In this document: piece by piece, positions 1 to 40,243 of the stretch
How the letters are laid out: each line of letters starts with the position of its first letter
How positions within the stretch are numbered: the stretch's first letter is position 1
Origin: a virus
Reading direction: 5' to 3' (one strand)
IMG/VR virus record: IMGVR_UViG_3300029893_000025
Coordinates: 1-40,243 of that record
Length of the DNA stretch: 40,243 nt
The notes under the pieces: generated by a model
The model's database searches: none
Told to the model about the DNA's origin: nothing
The model's input: only the letters and a program-made list of their open reading frames with translations
Position numbers and translations under genes: made by a program

Positions 1-473
1 TCCCCCACGTCGTCAAGGCCGGACTCGGCTATAGCCTTCTGCCCCAACCTCTCGCTGGCCTCTCTGGGGGCCGCTATAAGGTCCCTTAGGCCCTCTCGCG
101 CGCCTTTCCTCCCAAGTGACTCCGCGGCCTCGCGGCCAGCGGCCTTGAGTAGACCGCCAGCGCCAAATGTGGCCAAAGAGGCCGGGTCGGTTAACTGCAC
201 TGGCAAGTCAAGCGCGAACTTGGACACTCCCGCGGCCATCTCTCCGGCAGGCTCCGCGGCCCCACGTAAATAACCCTTGCCCACCTCGCCAACTGGTAGC
301 ACATCAGCAAATTTCTCTATTCCAGCCTGAGTGGCGCGCCCTACGGCCCCGCCCACGACGCCCGCGCCCTCACGATATCGCTCGGTGAACCCGGGGGCCA
401 CCCGCTCAAGCACGGGGGTTATCGCCTCTCTGGCCACCTTCATGGGGCCCATGGCGCGCTCGGCCCACTTGGG
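1..473. repeat. Terminal overlap, allele A (pairs with 39732-40243)
   Basis: Positions 1-77 are identical to 39732-39808 and 397-473 are identical to 40167-40243. Between them the two copies diverge to roughly 85 percent, with a 39-nt (13-codon) length difference. The identical blocks are exactly 77 nt on both sides, with a mismatch immediately inside each. This is what a de Bruijn assembly with k=77 gives when it writes out both branches of a strain-variant bubble in a circular genome. Removing one copy gives a circle of 39,731 nt (allele A) or 39,770 nt (allele B). It is unlikely to be a genuine tandem duplication, because the long gene only closes in frame on the circular reading. Confidence 0.85.
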
Positions 474-767
474 CGTGATGGGGACCTTCTTGCCGAAGAC
501 CTCCATCCGCTCCTGCTCCGCGGCCTGACCAGCCTCAACCAGTTCCTTGTTCTCGTAATCCGAAGCCGACTTTATGAACCTGTGCTTTAACTCGGGAACC
601 ATCAACTTGGGGTCGGCCTTGGCCGCCCCGGCGTAGAATAGTTCCCTAATCTTGCCCCGAACCTCGGGAGATTTGGACTTATACGCCTCGCTGTCGGCTA
701 TCTCCTGCCAAGAAAGAGGCTCCCCCCTCTCGGGGAAAGGGAGTTTGAACAGGTCTAAGTCGCTCAT
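1..767 (-). CDS. Large internal virion / DNA ejection protein, N-terminal part (allele A)
   Basis: This is the 5' part of a very long gene that runs off the left edge and continues at the right end of the window. Joined to 39731-35867 it makes an uninterrupted reading frame of 1543 aa. The ATG at 767 overlaps the TAA of the upstream gene (TAATG), which indicates translational coupling. The N-terminus (starting MSDLDLFKLPFPERG) is followed by a motif typical of phage internal core proteins, SWQEIADSEAYKSKSPEVR, then Ala/Glu/Lys-rich helix. About residues 124-230 differ between the two alleles, including a segment of different length. The role is inferred: an ejected core protein that helps DNA cross the cell envelope. 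See the entry at 35867-40243 for the rest. Confidence 0.8.
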   Translation of the reverse strand, partial: MSDLDLFKLPFPERGEPLSWQEIADSEAYKSKSPEVRGKIRELFYAGAAKADPKLMVPELKHRFIKSASDYENKELVEAGQAAEQERMEVFGKKVPITPKWAERAMGPMKVAREAITPVLERVAPGFTERYREGAGVVGGAVGRATQAGIEKFADVLPVGEVGKGYLRGAAEPAGEMAAGVSKFALDLPVQLTDPASLATFGAGGLLKAAGREAAESLGRKGAREGLRDLIAAPREASERLGQKAIAESGLDDVG

Positions 768-1288
768 TATTTGTTCTCCGGCCTAAGGAGGTCCATGAGT
801 TGCGAAGCCTCGGACGGGGGCTTGGCCGCGGGGGTCAGTCCGCCGTGTTTCTTGCGGATGGGGGCAGAGAACGACTCCAACTGGGAGAGGGAGTCCTCCC
901 ACTTAGAGCGCGCGACCTCCGCGGCCGCATTGTAGCGCGCTATCTCATCGGTCCTGACCGCCATAGAGGCCGCATTGAGGTTTATCTGGTACTCTTTCAG
1001 GGCTTGGTCGGTCTGGTCCTTGAGGGTCTTGTAGGCCAACTCCTGCTCATAGTCGCGCTTTTGGCCAAGGATAACATTGTACCTCTTTTGGGCCTCGCCA
1101 AGCATGGCCTGCTTGTGGGCCATATTCTGAGAGAGTTTCTCTTTCTCAAAGCCCAGTTTTGCCTCGGCCAGGTCGGCGCGCGCCTCCTGAGCCCCAGAGG
1201 CCATACGTTCCGACGCCTCAAGGCCGTAAATCTTGCCCAGGGCGTCCCCTAAGCCGCTCCAAAAATAACCACGTCCCTTTGCCGCCAT
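767..1288 (-). CDS. Putative internal virion (ejection) protein, coiled coil, 173 aa
   Basis: The ATG at 1288 follows GGGAGG at 4 nt and sits one base after the TAA of the upstream gene. The protein starts MAAKGRGYFWSG and then has a long charged Ala/Glu/Lys/Gln helical stretch (about residues 25-135) that should form a coiled coil. There are no catalytic motifs. It lies between the 314-aa Gly/Ala-rich protein and the 1.5-kb-plus ejection protein and is coupled to both. The three-gene order resembles the internal core cluster of podoviruses such as T7 gp14-gp15-gp16 or P22 ejection proteins. That role is inferred from position and composition, not from a recognised family. Confidence 0.7.
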   Translation of the reverse strand: MAAKGRGYFWSGLGDALGKIYGLEASERMASGAQEARADLAEAKLGFEKEKLSQNMAHKQAMLGEAQKRYNVILGQKRDYEQELAYKTLKDQTDQALKEYQINLNAASMAVRTDEIARYNAAAEVARSKWEDSLSQLESFSAPIRKKHGGLTPAAKPPSEASQLMDLLRPENK

Positions 1289-1289
1289 A

Positions 1290-2234
1290 TTACCTCCCAA
1301 AAGCGCCGAGCAGGAACGGCAGGGCCGCTCCGCCAACGGTCTTGGCTATATTCTTTTTGCTAAGTATGTTGCCGCGCATTTTGCCGAACATATAGGCGGG
1401 GATAGCGCTGGAAGCAAGGGCCGACCAGCCGCTCTGCCCGGGGGCCATTAGGCTTGAGGCTAAACCGCCATATGCACCTCCCAACATGCCGGACTTGGTC
1501 CCCGCGCCGCCACCAGCGAGGGCCGTGCCGAGGACCGCGCCGCCAGCGATGGGAAGCACGTTTTTAGACAGCCCGGCCTTCATGGTGTCCCACTTGGAAA
1601 GCGCGGGAGCCGCGCCCGCTCTGGGGGCTACGGAGCCGGGCATGCGGGCCATGGGGTCCAGATCAAGCCCCTTATACCCGGGCGCGGTCTGCGCTGGGGC
1701 CGGAGCCGCAGAAGACGGGAGCGCGGGACGCTCGGACAGGCCCTTGGTGAGTTTAGAAAACCCGCTCTCGGCGCCTTTTTCGGTCCCGTATCGGCCCATG
1801 AGGCCGTAAGCGCCCAACTGGCCAAGGCCGGAGTACATGGACGCCTTCTCCTGAGACTTGGCGGCCTCGGAGGCCATCTTGGACTCATGTTCGCGCTGTT
1901 TGGCGGTCTCGGACTGGCGCAGGCGTATCTCTGCGGCCTCGGATTCTATGGCCATCCGCTCCTGCGCCATGGCCTTGGCGAGGTCGTCCTCGGTTATGCC
2001 GGAGTGGGACAGGCCCCTCTGGGCGGCTATGGCCTCATACTGAGCCTTGAGTTTTTGATAGGCGGCCGCGAGGCGCGCCTGAACCCACTGCTCAGACCCA
2101 GCCTCATACTGCGTAAAGTCTCCCATAGGCAGGAGGTTCTGGGTGTCGGACACCGACGGGGTGCTGGCGGGCTTAAACCCGCTGGTTGACGTCGTCTTGG
2201 ACGCGTACTGAGATTCTGGAGCCGTTATCGGCAT
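1290..2234 (-). CDS. Putative internal virion protein with coiled coil and Gly/Ala-rich hydrophobic end, 314 aa
   Basis: The start at 2234 has AGGAGG shortly upstream, overlapping the TAG of the preceding 37-aa gene. Residues 45-135 are a charged helix with an ARLAAAYQKLKAQYEAIAAQ type heptad pattern. Residues 225-310 are Gly/Ala-rich and hydrophobic (for example NVLPIAGGAVLGTALAGGG), as expected for a membrane-interacting segment. This pattern of soluble coil plus membrane-active glycine-rich end is common in ejected podovirus core proteins. No enzyme motif is seen. The assignment is by composition and neighbourhood. Confidence 0.65.
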   Translation of the reverse strand: MPITAPESQYASKTTSTSGFKPASTPSVSDTQNLLPMGDFTQYEAGSEQWVQARLAAAYQKLKAQYEAIAAQRGLSHSGITEDDLAKAMAQERMAIESEAAEIRLRQSETAKQREHESKMASEAAKSQEKASMYSGLGQLGAYGLMGRYGTEKGAESGFSKLTKGLSERPALPSSAAPAPAQTAPGYKGLDLDPMARMPGSVAPRAGAAPALSKWDTMKAGLSKNVLPIAGGAVLGTALAGGGAGTKSGMLGGAYGGLASSLMAPGQSGWSALASSAIPAYMFGKMRGNILSKKNIAKTVGGAALPFLLGAFGR

Positions 2235-2242
2235 ACTGCCTC

Positions 2243-2356
2243 CTAGTTCTTCGCTTTGCCTTCCAGCGATTTTCGCAACTGTCTGAAAACCTCTGCGGCC
2301 TTGTCTATCTGGTCGGCCATTGTGACGCGTTTGGGCTTCTTAGCCTTTGGCTTCAT
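2243..2356 (-). CDS. Small basic/amphipathic protein, 37 aa
   Basis: The ATG at 2356 overlaps the end of the metallophosphoesterase gene by 17 nt, and its TAG is embedded in the Shine-Dalgarno of the next gene. The N-terminus is lysine-rich (MKPKAKKPKRV), followed by a helix, MADQIDKAAEVFRQLRKS. A second start at the internal ATG (2320) is possible. The function is unknown; its placement in the ejection cluster suggests a minor virion component. Confidence 0.5.
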   Translation of the reverse strand: MKPKAKKPKRVTMADQIDKAAEVFRQLRKSLEGKAKN

Positions 2357-3152
2357 ACAACTTGCCGTTTGGTGCGATAAAAGACATCCCCACGATGTTG
2401 ACCACGTAATCCTGAAAGTCCCCGTTGCTTTTTACGTATCCGCACCCAAAAGAGTTTATCCACCTATTCGTTGTCCCCCTCAAATAAGACGGGGCCCTGT
2501 CGCACATACACCCTATAGACTTTACCTCACAGATGTCCCCAGAGTCAAGGGGTGAGGTAATGGTGTATGTCTGGTTGGTGTGATGGTGGAAGGTCCGTAT
2601 ATTTCTGCGGCACCTGAGGGAGATTGATTTGGTGTAGTGGTCTCCGCCATATCCTTCCCCATGTATAAAATACAGTTTGCCGAGTTTATAAAAACCCCCG
2701 TGGCCCACAACCTTGTACCCGCGCTTCTGGAGCATGAGTTCCGACTGTATCTCCACTCCCTCGTCGTGGTATTGCGGATATTCGCAGTAAAACTTATCCA
2801 GACGCTCCTCGTGGTTCCCCAGTATGAGGACCTTGCGGCAGTCCTCGCCCGCGGCCACGTCTATCTCGTCCAAAATAGAGTTGCATGTCGCAATCTCGGC
2901 CTTGATGTCCTTGAGGCACTTGTCTATCCCTATGAGGCCGCGCCTGTGTTTATTGAACCGGGAGATGGTCTCTAGGTCCACAAAGTCCCCGCCTATTATA
3001 AGAAAATCCGGCCTAAACTCCCGTATAAAAGGCAGGATAGCCCTCACGTACTTGGGTTCAGAGTGGACGTCACCGAAAGCGACGAACCTACTTATTTTTC
3101 TTCCGCTTCTTTGACTTCTCAAGAGATATCCGAGACCCATACACCGGGTCAA
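2340..3152 (-). CDS. Calcineurin-like metallophosphoesterase, about 270 aa (late region)
   Basis: The metal-binding signature of the calcineurin-like phosphoesterase fold is present in order: GDVH (residues 27-30), GGDFVD (54-59), GNHE (112-115), then HGE and a HHH cluster near the end of the catalytic domain. Two metal ions normally bind these residues and hydrolyse phosphodiesters or phosphomonoesters. The start is uncertain: the longest reading begins at a TTG (3152), and an ATG lies at 3140. Both overlap the upstream 69-aa gene and neither has a strong ribosome site. Cysteines are common in the C-terminal third. It lies between the lysis cassette and the ejection proteins. The substrate is unknown. 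A second, unrelated-looking phosphoesterase occurs in the early region at 28377. Confidence 0.8.
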   Translation of the reverse strand: MTRCMGLGYLLRSQRSGRKISRFVAFGDVHSEPKYVRAILPFIREFRPDFLIIGGDFVDLETISRFNKHRRGLIGIDKCLKDIKAEIATCNSILDEIDVAAGEDCRKVLILGNHEERLDKFYCEYPQYHDEGVEIQSELMLQKRGYKVVGHGGFYKLGKLYFIHGEGYGGDHYTKSISLRCRRNIRTFHHHTNQTYTITSPLDSGDICEVKSIGCMCDRAPSYLRGTTNRWINSFGCGYVKSNGDFQDYVVNIVGMSFIAPNGKLYEAKG

Positions 3153-3297
3153 GCCCCCTGATTGCCTTGTTCACCGCGTCTGCTATAACCTTGACCTGTT
3201 TCTCCCCGACCTGATACATGGTGGGGGGCGAGTCATCAACGGCCACGGAGACGAACCCCGCTGTTTCGTATATGTCAAGGCATATCGTGAGCGGCAT
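3088..3297 (-). CDS. Hypothetical protein, 69 aa
   Basis: The ATG at 3297 lies one base after the TAA of the lysin gene. The protein begins MPLTICLDIYETAGF and ends in a lysine-rich tail (KSKKRKKNK). It has a short beta-rich N-terminal part and no recognised motif. The start was chosen for the tight junction with the preceding stop rather than the longer frame upstream, which would lie inside the lysin gene. The 3' end overlaps the phosphoesterase reading frame by about 65 nt. Confidence 0.5.
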   Translation of the reverse strand: MPLTICLDIYETAGFVSVAVDDSPPTMYQVGEKQVKVIADAVNKAIRGLDPVYGSRISLEKSKKRKKNK

Positions 3298-3298
3298 A

Positions 3299-3754
3299 TT
3301 AGAACGGTATAACCAGAAAATACGCGGGCTCGTCAGAAAAGGCCCAGTTGACACCCATTATCCCACTCTTTTTCCCCACGTTGGCGCACTCCGGCACATC
3401 CTTCCCCCACTTGGCGGAGTGGGACATCTTGCCCGACGGGTATATGACCGCCACGTGCCCGTTGGGCTTGGCCTTGGCCCCCGCTATGATGATGGCCCCG
3501 CGGGCCGCCCACTCGCAGGCTTCCTTTTCGTCACATTTAACCGCGTAGTGCCCCGTCTCAAGGCGGTTTACGATGTCGTTGGCCATCATTATCCCGTGTT
3601 TGTCGCGGGCGACCCCACTCCCCATGGCCATGCAGATTGAGTCTACCGCAAAATTGCAAAACGTGAGGCCGCTTCTGGGTTGAAACGCTCGGTCAACCAC
3701 AGCGCGGTCACACGCCTCTTTAAGGCGCTCTCTGTCTGGCCTATACCCCGCCAT
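3299..3754 (-). CDS. Putative endolysin, NlpC/P60-like or CHAP-like cysteine peptidase, 151 aa
   Basis: The protein has a Cys near the start of a helix (TFCNFAVDSICMAMG, about residue 33) and a later GHVAVIYPSG motif with a His at the start of a strand. This is the arrangement of Cys nucleophile and His base in NlpC/P60 and CHAP amidases/endopeptidases, which cut peptidoglycan stem peptides. It overlaps the end of a holin-like membrane protein gene by 14 nt, the usual order of a lysis cassette. There is no signal peptide and no separate cell-wall binding domain. It could be a virion-associated peptidase instead. The family assignment rests on motif spacing only. Confidence 0.6.
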   Translation of the reverse strand: MAGYRPDRERLKEACDRAVVDRAFQPRSGLTFCNFAVDSICMAMGSGVARDKHGIMMANDIVNRLETGHYAVKCDEKEACEWAARGAIIIAGAKAKPNGHVAVIYPSGKMSHSAKWGKDVPECANVGKKSGIMGVNWAFSDEPAYFLVIPF

Positions 3755-4046
3755 TAGCCTTGCCGGACTCTTTCTTTATCTCATCGGCCACCTTATCAAA
3801 GATGTCCTTATAGCCGAGCAGTTTATCAAGGAAGGCGAATCCGCCGAACCCGCCCACGGCCGCCACCACGGGCTGATAGACGTCCTCGGGGACGAAGCCC
3901 ATCACGTAGGCCACGGTCAGAGCCGCGACAACGATAGCGGAGGTCTCGGTCCGCCACCCAGTGAGTTTCTGGAACATCTTAACCAACCACCCCAGAACGA
4001 ACTTATTGAGAAGAAACTTCATGACTACCGCCTTTGCCTTTTCCAC
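3741..4046 (-). CDS. Holin-like small membrane protein, 101 aa
   Basis: It starts at a GTG (4046) placed 5 nt after AGGAGG; an internal ATG at residue 9 is a possible second start. The protein has a basic amphipathic N-terminus (MKFLLNKFVLGWLVKMFQKL), then two hydrophobic segments (about residues 36-55 and 60-75) and a charged C-terminal helix (DKVADEIKKES). Size, topology and position directly upstream of the putative endolysin fit a holin that permeabilises the inner membrane. Small membrane proteins of this type in phages are often annotated only as holin-like. Confidence 0.6.
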   Translation of the reverse strand: MEKAKAVVMKFLLNKFVLGWLVKMFQKLTGWRTETSAIVVAALTVAYVMGFVPEDVYQPVVAAVGGFGGFAFLDKLLGYKDIFDKVADEIKKESGKANGGV

Positions 4047-4146
4047 GATTCCTCCTAAGCCTCTTTTCTATCCTTTCCAGTTGCTTCGCCCTTATGTGGG
4101 CCATTTTTGCCGCCAACGCGCGCGCCGCTTTTTCTATCCGGTTCAT
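4003..4146 (-). CDS. Small coiled-coil basic protein, 47 aa
   Basis: The ATG at 4146 follows a GGAG-type ribosome site and encodes an amphipathic basic helix (MNRIEKAARALAAKMAHIR then QLERIEKRLRRN). It lies about 74 nt downstream of the predicted start of the promoter at 4227-4255, so it is the first translatable gene of that transcript. The end overlaps the holin-like gene by 44 nt in another frame. A competing 58-aa frame (ATG 4228, stop 4055) covers the same DNA; its start codon lies inside the -10 box, so this transcript could not translate it. Confidence 0.45.
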   Translation of the reverse strand: MNRIEKAARALAAKMAHIRAKQLERIEKRLRRNRGKGKGGSHEVSSQ

Positions 4147-4226
4147 TGCTCCACCCCGGCAGGGCTATTTTGATGGATATCCCCCTACTTAGAGCGAATC
4201 GCAACAGCCCCCTTAATATTGTTATC

Positions 4227-4255
4227 ATTATATCATTTATGGCCCATCTTTTCAA
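4227..4255 (-). promoter_or_regulatory. Promoter of the lysis/ejection genes
   Basis: Minus strand: TTGAAA, 17 nt, TGA-TATAAT. It overlaps the end of the 65-aa gene region and predicts +1 at about 4220, upstream of the 47-aa, holin-like and endolysin genes. Confidence 0.7.
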
Positions 4256-4258
4256 GGG

Positions 4259-4456
4259 CTACCACATTTTGGCCACTATAAACACAAACACGGCCCACAG
4301 GACCCACAACTGGAACTGAGCCCCCGGAATCCCGTTCCCGTCTTTCCATTTTCGTATCTTCTCTACGCATTTAGAGAGCGCGTTGAGTTCCTGAACCGCC
4401 ATTATAAGCAGTTCTCTGTCGGTTTTGGCGTCCAAGTCTATCTTGTTGTCGCTCAT
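4259..4456 (-). CDS. Small protein with C-terminal membrane anchor, 65 aa
   Basis: The ATG at 4456 overlaps the TGA of the upstream 50-aa gene (ATGA). Residues 1-40 are charged and helical (starting MSDNKIDLDAKTDRELLI). Residues 47-64 are a hydrophobic helix (FQLWVLWAVFVFIVA). The topology resembles XhlA/hemolysin-associated or accessory holin proteins that sit in lysis cassettes. This is inference from topology and neighbours. Confidence 0.6.
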   Translation of the reverse strand: MSDNKIDLDAKTDRELLIMAVQELNALSKCVEKIRKWKDGNGIPGAQFQLWVLWAVFVFIVAKMW

Positions 4457-4605
4457 ATCTTCCTCGTCCTCGCCTGTATCTCATAGCGCCCGTTGGACAG
4501 CCAGCCGGCCTTAACGCGGAAGTCCCCCCACGGGTAGAGCGTAAGCCCGAGCAGTCGTTGGACCACTATCAAAAAGGGCATGGCGAAAAGGAGGGTTAAT
4601 ACCAT
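4453..4605 (-). CDS. Small membrane protein, 50 aa
   Basis: The ATG at 4605 overlaps the last codons and stop of the tail-fibre gene by 10 nt, and its TGA overlaps the next ATG. The N-terminal 23 residues are hydrophobic (MVLTLLFAMPFLIVVQRLLG) and the rest is polar (GDFRVKAGWLSNGRYEIQ). A single membrane span is expected. A second ATG lies at 4581. It belongs to the chain of overlapping lysis-region genes; the precise role is unknown. Confidence 0.55.
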   Translation of the reverse strand: MVLTLLFAMPFLIVVQRLLGLTLYPWGDFRVKAGWLSNGRYEIQARTRKI

Positions 4606-7076
4606 ATTGTGACCACTCCGTTACCGCCGGCCCCGCCGTTTGAATCCCCTGCGGTTCTTGACCCGCCGCCGCCGCCGCCGCCAAAAATGCCCGCTTCTCC
4701 TGCGGCGTTATATACCCCACGCCCGCCGCGTCCCACTCCACGCCCGGAAGCACCACCGACTGCGCCAGGGGCATATCCATTAGACACTAAGGCTATTTGA
4801 CCCGAGGCCCCGTAATAGGATTCGCTTACACTTCCCGAGCAAGCACCCCCTAGCCCCGGCGTTGACGGGGCATTGTCGGCGTAGTAAGTCGCACCGCCGC
4901 CGCCTCCGGCGATAATAGAGTAAAAAGTGGTATTTCCTCCGAGGGACCCGGAGCCTAGCACCCCTACTCCACCGACGCCCCCGGCTCCGATTGAAAAAGA
5001 AACCGAGCCTCCGGGGGTTGTCGTTGCTATAAATACGCAAGTGGCTCCACCGCCGCCACCGGACCCTGCGATGTAGTAAAACCCCTGCGAAGCCGCACCG
5101 CCGCCACCCCCGGCGGTTATGACGGCCTTAATTTTTGTAACCCCCGACGGTACGGTCCAAGTATTGGCCCCCGACGATGTAAAGGTCACAAAGTTCTGAA
5201 ACCCCGCACCCGTCACGCTCCCCGTGAAAGTGTTAGCTCCGGTGAAGGTGTTATCCCCTCCGATAAGCAACGACGACGAGGATATGGCTACCGTCCCGAC
5301 ATGGCCGTATTTAATCATGTAGGCCACGGCCACGTTCTTGGGGCGGGTTTCGGTGGAGATACGAGGCGTGCCGTTGGTCCCGTCGTTTTTGCCCACAGAA
5401 GATTTTCCGGCATAGGCGCTATACGGAGCTGAGGCAAACTGGCCTGCATTTCCGGCGGGCTCGTCGGCTACTTCTCCGTATCTCGCCCCGAAATTAGAAA
5501 CAACGGCTGTATAATGAATATGTCCCTGTAGCGTGTCTGTCTGTGTAGAGCCCACGACCCGGTTGACGTCGGGGTCGCTCCCGTTAAGGTTCCCTAAAGC
5601 GCCCCGTGCGAACATTCCCCGGAAGTCCGGCAGTTGGAACACGGCGGGCGACCCCGTTACCGTGTAGGTGGAATACCTATGTCCCGTCACGGCGAACAAC
5701 TGCGAGTAGGTCGTAGTGGAAACATAGGACCCGTCGCAGTATAGGTAGCCGTCCGGGGCCGTCGTCGTGGAATACTGAATTATGGAGCCTATCGGGAGGC
5801 CGTCTATAACCGCCGTGCTATCTACTACTCCGCCACCTCCGCCATTGAGCGCATAGGTCGCCGTCGCCACCCATAGCGGATAATAGCCCGTAGCCGTGGA
5901 CTGGATAACGCCCGTCAGGTTGGAGCCGTCGCCGTAGAAGGCGGAGGCGGTTATAGAGGAGGTAAAAACCGCTCCCCCGTCTACATTGACCTTGTGAGTG
6001 TTTGACGCCCCTCCGCCGACCAAGACTTTGCTCGCAGATAGGGAGGCCAAATACGTATCGCGCCAAGTCAAAAGAGAGCCGCTTGTCCCGCCGACCTGTA
6101 AGTCCCCGCTTTGGATAATCAAAGCCCCCGTCATGGTGTCGCCGGTTTTGAGGACGTGATTAGCCGTCACCGTGGAGAGGTCCACCGAGCCCGTAGGGAC
6201 CGTACCCACCAACTCCCCTGCGGGCAATGATGTAAGCCCCGCGCCGGAGCCGTAGAACCCCGCGCCTACGGTCACGCTGGACGAGAATACCCCGCCGCCG
6301 CTTACATCAAGGGTGTGGGTCGGCGCTGTTATTTTGCCCAGCGAAAGCGCGTGGCCTATTCTGTTGTGTCCGTGTTCTGTGGGATAGGCGCTCAGTAGTA
6401 TGCGCGCCGCGGGATTCCAGTCGTAAAGCGTCAGGGCCGCGCCGCCTATTCCGGTCTGCCCTGTGGTCAAATCGTACCTCTGCGTTGAGTCTATGTACCC
6501 ATAGACGTGTCGCGTATTCGAGCCGCTGTTAAGGGTCAGATTTCCCGTCATCGTGTCCCCGGCGCGATTCACCTTGGCCGCTTCTATGGCGCCAGTGGAT
6601 AATTCTAGGTCCGCTATAGCCGCCGCGTTGGTCCCGGTGCTTACCGCGATGGCCGCGTCGGCTATCTGCCTATCGCTTACCTCGGTGGCTAAATCTTGGG
6701 TCAGGACTCCAGTGCTCACCGCAACGGCCTCTATACGCGCCCCCGTAGTCGCTATGGCGGTGTCGTACTTAGTGATGGTAATAGCGTCGTACACTCCAAC
6801 TTGCACTGCGGCCGGGTATACCGAGTTAACCGCCACGGATGAGGCGACCACGGTAGAGCCGAGAGCGCCATAGATAGTCCCGGTGGAGCGGATGTCTCCA
6901 GCCACGTCAAGGCGGTAGGCGGGGGAGGCCGTTCCAATGCCCACTCTAACGTCCCCGGTGCTGATATAGATAGTGTTGCCGGAGGCCGCCACGTTTTCCA
7001 TTACGGCGCGGCGAGTCTGGGCGTCCGCGAGGGCCGGGGCAAGCAGAAGCGCTATGGCTAATTTTATCATTTTCAT
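4596..7076 (-). CDS. Tail fibre / receptor-binding protein with signal peptide, collar domain and Gly-rich tip, 826 aa
   Basis: Domains in order. A Sec-type signal peptide (MKMIKLAIALLLAPALADAQ) with an ADA cleavage site. Repeats of the VGIGTASPAYRLDVAG type with GDTMTG modules (about residues 45-420), common in fibre shafts. A phage tail collar domain (about 426-520, with DGYLYCDGS and FQLPDFRGMFARG). A glycine-rich C-terminus (about 655-826) with runs of GGGGG, like the distal adhesin loops of T-even tail tips. The first ATG (7076) abuts the -10 box of the promoter at 7077-7105. The predicted transcription start falls on the second ATG (7070, MIKLAIALLL), so the real product probably lacks two residues and is leaderless. 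A signal peptide is unusual for a virion protein. Receptor binding is inferred. Confidence 0.85.
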   Translation of the reverse strand: MKMIKLAIALLLAPALADAQTRRAVMENVAASGNTIYISTGDVRVGIGTASPAYRLDVAGDIRSTGTIYGALGSTVVASSVAVNSVYPAAVQVGVYDAITITKYDTAIATTGARIEAVAVSTGVLTQDLATEVSDRQIADAAIAVSTGTNAAAIADLELSTGAIEAAKVNRAGDTMTGNLTLNSGSNTRHVYGYIDSTQRYDLTTGQTGIGGAALTLYDWNPAARILLSAYPTEHGHNRIGHALSLGKITAPTHTLDVSGGGVFSSSVTVGAGFYGSGAGLTSLPAGELVGTVPTGSVDLSTVTANHVLKTGDTMTGALIIQSGDLQVGGTSGSLLTWRDTYLASLSASKVLVGGGASNTHKVNVDGGAVFTSSITASAFYGDGSNLTGVIQSTATGYYPLWVATATYALNGGGGGVVDSTAVIDGLPIGSIIQYSTTTAPDGYLYCDGSYVSTTTYSQLFAVTGHRYSTYTVTGSPAVFQLPDFRGMFARGALGNLNGSDPDVNRVVGSTQTDTLQGHIHYTAVVSNFGARYGEVADEPAGNAGQFASAPYSAYAGKSSVGKNDGTNGTPRISTETRPKNVAVAYMIKYGHVGTVAISSSSLLIGGDNTFTGANTFTGSVTGAGFQNFVTFTSSGANTWTVPSGVTKIKAVITAGGGGGAASQGFYYIAGSGGGGGATCVFIATTTPGGSVSFSIGAGGVGGVGVLGSGSLGGNTTFYSIIAGGGGGATYYADNAPSTPGLGGACSGSVSESYYGASGQIALVSNGYAPGAVGGASGRGVGRGGRGVYNAAGEAGIFGGGGGGGSRTAGDSNGGAGGNGVVTIWY

Positions 7077-7105
7077 AGTATAGCAAATTATCTGTTATTT
7101 TTCAA
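7077..7105 (-). promoter_or_regulatory. Promoter of the tail-fibre gene with TAACAGATA motif in the spacer
   Basis: Reading the minus strand: TTGAAA, 17 nt, then TGC-TATACT (extended -10). The spacer holds TAACAGATA (7089-7097), which also occurs three times at 21.0-21.5 kb. The predicted +1 (7070) is the A of the second ATG of the gene. Confidence 0.75.
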
Positions 7106-7494
7106 GCGGGAGCCGTGGTGACAGCCCCGTCGTCATCCACCCCCAATTCCCACGCCGTGCCCAAAGAGTCTACCAATATTATTGAGCGAGAGAAGGTCAT
7201 AAACGAGTATTCGTTTGACACGGGCGCAGTCGTGGGAACCCCGTCCGAATCCACCCCTATGGCGAAAGTGCGGCCGTCGGGGGAGATGAGTACGCAGGAG
7301 TAGGGTACCGCGGTGGTGGTGAGGGCCCCGGTGTTGTCAATGCCAAGGATATATCTGCTGTTGTTGGGCGAGAGAAGCCCTATCCCAGCCGACACCATGC
7401 GCCGGATAAGGCCCGGCGGGAGCCTTTTTGCGTCTGGATGGGACCCCGTATGTGTGTGGTTCTTGAAAATGGTGAACAACTGGTTGACGTCCAT
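7102..7494 (-). CDS. Structural protein with three short repeats, 130 aa
   Basis: The ATG at 7494 overlaps the TAA of the nozzle gene (TAATG) and follows GGAGG at 5 nt, so this start is preferred to the ATG at 7533 inside the upstream gene. After an N-terminal HTHTGSH segment the protein has three repeats of about 34 residues ending GIDNTGALTTTAV, GVDSDGVPTTAPV and GVDDDGAVTTAPA. Such beta-rich repeats suggest a small trimeric or propeller-like tail component. Position between nozzle and fibre supports a tail role. No named family is recognised. Confidence 0.65.
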   Translation of the reverse strand: MDVNQLFTIFKNHTHTGSHPDAKRLPPGLIRRMVSAGIGLLSPNNSRYILGIDNTGALTTTAVPYSCVLISPDGRTFAIGVDSDGVPTTAPVSNEYSFMTFSRSIILVDSLGTAWELGVDDDGAVTTAPA

Positions 7495-9896
7495 TACGTC
7501 CTCCGTTGCCACATCATGTAATCCATGGTCCAACCCGTAAGGTTGGTTATGCCCTCGCTTATTTTGGCCTTAAACTCCACGGATATATACCGGGCCCTTT
7601 TTGAGAAGGCAGAGGGGAATAAGACCCTCTGATTGAGCAGAAGGTCGGACGTGACGCTGGTCTGGGTTGTAAAATCGTCTGTGTATCTCAGAGTCAGGGT
7701 GGCCGCTAGGCCTTGCCCCCCTATGATGTACATATCGCCCCCTACAACGGCGGAGCCGCCCCAATACCTGTCGGTTATGATTTCGGTCTTAGCGGTCCAA
7801 GAGTTGCCCGCAGGGTCATATAAGTACGAGGTCCGGGTGGCAGACGCGTCCCAAAACCCACCCGTCACGTATATATCAGAACCTATGGCTCCGGCAAAAT
7901 GCTCCATCTTGGCCGCGGGCATGTCGGCTATTGCGCTCCAAGAGTCGGCCCCTATGTCGTATTTGTAGCCCCCCGCGCCCAGAGGGGACCCCCCTATCAT
8001 GTACAGCGCGCCGCCAGACTCAGTGAGGGTGCCGAGGATGTTGCCCGCCCCCGGGTGAGAGGTCAAAGAGGCCCAAGCATCGGACAGCACGTCATACTCC
8101 TCTAGCGCGCTGACCTTTAATAGCGCCGTGGTCTGGCCGCCCACTGCGTATATTTTGCCGTTGTAGTATTCCGCCATCAGGAAGTATCTGGCAGTGGGCA
8201 TGGGGGCCATGGTCGTCCACGTGTCTGTTGATGGGGTGTACCTGTAGACCGTATCTCGCGCGGCCCCACCATCGGTGGAGCCGCCGATAATATATATATG
8301 GGTCCCGTCCGTCGCAGAGGCCCCGAAGGCTATAGGTACAGGCATGGCGGTCTTGGTGGCCCAAGAATCGGTAGAGGGGTCGTACTCCTCCACCACATCC
8401 AAATATCCATCACCGGAGGCGTCGTATCCGCCTATAGCGTATATTTTCCCGCCCACCGTCTCTACGTGGACTCCGCGCCGCGGATAAACCATGCTCTCAA
8501 GCACGGCATAGGAGTCTGTAGCCGACTGGTATTTGTGGTTGCGATTGGTGGCGGTTGACGAGGACGCTATTGCACGGCCATACGCCTGATAGTATCGGGG
8601 TGTTTTGAGGCGCATGGGGTCCCCGAGATTGTAGAACTTAGTCTGATAGACCCAGTCCACCAGATTGCCGTCGTCGCCTACGACGCCCTCTGCTGTGGTC
8701 ACGTCGTGCTTATAAACATACCCGTCTATGTTAACAGAAATTATAGCCTTAGCCCCGCTGGCCTCATGATACTGGGCCATGTGCCGAGGCGTGTAATTTG
8801 CTCCCGACCCCATGTAAAACAGATACTCGCTAATTGCGGGGCGTCCGCTCTCGTCCTTGTTGAGGAGGTCGTGGACGAAAACGCGGTCATGCTCTCCGTC
8901 CCCGTCTGAGTCCATTGAAAACCACATCTGGTTTTTCTTAAAATTGTACGCGGCCGACGGGCGGTTGGCCAACGTGGGGTCTATTTTGGTTATGTCGGCC
9001 TTGTAGTTGTAGGTCACATAGTCGGACACGAATTGGGGCCTCAGGTCTGAGCCTATATACGAGGCGCCGTTGTGCCCCAGAAACCACAACTCATTGCCAG
9101 CGCTGGCGAGGCACCCGTCGGATATGAGGCCCTCGTTTTGGGCCAACTGCGTCTGAGAAAAGTCGGCGGTGCTGGTGCCAGAAATGGCGTAGATTGAGTT
9201 ACGCTTGAAGACGACAAGGTGGCCATAGGCCAGACCTATGCCTGTTATTTCGTCTCCATCGGTCAGGCCGCCTATTATGATGTAGTTGTTGCCCGGCCAA
9301 GAATCCGGGTTGGACGATTCGCAGAAGTACAGTTTGTTAGTCCCGTCTCCAGCGGCGAACACGTAATTGTTCCACACTACCAAAAATCGGCACCCCTTGG
9401 GCGGGCTCCCGCCAAGTGGGGCCCCAGTGAAGTTAGCCCCATCGTAGGAAATCTTAAAGGGGTCGTTGGTGCCGTCAAAACCGATGACCATGTCGTTATA
9501 AAAGTCCATGTTCACGCGATTATCAGCCGGGGCAGAGCGGGCGGGCAGGGTCCCGCTGGCGTCAACCCACAGGTCCCCGACCCCACCAGCGTGGGCAAAT
9601 AGCCCGGCGTCGGGGGCTACTATCACGGCCCACCCCGCAGAGAACTTGGCGTGGAAAAGGCCGTGAGTGGCCACGGTTAGATTGTATGGGTCTAAAAAAA
9701 GTTTCTTGGTGCCATCTCTGGGAGTTAGGGCCCCAGAGGCCGCGTTGAAAATAACGTTACGGCAGACCATGGCCTGATTGGTTTTGAGTTCAGGAGGGGA
9801 TATGCGGGTGTTCCAACCCCCGCCTAGGTCGGTGTGGAGAGGGGTGGACAGGAGAAATTTATTCCTGTAATTGCTTACGACCTCGTCCGCTTTCAT
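7494..9896 (-). CDS. Tail nozzle / tubular-B-like protein with inserted Kelch propeller, 800 aa
   Basis: The gene directly follows the adaptor-like gene, the usual order of T7 gp11-gp12 type tail genes. Residues 1-440 are beta-rich and resemble nozzle/stabilisation proteins of podoviruses (LGGGWNTRISPPELKTNQA, then a WNNYVFAAGDGTNKLYF region). About residues 455-735 hold six Kelch blades, each with an IYxIGG-like core (IYAIGG, IYIIGG, IYAVGG, LYMIGG, IYVTGG, MYIIGG) and a DxWxxxxxMP-type strand. The last 50 residues (RARYISVEFKAKISEGITNL) return to the nozzle-like fold, so the propeller looks inserted. Kelch propellers bind proteins or glycans, so a role in receptor contact is a reasonable inference. 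Confidence 0.75.
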   Translation of the reverse strand: MKADEVVSNYRNKFLLSTPLHTDLGGGWNTRISPPELKTNQAMVCRNVIFNAASGALTPRDGTKKLFLDPYNLTVATHGLFHAKFSAGWAVIVAPDAGLFAHAGGVGDLWVDASGTLPARSAPADNRVNMDFYNDMVIGFDGTNDPFKISYDGANFTGAPLGGSPPKGCRFLVVWNNYVFAAGDGTNKLYFCESSNPDSWPGNNYIIIGGLTDGDEITGIGLAYGHLVVFKRNSIYAISGTSTADFSQTQLAQNEGLISDGCLASAGNELWFLGHNGASYIGSDLRPQFVSDYVTYNYKADITKIDPTLANRPSAAYNFKKNQMWFSMDSDGDGEHDRVFVHDLLNKDESGRPAISEYLFYMGSGANYTPRHMAQYHEASGAKAIISVNIDGYVYKHDVTTAEGVVGDDGNLVDWVYQTKFYNLGDPMRLKTPRYYQAYGRAIASSSTATNRNHKYQSATDSYAVLESMVYPRRGVHVETVGGKIYAIGGYDASGDGYLDVVEEYDPSTDSWATKTAMPVPIAFGASATDGTHIYIIGGSTDGGAARDTVYRYTPSTDTWTTMAPMPTARYFLMAEYYNGKIYAVGGQTTALLKVSALEEYDVLSDAWASLTSHPGAGNILGTLTESGGALYMIGGSPLGAGGYKYDIGADSWSAIADMPAAKMEHFAGAIGSDIYVTGGFWDASATRTSYLYDPAGNSWTAKTEIITDRYWGGSAVVGGDMYIIGGQGLAATLTLRYTDDFTTQTSVTSDLLLNQRVLFPSAFSKRARYISVEFKAKISEGITNLTGWTMDYMMWQRRT

Positions 9897-10573
9897 TAGA
9901 AAGAGTCCTCAAGGAATCCCTCTACGAACTCATGCCCGCCTGTGTTAAGGCGGCCCAGATTACCGAGTATGCGATTAAGGCGCGCCTCAGATGACCGAGC
10001 ATAGTTCTCATAGTCGCCGGAGGGCCCCTTTGAGAGCGCGTAGTAGGTGGCCTTGTCTATAATATACCCCATGTGCGGGTTGAGGAACAAAACCTCATCG
10101 GAGTCGGAGGCGTAGTCCGGCAGAAAACTGTGGTACTTGGCCTCTATCGCTATGCCCCCGGGGAACGTGGGGGATATGGTCAGATGGAACGCTTTATTGG
10201 TGTCGTCCATGTTCTGGAACACATCAAAAAGCACGTCCGGGGGGGCGCTTGAATTTAGGGGGTCCCACCCTACTATAAACTCAAAGGTGGACAGGTCTTT
10301 CGGGGAAAACGTGGTGGACTCATATCCAGAGGTGGTGGCCCGGAGCGACTTGAGTCTGGAAAAATCAGAGGGCAGGGCCTTGGTCTTTTCGTTGGCGGAG
10401 AAAGACAGGGTCGCGGTTTTGATAAAGATGTCCTTCTTCAACGTCATTATAGCGTTGAAAAGGTCGTCTTTGGCGTCGTTTATGTAGGAGTTGAGTTCCA
10501 CGTCTGACCAGAAGCCCTCCGTGTCCTCGCCTATGCGATACCTAATCCTTGTCCGTATCTGAGAGAGATTCAT
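9896..10573 (-). CDS. Head-tail adaptor / tail tubular A-like protein, 225 aa
   Basis: The N-terminal motif MNLSQIRTRIRYRIGEDTEGFWSDVELNSYINDAKDDL is typical of podovirus adaptor (connector) proteins of the T7 gp11 / P22 gp4-like group, with a helical bundle followed by a beta-rich middle. The size fits that group (190-230 aa). Its stop shares a base with the ATG of the nozzle gene. In the virion it should form a ring below the portal and join it to the nozzle. Neighbourhood and motif agree, but no homology search was possible. Confidence 0.7.
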   Translation of the reverse strand: MNLSQIRTRIRYRIGEDTEGFWSDVELNSYINDAKDDLFNAIMTLKKDIFIKTATLSFSANEKTKALPSDFSRLKSLRATTSGYESTTFSPKDLSTFEFIVGWDPLNSSAPPDVLFDVFQNMDDTNKAFHLTISPTFPGGIAIEAKYHSFLPDYASDSDEVLFLNPHMGYIIDKATYYALSKGPSGDYENYARSSEARLNRILGNLGRLNTGGHEFVEGFLEDSF

Positions 10574-11034
10574 TAAAGCCTCCCATCGGGGAAAGCGCGG
10601 GAGCCGCGGTTGGACACATAGTCGTATATCTCCCCGGCCTCATATGCGGCCCTATCGGCCTTCTGGGCGAGGGCCCGGGCCTCTGCCTCATCCTCCCGCT
10701 TCTGCGGGGCATACATCAACTCTTTTTCGTCGCGATATCTGCGCGCATCCATCCGATACAACTCGTGCCACAGTCTTTCATCAAGGTGGCTGGTGTACAT
10801 TATCGGGTAGTGGCAGTCGTGGTATTGGATATACCTGTCAGACAACTCTGGTATACGCCTCTCCTCAAAAACCCCCGGCGCGGCCTGAATAAAGCGTATC
10901 GGCTTCATCAGACCGCGCCTATCCTTGGCTTTCCCCTCAAGAATCCACTTCCGGCGCTCGTAGGACCACCTTACACGGAGGTTCTTATCAAACGCCTTGA
11001 GGCGGCGAGAAAAGCCAAGGGGCGGGGTTCTCAT
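10573..11034 (-). CDS. Hypothetical head/tail-region protein, 153 aa
   Basis: A charged, Arg/Glu/Tyr-rich soluble protein with no signal or membrane segment. It contains ELSDRYIQYHD, and a similar DRYIQYRD stretch occurs in the 448-aa protein of the packaging region, which may mark a shared interaction motif. It lies between a secreted-looking 134-aa protein and the adaptor, with stop and start overlapping at 10573. A completion or core protein is plausible but not shown. Confidence 0.55.
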   Translation of the reverse strand: MRTPPLGFSRRLKAFDKNLRVRWSYERRKWILEGKAKDRRGLMKPIRFIQAAPGVFEERRIPELSDRYIQYHDCHYPIMYTSHLDERLWHELYRMDARRYRDEKELMYAPQKREDEAEARALAQKADRAAYEAGEIYDYVSNRGSRAFPDGRL

Positions 11035-11037
11035 GGG

Positions 11038-11442
11038 TTACTCGCAGGCCGCCGACTTGTTGGTTATCAGGGCCCAATCGCCCACCGCTGTTCCGGTGGA
11101 TATACACACGCCTGCGGTGGTGCAATCGGAGCACGGGACTATGCCGACCTGAGTGTCGGACGGGTCCAGCGCCACAATCTCAGCCGCGGTGAGCGCGGTC
11201 CCGTTGTACGACAGGACGCCCGCGACGTTCTGGAGACGCACGGGAGCGTAGCCGGGGTCGTTAAGGACCACGGTGGGCTTGGTCGCGTTGACGCCAACGC
11301 GGACCGTAGCCATAGACGAACTGGAAACGGCCACATTGGTCGCGAACACATTGGTGGCCCTATCCAGAGCCTCAACCTCCGCCTGCGCGAACGCAAACGA
11401 GGTGGTGGCGCACATGCAGAGCGCCAGAAGTATCTTCTTCAT
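11038..11442 (-). CDS. Predicted exported protein with signal peptide, 134 aa
   Basis: The N-terminus MKKILLALCMCATTSFAFAQ is a clear Sec signal peptide (basic n-region, hydrophobic h-region, AFA-Q cleavage). The mature part is Thr/Val/Ala-rich with four cysteines near the end (PCSDCTTAGVC and a final C), which could form disulfides outside the cytoplasm. It sits in the head-completion cluster, where secreted proteins are not expected. Possible roles are envelope modification or superinfection exclusion, or a decoration protein with an atypical leader. No family is recognised. Confidence 0.6.
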   Translation of the reverse strand: MKKILLALCMCATTSFAFAQAEVEALDRATNVFATNVAVSSSSMATVRVGVNATKPTVVLNDPGYAPVRLQNVAGVLSYNGTALTAAEIVALDPSDTQVGIVPCSDCTTAGVCISTGTAVGDWALITNKSAACE

Positions 11443-11918
11443 TATTTCTCCTCCTTGTCTTTCTTCTGGGCGCTTTTTTCGGCGCTGTTTTTCTCAGCAG
11501 GGGAAGGGCTCTGGGCCGGGGCCTTGGGGGCCGCCATGGTGCCGCGCTTGAGGTTGCGGTCTCTGAGCATTATCTCCTGCGCTATGTCTTCCGAAACCAG
11601 CACGAAGCCGCCGGGCATGATGAGATATTCTTTGGCGTCGTACATGGTCACAGATTTGGTTTTGCCGGGATTCTCCACCCGGACTATCCCCACGCATTTG
11701 GTGCCGGGGTCGGCCTTCATTTCCCCCTCAATTTTTTCCACGGGGATGATGTGAAGAAACCTGTCTCCCACGGGGGAGAACACGCTGGCGTCAGAAAGGT
11801 GTTTGGCTATCTCAGAGGCCACAAGCCTCATGTCGCCGGGGGCGAAATCGTAGGCTCTGCCCGCGAACATCCCGGTATAGTGCTTCTTGGTCTTGTTTTT
11901 AATCCCTACAAGTATCAT
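11442..11918 (-). CDS. Hypothetical virion-region protein with charged tail, 158 aa
   Basis: It begins MILVGIKNKTKKHYTGMFAG and is beta-rich to about residue 125, followed by a low-complexity Ala/Pro/Lys/Glu tail (KAPAQSPSPAEKNS...). It is the first gene after the major capsid gene and beyond the hairpin at 11940-11964. Position and size fit a head-tail joining or head completion protein, but no signature supports a specific name. Confidence 0.55.
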   Translation of the reverse strand: MILVGIKNKTKKHYTGMFAGRAYDFAPGDMRLVASEIAKHLSDASVFSPVGDRFLHIIPVEKIEGEMKADPGTKCVGIVRVENPGKTKSVTMYDAKEYLIMPGGFVLVSEDIAQEIMLRDRNLKRGTMAAPKAPAQSPSPAEKNSAEKSAQKKDKEEK

Positions 11919-11939
11919 CTCGTCTCCTTGTCTAGTATC

Positions 11940-11964
11940 GGGGGCGGGTTTTTACCCCGCCCCC
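11940..11964 (-). terminator. Strong GC hairpin after the major capsid gene
   Basis: A 9-bp perfect stem (11940-11948 with 11956-11964) and a 7-nt loop lie in the 60-nt gap between the capsid stop and the next gene. There is no clear U-run on the minus strand. It may act as a partial terminator or as an mRNA 3' end stabiliser that raises capsid expression. Confidence 0.5.
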
Positions 11965-11978
11965 TCTACCAGTTCAGA

Positions 11979-13265
11979 CTACACGTTCTGTATGCTCTCC
12001 AGCGAGTCGCCCGTGGCGAGATTTATCCCACTCATGACGAAGCACGTATTGGGAGCGTCGCAGACGTAGTTGTCAAAGACGCGGTAACGAGCCTCGTACG
12101 CGTCCTTGCCAGCCACGCGCAGGAGAATCTTCCCGTCGTCGTCCGCCCACTCACCCTCGGTCAGGTGGTAGCGGAACATCTGCGAGTCGTCCACGCCGAA
12201 TATCATCCCGTAGGGGCAGTCCCTATCGGTCTTCATCGGGACCTCGGCGTACTCTATGTCAAAGTCCAGAGCCGCGCCCTTGAAGCCGCCATCCGGCTTC
12301 TTGGCCCACTCGTTCTGGTACTGGCGGAACGAGGAGAGCAGGGCGAGGTACGCCCGACGCACCGAGTGATGGGCCCACATGGCCTTTATGGAGCCATTGC
12401 CCTTCTGTTCGGCGGCGTCAAACGCCTGCTGGATTTTGGTCAGCGACAGGTCGCCAACGGGACTCGCGGCATGCGCCTTGAGGATGGGGTACGTGGTCCT
12501 GCTGTTGCCGAAGTAGGTGGCCACGTAAGTGCCATCGTCTATGAGACCGGGGAGGCCCATGACTTCCTTGCCGTAAGCGGTGTCATCCACGGAGGTGCTT
12601 CCCGTGGTGGCGCACCGAACGACGAACACATTGTCGTCCAGCGTGACCGCGCTGTCCACGGTGATGGACGCGAGGTCGGCCGCTATGGCGGTTATGGTGC
12701 GAACCGCCACCAGAACGCCCGCGGCGCTAATGAAGGCGATTATGTCCCCGACGCGCAGGAAGCGCGCGCCGTTGTTGGCATTGGCGAAGCCGCCGGAGGC
12801 GTCAACCGTGACCGTGGTGGAGTTAGTGATGGCTCCGTTCACGAGGCACAGTATGCCGTTGCCGTAGGACCATAACTGACGGTTGATTTCCCGGCCCACG
12901 TCCTTGGCGCTCCTGCTGATTTCCTCGTCAACCGCCTTGCGGAAGGCGCCCTTGGAGGTCTGCGACTGCTTCATGGCCTGCGAGGTTAACTGAATCCGGC
13001 CGTAGTTGAAACGGAACGGGATGGCCATGCTGATGTACTGCTGGGCCCCGGCGGTGGGGAGGTTCGCGCCCTCAGCCACGGCACCGACGCCGACGTTGCG
13101 GCCGATGTGAAGCGGATAAACGACCTGACGGCCGTCCACGCTCATATCGCCACCGGAGCGCTTCTGGAAGTGCTCCTTAACCTTCACCCGCTGATTGACG
13201 AGTTCCGGGAGTTTGTCAACGTAAAACTCCTTGAGGACCTTATCAAACGTACTCGTGCTCTGCAT
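11979..13265 (-). CDS. Major capsid protein, 428 aa
   Basis: It directly follows a scaffold-like gene in the canonical portal-scaffold-capsid order. The sequence has the look of HK97-fold capsid proteins of podoviruses: an N-terminal helix STFDKVLKEFYVDKLPELVN, an E-loop-like region with GGDMSVDGRQVVYPLHI, and a beta-rich P-domain/A-domain with IQLTSQAMKQS. The length fits. A 9-bp hairpin lies just after its stop. Fold assignment is from sequence style and context, not from a search. Confidence 0.8.
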   Translation of the reverse strand: MQSTSTFDKVLKEFYVDKLPELVNQRVKVKEHFQKRSGGDMSVDGRQVVYPLHIGRNVGVGAVAEGANLPTAGAQQYISMAIPFRFNYGRIQLTSQAMKQSQTSKGAFRKAVDEEISRSAKDVGREINRQLWSYGNGILCLVNGAITNSTTVTVDASGGFANANNGARFLRVGDIIAFISAAGVLVAVRTITAIAADLASITVDSAVTLDDNVFVVRCATTGSTSVDDTAYGKEVMGLPGLIDDGTYVATYFGNSRTTYPILKAHAASPVGDLSLTKIQQAFDAAEQKGNGSIKAMWAHHSVRRAYLALLSSFRQYQNEWAKKPDGGFKGAALDFDIEYAEVPMKTDRDCPYGMIFGVDDSQMFRYHLTEGEWADDDGKILLRVAGKDAYEARYRVFDNYVCDAPNTCFVMSGINLATGDSLESIQNV

Positions 13266-13288
13266 ATCTTGTCTCCTTGCTGGCTTGG

Positions 13289-14089
13289 TTACTCTGCCCT
13301 AAGTTTGGCCCAAGCCGCGTCCAGCCGCTCCTCATCAGAGAGTTTCCTCTCCTTTGAAATCGGGGCGGGTATTCCGCCAGTCGGGAGGGGCTGTTGTATC
13401 TTCTCCACTTTGGCCTTTATGCCGGAAGCCTCGGAGACCTCTTTCTTCGCCAGTTTGGCGCCGAAATTCTCCTGCAACCGCTTAATAGCCTCACCGATGA
13501 CTCCCGGGTCGCGGTCAATGAACCGCTCATGGAGTTCCTCGTTGGTGGATATCACAGACGCCACAAGGTCCAGAAAACCCTTCTTCTGGCCTTCGTCCTT
13601 GACGCCGATGGTGTCGCAATACTTCGCGACCTCATCCTCCATCTTGGACACGTAGCGCTGATTAGCCTTCTCCTCTCTGGCCCTATACGCTTCTATGACG
13701 CTGAGATGTTCGTCGGAGAACTTGTCAAGTTTCCCCAGACCGGGAACAACCTGTTTCAGGTAATCCACGAACTTCTTATCGTCGTCGGATAGGGCTGGCG
13801 CGGCCTGTTCCTCTTTAGGAGCAGGCTTTATTTTGGCGCTTAGGTCCTCGTATTTACCGAGTGACTTATAGCGCTCATACTCCTTTTTCATGTCGGACAT
13901 TTCCTTGGTCCGCATGTGGAGTATTTTGTTTACTTCTTCTTCCGTATACGTCTTGCCCCCGGCAGTAACGCCGCCGTCGGTCGTCGGCTCGGGCTTGGAC
14001 TCAGGTACGGAAACCTGTTCCTCAGACCCGGGCTGGCTTTCGGTGGAAGGCGTCTCCACCTGTTCTTTTACGCCCTCTGCTTCTTCCAT
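13289..14089 (-). CDS. Capsid scaffolding protein, 266 aa
   Basis: A highly charged, Glu/Lys-rich, largely helical protein with an acidic low-complexity N-terminus (residues 1-45, Glu/Pro/Ser) and coiled-coil stretches (MKKEYERYKSLGKYEDLSAK, EAYRAREEKANQRYVSKM). The basic-acidic C-terminal helix ends DEERLDAAWAKLRAE, the part that usually binds the coat protein. It lies between portal and capsid, and its ATG shares a base with the portal stop. Composition and position are typical for scaffolds. No protease motif is seen. Confidence 0.75.
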   Translation of the reverse strand: MEEAEGVKEQVETPSTESQPGSEEQVSVPESKPEPTTDGGVTAGGKTYTEEEVNKILHMRTKEMSDMKKEYERYKSLGKYEDLSAKIKPAPKEEQAAPALSDDDKKFVDYLKQVVPGLGKLDKFSDEHLSVIEAYRAREEKANQRYVSKMEDEVAKYCDTIGVKDEGQKKGFLDLVASVISTNEELHERFIDRDPGVIGEAIKRLQENFGAKLAKKEVSEASGIKAKVEKIQQPLPTGGIPAPISKERKLSDEERLDAAWAKLRAE

Positions 14090-16131
14090 TATGCCTCCAT
14101 TTGAGGGGCGGCTCCCTGAGACATCTGCATGTTGCCCATCTGCTGGGCGAACATCTGCTTATGCTCAATTATGTGCCGCTCCCACAAAATTCTCATCTCG
14201 TCCTGCAACTGCCAGAAATCCTCCGACTTGGCGAATTTCATGTGCATGGAGAGGTGGACATGGTGGTTGTCTATATCTGCTCGGAGTCTGGTTATGCCAG
14301 ACTCAAGAAATGTTTTTTCCTCCCTGATGGCGTCGTTAACGTCGTCCTCAAGGGTCTTGGAGAAATCTTTGGCATGAAAACTATCCATCAGTTTCATGCG
14401 CGTCGCGATATCGCTGGGGTCTATAAGGCCGCGCTCCAGCAGTTGGCCCGCTATAAGTTGCTTATGGGCCTCTGACCTCGGGGAAGACGAGCCGGGTTCT
14501 ACGCGTATATCGTATGAACCGCGGAGGTCGGCGCGGTCAAACTGCTCCTGCTTCCACTTGCCGCTCGGGTCTTTGAAAACGCGGGTCCTTTTTTCGGTGG
14601 CGTATTCGCGCCACACATCAAGGAACATGCGTGCAACCTTCTTTTTGGAGTTCTCGTAGTTGCGAATCATCCGGGTAAATCGGCCGATGGCACGCTCTTT
14701 CAGGAGTTCAAGGCCGCCGAGGGTGGGAACGTTCGGCGGAACCTCGCCCTTAAGGATGTCGTAGGTGGACGCTAGTTCCTCAAAATCCCGGTCTATCTTC
14801 TCAAGCCACCGGAAAACGGACTGGGTTAGTTCCACGCCACCGAGGCGCTCGGGTTTCGCGTTGGCGGTGTTTGAGTCGTTGTACCTGACTATCTCGCCCG
14901 GCTCTCCAGAAATGTTCTCTATTCCGCAGGACTCAGGCAGTAGCCATACAGGGTTGGAGGTCCGGTGCAAAGCCAACTGGAGGAACGCCTCAAGTTTATT
15001 GCGCTGAATCTGTTTGTGTACGAGGTCATCAACGATTGACTTCGCAAAAAGGCGCCGCGGGGTGGCCTGCTGGAAATAGTGGACTATTGGTATAAACGGG
15101 GCCCCGTCGGAACGGTGATACTCAAGGGGGCCGCCAGACAGTTCCACGTCGTTACAGACAAACCCGTGGTACCCCTCAGGCATAGTGGCGGAGGCTGGGA
15201 TGAAAACCTCCCAGATAGTAACCTGTTCGTCTTTGTTCTGGCCGCCGTACTCGGAACTGTTGCCGAACCCAGAGTCTCCGCTGTTGGTCACATAAGCGAG
15301 GCTCTGGTAGTAATACTGGCCAAGATTATTAGTGTTGCCCTGCGGCTTTATGTCTTTGGCCTTATCTCCCCATCTCTGCTTCACGATGGTGATAGGATAG
15401 GTCCGGCACCGCATAACATAGGGTTGCTTATCAAAGTCCTCAACGGAGAGGTCGCAGTAAACCTCAAAGGGCGGAAGCACCTCGGCCTTCACCCGGCCGC
15501 GGGGTTTCGCCACCTTTGTCCCGGTGTCCTGAATATCCTGAGACCCACATTGGGGGCAGATTCCCTCACCGAATTCATGCGCCTCGCCGCTAAAGCCGCA
15601 AGCCGGGCAGGCCCACATAGGCATTTCAACGGAGCCGTACTTCATGTCGTTGTCGTAGTAGACGTAAACGAACGCATTTCCGGTGAGTATAAACCAGATA
15701 TTGAGTTTGTCCTCAAGTTCCTGTATCCCGCTCTCGTCCTCGCAGATGTCGTAAACGGCGTTGGCCACGTCTGCGGTGGCGACGTCGTCGGGAGAGTTTG
15801 TGGAGGGGGAGAACACCATGGTGGGGCGGACCTGAGAGAGGACGGACGCGATGGTGTCCGACGTGGACGCGAAACGATTTGTGATGGGGGTCGGCATCCA
15901 CTCGGGGAGATTCGGCTTGACCCATTTGCGACTCTTGTTGTCGTATTTTATCCACTGCTTCCCGATGTAGAATAGAGTGTTCCGGTACCAGACGCGCTCT
16001 ATGCCGTAGCGGAGATATTGTACCTCTCCGACACGCTGTTTAACAAAAGCAACGGCGTCAAAGTCTGACGCCGATACTTCTTTTTCGCCGCTATTTACCT
16101 CGGCAGAGGTGTCTTTTACAGGAAAATCCAT
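14089..16131 (-). CDS. Portal protein with zinc-ribbon insertion, 680 aa
   Basis: The length and order (terminase, then portal, scaffold, capsid) mark the portal ring protein. Features include a YRNTLFYIGKQWI helix near residue 50, KLNIWFILTGNAFVYVYYD (about 142-160), and a long C-terminal helical region (DILKGEVPPNVPTLGGLELL). A zinc-ribbon-like insertion has CPAC at 175-178 and CPQC at 192-195. This is not part of the basic portal fold and probably sits in the wing. The portal ring of 12 subunits forms the DNA channel and binds terminase and adaptor. It starts 3 nt after the stop of the 93-aa gene. Confidence 0.85.
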   Translation of the reverse strand: MDFPVKDTSAEVNSGEKEVSASDFDAVAFVKQRVGEVQYLRYGIERVWYRNTLFYIGKQWIKYDNKSRKWVKPNLPEWMPTPITNRFASTSDTIASVLSQVRPTMVFSPSTNSPDDVATADVANAVYDICEDESGIQELEDKLNIWFILTGNAFVYVYYDNDMKYGSVEMPMWACPACGFSGEAHEFGEGICPQCGSQDIQDTGTKVAKPRGRVKAEVLPPFEVYCDLSVEDFDKQPYVMRCRTYPITIVKQRWGDKAKDIKPQGNTNNLGQYYYQSLAYVTNSGDSGFGNSSEYGGQNKDEQVTIWEVFIPASATMPEGYHGFVCNDVELSGGPLEYHRSDGAPFIPIVHYFQQATPRRLFAKSIVDDLVHKQIQRNKLEAFLQLALHRTSNPVWLLPESCGIENISGEPGEIVRYNDSNTANAKPERLGGVELTQSVFRWLEKIDRDFEELASTYDILKGEVPPNVPTLGGLELLKERAIGRFTRMIRNYENSKKKVARMFLDVWREYATEKRTRVFKDPSGKWKQEQFDRADLRGSYDIRVEPGSSSPRSEAHKQLIAGQLLERGLIDPSDIATRMKLMDSFHAKDFSKTLEDDVNDAIREEKTFLESGITRLRADIDNHHVHLSMHMKFAKSEDFWQLQDEMRILWERHIIEHKQMFAQQMGNMQMSQGAAPQMEA

Positions 16132-16134
16132 GTG

Positions 16135-16416
16135 TTATTTGAATTTGACTTCTTTCAGTTCAAGTGTTATCCGGTTACCGTCTTTGGTTTTTTCAACCCG
16201 GGAAACTTCCGCCTTGAACTCCACGTCAACATCCTTCCCGAGTTCGGGGGCCTTCTCTTTGCACTTCACGGTGACGGACGGGAACCACTCGTCTGATGGC
16301 TTGACGCCTTCCATGGCGCCGCTTTTTTCTTTCAGTGAAACCCATTTGCCGAAGGCTTTGTCTACGCGCTCCTCGGTCTCCTGCTCGTCGGACTTCTTTT
16401 CTTTTTCGTCTTTCAT
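16135..16416 (-). CDS. Small charged protein at the head of the portal operon, 93 aa
   Basis: The product is Lys/Glu-rich (MKDEKEKKSDEQETEERVD) with a beta-rich C-terminal half (VTVKCKEKAPELG, NRITLELKEVKFK). The ATG is 8 nt after the -10 box of the promoter at 16425-16453, so the predicted mRNA has only about 2 nt of leader: this is effectively leaderless initiation. It is the first gene of the portal-scaffold-capsid transcript. The function is unknown; a portal-associated or small head protein is possible. Confidence 0.6.
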   Translation of the reverse strand: MKDEKEKKSDEQETEERVDKAFGKWVSLKEKSGAMEGVKPSDEWFPSVTVKCKEKAPELGKDVDVEFKAEVSRVEKTKDGNRITLELKEVKFK

Positions 16417-16424
16417 ACCCCACC

Positions 16425-16453
16425 ATTATATCAAAAAGATTTTTCTTTGTCAA
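16425..16453 (-). promoter_or_regulatory. Perfect consensus promoter of the portal/capsid operon
   Basis: Minus strand: TTGACA, 17 nt, TATAAT, preceded by TG (TGA-TATAAT, extended -10). The predicted +1 is at 16418, two bases before the ATG at 16416. Confidence 0.9.
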
Positions 16454-16575
16454 GACCTGTATGAATCTATTTTTTTTCTAAGCCACGCGAATAGGTCATC
16501 AGTCGCGCTTGTCCGCCTCGGGTCAACGAATCCAGACAACCTCTTGGGGCGCTCCTTCTTGCGCTTTCTCCCCAC
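16450..16575 (-). CDS. Small very basic protein, 41 aa
   Basis: The GTG at 16575 follows GGGAGG at about 4 nt. The product has a basic start (MGRKRKKERPKRLSG) and a C-terminal helix DDLFAWLRKKIDSYRS. It lies downstream of the structured RNA region 16600-16826 and its stop codon overlaps the -35 box of the next promoter. The protein-like composition and ribosome site support it; a short length and a non-ATG start make it uncertain. A nucleic-acid binding packaging accessory is one possibility. Confidence 0.45.
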   Translation of the reverse strand: MGRKRKKERPKRLSGFVDPRRTSATDDLFAWLRKKIDSYRS

Positions 16576-16599
16576 TTTCCCTCCCCGCACCCCACCCTT

Positions 16600-16826
16600 T
16601 CTACCCCTCTTTAGCCTTAGCAAAAGAGGCGCTTAAACTCTTTTTCCCGAGCCACTACGAACTTCGTTCGTAGGGTGGGTGCAAGAGTTCTGGGTGGGCT
16701 ACCGACTTCCACTACGTGGACTGGTCGGGGGCGTATGGTTATAGCGCCATCATCCTACGCTGGTCCCCACTTCGCGGTTTTACCCTCGGGCCGCCGAGCA
16801 TTTTAACGAACCGGACCGCTACCGGA
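16600..16826 (-). ncRNA. Candidate structured RNA between packaging and portal genes
   Basis: The 440-nt gap between the 91-aa and 93-aa genes holds no long gene but has its own promoter (16833-16862) and several compact stems. These are 8 bp at 16655-16662/16666-16673 with a 3-nt loop; a nested 5+5 bp helix at 16702-16706/16724-16728 around 16708-16712/16716-16720; 5 bp at 16785-16789/16794-16798; and 7 bp at 16606-16612/16623-16629 near the proposed 3' end. Predicted +1 is 16826. It could be an independent RNA or a long 5' leader of the 41-aa gene. Location inside the packaging module recalls the packaging RNA of phi29-like phages, but no homology is claimed. Confidence 0.55.
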
Positions 16827-16832
16827 AAAAAC

Positions 16833-16862
16833 AGTATAGCAAAAACCGCGGGGCGGTGTCAA
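16833..16862 (-). promoter_or_regulatory. Promoter of the 16.6-16.8 kb RNA
   Basis: Minus strand: TTGACA, 18 nt, TATACT with an upstream TGC (extended -10). The -35 box overlaps the stop codon of the 91-aa gene. Predicted +1 at 16826. Confidence 0.75.
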
Positions 16863-17134
16863 CCTATTTCCAGTTTGCTGAGTTTATCAACCTCTGGCGA
16901 CTCGTCTCCAAGAGACCCCACGCTTTCCAGTTCGGCTTTTATTTTGTCCAGTTCTGCGCCCCTGACGCGAGACTCCTCAGGCGAAACAAATTTTTCCGGC
17001 ATAATCGGCCGGGCGTCGTTTTTTCTGAGCAGTTCGTCGGTGGCAAGGTCGGCCTTCCGCCTGTGGTAAGCCACCTCTTTTTCAAGGTACGCTATCCTGC
17101 TTCTGAGTTCAGATATGAGTTCCGAGTTGAACAT
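16859..17134 (-). CDS. Small coiled-coil protein, 91 aa
   Basis: It starts 8 nt after the 448-aa gene with a GGAGG-type site. The N-terminal 40 residues form a clear heptad coil (MFNSELISELRSRIAYLEKEVAYHRRKADLATDELL), followed by a polar Glu/Ser-rich tail. The function is unknown; small coiled-coil proteins next to portal genes can be packaging or scaffold accessories. Confidence 0.6.
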   Translation of the reverse strand: MFNSELISELRSRIAYLEKEVAYHRRKADLATDELLRKNDARPIMPEKFVSPEESRVRGAELDKIKAELESVGSLGDESPEVDKLSKLEIG

Positions 17135-17142
17135 GCTTCCTC

Positions 17143-18489
17143 CTATACCAATCTTATCCCCGGAGAATCCGCGGATATGTTTATAAAACTGTCAGTCGCT
17201 ATATCCGACTGGGCCTTTGATAGGCTCTCAGACCCCCACGTCAGGGATTTAGCCAGAGACACCACCGGGGCGTATGCGAGGGCCGCCACTATATCATCAT
17301 GCTTGGCGTCAAGCCTGTCCGCTATTTCTGACACCATGCGCTGGTCAACCTCAGTGAGGTCTCTAAACGTGGTCCGCAGGGTTCCATCTGGTCGGAAGAT
17401 TTCAAACTGGTGGTCGCGTATCTCCTGCCTTCTCCAGTGGTCCAAGGCGCCCTTTAGGGCGGCGGCTACGGCCCCTATTGCACTCGCCTCACCAGAGCCT
17501 CCGCCCGCACCAAAACTTGGCATGCCCAGCATTTTTGATATGGCGGCTATGGCCCGGTTGCTCACCTCTGATATGGCGGGATTGGCCGCGGCGAGGCTTG
17601 ACTGCTTTGACAGTATCTCTGATATGTTGGCGTCCGACGGGATATCTCCTATTTTGGGGCGCGTCATAACCGCGAATTTTGATATAGCGTCGTTCCAACT
17701 TGCAGAAGACGGGTCTTCAATCAGTGGGATTGTAGACATTATGTTGTCGTAGCCGATATAGGACACCTTGGCTTTATAGAACTTATCAACCAATTCGTCG
17801 TACCCGCGCTGGCCAAGATTGTTGTCTATGGCTATCTTCCTGAGCATATCCAACTCGTCTTTTGAGACTGAAATCTTCCCGGCGAGTCTGCCGATATTGT
17901 CGTAGAACTCGTATCCGTCCGGGAGATTCTGCCCGATGAGCGGAGCGTAGTTGGGGTTCGCGTTTCTATTCTCAACTATCTTCTCCGCCTCGGCTATTTT
18001 TTTGATGTAATCAATATCCCGGTATTGGATATATCTGTCGGCGTATTTAAGAGCGCTCTCCGGTATAAACCCCTGCCCCCCGGGGCCGTTAACCCAAACC
18101 ATTTTCTCGTCCGGCTTGATGAAGGAAGACAGTCCCTCCATGAAAGACTCAAAGCCTGAGAACCGGGTCATATATTCAGAAAAACTCCCGCCGGGTTTGG
18201 CCACCGTGTCCTGCGTAATCGGGGTTGACGGCATAAACTGAGCCGACGAATACCAACTATAGGTCGTCTTCGGCTCAATCTTTTTTTCTTTTATCGGCTC
18301 CGCCAGTTCTGTTTTTTTGTAGAACGAGTCCGTGATGTCGTAGTTGTAGTTTATGCGGGTCTGGCTTATCGGCCTAACCCCGCCAACAGACGAGACCGTG
18401 GTGGTCGTGGTGGTTGACTGGGTCGGCTTCGTCGCAGATATTGGCTTTACCGGTTTTTCCGACCCGATGGGCGATATTTTGTCTGCCAT
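17143..18489 (-). CDS. Hypothetical packaging-region protein, 448 aa
   Basis: The N-terminal 60 residues are low-complexity (Pro/Ser/Thr, with TTTTTT), then a mixed alpha/beta region with YADRYIQYRDIDYIKKIAEAEK. The C-terminal part has a DGTLRTTFRDLTEVDQRM helix and a Ser/Ala-rich end. It lies immediately after large terminase (1-nt gap) in the same transcript, where phages often encode portal-proximal or virion proteins. A DRYIQY-D motif is shared with the 153-aa protein at 10573-11034. No family is recognised. Confidence 0.6.
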   Translation of the reverse strand: MADKISPIGSEKPVKPISATKPTQSTTTTTTVSSVGGVRPISQTRINYNYDITDSFYKKTELAEPIKEKKIEPKTTYSWYSSAQFMPSTPITQDTVAKPGGSFSEYMTRFSGFESFMEGLSSFIKPDEKMVWVNGPGGQGFIPESALKYADRYIQYRDIDYIKKIAEAEKIVENRNANPNYAPLIGQNLPDGYEFYDNIGRLAGKISVSKDELDMLRKIAIDNNLGQRGYDELVDKFYKAKVSYIGYDNIMSTIPLIEDPSSASWNDAISKFAVMTRPKIGDIPSDANISEILSKQSSLAAANPAISEVSNRAIAAISKMLGMPSFGAGGGSGEASAIGAVAAALKGALDHWRRQEIRDHQFEIFRPDGTLRTTFRDLTEVDQRMVSEIADRLDAKHDDIVAALAYAPVVSLAKSLTWGSESLSKAQSDIATDSFINISADSPGIRLV

Positions 18490-18490
18490 A

Positions 18491-20041
18491 TTATCCGATG
18501 ACCTCGTTTATGCCGGACCCGGGCGCTGACTCGCCGCGACTGGACACCTTTTTTGCGAATTTCCTGAACCAGTCCCACTCGGCCTGAGAGGCGGGGTCAA
18601 CGTCGGTCCTGCCCTCCTCCTCGGTTGAGTGTTTCATGGCTGGCAGAGACATGAGAAAGTATCTCAGGTCGTCGTAGGCGTGGTCCTCTTGGTTGGTGTC
18701 AACGTCTTCCGGGTTTGTGTCGTCAAGGACCATCTCTGGGAGCGTCCTGACGAGATGAGGACACTTGTCCTCAAAAATTATGAGCCAACCCTTGCCGTCC
18801 GGCGCTATTGTAAGGTAGTCGTGGACCCGCGCCTTGCCGGAAATGCGGTCCCGGGTCCCGCGCTGGACGTGGAGGCCGTTTTTTGCCCAAACCTCGGCTA
18901 TGGACGACCCCCCACCGCGCGGGGAGAACACGGACGGGTCGGCCACGGCGTATTTTATGTTCTCTTTTGAGCCATTGACCGAGGACGCCCCAACCACCCT
19001 CTTTGCTTGGTCCACCTCTTTGATTCCGGCCCCGTAAATTTCCCGGTAAACGTATATTTTCCCGGTCTCGGGGTCTCTGGCATACCAGTGGGCGGAGAAC
19101 GGCCGCGAATAACCGTAGTCAAGGGAAATCCAGCGCTCCCAATGGCTTGGAATCTGGAAGGAGCGGCACGTGTGCTTCTCTTTTGCGAACTCAGGGAACG
19201 CCTGACCGCTGAAAACGCCCCAATCGCCCTCCAAGAGTTGCTTGGCATACGGCGACGCGCGGAGTCGGTCTATGTACCCCGGGTCGTTTTTCATGATGTA
19301 GAGGTTGTCGGTCACAAAGGCGGGGACAAAGCACCGGGACGGGACCTTTATCTCGTCCTCGGTCTCCCGGTCCGGGGCGTACACCTGAAAGAAAATGGTT
19401 TTATCCCACAGCCGCCATCGGCGGCGGACCCACGCGTGGCCTATACCGCCCGGGTTGCTGGCCGATTTCACGAAAGGCACCACGCCGGGCACGTTGGGGC
19501 GCAGTCGGGTGAGGAGGTAGGTATACTGGAACTCGGTAAAATGGGAGAGTTCGTCAAAATACATGCCGTCATACTGGGCGGAGTGATAGTCGTACACGTC
19601 GCCCTCGTTCTTACAGTGGCCAAACTCTATGTACGACGGGACGCCATTTGTAAAAATGACCCACTTTTTATCCTTCTCGCGGTATTTCCCCATGGACGAG
19701 TCAAAAAGCATGCGGGAATAGAATATAAGTGACTTCTCCAACTGGGGGAACGTGCGCCGGAACATTATCAGCCGGACACCGGGGTGGCTGATGGCGAACA
19801 TGTAGGCGTCCCAGAGCATGCTGAAACTTTTACCGCCGCCCGCGGCCCCGCCGTAGAGTGTCTCAAAGCAGAACTCGTGCGCTTTGTGAAAGATGGTCTG
19901 CTTCACATAAGGCGTGTAGAGTTCCTTGTCACTCCTCCGTAATCTCAGGTAGGGCTTCCCCTGATTCTTCATGTGGAACGCTTCCTGTCTTTCCAAGTTC
20001 TCTTTCCCTACGAGCGTTCTCACGTCGCCTAAAAAATTCAT
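18491..20041 (-). CDS. terL: Terminase large subunit, 516 aa
   Basis: The ATPase domain has Walker A GGAAGGGKS (residues 64-72), an arginine-rich MFRRTFPQLEKS strand after it, and Walker B MYFDE (160-164). The C-terminal RNase H-like nuclease has SLDYGYSRP, AVADPSVF and a late DDLRYFLM acidic motif. It packages DNA into the prohead through the portal and cuts the concatemer. The start at 20041 has AGGAG 5 nt upstream, so the gene overlaps terS by 113 nt; a later ATG (19972) with a weaker site is possible. Domain order and length (about 500 aa) are normal. Confidence 0.95.
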   Translation of the reverse strand: MNFLGDVRTLVGKENLERQEAFHMKNQGKPYLRLRRSDKELYTPYVKQTIFHKAHEFCFETLYGGAAGGGKSFSMLWDAYMFAISHPGVRLIMFRRTFPQLEKSLIFYSRMLFDSSMGKYREKDKKWVIFTNGVPSYIEFGHCKNEGDVYDYHSAQYDGMYFDELSHFTEFQYTYLLTRLRPNVPGVVPFVKSASNPGGIGHAWVRRRWRLWDKTIFFQVYAPDRETEDEIKVPSRCFVPAFVTDNLYIMKNDPGYIDRLRASPYAKQLLEGDWGVFSGQAFPEFAKEKHTCRSFQIPSHWERWISLDYGYSRPFSAHWYARDPETGKIYVYREIYGAGIKEVDQAKRVVGASSVNGSKENIKYAVADPSVFSPRGGGSSIAEVWAKNGLHVQRGTRDRISGKARVHDYLTIAPDGKGWLIIFEDKCPHLVRTLPEMVLDDTNPEDVDTNQEDHAYDDLRYFLMSLPAMKHSTEEEGRTDVDPASQAEWDWFRKFAKKVSSRGESAPGSGINEVIG

Positions 20042-20390
20042 TACGTCTCCTGTCAGTGACCATGTGCATTATGTCCGACACGTTCGCGTATGACCTCTGC
20101 TTTCTCATGAGCATACCCCAAGCCCCGGAAGCGCACTGCGCCGTCCACTCCATGTCCTCGGTGATGTACTCGCGCACCGCGTCCATAGCGTCCATGAAGT
20201 GCTCGTCTTTACAGTACCTGCGGTACTCCTCAAGAGGCATTTCGCACCGCTTGAGAGCCTGAACCCAACTCTTGGTCCTGATATACTCAAGCAGGAACAG
20301 CATTTTTCTCTCGCCGTGCTCTTTGAACTTTTCTTTGTACGGCTCAACCAGCCAGTCTCTCTGAGTCCGATTGTATTTATAGTCAACCAT
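19929..20390 (-). CDS. terS: Terminase small subunit (by position), 153 aa
   Basis: It lies directly upstream of and overlaps terL. It is a charged helical protein: N-terminal YKYNRTQRDWLVEPYKEKFKEHG, then a helix-turn-helix-like stretch TKSWVQALKRCEMPLEEYRRYCK that could bind the packaging site, and a C-terminal basic RRRNEFFRRRENARRERE segment. The transcription start predicted from the promoter at 20397-20425 is exactly the A of this ATG, so translation would be leaderless; no ribosome site exists upstream. The family cannot be confirmed by motif alone. Confidence 0.7.
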   Translation of the reverse strand: MVDYKYNRTQRDWLVEPYKEKFKEHGERKMLFLLEYIRTKSWVQALKRCEMPLEEYRRYCKDEHFMDAMDAVREYITEDMEWTAQCASGAWGMLMRKQRSYANVSDIMHMVTDRRRNEFFRRRENARRERELGKTGSVPHEESGEALPEITEE

Positions 20391-20396
20391 TTTTTT

Positions 20397-20425
20397 ATTA
20401 TATCATTTGGTGTTCGCCAAGTCAA
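20397..20425 (-). promoter_or_regulatory. Promoter of the terminase operon
   Basis: Minus strand: TTGACT, 17 nt, TGA-TATAAT (extended -10). Six A residues separate the -10 box from the ATG, placing +1 exactly on the first base of terS. It is back-to-back with the plus-strand promoter at 20446-20474, with 20 bp between the two -35 boxes. Confidence 0.9.
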
Positions 20426-20445
20426 GGCCGCCGATAAAATTGGGC

Positions 20446-20474
20446 TTGACACGGCGGTTTCTTTTTTGTATAAT
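20446..20474 (+). promoter_or_regulatory. Perfect consensus promoter of the large RNA
   Basis: TTGACA, 17 nt, TATAAT. Predicted +1 is G at 20481. No protein-coding gene starts within the next 500 nt; the transcript is the structured RNA region. Confidence 0.9.
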
Positions 20475-20480
20475 TTTCTT

Positions 20481-21006
20481 GGAAACTTTCGGAGCGCCAT
20501 TCCGATTGTTTCTCGCTCTCCCGACGTGATGACCGCAATGTGGCAAGCAGTCGGGGTAAAGAGCAAGGTGTGAGCCCGCACCTAATAATGGGCACAATTT
20601 TCTGCCGGGATGAAGCAACAGCCGCTTGCTGGTCTCATAAGCCAGTGCCGCAAGGCCAAGTAGGTGCAACTCCTGCCCCGCGCAACCACTTTGGTGTAGC
20701 GGCGGGGCGTGTGACCCGCGTCCAGCGGATGATAGAGATGTCTGGCCCCGCGACCCGGGTATAACCCAGACTGCCTGCTCATGGCCGAGCAAAGATACGC
20801 TGGCACAGAACAGAAACAGGTAGGTACGGCCTGAGAGGGTTAGACTCCCTCCTACACCGCAGAATCGGGTTGCGACTACACGCGGTAGTCCTCGGGGTTA
20901 TCCACGCGGCGGAGACGCTCCGCAGAAGCGAGAGTCCCCTCAAGCAACGGGCGAGGAAGCCGGGAACAGAGGCCAGGTCCGAATAGTGAAAACCTATTCA
21001 ACCCGA
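20481..21006 (+). ncRNA. Large structured non-coding RNA candidate, about 525 nt
   Basis: A perfect consensus promoter is followed by 525 nt without a credible coding frame but with many local stems. Examples are 6 bp at 20520-20525/20550-20555, 7 bp at 20675-20681/20702-20708, 6 bp at 20740-20745/20766-20771, a 5-bp stem with the 7-nt loop TTAGACT near 20836-20852 (a T-loop-like fold), 6 bp around 20875-20891 and 6 bp at the 3' end near 20981-20999. Long-range pairing TCTCGCT (about 20511) with AGCGAGA (about 20927) is possible. The 3' end is not defined; the AT-rich stretch after 21006 is a natural limit. Large ornate RNAs of this size in phages include GOLLD and ROOL. I cannot tell whether this belongs to either or is new. 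Confidence 0.7.
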
Positions 21007-21030
21007 CCATATATATAACAGATAAACGCG

Positions 21031-21153
21031 ATGAAACAGATAAAAGTCAGAAAAACGTGGGGTAATTTATCACCAATTACTCGCGTAGATAAAATCAAAA
21101 CAAGATATTCGCGGAAGATAAAACACAAAGGTCTGTATCTTCGCGAAGAATAG
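21031..21153 (+). CDS. Small basic protein, 40 aa
   Basis: The gene encodes a Lys/Arg-rich protein with a WGNLSPITRV motif and a YSRKIKHK end (MKQIKVRKTWGNLSPITRV...). Short proteins with this W-P-TR...YSRK-K-HK pattern recur in phages and plasmids as conserved hypotheticals, which supports a real gene. No strong ribosome site lies upstream; a weak promoter (GTGAAA, 18 nt, TATATA) would start close to the ATG, or it may be read from the upstream RNA transcript. The composition is AT-rich compared with the rest of the genome. A nucleic-acid binding role is plausible. Confidence 0.55.
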   Translation: MKQIKVRKTWGNLSPITRVDKIKTRYSRKIKHKGLYLREE

Positions 21154-21164
21154 CGCAAGTGGGA

Positions 21165-21207
21165 GAGCCCTATAAGATTTCCCCGAAGGGGAAATCTTAT
21201 AGGGCTC
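21165..21207 (-). terminator. Perfect 20-bp inverted repeat with UUCG loop on the minus strand
   Basis: A perfect stem of 20 bp (21165-21184 with 21188-21207) surrounds a 3-nt centre. On the minus strand the tip reads C-UUCG-G, the very stable RNA tetraloop, so the minus transcript is the likelier user. No U-run follows on either strand. It lies between the end of the 40-aa gene and the small RNA promoter at 21290 and may end both transcripts. Confidence 0.65.
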
Positions 21208-21283
21208 GTCTATCACATGCCTCACAGTCAGGCTTCCATGAGGCGTTCCCGGGATTCCCGGCTATTTCGCCACCTCGGGTAAC
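21165..21283 (-). ncRNA. Candidate small RNA, about 119 nt
   Basis: The promoter at 21290-21318 predicts a start at 21283. The transcript has a CCGGG/CCCGG hairpin, a GCCTCA/TGAGGC stem and ends in the 20-bp UUCG hairpin. The only open frame across it starts far upstream of the promoter. The position between the large RNA and the AT-rich origin candidate, with an operator-like palindrome in its promoter, suggests a regulatory RNA. Confidence 0.45.
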
Positions 21284-21289
21284 GCTATA

Positions 21290-21318
21290 TATATAACAGA
21301 TAAATATCTGTTTGTCAA
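21290..21318 (-). promoter_or_regulatory. Promoter with palindromic operator in the spacer
   Basis: Minus strand: TTGACA, 17 nt, TATATA. The spacer is almost filled by the inverted repeat ACAGATA-AA-TATCTGT (21297-21312), which overlaps the TAACAGATA motif. A repressor bound here would block the promoter. Confidence 0.7.
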
Positions 21319-21491
21319 GACCGAAACTCCCAATATTGCGTTTTAAGCCCTCTGACCCCCCGTTCCGCACCTTTCCCCACATTTCAACTAAAAACGCAAC
21401 CACGGGCCACCCAGACCCCTTCCCGCGCTTATTACAAACGACTTGTCAACCCAGTTTACAGCCAAGCATTGGCCTATATAAATAACAGATA

Positions 21492-21520
21492 TATATAAAG
21501 ACAGTGTATTTGTCTGTCAC
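21492..21520 (-). promoter_or_regulatory. Promoter-like element with inverted repeat
   Basis: Minus strand: GTGACA, 17 nt, TATATA. A GACAG...CTGTC inverted repeat (about 21500-21518) covers the spacer and -35 box, and TAACAGATA lies just downstream of the -10. No convincing gene starts in the first 100 nt. Confidence 0.5.
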
Positions 21521-21589
21521 ACACCCAACCCCGTAGGCCCTCTATATCCCCCTCTGCTCTACCCTACCTGAATCTAAAAAAAATTTCTG

Positions 21590-21930
21590 TGAGGATATAT
21601 ACTACCCGGGGTGCCTAGGGTCCCATCGCGGGGGGGTATACTCTATCTATACGCGTGTAAGAGTAGAGACTGTATCATGTCTAACTGTTATAGTTTATAG
21701 ATAGATACTATAGATTGTAGATAGATATATCTAAAACTACTCTTAGGTAAGTTATACTAAGATGGGCTCTTAGAGCATAGTATAGATTAGAGTAGTAGGG
21801 GAGTAGGGTATTCTTAGAGTAGAAGGAATAGGGGAGTAGTAGGGGAGTAAGGAGATAGATTAATATCTAGGGGAGTAAGGTAGAAAGAAACTACTATACT
21901 TGGGGAGTAATGAACTCTCTACAATAAGGT
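21590..21930. other. AT-rich block with five GGGGAGTA repeats: replication origin candidate
   Basis: There is no gene from 21208 to 22176. Within it, about 21640-21790 is strongly AT-rich with many short inverted repeats (for example TAAGAGTAG at 21658 and CTACTCTTA at 21738). It is followed by five copies of GGGGAGTA at 21798, 21831, 21842, 21870 and 21902, all in the same orientation. An AT-rich unwinding-like region next to ordered direct repeats is the usual layout of an origin. The contrast with the GC-rich genome is sharp. The segment 21930-22176 is GC-rich and shows nothing convincing. Confidence 0.45.
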
Positions 21931-22176
21931 ATCTGATGGGCCCGGCCCCAAAAAAATCCTTCCTGCGCCTTTCGGCGGGGGGGAATATGCGGGAATTGGT
22001 AGGGGGAATATGCGGGGGGGGTCCGGGTCCCCCCGGCCCTCCGGGCGCGCTCTTGTAGGGCGCGCCGGGGGCGGGGGTCCGGTCAGGCGTTAGGGTTTGC
22101 TGTCCCCCTTTGCCTTGCGGATGGCGGCTCGGGCGGCATCTATCGCCGTCGCAATTGGGGTTTTGTGTTCGCGTCC

Positions 22177-22359
22177 TCATAATGTGCGCCCCCCTCTTTT
22201 TGTTTCGCGGAACCCATCAAACCACCGGACCCCGCCGGGCAGCTCGCCGGACGTGCCGGGACTGCTACAATGCAGGCGGGCAATCTCAAGCGTCGAAACA
22301 ACCTTGACGCGCTTTGCGGGCCTGCCGTCGCTGAAATACCGCACTATGCGGAACGCCAT
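22177..22359 (-). CDS. Conserved small phage protein, 60 aa
   Basis: The ATG at 22359 lies one base after the TAA of the upstream gene and has AGGAG about 10 nt before it. The protein (MAFRIVRYFSDGRPAKRVKV..., then TLEIARLHCSSPGTS and WFDGF) has the layout of a widespread small phage protein whose hallmark is a TLEEAQxHCxxPETSS motif followed by WFDGY. The function is unknown. After its TGA the same frame stays open for 26 more codons of protein-like sequence (GREHKTPIATAIDAARAAIR...), suggesting an extended ancestral gene or readthrough. Confidence 0.65.
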   Translation of the reverse strand: MAFRIVRYFSDGRPAKRVKVVSTLEIARLHCSSPGTSGELPGGVRWFDGFRETKRGGRTL

Positions 22360-22360
22360 A

Positions 22361-22735
22361 TTATATCCACTCCTGGCGCAACGCATAGCCCGCGCCACGG
22401 CCCGAGGGCTTCCCGTCCTGGTCCAGTCCGGGGAACAGCACGGAAGAAAGGTTATAGACAAGGGAAAACCCCATATCCATCCCGCACCCGTCCACCTTTA
22501 GCCCGCTGTCGTGCCGCTGGATGTCCAGCAGTACGGCGGCGTAGCCCGACAGATACCGCAGGCGCGGCGCGTCCCAATGCTTCCCGGCCCCGGGCTCTAT
22601 GGTGTAAAGGTCAATCCGGCGGCTCATGCCTGACCGGGATTTGGAGCGCAGGACGGTGTAGACCGTTGCGCCCGGTTTGAGTAGTCCGCGCAGAGATTCC
22701 AGCGCGTCCGCTTTTTCCGCTTTTGAGTATTTCAT
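22361..22735 (-). CDS. Conserved hypothetical protein, 124 aa
   Basis: It starts MKYSKAEKADALESLRGLLKPGATVYTVLRSKSRSGMSRRIDLY and contains VDGCGMDMGFSLVYNLS. These two blocks (SRSGMSR-IDLY and GCGMDMGF) are hallmarks of a widespread phage and plasmid protein of unknown function. A ribosome site AGGAAAGAGG lies upstream. The 158-nt gap before it holds two adjacent hairpins (see 22740-22893). It overlaps by adjacency with the 60-aa gene, with which it often co-occurs. Confidence 0.8.
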   Translation of the reverse strand: MKYSKAEKADALESLRGLLKPGATVYTVLRSKSRSGMSRRIDLYTIEPGAGKHWDAPRLRYLSGYAAVLLDIQRHDSGLKVDGCGMDMGFSLVYNLSSVLFPGLDQDGKPSGRGAGYALRQEWI

Positions 22736-22739
22736 AATC

Positions 22740-22893
22740 TTTACCTCTCTTTCCTAGTTTCGGCCTCTTCAGCCGCCGCATTACGGCGGGACGGGGTTTC
22801 CCCCGTTTCGGCCTGTCTACCAAATTTCAAAGGTCGTGTCCTCCCGCTAAGTTTACCGCAAATCTTCCCGCCGTATACCGGGCGGGGCGGTAT
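22740..22893 (-). promoter_or_regulatory. Leader with GNRA hairpin and repeated AGGCCGAAAC
   Basis: In minus-strand RNA sense, after a 6-bp hairpin just past the 104-aa stop (22867-22886, possible terminator), the leader carries ACGGGG-GAAA-CCCCGT, a perfect stem with a GNRA loop. Next comes CCGCCG-TAATG-CGGCGG. The two are flanked by direct copies of AGGCCGAAAC, and the ribosome site follows. This may be a regulatory leader; no known riboswitch class was recognised. Confidence 0.4.
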
Positions 22894-23208
22894 TCAGCGG
22901 TATTTGCCGTCAATCTTCCGCAGAGCCTCGCCGATAGCCAACCAGAGGGCTTTTTTTATCGGGCGGCGAAGTCGGGACTGCTTTTCTACCTCATTAAGCA
23001 GGGAGTAGAGAGAGGGACTGGAATACATCAGAGTTACAGCCTCCGCTTCCGTCTTTTCCCTTACGCTGTCGGACACGTCGGACCAATCTAGTTCCATGGC
23101 CGCGCAGGCTATCGCCTCGCTTACTCCGGTGTCCTCGTTCTCCAGGTTGGAAAGGGCGTTGATGATATCCCCGGCTTTCGGTTCGCTTCCGTCAAGTATT
23201 TTAGTCAT
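22894..23208 (-). CDS. Hypothetical protein, 104 aa
   Basis: The ATG at 23208 follows GGAGG at 8 nt. The product is acidic and helical (MTKILDGSEPKAGDIINALSNLE..., CAAMELDWSDVSDSVREKTEAE) and ends with basic RRPIKKALWLAIGEALRKIDGKYR. No domain is recognised. A longer upstream frame overlaps the preceding gene and is disfavoured. Confidence 0.6.
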   Translation of the reverse strand: MTKILDGSEPKAGDIINALSNLENEDTGVSEAIACAAMELDWSDVSDSVREKTEAEAVTLMYSSPSLYSLLNEVEKQSRLRRPIKKALWLAIGEALRKIDGKYR

Positions 23209-23251
23209 AGTTTTTACCTCCGGTTTTTTGCTACCTTGATACTGTTTCCCT

Positions 23252-23533
23252 TTAGGCCCAAGGGCCACCTTTGGTAGCGGAGAGGGCCAGACGACCATCG
23301 TAGTCGCTTGAGAGCGCGGCCCGCGCAATCCGGCAAGCCGAGCCGAGGTCGTCCGTCCTCCATGCGGTGAGCGTCCTCGCCGCCAGTATGCGGAGCGCGG
23401 CCGGAGCCGTCCCGTTTATCGCCCAGGAGACGAGCGTCTCCATCGCCGCCCAGGTGTAGTCGTCGGTCTTTTTGGCTCCCGGCGTATAAGCCGGTAGCCC
23501 CGCAAACAGTCCCGCTATCTTTTTGGTTTTCAT
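23252..23533 (-). CDS. Hypothetical protein behind a structured leader, 93 aa
   Basis: The ATG at 23533 follows AGGAGG at about 10 nt, so this start is preferred over longer frames that would cross the leader. The product (MKTKKIAGLFAGLPAYTPGAKKTDDYTWAAMETLVSWAING...) is Ala-rich and helical with no clear motif. Its mRNA begins at 23649 with a leader predicted to form a pseudoknot or two alternative helices. The function is unknown. Confidence 0.6.
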   Translation of the reverse strand: MKTKKIAGLFAGLPAYTPGAKKTDDYTWAAMETLVSWAINGTAPAALRILAARTLTAWRTDDLGSACRIARAALSSDYDGRLALSATKGGPWA

Positions 23534-23570
23534 GATTTTTTGTCCTCCTAGTTTACCAATCCCAAAATGA

Positions 23571-23649
23571 GACTCCCCGGCAGGTGCTCTTGTCGAGGGA
23601 GCGCGGGGCCGGGGAGTCCTTAAATTTAAAAACCGCGCTTGCCCTCGAC
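23571..23649 (-). promoter_or_regulatory. Pseudoknot-forming 5' leader RNA
   Basis: In RNA order there are four segments: a1 (23649-23633), b1 (23618-23608), a2 (23606-23592), b2 (23581-23571). a1 pairs with a2 over 15 bp with a 2-nt bulge, and b1 pairs with b2 over 11 perfect bp. The order a1-b1-a2-b2 crosses, so the helices form an H-type pseudoknot or compete. Segment a1 begins exactly at the predicted +1 of the promoter at 23656-23684. It is a strong candidate cis-regulatory RNA for the 93-aa gene. Confidence 0.65.
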
Positions 23650-23655
23650 ATACAT

Positions 23656-23684
23656 ATCTTAGCATGGAGCCGCGCTGAAATCAA
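23656..23684 (-). promoter_or_regulatory. Promoter of the 93-aa gene
   Basis: Minus strand: TTGATT, 17 nt, TAAGAT with an upstream TGC. The predicted +1 is 23649, the first base of the leader helix. Confidence 0.65.
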
Positions 23685-23767
23685 GCCCCTGGACGGGACT
23701 TTACACGGATTTTACATACCTACAATAGGTAGTAGGCGGGAGATTCCGGGGGTACAATAGAAAGGGT

Positions 23768-23801
23768 GGCCCGCCCCGTCGACGACGGAACGGAGCGGGC
23801 C
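23768..23801 (-). terminator. Nested hairpin after the 87-aa gene
   Basis: A 7-bp stem (23768-23774/23795-23801) encloses a 5-bp stem (23776-23780/23784-23788), 11 nt after the stop at 23812 on the minus strand. There is only a short T-containing tail. It probably separates the 87-aa gene cluster from the next promoter. Confidence 0.5.
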
Positions 23802-23811
23802 GGGGGTCGCG

Positions 23812-24075
23812 TTACGGCCAGGACCTCAGGACGGCCAGCGAAGCGGCCCAGAGGCCGATTGTAGCCGCCAGAACCCCGCCCGATAGGGTGATGACCCGGC
23901 GCGCCGTTGCCGCGCTCCTGCGGCCCTTGCCGCGTGATTTGGAGCGTACCCAGTTTTTGCCCGCGCCCGCGCTCCGCGCTATTTGGGTTATGCGCGCCGC
24001 GCTCACCCCGTAGCGGCGGCCCGCCGCCGCCCCGCCCTTAAATTTCACCGTCCGCGCTTTCATGCAGTTCGTCAT
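23812..24075 (-). CDS. Helix-turn-helix-like protein with C-terminal membrane anchor, 87 aa
   Basis: The ATG at 24075 follows AGGAGG at 8 nt, and that site overlaps the stop of the 19-aa gene. Residues 15-45 (GAAAGRRYGVSAARITQIARSAG) resemble a helix-turn-helix with a basic recognition helix, followed by a very basic linker (RSKSRGKGRRSAATARR). Residues 62-82 are hydrophobic (VITLSGGVLAATIGLWAASLA). A small DNA-binding protein tethered to the membrane is the direct reading. This is unusual in phages. Alternatively the HTH match is fortuitous. Confidence 0.55.
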   Translation of the reverse strand: MTNCMKARTVKFKGGAAAGRRYGVSAARITQIARSAGAGKNWVRSKSRGKGRRSAATARRVITLSGGVLAATIGLWAASLAVLRSWP

Positions 24076-24088
24076 GTTTTTTTGCCTC

Positions 24089-24148
24089 CTATTGTCCGCT
24101 CATCATCAACAACACCAACAACGCGCACACCAAAAAAAGGCGGCGCAT
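24089..24148 (-). CDS. Hydrophobic micropeptide, 19 aa
   Basis: The frame reads MRRLFLVCALLVLLMMSGQ. It begins one base after the stop of the 23-aa gene and its own stop is embedded in the AGGAGG of the HTH-membrane gene. A short basic start plus a 13-residue hydrophobic core resembles small membrane peptides or type I toxins. Translational coupling is indicated by spacing. Confidence 0.45.
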   Translation of the reverse strand: MRRLFLVCALLVLLMMSGQ

Positions 24149-24149
24149 A

Positions 24150-24221
24150 TTATCGGCCCAGCCTGAGGGCCCCCACCTTTTTATCGGCGGGGGTTTTGGC
24201 TTCTTTCGTCGTGTTTTCCAT
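24150..24221 (-). CDS. Charged micropeptide, 23 aa
   Basis: The ATG at 24221 has a GGAG site about 9 nt upstream. The product (MENTTKEAKTPADKKVGALR...) is polar. It is the first frame after the promoter at 24300-24329 and is followed at 1 nt by the hydrophobic micropeptide. It may act as a leader or a small co-expressed protein. Confidence 0.4.
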   Translation of the reverse strand: MENTTKEAKTPADKKVGALRLGR

Positions 24222-24299
24222 TTTTTTATTCTCCGTTTTTTTTAGTTCCCCCGTCGGGGTTCCCGTCGGGGGCGGCGCGCTCCACCGCGCCACAACAAA

Positions 24300-24329
24300 A
24301 TATTAGCAAACTGCCGCGCGGCGTGTCAA
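24300..24329 (-). promoter_or_regulatory. Promoter of the micropeptide / HTH-membrane operon
   Basis: Minus strand: TTGACA, 18 nt, TAATAT. Predicted +1 is about 24293. The 70-nt leader holds a GC-rich inverted repeat near 24246-24275. Confidence 0.55.
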
Positions 24330-24573
24330 CACATTTCCGCGCAAGGCCCGGCGCGCCATTATAAGGAACGCGCGCGCACGTTCGGAGCCCTGCCCGCGCC
24401 CGGAGCCCGGAGAGGGCCCCGGCCCCGCTGTCAAGGCCCCGGACGTTGACGCGAAAAGGGGCGCGCCGATTCTGTCAAGGCCCAGCCCGGACTAGGCCCC
24501 GAAAACCCGCAGGAAGGAAATCCGCGCGACGCGCGGGGGCAATCTGCGCCCGCCGCCGGACCCCCCGGGCCCC

Positions 24574-24648
24574 CATATAAATAGCGCCGAAACGATTTGC
24601 TCTATATCCCTATATAAATAGCGCCGACCCCCATATAAATAGCGCCGA
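24574..24648. repeat. Three direct repeats of ATATAAATAGCGCCGA
   Basis: Copies lie at 24574-24590, 24611-24627 and 24632-24648 (17 nt, one mismatch at the first base), in the non-coding region upstream of the early promoters. The repeat joins an AT half with a GC half. Iteron-like binding sites for a replication or regulatory protein are the likely meaning. The rest of 24330-24750 is GC-rich without a gene. Confidence 0.6.
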
Positions 24649-24751
24649 CGCGTGAGCCCACAGGCCGGGACCTCCGTCGGGGATTGGGGTCTTTTTATGG
24701 CCCGCGGAAAAACATCCACAGGGGGTCCCTTGGGGTGCCTCAAAATAACGC

Positions 24752-24780
24752 TTGACATAGCGCGTACAGTTTCGTAAGAT
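24752..24780 (+). promoter_or_regulatory. Early promoter 1
   Basis: TTGACA, 17 nt, TAAGAT. Predicted +1 at 24787 is one base before the ATG at 24788, another near-leaderless arrangement. Confidence 0.7.
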
Positions 24781-24787
24781 ATTCCGT

Positions 24788-25027
24788 ATGAGCCACAGCA
24801 ATGAAACGCGTTCTCCGTCGGAGAAAATAGGTGTTGACAAACCTGTATGGGTATGCTATACTGGTTGTGTGGCCGAAAGATTTAAGAGCGCTGGGTTTCC
24901 ACTCCACTCCGTTTCCCAGCGCTCCAATTTTGGGAGCACATGTATGGAGGAAAGAGATATGACCGAGTATGAAATAAGGGCAGAGCGCGCCGCGCGGAGC
25001 GCGCCAAACTTCGCAGACAAGGCATAA
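24788..25027 (+). CDS. Small early protein, 79 aa (or 22 aa from an internal start)
   Basis: The ATG at 24788 lies one base after the predicted start of early promoter 1, so a leaderless 79-aa product is possible (MSHSNETRSPSEKIGVDKP...). A second promoter (24834-24862) lies inside this frame, and a second start at 24959 with GGAGG nearby would give only the 22-aa MTEYEIRAERAARSAPNFADKA. The latter end is the more protein-like part. Which start is used, or whether both are used from the two promoters, cannot be decided. Confidence 0.45.
   Translation: MSHSNETRSPSEKIGVDKPVWVCYTGCVAERFKSAGFPLHSVSQRSNFGSTCMEERDMTEYEIRAERAARSAPNFADKA
24834..24862 (+). promoter_or_regulatory. Early promoter 2
   Basis: TTGACA, 17 nt, TGC-TATACT (extended -10). 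Predicted +1 at 24869. The leader holds a perfect 10-bp stem (24886-24895/24915-24924) with a 19-nt loop before the ribosome site of the 22-aa frame. Confidence 0.8.
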
Positions 25028-25060
25028 CGTAAATTCGGAAAAACACAGAAGGAGAAAGAC

Positions 25061-25321
25061 ATGTACGAAAAAAAAGAACAGATGGAGTTGGGCGACGCGG
25101 AAATCAGGTCGTTAGCCGTGCTGGTAGCCCTTGTAACCGGAGACGGCGCGCGGACCGTGGCCCTGAGGGAACACATGAAGACCACAGGGACCGAGGAGCA
25201 GATGGTGGCGGTAAAAGAGCGGATAGCCTCGCTCCGCCTCAACGACGAGGTCCAGTGGTTTGACTTCGTCTCAGCCATAGAGGCTGTAATCGGAGAGGCC
25301 CTTTACACGGAGGGGAAATAA
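25061..25321 (+). CDS. Hypothetical early protein, 86 aa
   Basis: A site AAGGAG precedes the ATG. The product is acidic and helical (MYEKKEQMELGDAEIRSLAVLVALVTGDGARTVALREHMKT...). No motif is recognised. It is the first full-size gene of the recombination operon and is followed 1 nt later by the next gene. Confidence 0.65.
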   Translation: MYEKKEQMELGDAEIRSLAVLVALVTGDGARTVALREHMKTTGTEEQMVAVKERIASLRLNDEVQWFDFVSAIEAVIGEALYTEGK

Positions 25322-25322
25322 C

Positions 25323-25673
25323 ATGGAAGACAATAAGACCGAAAAGACCATAGTCAAGTATATGCCCGATGGCGGGAAACTGGATGTGATGGCGGTGGAG
25401 ATAAGCGGCCGCCGGGGGCTCCTGATTCCCAACAACGCCTCTTTCGGAAAATACTCCGGCTACACGTGCGACAGGTGCGGAGAGGAGGCCGGGGCGGTGG
25501 TTCTCTACGTCGGCAACGAAAACCCGAGGGCCACTACCATATGCGAAAAATGCACAGAATCCGACATGACCGAGGTTCTAAAGGCTATAAAGGAAGCCGA
25601 GGATAAGGCCAAAACGCTATACGTGCCCAAGCACGTGGCGGATAAGAAAGCGACCAACGAGGAGGGGAAATAA
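25323..25673 (+). CDS. Zinc-finger-like early protein, 116 aa
   Basis: A CDRCGEE...CEKC pair (about residues 50-53 and 78-81) suggests one zinc ribbon in the middle of a small protein with a charged helical C-terminus (LKAIKEAEDKAKTLYVPKHVADKK). It overlaps the annealing-protein start by one base. It may help single-strand DNA or protein binding. The function is inferred from neighbours only. Confidence 0.6.
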   Translation: MEDNKTEKTIVKYMPDGGKLDVMAVEISGRRGLLIPNNASFGKYSGYTCDRCGEEAGAVVLYVGNENPRATTICEKCTESDMTEVLKAIKEAEDKAKTLYVPKHVADKKATNEEGK

Positions 25674-26665
25674 TGAGCGGAGAAATTGTCCCCCGCGAGA
25701 GCGGGGAGGTTGAGATAGTGGGGCCCGGCGCAAGCCGGGCCGGGGTCTACGAGGCGGTGGAGTTTGATAACCGCTTTGACATGTCGCCCCTGCTTCCCAC
25801 CGCCGGGACCCTTGTTCTGGACGAGAAACAGCGCGAGGTGCTACGGGCCCCCGTGGACCCCGCCATGGTGGAGATACGCCCCGACGGGCTGATATATCTG
25901 CCGTGGGTGGAGTATCACCGCAGGCTTGACACCGCCTTCGGGGCGGCATGGTCTATGGTCCCCAACGGCATGCCCAAGTTTGACCGGACAAGCAATCAGA
26001 TAATGTGGGGGTTCTATCTGATAGTGCGGGGGACTTTGGTGGACTTCGCCATCGGCGGCCAGCAGTATATGCCCGACAACGACACCATGTCCTACTCCGA
26101 CGCCATAGAGGGGGCCAAGTCAAACGCCCTCATGCGGGTCTGTAAGCGTTTGGGGATAGGGCTGGAGTTGTGGACTCCGTCCTTTGTTCAGGATTGGAAG
26201 CGGTCTCACGGGGAGACTTATCAGGACGCCCGCGGCAAAACACGGTGGCGCAAAAAGCGCGGCTCTTTCTCTGCCCCCGCGGCCAACAGGCCCGCGCCCG
26301 AAAGCAAGCCGGAGCCGAAGCCCGAGCCCGCGGAGGCCCCCCAGCCCGAGCCGAAGGCGGAAACCCCGGACGTGCGGGAGGTTCGCGCGGACGTGAACAA
26401 AAAGGACGGCGACTACGTTAAGGTCTTTGACAACATCGTCATCCACGAAATCACGCCCAAGAAGGCCAAGAACGGGCGGGAGTTCCTCACGTGTGTCAAC
26501 ATTGAGGGGAAAGATAAGACCTACATATACGCCTTTGATAAAAAGGTCTTTGATTTCCTGTACGGGGCCCAGATGAACGGGAACAAGATGAGGATGGAGG
26601 TTATAGAGCGCGACGGCGGGAGGGATAACCCGGTTTTGGTGTTCCTCTCCGGGGTGCTCAAATGA
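25673..26665 (+). CDS. Single-strand annealing protein (Rad52/Mgm101-like) fused to an OB-like domain, 330 aa
   Basis: Residues 60-185 match the style of the Rad52-related annealing proteins: WVEYHRRLDTAFGAAWSMVPNG, then DAIEGAKSNALMRVCKRLGIGLELW, the hallmark EGAKTDALKRA-type helix of Mgm101/Rad52-like proteins. It anneals complementary single strands during phage recombination. A Pro/Glu/Lys linker (about 200-232) leads to a beta-rich C-terminal domain (KVFDNIVIHEITPKKAKNGREFLTCVNIEGKDKTYIYAF) with the look of an OB-fold as in single-strand-binding proteins. It overlaps the exonuclease gene by 4 nt, the usual recombinase pair. Confidence 0.75.
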   Translation: MSGEIVPRESGEVEIVGPGASRAGVYEAVEFDNRFDMSPLLPTAGTLVLDEKQREVLRAPVDPAMVEIRPDGLIYLPWVEYHRRLDTAFGAAWSMVPNGMPKFDRTSNQIMWGFYLIVRGTLVDFAIGGQQYMPDNDTMSYSDAIEGAKSNALMRVCKRLGIGLELWTPSFVQDWKRSHGETYQDARGKTRWRKKRGSFSAPAANRPAPESKPEPKPEPAEAPQPEPKAETPDVREVRADVNKKDGDYVKVFDNIVIHEITPKKAKNGREFLTCVNIEGKDKTYIYAFDKKVFDFLYGAQMNGNKMRMEVIERDGGRDNPVLVFLSGVLK

Positions 26666-27477
26666 TGACGCCTAAGTACAACGTGCTCCCCATTGAGAGG
26701 GATGGGAAGCACTTTTATCAGGTGGTGGGGCTCAATGGCTTAGAACTTGACGAGCCCTACGGGTCTGTCACCCAGCGCCTCAAGATAATAGGCGGGGGTA
26801 AGACCGAGGCCCTCATCCGGTGGTCGCGCAACACGGCTTTGGCCAACGTGCGCGCCGCCCTGATGGAGTACGATGGCGAAAATCTGTTTATCCGCGAGGA
26901 CGAGATAGAGGCCATCATAAAGAGGGGCGCGGAGGAGCCCCAGCGAGTCTTTGAGAAAGCCGGAGACGTGGGGACCCGGGTCCATCGCGCCATAGACGAG
27001 TTCATAGTCTGGTGCATTGGGGGGCGTAAGGGCCCCCCGCCCTACCCCTCGGATGAGGACGTCGTCCCGGCCTATGAATCGTTCCTCAAGTTCGTTGAGG
27101 CGGAGGACATAGACTTCCTTCTGGCGGATACCTCCGTGGCAAGCCTACGCCACAAGTATGGCGGACGACTTGACGCTGTCTGTTACGTGAGAAAGAGTAA
27201 GAAACTGGTCCTTGCGGATTGGAAGACGTCGTCGGGGATAAGAGACGACTACGCGGTACAGTGCGCCGGGTACGCCATGGCTTTCTATGAGACCTATGGC
27301 AAGCGCATTGACCGGGCTTTCGTCGCTCGGTTTGATAAGGAGAAGCCGGGCCGCATAGACTTCCGATACGTAAATCTGCCTAAGGCAAAAAAGGCATGGG
27401 TCCACGCTCTGGGCCTCAATGAGCACTATGGGAGGTCATTATGGGAAAGCGCCCTCAGAAAGACATTAAAACATTGA
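26662..27477 (+). CDS. PD-(D/E)XK exonuclease (RecB/Cas4-like), 271 aa
   Basis: The active-site pattern is visible: GTRVHRAIDEF (104-114), GGRLDAV with Asp171, LADWKTS (184-190, Asp186 and Lys188), then QCAGYAMAF (from about 200). This is the RecB-family nuclease core. Together with the annealing protein it forms a two-component recombination system in which the nuclease resects ends and the partner anneals strands. The ATG overlaps the upstream TGA (ATGATG). The 3' end overlaps the ribbon-helix-helix gene. Confidence 0.85.
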   Translation: MMTPKYNVLPIERDGKHFYQVVGLNGLELDEPYGSVTQRLKIIGGGKTEALIRWSRNTALANVRAALMEYDGENLFIREDEIEAIIKRGAEEPQRVFEKAGDVGTRVHRAIDEFIVWCIGGRKGPPPYPSDEDVVPAYESFLKFVEAEDIDFLLADTSVASLRHKYGGRLDAVCYVRKSKKLVLADWKTSSGIRDDYAVQCAGYAMAFYETYGKRIDRAFVARFDKEKPGRIDFRYVNLPKAKKAWVHALGLNEHYGRSLWESALRKTLKH

Positions 27478-27620
27478 TAATCAACGTCCGCGTCAGTCCG
27501 ATGGAGTTGTCTGCCATCAAAAAGACTGCGCGGGAGATGAGGATGTCTCTCAGCAAGTACGTCAGGTTCTCGGCCCTGAATTACCCAGACATTGCGGACT
27601 CTGTGCTGGGGGCAAAATGA
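27441..27620 (+). CDS. Ribbon-helix-helix (Arc/MetJ-like) protein, 59 aa
   Basis: The ATG at 27441 follows GGGAGG and lies inside the end of the exonuclease gene. The sequence IINVRVSPMELSAIKKTARE followed by MSLSKYVRFSAL is the beta-strand plus two helices of a ribbon-helix-helix DNA-binding domain. It would dimerise and bind short operators, so it may regulate early genes or help mobilisation-like nicking; there is no relaxase nearby. It overlaps the next gene (ATGA). Confidence 0.75.
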   Translation: MGKRPQKDIKTLIINVRVSPMELSAIKKTAREMRMSLSKYVRFSALNYPDIADSVLGAK

Positions 27621-27775
27621 CGTACCTCATCAAGTACCACGTGAAAGGCAAGACGGTGTTGGTCAACGTTAAAGCAAGGAGGCAGTCTGAGGCCCTATAC
27701 CGGGCCGCCAAAATGGCGGATATGACGGTGGGCATGTTCAAGAACTTCGTGATAAACGTTACCCCCGGGATATGA
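27617..27775 (+). CDS. Hypothetical small basic protein, 52 aa
   Basis: Overlaps the previous stop (ATGA). MTYLIKYHVKGKTVLVNVKA, then a basic helix RRQSEALYRAAKMADM and a hydrophobic end. Possibly an alpha/beta protein; no match known. Confidence 0.5.
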   Translation: MTYLIKYHVKGKTVLVNVKARRQSEALYRAAKMADMTVGMFKNFVINVTPGI

Positions 27776-27821
27776 CCGGGCGGCGGGGGTTATGGGCCCC
27801 CGCCAAATAATCGGAGGAATT

Positions 27822-28001
27822 ATGAAATATGTTTGCCCGGAATCCGGGACTATACCAAAGTGCAAGGACTGCGCGCATGCCGAGCCCCATGGTCGGACGG
27901 TTAGGTGCGAGGGGTTTTGTTCTGATACGGCAATAGAGGGCAAGTCCCTCGCTGTCCGCGCGATTAAATGTGTGGAGGCGTCCGATGAAGAAAAAGAATA
28001 G
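27822..28001 (+). CDS. Cysteine-rich small protein, 59 aa
   Basis: The ATG at 27822 follows GGAGG. Cysteines at CPESG, CKDCAH, CEGFC and CVEAS suggest a zinc-binding knuckle. A longer upstream start was not chosen because the ribosome site fits this ATG. The function is unknown. Confidence 0.6.
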   Translation: MKYVCPESGTIPKCKDCAHAEPHGRTVRCEGFCSDTAIEGKSLAVRAIKCVEASDEEKE

Positions 28002-28185
28002 CGGATATGCGGCCGCCACCGTCTCCAGTCGGTGGCCGTCTGGCAGGTCCACTGTGGCGGTGAGGTTGGTGGGAGACCCCACTATTAAATCCGTGCTTGA
28101 GGCTTTTGACAAGTGCCTCAAGGCGCTGAAAATGCCTTATCACGGGCGAGTTGTGGCCAGATATATCCCCGACGAGGTTGACTAA
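27985..28185 (+). CDS. Hypothetical protein, 66 aa
   Basis: The ATG at 27985 lies 6 nt after GGAGG. MKKKNSGYAAATVSSRWPS...KSVLEAFDKCLKALKMPYHGRVVARYIPDEVD: a basic start and an alpha/beta second half. Overlaps the previous gene by 17 nt and the next by one base. Confidence 0.55.
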   Translation: MKKKNSGYAAATVSSRWPSGRSTVAVRLVGDPTIKSVLEAFDKCLKALKMPYHGRVVARYIPDEVD

Positions 28186-28319
28186 TGCAAGCGCCCAAGA
28201 GACGCTCGTGCCGCTTTTATAACATCCGCAACAAAAAGAGGCCCCGCGGTTGCGAGAAAGGCATGGTCTGCACGTTCCAGTGCGAGGAATACTGGAGGAG
28301 GAGTAAAATAAAGCGTTGA
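28185..28319 (+). CDS. Small Cys/Arg-rich protein, 44 aa
   Basis: ATG overlaps the previous stop (TAATG). Contains four Cys (RSCRFYN, GCEKGMVC, FQCEEYW) and many Arg/Lys. Probably a small zinc-binding protein. Its stop overlaps the -35 of the promoter at 28316-28344, marking the end of the recombination operon. Confidence 0.55.
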   Translation: MQAPKRRSCRFYNIRNKKRPRGCEKGMVCTFQCEEYWRRSKIKR

Positions 28320-28344
28320 CAACCTCTCGCATATGTAATACAAT
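28316..28344 (+). promoter_or_regulatory. Promoter of the replication operon
   Basis: TTGACA, 17 nt, TACAAT. Predicted +1 about 28351, giving a 26-nt leader with AGGAGG before the ATG at 28377. Confidence 0.75.
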
Positions 28345-28376
28345 TCCCGTACGGCAATTTTCACTCAGGAGGAGAA

Positions 28377-28937
28377 ATGCGGTTCTTTACGTCAGACACA
28401 CACTTCCGACACGCGAACATCATCCAGTATGATTCGCGGCCCTTTTCGTCGGTGGAGGAGATGAACGAGACCATAATTGAGACGTGGAATATGACGGTCT
28501 CAAAGCGGGACACCGTGTATCACCTTGGAGACATCGGCTTCGGGTCTCCGGCGGTAATGTGGCCCATCATACAGCGCCTTAACGGGCGCAGGATTCTGGT
28601 CCGCGGCAACCACGACCTGTTCAATGGTTACACCGCGCGCCGCTGTGCCATGGTACACCCCGAAATGTTTCACGACATCTGCGATATTGACACAACGCGG
28701 ATAGGCGAATATAATGTCGTGATGAGCCACTACCCCTATGAGGACCAACGTTTCGCGGAAAGGGCTCCGCGCATGCTCGGGGATTGGCTTATACACGGCC
28801 ACACTCACAAGATGACGCCCAGGGTTGTATGCGGCCCGGGCGGCCGCAAGATGATAAACGTAAGTTGTTGCCATTGGGACTACGCACCAGTGCCGGAAAC
28901 GACCATACTGCACCTGATAAGGGAAAACGGAGGATAA
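28377..28937 (+). CDS. Calcineurin-like phosphoesterase, 186 aa (early region)
   Basis: All metal-ligand motifs of the family are present: SDTHF with Asp7 and His9, GD (51-52), GNHD (77-80), SHYP with His117 and GHTH (140-143). The length is compact, as in the small phage and bacterial YfcE/Lambda PPase-like phosphoesterases. It follows a strong ribosome site (AGGAGG) and opens the replication transcript. The substrate is unknown; a nucleotide or RNA end is possible. Confidence 0.9.
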   Translation: MRFFTSDTHFRHANIIQYDSRPFSSVEEMNETIIETWNMTVSKRDTVYHLGDIGFGSPAVMWPIIQRLNGRRILVRGNHDLFNGYTARRCAMVHPEMFHDICDIDTTRIGEYNVVMSHYPYEDQRFAERAPRMLGDWLIHGHTHKMTPRVVCGPGGRKMINVSCCHWDYAPVPETTILHLIRENGG

Positions 28938-28938
28938 C

Positions 28939-29289
28939 ATGAAGACGCTCAAGATGAAAATAGGAGGAGGGGTTGTGAGCATAAAAAAGACGGTAAACTG
29001 CTGGAACTGCGGGGAGCAGATACAGAGGGTAACAAAATTCTGCCCGCATTGCGGGGGCAGGAACGGGACCATGAAAACGGTTCGCGACATAAAGCAAATG
29101 CTGGGGAAACTGGAGGCGGTGGAGCCCTCCCCGTTTTTTGGCGCCCAATCCCTTATGCAGTTTGAGGCCCTCCGGGGGACCATGCTGGGCATGCTTAGGT
29201 GGACCCTCGGGATTGAGGACACGGACTACTCCGAGCACCTCAGAAAAAGCGTGGAATCCTTCAACCGGGAAAGGCGGGGGGACAAATGA
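28939..29289 (+). CDS. Zinc-ribbon protein, 116 aa
   Basis: Residues 19-42 hold CWNCGEQ...FCPHCGG, a classical double-knuckle zinc ribbon. The rest is helical (TMKTVRDIKQMLGKLEAVEPS, EHLRKSVESFNRERRG). It follows the phosphoesterase at 1 nt and overlaps the O-like gene by 4 nt. A role in replication is suggested only by neighbours. Confidence 0.6.
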   Translation: MKTLKMKIGGGVVSIKKTVNCWNCGEQIQRVTKFCPHCGGRNGTMKTVRDIKQMLGKLEAVEPSPFFGAQSLMQFEALRGTMLGMLRWTLGIEDTDYSEHLRKSVESFNRERRGDK

Positions 29290-29699
29290 GCGCCGAAAGA
29301 GAACTGGCGATTATGAATCAGTATTTTGGCCGGGTCCGGGTCTTATTGGACCTTATGGCCTCCGAGTTAGCGGCAGAGCGCGCCGGGGTTGAGCCAGTCG
29401 CCCCCCGGGAGCCCCAAAAACGGCCCATAAAGGCGTATAGCGAGGAGTTTGAGCGGTTCTGGGAGGAATACCCCAAGAAAAAGAGAACAGGTAAATACGC
29501 GGCATTTGCGGCTTGGAGGGCGCATACGCCCCCGCTGGAAAGGTGCATAGAGACCCTGAGGGCCCAAAAAACATGCCAGCAGTGGACCAAAGACGGGGGG
29601 CAGTTTATTCCCCTCCCGATAACTTGGATTCGCCAACACAGGTGGGAGGACGAGTCCGCTGTCGCCGCAGAGTCAAAATACGAGGGGTTGGAGGAATAA
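29286..29699 (+). CDS. Replication initiation-like protein (O/DnaT C-terminal type), 137 aa
   Basis: The C-terminal half EFERFWEEYPKKKRTGKYAAFAAWRAH...GGQFIPLPITWIRQHRWEDE is the recurring motif at the C-terminus of phage replication proteins (WxxYPxKxGKxxAxxAWxxL ... PxTWLxxxRWED). In larger O-like proteins this follows a DNA-binding winged helix; here only a short helical N-terminus precedes it. It probably binds the DnaC-like loader encoded next (overlap TAATG). No separate origin-binding domain is visible. Confidence 0.7.
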   Translation: MSAERELAIMNQYFGRVRVLLDLMASELAAERAGVEPVAPREPQKRPIKAYSEEFERFWEEYPKKKRTGKYAAFAAWRAHTPPLERCIETLRAQKTCQQWTKDGGQFIPLPITWIRQHRWEDESAVAAESKYEGLEE

Positions 29700-30391
29700 T
29701 GGAGAGGATGAAGACAAGCATGGGGGATATGCTCAAACATATGGCCCTTTGCGCCAAGTGCGACCACTACTATCACCCCTCGTATAAGGACTGCCCGAAC
29801 TGCGCCGAAAGCCGCTACCGGGACGCCATCATGGACACAGAGAGAGAGGCGGAGAACATGCGGAGGATAGCGGCCCTTGGGGGACACCGGGCCCATATAC
29901 AATACACCAAGGAGGGATTCTTTGACCGGGACACCTTAGACAAGACCGCGGCGTACCCCCGCCTCAACCTATACCTGTATGGCCCCCCGGGAAGCGGGAA
30001 GACCCATCTCGCCACGGCCTTAGTGCGCGACCATTACCCCAAATTCCGCATAGTCAAACCCATGGATATAACGCGAGAAATACGCGAGAATCAGTGCCGG
30101 GACGCGGAAGAAGATATCATCAACAAATACGCCAAGAGGGACATGCTGGTGATAGACGACCTCGGGGCCGAAAAGGCCACGGAGTTCTCTGTCCAAACCA
30201 TCTACGAGATAGTGGACCGCCGCTACATGGACATGAGCCTCGGGTTGATAATCACCAGCAACCTGTCTCTTGAGCAGTTGGCGGAGAAGACGGGGAACCA
30301 CCGCATATCCAGCCGTCTGGCGGGCATGTGCCGTATTATAAAACTTGCCGACAGGGATTGGCGCATAGCGCGCAGAAAGGAGGCCCAGTGA
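29699..30391 (+). CDS. DnaC-like helicase loader ATPase, 230 aa
   Basis: Walker A GPPGSGKT (95-102), Walker B VIDD (151-154) in DMLVIDDLGAEKATEF, sensor-1 like LIITSNLS and an arginine finger region RISSRLAG. The N-terminus has a CAKCDHYY...CPNC zinc knuckle (18-35) that could bind the replicative helicase or ssDNA. It loads the host DnaB-type helicase at the phage origin. A GTG resolvase start overlaps its stop. The ATG at 29699 overlaps the previous TAA. Confidence 0.85.
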   Translation: MERMKTSMGDMLKHMALCAKCDHYYHPSYKDCPNCAESRYRDAIMDTEREAENMRRIAALGGHRAHIQYTKEGFFDRDTLDKTAAYPRLNLYLYGPPGSGKTHLATALVRDHYPKFRIVKPMDITREIRENQCRDAEEDIINKYAKRDMLVIDDLGAEKATEFSVQTIYEIVDRRYMDMSLGLIITSNLSLEQLAEKTGNHRISSRLAGMCRIIKLADRDWRIARRKEAQ

Positions 30392-30900
30392 GAAGTGGAT
30401 TTATAGGGATAGACAACGGAGTTACGGGGTCTATATGTCTCCTGTCTTGGGCGGAAGACGGGGCCCCGGGTTATACCATGTGGCGGCGCATGCCCTGCCG
30501 GAAGGAGCAGAATTACACCAAGAAATCAGCCATAATAGCCCGGGTGGACATGACCGAGTTGAGAAAAGTCCTCGGGTGCATGGTGAGCGTATGCGCCATA
30601 GAGAGAGTCCTTTTAGAGAGGCCCATGGTCAACCCGATGCGGTTTAAGGCCACCGTGTCAGCCCTCAGGGCCCTTGAAGCGACACAGATAGCGCTTGACG
30701 ATGTGGGGGTCCCATATTCCTTTATAGATAGCAGGGAGTGGCAAAAAAAGTATCTGCCGGGTGTGTCCGGGGACGAACTAAAAGAGGCCGCGGACAGGGC
30801 CGCTTCCGTGGTTATTGGCTCCCCCGTGCCCTCCGGCGGCGGTGACAGCGTGATGATAGCCAAATACGCGCTTGACATGGCTTGCGAAAATAGGAGATAA
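30388..30900 (+). CDS. RuvC-like Holliday junction resolvase, 170 aa
   Basis: It begins at GTG (30388) with AAAGGAGG upstream. RNase H-fold acidic residues are in the expected places: GIDNGVTGS with Asp9, VLLERP with Glu77, and GGDSVMIAKYAL with Asp153. RuvC-type resolvases cut Holliday junctions made by recombination or replication and help debranch DNA before packaging. It overlaps the loader stop by 4 nt in the replication operon. Confidence 0.8.
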   Translation: MRSGFIGIDNGVTGSICLLSWAEDGAPGYTMWRRMPCRKEQNYTKKSAIIARVDMTELRKVLGCMVSVCAIERVLLERPMVNPMRFKATVSALRALEATQIALDDVGVPYSFIDSREWQKKYLPGVSGDELKEAADRAASVVIGSPVPSGGGDSVMIAKYALDMACENRR

Positions 30901-30907
30901 TATTTGT

Positions 30908-31543
30908 ATGACAAATACTAGCGACGGCTTGAAGCGTTTGGTGGAGTGGACGAGAGGGCTTGGCAAGTGTGCCCCACAATCATCTGGCGAAGCGCAAAGG
31001 GTGATAACAGTTATCTTACGCAAAGCCGAGCAGATACTCGCCGAGGAGGAGCAGAAGGCCGTGGAGGCCGTGTCGTCCAAAGGGGACGAGGGGTTGCTCA
31101 ACGAGGATAGTGTCCGTGGTGCGATAGCCAATATTCTAGATATGAACGACGATGTGGCGCAACATATGGACATCACAATCAAGGGTGAGCCGACTGTCCT
31201 TGTGAGTTATCTTAAAGACTTAATCTCCCGCTACCGCCCCGCCCCCGACCGCCCAGAGATAACTTGCCCCGCCTGCGACTTTTCGGGCGAGGCTATCAGG
31301 GTGTGCCCGTCGTGCGGAATGGGAGCAGACGGGAAGCCATACTATCATGGCCCCTCTCGCACCGCTGAACTGGTGAAAGTTATAAGGCTATTCATGAAAG
31401 CATATCCCCATGAGTTCCCGTCCGAATGTTTCGCTACCGGACCGCTAACAGGCGACCCGATAGAGGATTTGGTCGTTTGTCCGGGATGTAGAGCAAAGAA
31501 AGCGGCAGAAGAAATCCTCGCCGACTTTGAGGAGGGAGTGTGA
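30908..31543 (+). CDS. Zinc-binding hypothetical protein, 211 aa
   Basis: The N-terminal half is helical (residues 1-110); CPACDFSGEAIRVCPSCG (about 118-135) is a zinc ribbon; a later CPGC may contribute. The ATG at 30908 has an AGGAGA site 11 nt upstream. It overlaps the next gene start. Codon use becomes more AT-rich here than in the replication genes. The function is unknown. Confidence 0.55.
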   Translation: MTNTSDGLKRLVEWTRGLGKCAPQSSGEAQRVITVILRKAEQILAEEEQKAVEAVSSKGDEGLLNEDSVRGAIANILDMNDDVAQHMDITIKGEPTVLVSYLKDLISRYRPAPDRPEITCPACDFSGEAIRVCPSCGMGADGKPYYHGPSRTAELVKVIRLFMKAYPHEFPSECFATGPLTGDPIEDLVVCPGCRAKKAAEEILADFEEGV

Positions 31544-31830
31544 TATTCGTTCCACCAATAGGTCTTTGGATTCTTACCGCCGCAATGGGGGCGCGTAGGC
31601 ACGAAGAAGAAATAGAACGTCTCAAGAAAAGGGACAAGAGTATTGACATGGGGGCGCCCTACATTAGCCGCAAGAAAAAAATGAGAATGTGTATTAAGGC
31701 GCAGAGCGATAACCCGTGCCATTCGGCGCTAACTTGTGGACACGGAGAACCGCATATTTGCGAAGGAAATGACTGCCTTGAGCCCGGACATTGGTGCGTA
31801 ACTTTGAGAAGTAAAAAGGAGGGAGCGTGA
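31540..31830 (+). CDS. Hypothetical protein with hydrophobic N-terminus and Cys-rich end, 96 aa
   Basis: The GTG at 31540 overlaps the previous TGA and has GGAGGGA upstream. Residues 1-16 (MIFVPPIGLWILTAAM) are hydrophobic, followed by a basic helix (EEEIERLKKR) and a Cys/His-rich end (CGHGEPHICEGNDC). It could be a membrane-anchored zinc protein. Confidence 0.5.
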   Translation: MIFVPPIGLWILTAAMGARRHEEEIERLKKRDKSIDMGAPYISRKKKMRMCIKAQSDNPCHSALTCGHGEPHICEGNDCLEPGHWCVTLRSKKEGA

Positions 31831-31883
31831 CCAAGAAGGTGTTGGAGAGAGCGTTGGAGATGGCGGCTGGATTTATGGCTTAG
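31827..31883 (+). CDS. Short remnant or micropeptide, 18 aa
   Basis: GTG with GGAGGGA upstream; MTKKVLERALEMAAGFMA then TAG. It looks like the truncated N-terminus of a longer helical phage protein cut off by a stop. A 21-nt gap with AGGAGG follows. Confidence 0.35.
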   Translation: MTKKVLERALEMAAGFMA

Positions 31884-31904
31884 CAAAAATACAGGAGGAA
31901 CACA

Positions 31905-32243
31905 ATGGAAACCGAGATAGATGAAGTCGTAATCAAAGGCAAGAAGTATATCCCCGCCGATTCCGTGAAGCATCAGGAATTTGACGGGCCGATAAAGATA
32001 GTCATACTCCAACGGGGATGGGTTATGGTCGGGCGGTTTGAGCGCAACGGATCCGACTGTAAACTCCACAACGCCAGCGTGATACGGGTGTGGGGCACGA
32101 CTAAAGGACTTGGCGAGATAGCCGCCAATGGCCCGACATCAAAAACCGTGCTTGACAAGACCTACGGCGTGGTAGAGTTTGACTACCTGACCGTAGTGGC
32201 CTCTATATCCGTAGCGGAGGAAAAATGGAAAGCAAGCGTGTGA
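31905..32243 (+). CDS. Conserved phage hypothetical protein, 112 aa
   Basis: Contains the block GWVMVGRFERNGSDCKLHNA followed by VIRVWGTTKGLGEIAANGPTSKTVLDKTYGVVEFDYL. The RVWGTTxGLGEIA signature is shared by many small phage proteins of unknown function. The fold is probably beta-rich. It overlaps the start of the Gly-Tyr repeat gene by 19 nt. Confidence 0.75.
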   Translation: METEIDEVVIKGKKYIPADSVKHQEFDGPIKIVILQRGWVMVGRFERNGSDCKLHNASVIRVWGTTKGLGEIAANGPTSKTVLDKTYGVVEFDYLTVVASISVAEEKWKASV

Positions 32244-32482
32244 TAGGGTTTGACGAAAACCAAAACTCCGGCTCCGGCGACGGCTCCGGCTCCGGCTACG
32301 GCTACGGCTACGGCTACGGCTCCGGCTCCGGCTCCGGCTCCGGCTACGGCTCCGGTGACGGCTACGGCTCCGGCTACGGCTCCGGCTCCGGCTACGGCTA
32401 CGGCTACGGCTACGGCTCCGGCTCCGGCGACGGCTCCGGCTCCGGCTACGGCTACGGCGACGGCTACGGCTACGGCTACTAA
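32225..32482 (+). CDS. Gly-Tyr / Gly-Ser dipeptide-repeat protein, 85 aa
   Basis: After a 14-residue start (MESKRVIGFDENQN) the protein is dipeptide repeats of Ser-Gly, Tyr-Gly and Asp-Gly encoded by a hexanucleotide-type array in which GGC alternates with TCC, TAC or GAC. The varying codons interconvert by single-base changes. The frame is unbroken and has a ribosome site. Such Tyr/Gly/Ser repeats resemble low-complexity, phase-separating or adhesive proteins. The function is unknown; the array is a likely hotspot for length change. Confidence 0.7.
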   Translation: MESKRVIGFDENQNSGSGDGSGSGYGYGYGYGSGSGSGSGYGSGDGYGSGYGSGSGYGYGYGYGSGSGDGSGSGYGYGDGYGYGY

Positions 32483-32537
32483 AAAATGTCGGCCCCGGTT
32501 ATGGGACGGGGCCAGATAAGGACGAGAAGGAGGGACG

Positions 32538-32891
32538 ATGAAATACCAGATAGATATGCCGGACGGGTGGGAGCCGGGTAACTGCGAAGTGTGCCCTTGC
32601 GAGTGCTTCGCAGAGGGGCCTACTGATTGCTCCCTAATCAAGGCCGTGCCCGTGGAGGTGGAGCCGCTTGCGGTGCTGGCTGATAGTAAGGGGTACGAGG
32701 CAGTAAATATAATACCGCCCACGGGAGTAGTTAAAGAGTGGGACATAGAATTACTGCGAGGATATGAGGACGGGGACGGGGTGGAACTGGAAAAGACTAT
32801 AACCGCCCCCACATACCCCGCCGCCGAGAGTGCGGCCCGCAAGTTTTTAGAGGGACTGCCCGACCGCCCCACAACGAAGGAGAACAAGTAA
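32538..32891 (+). CDS. Hypothetical protein with Cys-rich N-terminus, 117 aa
   Basis: Begins MKYQIDMPDGWEPGNCEVCPCECFAEG, with four cysteines. The opening is closely paralleled by the 51-aa protein at 35008 (EMPGGWRPGACCECELFAAG), so the two are paralogues. The C-terminus is an acidic helix. A GGAGG site precedes the ATG. Confidence 0.6.
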   Translation: MKYQIDMPDGWEPGNCEVCPCECFAEGPTDCSLIKAVPVEVEPLAVLADSKGYEAVNIIPPTGVVKEWDIELLRGYEDGDGVELEKTITAPTYPAAESAARKFLEGLPDRPTTKENK

Positions 32892-32892
32892 T

Positions 32893-33405
32893 ATGAAAAT
32901 CGAGATAAAAAACAGATGGACAGGCGTAGTCATTTTCAGCGGCGATTATGGGTCGCTGAAAGAGGCCGTTGAGGCGGCGGTCGGTATGGGGGTGTCGCTG
33001 AACCATGCCTCGCTGAACTATGCCTCGCTGGACGGTGCCTCGCTGAACCATGCCTCGCTGAACTGTGCCTCGCTGAAAGGTGCCTCGCTGAACTATGCCT
33101 CGCTGAAAGGTGCCTCGCTGGACGGTGCCTTGCTGGACGGTGCCTTGCTGAAAGGTGCCTTGCTGAAAGGTGCCTCGCTGAACTATGCCTCGCTGAAAGG
33201 TGCCAATATTGATTACTCCTGTTGGCCCCTTTGGTGCGGGTCAAAGGGTATCAAGGTTGATAAAAGGATAGCGGCGCAGTTGGCGGCGCACTTCTGCGCT
33301 TTGGAGTGCGACGACCCGGCCTACAAAAAGGCCCGCAAGGCGATATTGGATTTCGCCATGACGAGCCACCGGGCGGGAGATTTGGGATTGAAGGGGGCGG
33401 CGTGA
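32893..33405 (+). CDS. Pentapeptide-repeat protein, 170 aa
   Basis: Residues 34-105 are 14 tandem pentapeptides of the A(S/L)L(N/K/D)(Y/G/H) type (for example ASLNYASLKGASLDG), which fold into a right-handed quadrilateral beta helix. The DNA repeats almost exactly every 15 nt, so the gene can gain or lose units easily. The C-terminal domain (NIDYSCWPLWCGSKG...) is a recurring partner of this repeat in phages. The function is unknown; some pentapeptide proteins mimic DNA or bind gyrase. Confidence 0.85.
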   Translation: MKIEIKNRWTGVVIFSGDYGSLKEAVEAAVGMGVSLNHASLNYASLDGASLNHASLNCASLKGASLNYASLKGASLDGALLDGALLKGALLKGASLNYASLKGANIDYSCWPLWCGSKGIKVDKRIAAQLAAHFCALECDDPAYKKARKAILDFAMTSHRAGDLGLKGAA

Positions 33406-34850
33406 TGATACACAACGGCAACAACCTAGAGGTTCTTAAAACTTTCCCCGATAATTCGGTGGATTCTGTCGTCACGGACCCACCCTACGGCTTGTCCTTT
33501 ATGGGTAAGGCGTGGGACTACGACGTGCCGAAAGTGGAGTTATGGCGGGAGGTCTTTCGTGTGCTGAAACCCGGCGGGCATCTGCTCTCGTTCTTCGGGA
33601 CACGGACTTACCACCGAGGGGTGGTGGCTATCGAGGACGCAGGCTTTGAGATACGCGACCAGATAGGATGGGCTTATGGCTCGGGATTCCCGAAATCACA
33701 CAACCTCAAAGACGGTTGGAAAGGTTGGGGCACCGCCCTCAAACCCGCCTGGGAACCTATCTGCGTGGCCCGGAAGCCCTTTACAGGGACAGTAGCGGAA
33801 AACGTGCTAAAACACGGAACGGGGGCTATTAATATTGATGGGTGTAGGGTCGGGATATCCGGGGCCAGAAATAACGGCAGAGCCAGAGGGACTGCTAATG
33901 CCTTTGGTGAGTATGGCGCCACGGAAAAAGTGGACTATGGCGTGGGCCGTTGGCCCGCAAACCTAATCCACGATGGAAGCGAGGAAGTGGTGGGGCTGTT
34001 TCCGACTAGCACCACAAGGCCAGACCCAAATTATGCCTACAACAAGACGGAGTGTGGAGGCAACACTTTTAACGGGAGGGGGACATATACCCCCCGGAGT
34101 GATAGCGGTTCAGCCGCCCGATTCTTTAAATCTTGCGGTTATACGGAGGACTTATGCGAAGGTGTGAGTGTTGCGGCAAAGAGTATGTACCAATGCGAAA
34201 AACACGCAGATTTTGCTCAAAGACTTGTAGCAATATTGGTTCGCCAAGAGGGTGTGCTAAGCCAAGAGGAATTACAAGTTATTCTGGGTTATATTGGAAA
34301 CTGCGAAAAATGTTCCCAACTCCTGAACCTTGTATTAAATGCGGTGATATCGGGAAGCATAGACATCATTACGACTACGATAAACCTTTTGAAATCGTAT
34401 GGTTATGCTCTGCCTGCCATAGAAAAGAACACCAACTCGGGAAAACAGGTAAAGGAGGGGGAAGGCAAAGGCCAGGAAACGGCAATGCGATTCCTATACT
34501 GCGCCAAGGCCAGCAAGAAAGACCGAGAGGAGGGCTGCGAGGCCCTACCAGAGAAGCAATACTCCCACGATGGCAGGGAGAAGCCGATAGATAACGCCTA
34601 TCAGCGCAACAGCAACAGCAACAGCAACCACCACCCCACAGTCAAGCCCACCGACCTCATGCGCTACCTCTGCCGGCTCGTTACGCCACCGGGCGGGACA
34701 GTCCTTGACCCGTTTATGGGTTCAGGGTCCACGGGCAAAGCCGCAGTACTTGAAGGGTTTGACTTTATCGGCATAGAACTAGATCCGGAGTATTGTAAGA
34801 TAGCAGAAGCCAGAATCGGCTCGGCTCAAAATCAAAAAAGGTTATTTTAA
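33405..34850 (+). CDS. DNA methyltransferase (beta class), interrupted by an HNH insertion
   Basis: The catalytic motif TDPPYGL is near the N-terminus (about residue 25) and the AdoMet motif FMGSGSTG is near the C-terminus (LDPFMGSGSTGKAA). That order is typical of beta-class N6-adenine or N4-cytosine methyltransferases. The ATG at 33405 overlaps the upstream TGA. About 367 nt (near 34122-34488) are inserted between the SAARFF and YCAKASKKDR blocks, which are contiguous in relatives. The reading frame stays open across the insert, giving 481 aa, so activity is uncertain. The product probably protects phage DNA from restriction. Confidence 0.85.
   Translation: MIHNGNNLEVLKTFPDNSVDSVVTDPPYGLSFMGKAWDYDVPKVELWREVFRVLKPGGHLLSFFGTRTYHRGVVAIEDAGFEIRDQIGWAYGSGFPKSHNLKDGWKGWGTALKPAWEPICVARKPFTGTVAENVLKHGTGAINIDGCRVGISGARNNGRARGTANAFGEYGATEKVDYGVGRWPANLIHDGSEEVVGLFPTSTTRPDPNYAYNKTECGGNTFNGRGTYTPRSDSGSAARFFKSCGYTEDLCEGVSVAAKSMYQCEKHADFAQRLVAILVRQEGVLSQEELQVILGYIGNCEKCSQLLNLVLNAVISGSIDIITTTINLLKSYGYALPAIEKNTNSGKQVKEGEGKGQETAMRFLYCAKASKKDREEGCEALPEKQYSHDGREKPIDNAYQRNSNSNSNHHPTVKPTDLMRYLCRLVTPPGGTVLDPFMGSGSTGKAAVLEGFDFIGIELDPEYCKIAEARIGSAQNQKRLF
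34154..34594 (+). CDS. HNH homing endonuclease inside the methyltransferase gene, 146 aa
   Basis: The ATG at 34154 has GGAGG just upstream, in a different frame from the methyltransferase. The protein has an N-terminal CECCGKEY...FCSKTC zinc finger, then CIKCGDIGKHRHHYDYDKPFEIVWLCSACHRKEH, the HNH signature with both metal Cys pairs. The final 30 or so residues are methyltransferase sequence read in another frame. The insert is distinctly AT-richer than its flanks, which indicates recent acquisition. Free-standing HNH enzymes of this kind spread by cutting uninterrupted alleles. Confidence 0.85.
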   Translation: MRRCECCGKEYVPMRKTRRFCSKTCSNIGSPRGCAKPRGITSYSGLYWKLRKMFPTPEPCIKCGDIGKHRHHYDYDKPFEIVWLCSACHRKEHQLGKTGKGGGRQRPGNGNAIPILRQGQQERPRGGLRGPTREAILPRWQGEADR

Positions 34851-34861
34851 GTGAGGCCCCG

Positions 34862-35011
34862 ATGAAAAAGTGCAAACATATCAAGCGGCGAAAATTCCAG
34901 ACGGCTTGGACTTCCATAGCGGGCACTATGCCGAAAATGCAGTATCGGGTTTTCACTTGCCCCGCAAGGTGTAAACGGAGATTGACAGACTGCGAAGGGA
35001 GGGAGATATGA
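34862..35011 (+). CDS. Small basic Cys-containing protein, 49 aa
   Basis: ATG with GAGG upstream; MKKCKHIKRRKFQTAWTSIAG..., then CPARCKRRLTDC. Stop overlaps the next ATG (ATGA). The AT-richer composition matches the neighbouring accessory genes. Confidence 0.5.
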   Translation: MKKCKHIKRRKFQTAWTSIAGTMPKMQYRVFTCPARCKRRLTDCEGREI

Positions 35012-35163
35012 AAACCGAGAAATGGATTGTGGAAATGCCGGGGGGGTGGAGACCGGGAGCGTGTTGTGAGTGCGAGTTGTTTGCGGCAGGGTGTCGTTCT
35101 GTAATCTGCCCCCTCGCCAACGCCAAGAGGGCGGAGAAACCACAACCAGAGGTGGGGGAATAG
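35008..35163 (+). CDS. Small Cys-rich protein, 51 aa, paralogue of 32538-32891
   Basis: MKTEKWIVEMPGGWRPGACCECELFAAGCRSVICPLANAK: similar start to the 117-aa protein. GGAGGG ribosome site. Probably zinc-binding. A 64-nt gap with an inverted repeat (GGGGTAA at 35163, TTACCCC at 35205) follows. Confidence 0.55.
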   Translation: MKTEKWIVEMPGGWRPGACCECELFAAGCRSVICPLANAKRAEKPQPEVGE

Positions 35164-35227
35164 GGGTAATCGGGTCCCGCAAATAGGGTATTATGGGGTC
35201 ATTGTTACCCCAATAAAAGGAGAAAGC

Positions 35228-35425
35228 ATGAAAAACAAGGTGATAACGCGCATAAAGGGAAACGACGGAAAGGACAGGTGGAAGAACATGGGAGTCTGGG
35301 GTGAGAAAAACGGAAAAGTCTGGGCTATTATAGACTCCATCCCGGTGGGGTTCTCCGGTCTAGTGTCCCTCGTGTCGGAGGATAGCGAGTCCAAGGGCGG
35401 TTATGAGCCGGGCGCTAATGACTGA
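35228..35425 (+). CDS. Hypothetical protein, 65 aa
   Basis: AAAAGGAG site before the ATG. MKNKVITRIKGNDGKDRWKNMGVW... is a short beta-rich basic protein; the motif WKNMGVWGEKNGKVWAIID is common in small phage proteins of unknown function, probably single-domain beta sheets. Confidence 0.6.
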   Translation: MKNKVITRIKGNDGKDRWKNMGVWGEKNGKVWAIIDSIPVGFSGLVSLVSEDSESKGGYEPGAND

Positions 35426-35600
35426 GCGGGGGCTGGAGTCCTATGCTGAGGCTTGCGACACCCTAGCCGCCAAGGTTCTGGCGGCCAAGAGGGCGGCCAC
35501 CACCAAGGAGGGCCTTTTGGAGGACTTGGCCAAGGTCAGAGACTCGCTTGACAGGCTTATGGACCTGTTGGCCTGCGGGACCGTCTGGGAGGGCCAGTGA
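35403..35600 (+). CDS. Hypothetical helical protein, 65 aa
   Basis: Overlaps the previous gene by 23 nt; an alternative ATG lies at 35418. Charged, helical (KRAATTKEGLLEDLAKVRD). Overlaps the next gene by 4 nt. Confidence 0.5.
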   Translation: MSRALMTERGLESYAEACDTLAAKVLAAKRAATTKEGLLEDLAKVRDSLDRLMDLLACGTVWEGQ

Positions 35601-35836
35601 AGCGCGCAAAGCAGGCTAAGGCCGCGGACGCCCCCAAGACAACGATGGCCTTTACCGGGGTGATATCCGAGGCCAAGATGGACCAGCATGGGGAGTGGAA
35701 ACTGACGTTTCGCGTACCCCAGAGCGAGTCCGAGGCCATCAAACAACTCGGGGAGCACACCGAAAAGGCCCTAAGGATAGTGGTGGTCCCGCCAGACCGG
35801 GATATGGTCTTCGGCGCAAGAGTAGAAACGGAATAA
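35597..35836 (+). CDS. Hypothetical protein, 79 aa, last early gene
   Basis: Starts at GTG (35597) overlapping the previous TGA. A beta-rich core (TMAFTGVISEAKMDQHGEWKL, TFRVPQSESEAIKQLGEHTE, IVVVPPDR). It is the last plus-strand gene, 30 nt from the convergent stop of the large ejection protein. Confidence 0.6.
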   Translation: MKRAKQAKAADAPKTTMAFTGVISEAKMDQHGEWKLTFRVPQSESEAIKQLGEHTEKALRIVVVPPDRDMVFGARVETE

Positions 35837-35855
35837 GGAGGAGAATCGCTACCGA

Positions 35856-35881
35856 GGGGGCGCGGCTTACTGGCCGCCCCC
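35856..35881. terminator. Bidirectional hairpin between convergent modules
   Basis: A 7-bp GC stem (35856-35862/35875-35881) lies over the stop codon of the large gene and just after the last early gene. It is suited to stop both transcripts. Confidence 0.55.
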
Positions 35882-38800
35882 CTCATACCTTTCCATGGCC
35901 CGCATAACCGTGGGCATATGTCTGCGCGGGATGGCCCCAAATCTGCCGCCAAGGTCCTCCGCGGTGGCTTCCTGCTTCGCTACGCGGCGCAGGGAGGCCC
36001 GGACGGTCTTAGGCAGTTGGCCCTCAAACTCTTTCAGGGACTGGGTGAACGCCTCCATGTCCTCCTCGGAGCCAGTCCTAAAAGCCTCGCGGAATCTCTC
36101 TCTGATGATGTAGGCCGCGCCTGTTTCGTCTCTATGGAGGGCCTCTAGGAGGTCGTCCATATCATCCCGGGCCTTGTCATACTTGCCCACCCGCAGAACG
36201 CCAAGGGACTCAAGGGCCTTTGTGTGGCCGGGGGACTGCCAACGAGTAGGTTGGGGGATTGGGGAGTGCTTCTCTGCAAACTTGTCTAGCGCGTCTATCT
36301 GGGCTATATAGTCCGGCACAGAGCCGAGTATACCCCTAGCGAGGTACTTAATCCGGTCAGGGCTTCTATCCAACTTGGCCCCGATGGCCCGGTATATGTT
36401 CTCGGTGCCCGCAGACGCCTGTAGCCCCGGGGGTATATTTTTATCGTAAACCCTAGAGATGGGGCCCTTTCGGTATATGCTAAAATTGAAGGAGTATTCA
36501 AGGGGCGCGAGAACGGGACCCCCTAGAGTCAACCAACTCCCGGCTCCCTCCCGCAGAACGTCTCCGGGGGCGTCCGCCATCCTCTGCTTTTTGAGGTCCG
36601 GGTCCTTCTCGTAGGCGATGTCTATGGCCGCCTTGGCCGATATCCACAGGGGTTGTAGAAACTCGGGGATAAAGCCCGCGGGGACCACCACCGGGCGCTG
36701 TTTATTGCCATCTTTCACCCGCACCCCGGTGTCTATCATGATGAACCTCTGCTCATCCTGCGGTGAGACATAGCGGCTTGCGGGGTTGTTCTTCCACGCC
36801 ACATATGCGGCGGAAGCGGCGGACAGGAGCCCGGCCACACGTGTGGCCATAGTGACGGGCATATCCCTCATCGCCTCTATGAACATATACTTATCCTGTA
36901 TATTAGGGTTGAGGAACGGGATAATCTGGCTGGCGGTCCTCATCCCATCGCCCGACTGCTTGAAGTCAAGGTTGGTGTCCCTAACCACGGCGCGCCAATC
37001 GCTGGGCGCGTTGATAAACATATCGTCGGTTATCTCGTCCATTTTCAGGAGGTTCTTCCTAAACTCTGGCTTGAGGTTGCGATAAACCTGAACGTGCCGG
37101 AGCATATCGTCCCAAGACTTCATCGCGGACCCGAGGGCTGACCACCCCTGAGCCGTTCTGTGGTTTAAGGCGTTCATTACATAGGCGTAGTGCCTTTTGG
37201 AGGGCTGTTTTATGAATTTGCCTATGGCGGGCATTATCGGCAACTTAGAGTCTATCGCGTTGGCGATATTCAGCGCGGTCTGGAGGTCGTGCGCCTGCGT
37301 GTATCCCTCGCGCGCCAGTTTCTCCGCTATTTTGGATTTATTCATCCCCTTGCCAAAATTTGCGGCTTCCCGGTACGCTTTAATCCAGTATTTCGGGTTG
37401 AGGAGCGACCCAAGTTCGCCATAGTCGGTGTCTTTAAAGCGCTGGAGATTGAGTTTCTCAGACAGTTTGGGGAACCTCTCGGACACGAAGTCTATCCCCT
37501 TTGATACAGCCTTATCCATGGCCCTGCCAGCGGGGGTCCAACTGCCCTTTGAGCGCAGGAGGGTCTCAAACACGTCGCGGCGCACCATGGAGAAATAATA
37601 CTTGGAGTTTAGGTCTAGAACACCGCGCCTAAACGCGGCCTTCATGTCGGAGGCGAGGAGATGAAACAGGTCGGTGGTATTTTTGTCAGCCCGCCCAAGG
37701 AACTCCACGACCTCTCTCGGCAGTATCGCCTCGGACCCGTCTGGAGCCTTAAATCTCTTGAACTCCATCCCCCCCAATTTGCCAGCCTCTTTCTCTATGT
37801 CAACGCCGAACTCTTTAATGGCCACGTCTATCACTTTCTTCTTTTCTGAGGCCACAATCTTCTTCATGTGGTACTTGACGAACTGCTCTATGGCGTCCAT
37901 CTTGGGCATGGCGGCGAAGCCCTCGCGGGCCTTCTTGTACTGCGTAAAAATGTCCATCATTTTTACCGGACCCTCCTCCCCAGCCAACCCCCTCACCCCG
38001 TACCGCTCCGCGGCCTCATCGCTTACCTCCATGAAGGAGTAGTATTTATGCTTCTTCTTCCACAGCGCCGCGGTGGCGTCGTCTATCAACCCAGACTTAA
38101 CGAGGTAGTCCAGAGATATAGTAGAGGCGTCCTCCGCGAAGGTCTCCACGGCGGCATTTATGCGCGCCCAATCAGCGGATTTCCCGGCGGCCACCATTTC
38201 AGACTGTAGCGCCTCCAGCACCTCATCCACATCCCGCACCGTCATATCTCCGTATTCAACCCCGTTCTCCGCCGACTCGCGCATGGATTTGAGCATGTAA
38301 ATACGGTTGAAAAGGTCCTTATCCGTCGCGGACTTTATCGCGGAGGCGATTTTATCCGTCACCTTTTTAACGTCGTACATTAGGTTGGCTATCACTCTGT
38401 CGGCCAGACCCCTGTCGGCCTTGTAGGTTTCGGTGACGCCCTTTTGGTTTTTAAACCAACCGCCCCCGAAAATGTTGGAAAAATCGGCCTTGAATTTTAT
38501 ACCGTAGTTGGAGTCAGCCACGTTCTTGACAAAATAAACCATCTTGTCGCGCCAAGTTGACGTCTTCCCGGAGGGCGGCGCGCCAGTCCCCTTGATTATG
38601 CCGTCTATGTCCCCCGCTATTTTGGCCTTAACAGGGTTAGAGGCCGTTTTCGCCACGTCAGAGAGGGCCTTAGGTGCGGCCGCGGGCGGCGGGGCGGCCT
38701 TGGGGGCCACGGGAGCGGCCTTGGGGGCCACGGGAGCGGCCTTGGGGGCCGCTGTGGCAGGCTTTTGGGGGGCAGATGGGGGTTTGGCACTACCGGCCCC

Positions 38801-40243
38801 CATTTTGGGCGTAAAAGCCCTATTCTTGGCTCCGAAATCAACCTCCCACGCCTTGCCCGCGGCGTCTCTGGCCGATACCCTTTGCTCAAGCCCGATGGCC
38901 GTTATGGTGTCATCCAAGGTTTTTAGCGCCCCCTCGTTGCCAGCGTATCTAGACCTGAGCGACCCAAGGTGGGCCATGGCGTCCTGAGGGGTGGCCCCAG
39001 AGGCGTACAGGCGGCCCACAGTCTCTCCTATCTCTGCGCGCGCCATATTAGTGCGGACTTTGTCCATTATGGGCTGTGCCTTCATGCCGAGCGACATTTC
39101 GGAGGGCTTCTGCGCGGAAGGGATTAGGAGTGGCTGTTCCGGCGCGGCCTGCGCGGGTGGGGGTTCCTGTGCCTTGCGAATCTCTTTACGCATACCCTTT
39201 AGGGCGGCGGGGCCTTCGCGCTGGACCGCTATGCGCTCCAAGGACTCTCTGACGGGCCCCGGGAGGCCCGCCTCAGTGCCCGGCATGCCTTTAGTGGCGA
39301 AAGAGGTGGGCCGGAACTCGGGATAGTCAACAAAGACCCGTTCCGGCACCGGGAGGCCCTCATTGGCGGCCTTTTGGACTGCGGCCGCATGCATTTTCCT
39401 GCCCTCTGGACCCAAGAACTCCACGGCGGGCCGTGACTGCTGTTGGGCGAGGGAGTCGGAGAGTAGTTTTTCGGTCTCAGGGTCTCCGCCCTTGGCCCGG
39501 ATGTCGTCTATGGCGGACTTGGTGCGCGCTATTTCGGCGGCCTTTACATCCTCCGCGTGTTCAGAAAATCGCTTCTGCCACATGCCCTCCGGGGGTATCT
39601 CAGATATGGCCTCGTCAACCATAGCGGCTTCCTGAGCGGCCTGTCTGGCGGCCTGTTTCTCGGCGCGCGCTACCTCGCCCACGGCCTCGCCCAGCGGGCG
39701 GGGTTTCTCTGGGGCCATGGAGCGATATACGTCCCCCACGTCGTCAAGGCCGGACTCGGCTATAGCCTTCTGCCCCAACCTCTCGCTGGCCTCTCTGGGG
39801 GCCGCTATGAGGTCCTTTAGGCCCTCTCGCGCGCCCTTCTTCCCAAGCGACTCCGCGGCTTCCCGGCCCGCGGCCTTTAATAGGCCCCCAGCGCCAGCAG
39901 TAGCCAAGGATGCGGGGTCCGTCATTTGGATGGGGAGGTCAAGCGCAAACTTGGACACCCCAGCGGCCATCTCTCCGGCGGGCTCTGCGGCGGCCTGAAC
40001 AGCCCCGCTTTCCATCGGGGTTCTGGGTCTGACGATTAAGCCGAAACGCCCACCGCGGCCTATGGTGGGGCCCTGCGATAGAGTCTCAACACCCCTTTCA
40101 ACCAATTCGCCCACCGCCTCACCAACCACCCCAGCGCTCTTACGATACTTTTCAACAAAACCCGGAGCCACCCGCTCAAGCACGGGGGTTATCGCCTCTC
40201 TGGCCACCTTCATGGGGCCCATGGCGCGCTCGGCCCACTTGGG
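35867..40243 (-). CDS. Large internal virion / DNA ejection protein (1543-1556 aa when joined), allele B
   Basis: The main part of the gene that starts at 767. Joining 767-474 to 40243-35867 gives 1556 aa with no stop, confirming circularity. Regions in order: a variable N-terminal segment, a long Ala/Glu/Lys helical region, low-complexity Pro/Ala (KAAPVAPKAAPVAPKAAPPP), then a large alpha-helical part with conserved-looking blocks including NAIDSKLPIMPAIGKFIKQ, SQIIPFLNPNIQDKYMFIEAM and a hydrophobic MPVTMATRVAGLLSAASAAYVAW segment. The last block recalls the polyvalent-protein-associated C-terminal domain (LPD38 type) of giant phage ejection proteins. No transglycosylase motif was identified. 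Probably ejected with the DNA. Confidence 0.75.
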   Translation of the reverse strand, partial: PKWAERAMGPMKVAREAITPVLERVAPGFVEKYRKSAGVVGEAVGELVERGVETLSQGPTIGRGGRFGLIVRPRTPMESGAVQAAAEPAGEMAAGVSKFALDLPIQMTDPASLATAGAGGLLKAAGREAAESLGKKGAREGLKDLIAAPREASERLGQKAIAESGLDDVGDVYRSMAPEKPRPLGEAVGEVARAEKQAARQAAQEAAMVDEAISEIPPEGMWQKRFSEHAEDVKAAEIARTKSAIDDIRAKGGDPETEKLLSDSLAQQQSRPAVEFLGPEGRKMHAAAVQKAANEGLPVPERVFVDYPEFRPTSFATKGMPGTEAGLPGPVRESLERIAVQREGPAALKGMRKEIRKAQEPPPAQAAPEQPLLIPSAQKPSEMSLGMKAQPIMDKVRTNMARAEIGETVGRLYASGATPQDAMAHLGSLRSRYAGNEGALKTLDDTITAIGLEQRVSARDAAGKAWEVDFGAKNRAFTPKMGAGSAKPPSAPQKPATAAPKAAPVAPKAAPVAPKAAPPPAAAPKALSDVAKTASNPVKAKIAGDIDGIIKGTGAPPSGKTSTWRDKMVYFVKNVADSNYGIKFKADFSNIFGGGWFKNQKGVTETYKADRGLADRVIANLMYDVKKVTDKIASAIKSATDKDLFNRIYMLKSMRESAENGVEYGDMTVRDVDEVLEALQSEMVAAGKSADWARINAAVETFAEDASTISLDYLVKSGLIDDATAALWKKKHKYYSFMEVSDEAAERYGVRGLAGEEGPVKMMDIFTQYKKAREGFAAMPKMDAIEQFVKYHMKKIVASEKKKVIDVAIKEFGVDIEKEAGKLGGMEFKRFKAPDGSEAILPREVVEFLGRADKNTTDLFHLLASDMKAAFRRGVLDLNSKYYFSMVRRDVFETLLRSKGSWTPAGRAMDKAVSKGIDFVSERFPKLSEKLNLQRFKDTDYGELGSLLNPKYWIKAYREAANFGKGMNKSKIAEKLAREGYTQAHDLQTALNIANAIDSKLPIMPAIGKFIKQPSKRHYAYVMNALNHRTAQGWSALGSAMKSWDDMLRHVQVYRNLKPEFRKNLLKMDEITDDMFINAPSDWRAVVRDTNLDFKQSGDGMRTASQIIPFLNPNIQDKYMFIEAMRDMPVTMATRVAGLLSAASAAYVAWKNNPASRYVSPQDEQRFIMIDTGVRVKDGNKQRPVVVPAGFIPEFLQPLWISAKAAIDIAYEKDPDLKKQRMADAPGDVLREGAGSWLTLGGPVLAPLEYSFNFSIYRKGPISRVYDKNIPPGLQASAGTENIYRAIGAKLDRSPDRIKYLARGILGSVPDYIAQIDALDKFAEKHSPIPQPTRWQSPGHTKALESLGVLRVGKYDKARDDMDDLLEALHRDETGAAYIIRERFREAFRTGSEEDMEAFTQSLKEFEGQLPKTVRASLRRVAKQEATAEDLGGRFGAIPRRHMPTVMRAMERYEGGGQ
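39732..40243. repeat. Terminal overlap, allele B (pairs with 1-473)
   Basis: This is the second copy of the terminal overlap. It encodes the same N-terminal part of the large ejection protein as allele A but is 39 nt longer, and the segment between the flanking conserved stretches differs completely in sequence. The 77-nt blocks at 39732-39808 and 40167-40243 match the start of the window exactly. Confidence 0.85.

Follow-up and report, generated by a model that had tools for sequence, protein, structure and literature searches.

GOLLD and ROOL, two kinds of large phage RNA, are among the described systems closest to the locus analyzed here. Both are often found near tRNAs, tRNAs are sometimes present in the GOLLD linker, and a Met-tRNA lies upstream of the GOLLD RNA env-38 (PMC12286853). 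The locus resembles GOLLD in being large, of phage origin, and associated with a tRNA that lies inside or adjacent (PMC12286853), but many GOLLD members exceed 800 nt, compared with ~530 nt here, and the conserved 3' region of GOLLD was not seen. It resembles ROOL in phage origin and in size (the ROOL model has 574 positions), but that model had no match in the region. A different parallel is offered by the tRNA-like domain of tmRNA and the tRNA-like structures of plant viruses, in which, as in two units described below (TL2 and TL3), an acceptor helix and T arm are kept and the lower half is replaced. This comparison concerns how the molecules may work rather than their sequences.

The window, that is, the whole stretch of DNA analyzed, is a virus record of 40,243 bases belonging to a tailed phage with recognizable TerL, P22-type portal, and capsid proteins. 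The terminase large subunit TerL was assigned by Pfam/PHROGs. The terminase operon begins with an ORF (minus strand, start codon at 20390) that matched no family and is a small-subunit candidate by position only. Within 20390-20402 (minus strand), the -10 box TATAAT stops 6 nt short of the ATG of this ORF, so the operon mRNA may be leaderless. Elsewhere in the record, a structural-region protein (7494-9896, minus strand) carries Kelch repeats, which are unusual in phage, and the portal protein (14089-16131, minus strand) has a short, weak match to the anaerobic ribonucleotide reductase NrdD at residues 153-202.

A preliminary description of the region had reported a perfect promoter, paired with a divergent terminase promoter, upstream of a large non-coding RNA. 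Both promoters were confirmed (Table 1). Between about 20490 and 22000, all six frames lacked a protein-coding signal and the codon usage of the phage genes. The statement that the region holds no credible gene was thus correct for proteins and wrong for RNA genes, since a tRNA gene had been missed. With a promoter, no coding signal, and a fold of tRNA type on the strand expected to be transcribed, a structured non-coding transcript starting at 20481 is well supported at the sequence level. The proposal of late or packaging-linked expression had no other basis than the promoter region shared with the terminase genes. As host sigma-70 sites close to consensus, the two promoters would point, if to anything, to early or constitutive expression.

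Table 1. Coordinates of features at the candidate RNA locus
Feature	Position	Strand	Basis or detail
Divergent terminase-operon promoter, TTGACT-17-TATAAT	20425-20397	-	11/12 match
Sigma-70 consensus promoter, TTGACA-17-TATAAT	20446-20474	+	12/12 match, +1 near 20481
Leader, three hairpins (20481-20513, 20515-20564, 20566-20583)	20481-20602	+	Folding; no homologue found
TL1, phage tRNA(CAU) gene	20603-20688	+	Rfam hit, cloverleaf fold, layout scan, model R1
TL2, enlarged tRNA-like unit, 167 nt	20693-20859	+	Module scan; folds so alone
TL2 closing helix, GGUGUAG/CUACACC	20693-20699/20852-20858	+	7 bp
TL2 T-arm-like hairpin	20835-20851	+	Module scan
TL3, enlarged tRNA-like unit, 144 nt	20866-21009	+	Module scan; base-pair probabilities of the unit alone
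TL3 closing helix, CGGGUUG/CAACCCG	20866-20872/20999-21005	+	7 bp
TL3 T-arm-like hairpin	20982-20998	+	Module scan
Perfect 20-bp hairpin, 3-nt loop	21165-21207		Inverted repeat; local folding z down to -8.5

The best-defined part of the candidate RNA is TL1. When 20600-20690 was folded alone, the minimum-energy structure was a cloverleaf with a 7-bp acceptor stem (U1-A72, G2-C71, C3-G70, a bulged C, and then four pairs), a D arm with the stem AAGC/GCUU, and a 5-bp anticodon stem closing the 7-nt loop CUCAUAA, which contains U33 and the anticodon CAU. These are followed by a long, 10-nt variable arm (GCC-GCAA-GGC), a T arm with a 5-bp stem and 7-nt loop (GUAGG-UGCAACU-CCUGC), and A73 at 20685 with an encoded CCA. 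The Rfam tRNA model (RF00005), which gave the strongest of the weak Rfam hits, matched 20604-20684 with 20.4 bits (E 0.002), its only match in the record and below its gathering cut-off of 29 bits, and ARAGORN called no tRNA at TL1. In a scan for the cloverleaf layout, TL1 was the only match on both strands of the window, and none of 4000 shuffles of the region gave a match. The same scan of other phage DNA (1.585 million bases, both strands) returned three places, and ARAGORN calls none of them. The T loop also matched the tRNA-like model of tymoviruses, though weakly and under the cut-off (15.7 bits). TL1 is almost certainly a tRNA-type gene, on the strength of family homology and covariation.

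The family was collected by searching viral contigs for the two TL1 loops and ACCA at tRNA-compatible spacing. This pattern occurred in 108 viral contigs, compared with ~3 expected by a rough estimate. The copies that were fetched resemble tRNA genes and occur singly or within tRNA arrays; ARAGORN reported a tRNA in 42 of 80 and missed the other 38. Forty copies aligned well (alignment A2, 97% paired cells). In 14 of the 16 helix pairs both partners had changed, a result that none of 500 shuffles gave. A covariance model built from aligned copies, with the window sequence left out (R1), found 20603-20688 with 50.5 bits and an E value of 3.9e-10 (next best place, 14.1 bits), a score that is inflated by the choice of the family through TL1's own loop letters. 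Features beyond the search pattern were concordant, namely the AG in the D loop, the GC..GC acceptor end, and the helices. Together with the CUCAUAA anticodon loop, the UGCAACU T loop, ACCA, and the covariation of the helices, these place TL1, as judged from sequence, in a widespread and under-detected type of phage tRNA(CAU). TL1 differs from other members in the bulged C of its acceptor stem and in its 10-nt variable arm. Only one natural member (L176), which also has a long variable arm, is of the same length (86 nt). TL1 also heads two enlarged units and does not lie in an ordinary tRNA array.

Several properties of the wider group were recorded. Among phage tRNA(CAU) genes with the UGCAACU T loop (alignment A2; L134-L213), most copies have AG at the D-loop elbow, where GG is usual, and most have a 1-72 mismatch, as in initiator tRNAs. 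Escherichia phage Av-05 encodes an unannotated tRNA(CAU) that ARAGORN missed (L133:1477-1551). Its anticodon arm is identical to that of TL1 over 19 nt, whereas its T loop is UUCGAUC instead of UGCAACU.

The bacterial methionine identity set includes A73, G2-C71, C3-G70, U4-A69, A5-U68, and C32-A37 (PMC9976931). From the Met set, TL1 has A73, G2-C71, C3-G70, C32, U33, C34, A35, U36, and A37. It does not have U4-A69 and A5-U68, and it carries C4-G69, which is listed for Ile (PMC9976931). Because most Met identity nucleotides are present, methionine is the likelier identity, with a lysidine-type Ile tRNA second. TL1 could be charged by host MetRS or, if C34 were modified, with Ile instead.

TL2 and TL3 came from a scan for T arms, defined as 5 bp with a 7-nt loop, U54, and A58. 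Three hairpins in the region, and no more, fit this definition (20660, 20835, and 20982; shuffle mean, 0.06), and each directly abuts the 3' strand of a 7-bp helix, in one case with a bulge. Three of these T-arm/acceptor modules in ~530 nt compare with a shuffle mean of 0.012, and 0 of 3000 shuffles reached three; among 300 windows of the record, only this region did so. The three-module test was framed after the hairpins had been seen, and these figures are therefore optimistic. Phage DNA itself, with true tRNAs counted, has a background of ~0.07 modules per 530 nt (315 modules on the two strands, 2.3 million bases). A three-module cluster in another sequence (L104) was discarded as AT-rich sequence.

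In both TL2 and TL3 a D-arm-like hairpin follows the acceptor strand by 1-3 nt, an arrangement found in ~6% of shuffles for each. Folded alone, the two units form their closing helices and T stems mostly with high probability. They share with tRNAs an acceptor helix that abuts a T arm with U54 and A58; they do not have a normal anticodon arm or a total length of 70-95 nt. The discriminator place is G in TL2. In TL3, A at 21006 is followed by CCA at 21007-21009, which is likely the 3' end of the mature RNA and lies near where the preliminary description had ended it. The spacers measure 4 nt (TL1/TL2) and 6 nt (TL2/TL3), and the three units tile 20603-21009 almost without remainder. No Rfam family matched 20686-21015, which covers TL2 and TL3, at E<=10. 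Introns inside the two units were considered and rejected, as the lower halves, judged by eye, do not rebuild a normal anticodon arm. Single-sequence statistics support TL2 and TL3 as tRNA-like modules, and we regard it as reasonably probable that they are such units.

Our main reading, to which we assign a probability of roughly 0.6, is that the region is a promoter-driven small cluster of phage tRNA-type genes processed by host tRNA enzymes. We infer that transcription from the strong, host-type promoter would give a precursor that starts at 20481, extends to the CCA at 21009 or beyond, and contains the leader, the TL1 tRNA(CAU), and the enlarged TL2 and TL3; processing, charging, and all functions are likewise inferred. 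In TL2 and TL3, the "top half" of a tRNA would be retained as a 7-bp helix of acceptor type stacked on a T arm, and a long insert with its own structure would replace the D/anticodon half. RNase P, the 3' processing enzymes, and the CCA enzyme recognize a tRNA by its acceptor and T arm. Host RNase P and 3' processing enzymes could accordingly recognize these halves and separate three RNAs, two of which, TL1 and TL3, would already have their CCA encoded; the spacing of the units would resemble that of tRNA clusters. TL1 may sustain decoding during infection, for example when anticodon nucleases cut host tRNA(CAU). Phage tRNAs have been proposed to counter anticodon nucleases (PMC10264068), and since some VapC toxins cut initiator tRNA (cited in PMC10264068), this role would be a suitable one for a tRNA(CAU) of a phage. 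TL2 and TL3 could act as tRNA mimics on tRNA-binding proteins or could be scaffold parts.

The preliminary description had compared the region with GOLLD and ROOL and suggested a new class of large, ornate RNA. A single RNA of this style that stays uncut, contains a tRNA in the way some GOLLD linkers do, and serves as scaffold or oligomer would agree with the size and phage context, and the tRNA associations of GOLLD and ROOL cited above, including linker tRNAs and env-38 (PMC12286853), also favor it. The candidate region had no Rfam match at gathering scores, and the leader, TL2, and TL3 were placed in no Rfam family. The covariance-model check gave no match at E<=10 for the GOLLD conserved-3'-region model (RF02032), which in a control matched other genomes, below cut-off, or for ROOL (RF03087), a weaker negative given that the control genomes also had no match. 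Matches to COG2908, DUF1874, and mir-281 were far below cut-off. RNase P, group I/II introns, and tmRNA, considered by eye from motif fragments, were rejected for want of an Rfam match and for wrong motif order; neither ARAGORN nor Rfam reported a tmRNA.

Folding energies bear on the same alternative. On the plus strand, the candidate RNA is rich in A (24%) and poor in U (17%), and its folding energy is unexceptional (z = -1.6; 7 of 100 shuffles fold as well), with the opposite strand folding better (z = -2.9), so the folding is not exceptionally ornate. The compact stems named earlier are able to form, and the T-loop-like 5-bp stem among them coincides exactly with the TL2 T-arm hairpin. The 7-bp stem at 20675/20708, however, is an alternative pairing that would destroy the TL1 tRNA. 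In favor of one uncut RNA, the unconstrained minimum fold connects its parts through long-range helices. The full-transcript minimum-energy fold has -204 kcal/mol and lies 5.5 kcal/mol below the modular fold; the modular helices have low probability there, and those of TL2 and TL3 are absent from it. Near-complete tiling and the CCA ends suit processing better. A large new class is also made less credible because the region holds a tRNA(CAU), which makes up one sixth of it, and two parts that resemble enlarged tRNA-like units. As far as can be shown, the region is not a giant RNA of the GOLLD/ROOL kind, and an uncut RNA of that style appears unlikely.

No homologues of the leader, TL2, or TL3 were found in viral contigs, genome contigs, phages, or plasmids. 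Distant blastn searches of phage and plasmid collections gave only short, chance-level matches, and searches of viral and genome contigs with exact TL2 and TL3 patterns had no match. The 34 contigs returned by one further exact pattern were dismissed, being near the rough chance estimate and similar to the region only in the pattern itself and the bases next to it. Relatives of TerL were found at 80 loci (33-39% identity; another TerL search gave none) and relatives of the capsid protein at 10 loci (34-45%; none in genomes). Nothing of the RNA was detected in those of them that were searched, and in the complete genome MW202554 the terminase genes have no long gap beside them. Phages with 34-45% identical capsids and related portals (L002-L012) had no tblastn match to the window TerL in the stretches searched, which include one complete genome (L002); this suggests terminase swapping.

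That the rest of the region is conserved in no homologue would be expected of a decayed tRNA array, in which TL1 would be a tRNA that is drifting or has ceased to be one, and TL2 and TL3 would be functionless remnants or chance structures. The bulged acceptor stem and inserted variable arm of TL1 could likewise be signs of decay, and it is general knowledge that phage tRNAs are often gained and lost. The promoter, however, is intact (12/12), and TL2 and TL3 have perfect 7-bp closing helices and T stems that drift would break. The natural family member L176, equally long and with a long variable arm, further weakens this explanation, which we consider quite improbable.

Downstream of TL3, the perfect hairpin (Table 1) possibly ends the primary transcript, although it is not followed by a T run. 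The sequence ATAACAGATA occurs in exactly four copies, three in the non-coding stretch after the RNA (21015-21024, 21293-21302, and 21482-21491, plus strand) and the fourth a short distance upstream of ORF 4596-7076, which encodes the collar protein (7089-7098, minus strand). With up to one mismatch there are 8 matches compared with 1.0 expected (0 of 100 shuffles), and it may be a regulator or promoter site. At 21788-21915, repeated TAGGGGAGTA-like units that are 76-100% alike lie in a purine-rich non-coding tract. The three ATAACAGATA copies, the hairpin, a GC content down to 44% in 21001-22000, and the adjoining terminase genes could indicate a replication or packaging RNA that primes or opens a downstream origin or aids the terminase, like ColE1 RNA II or phi29 pRNA. 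Such a role would leave the tRNA(CAU) and the tRNA-like 3' end unexplained; the cumulative GC-skew minimum lies elsewhere, near 24-25 kb at the coding-direction switch, and terminase adjacency is one observation in one genome. We consider this highly improbable.

Beyond the processed tRNA-type cluster, a more specific proposal is that the locus represents a new kind of phage RNA, with three tandem tRNA-like units released by the tRNA-processing enzymes of the host: a genuine tRNA(CAU) and, behind it, two enlarged mimics that retain only the acceptor/T-arm half and act on tRNA-binding host or defense proteins. This proposal is tentative and on balance doubtful. As processed tRNA mimics, if that is what they are, TL2 and TL3 might act on defense enzymes that target tRNAs. 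A tRNA and enlarged tRNA-like units in one transcript would be a testable design that links tRNA genes with GOLLD-like large RNAs. Since a standard finder overlooks nearly half of the fetched copies of this phage tRNA type, counts of phage tRNAs may be too low.
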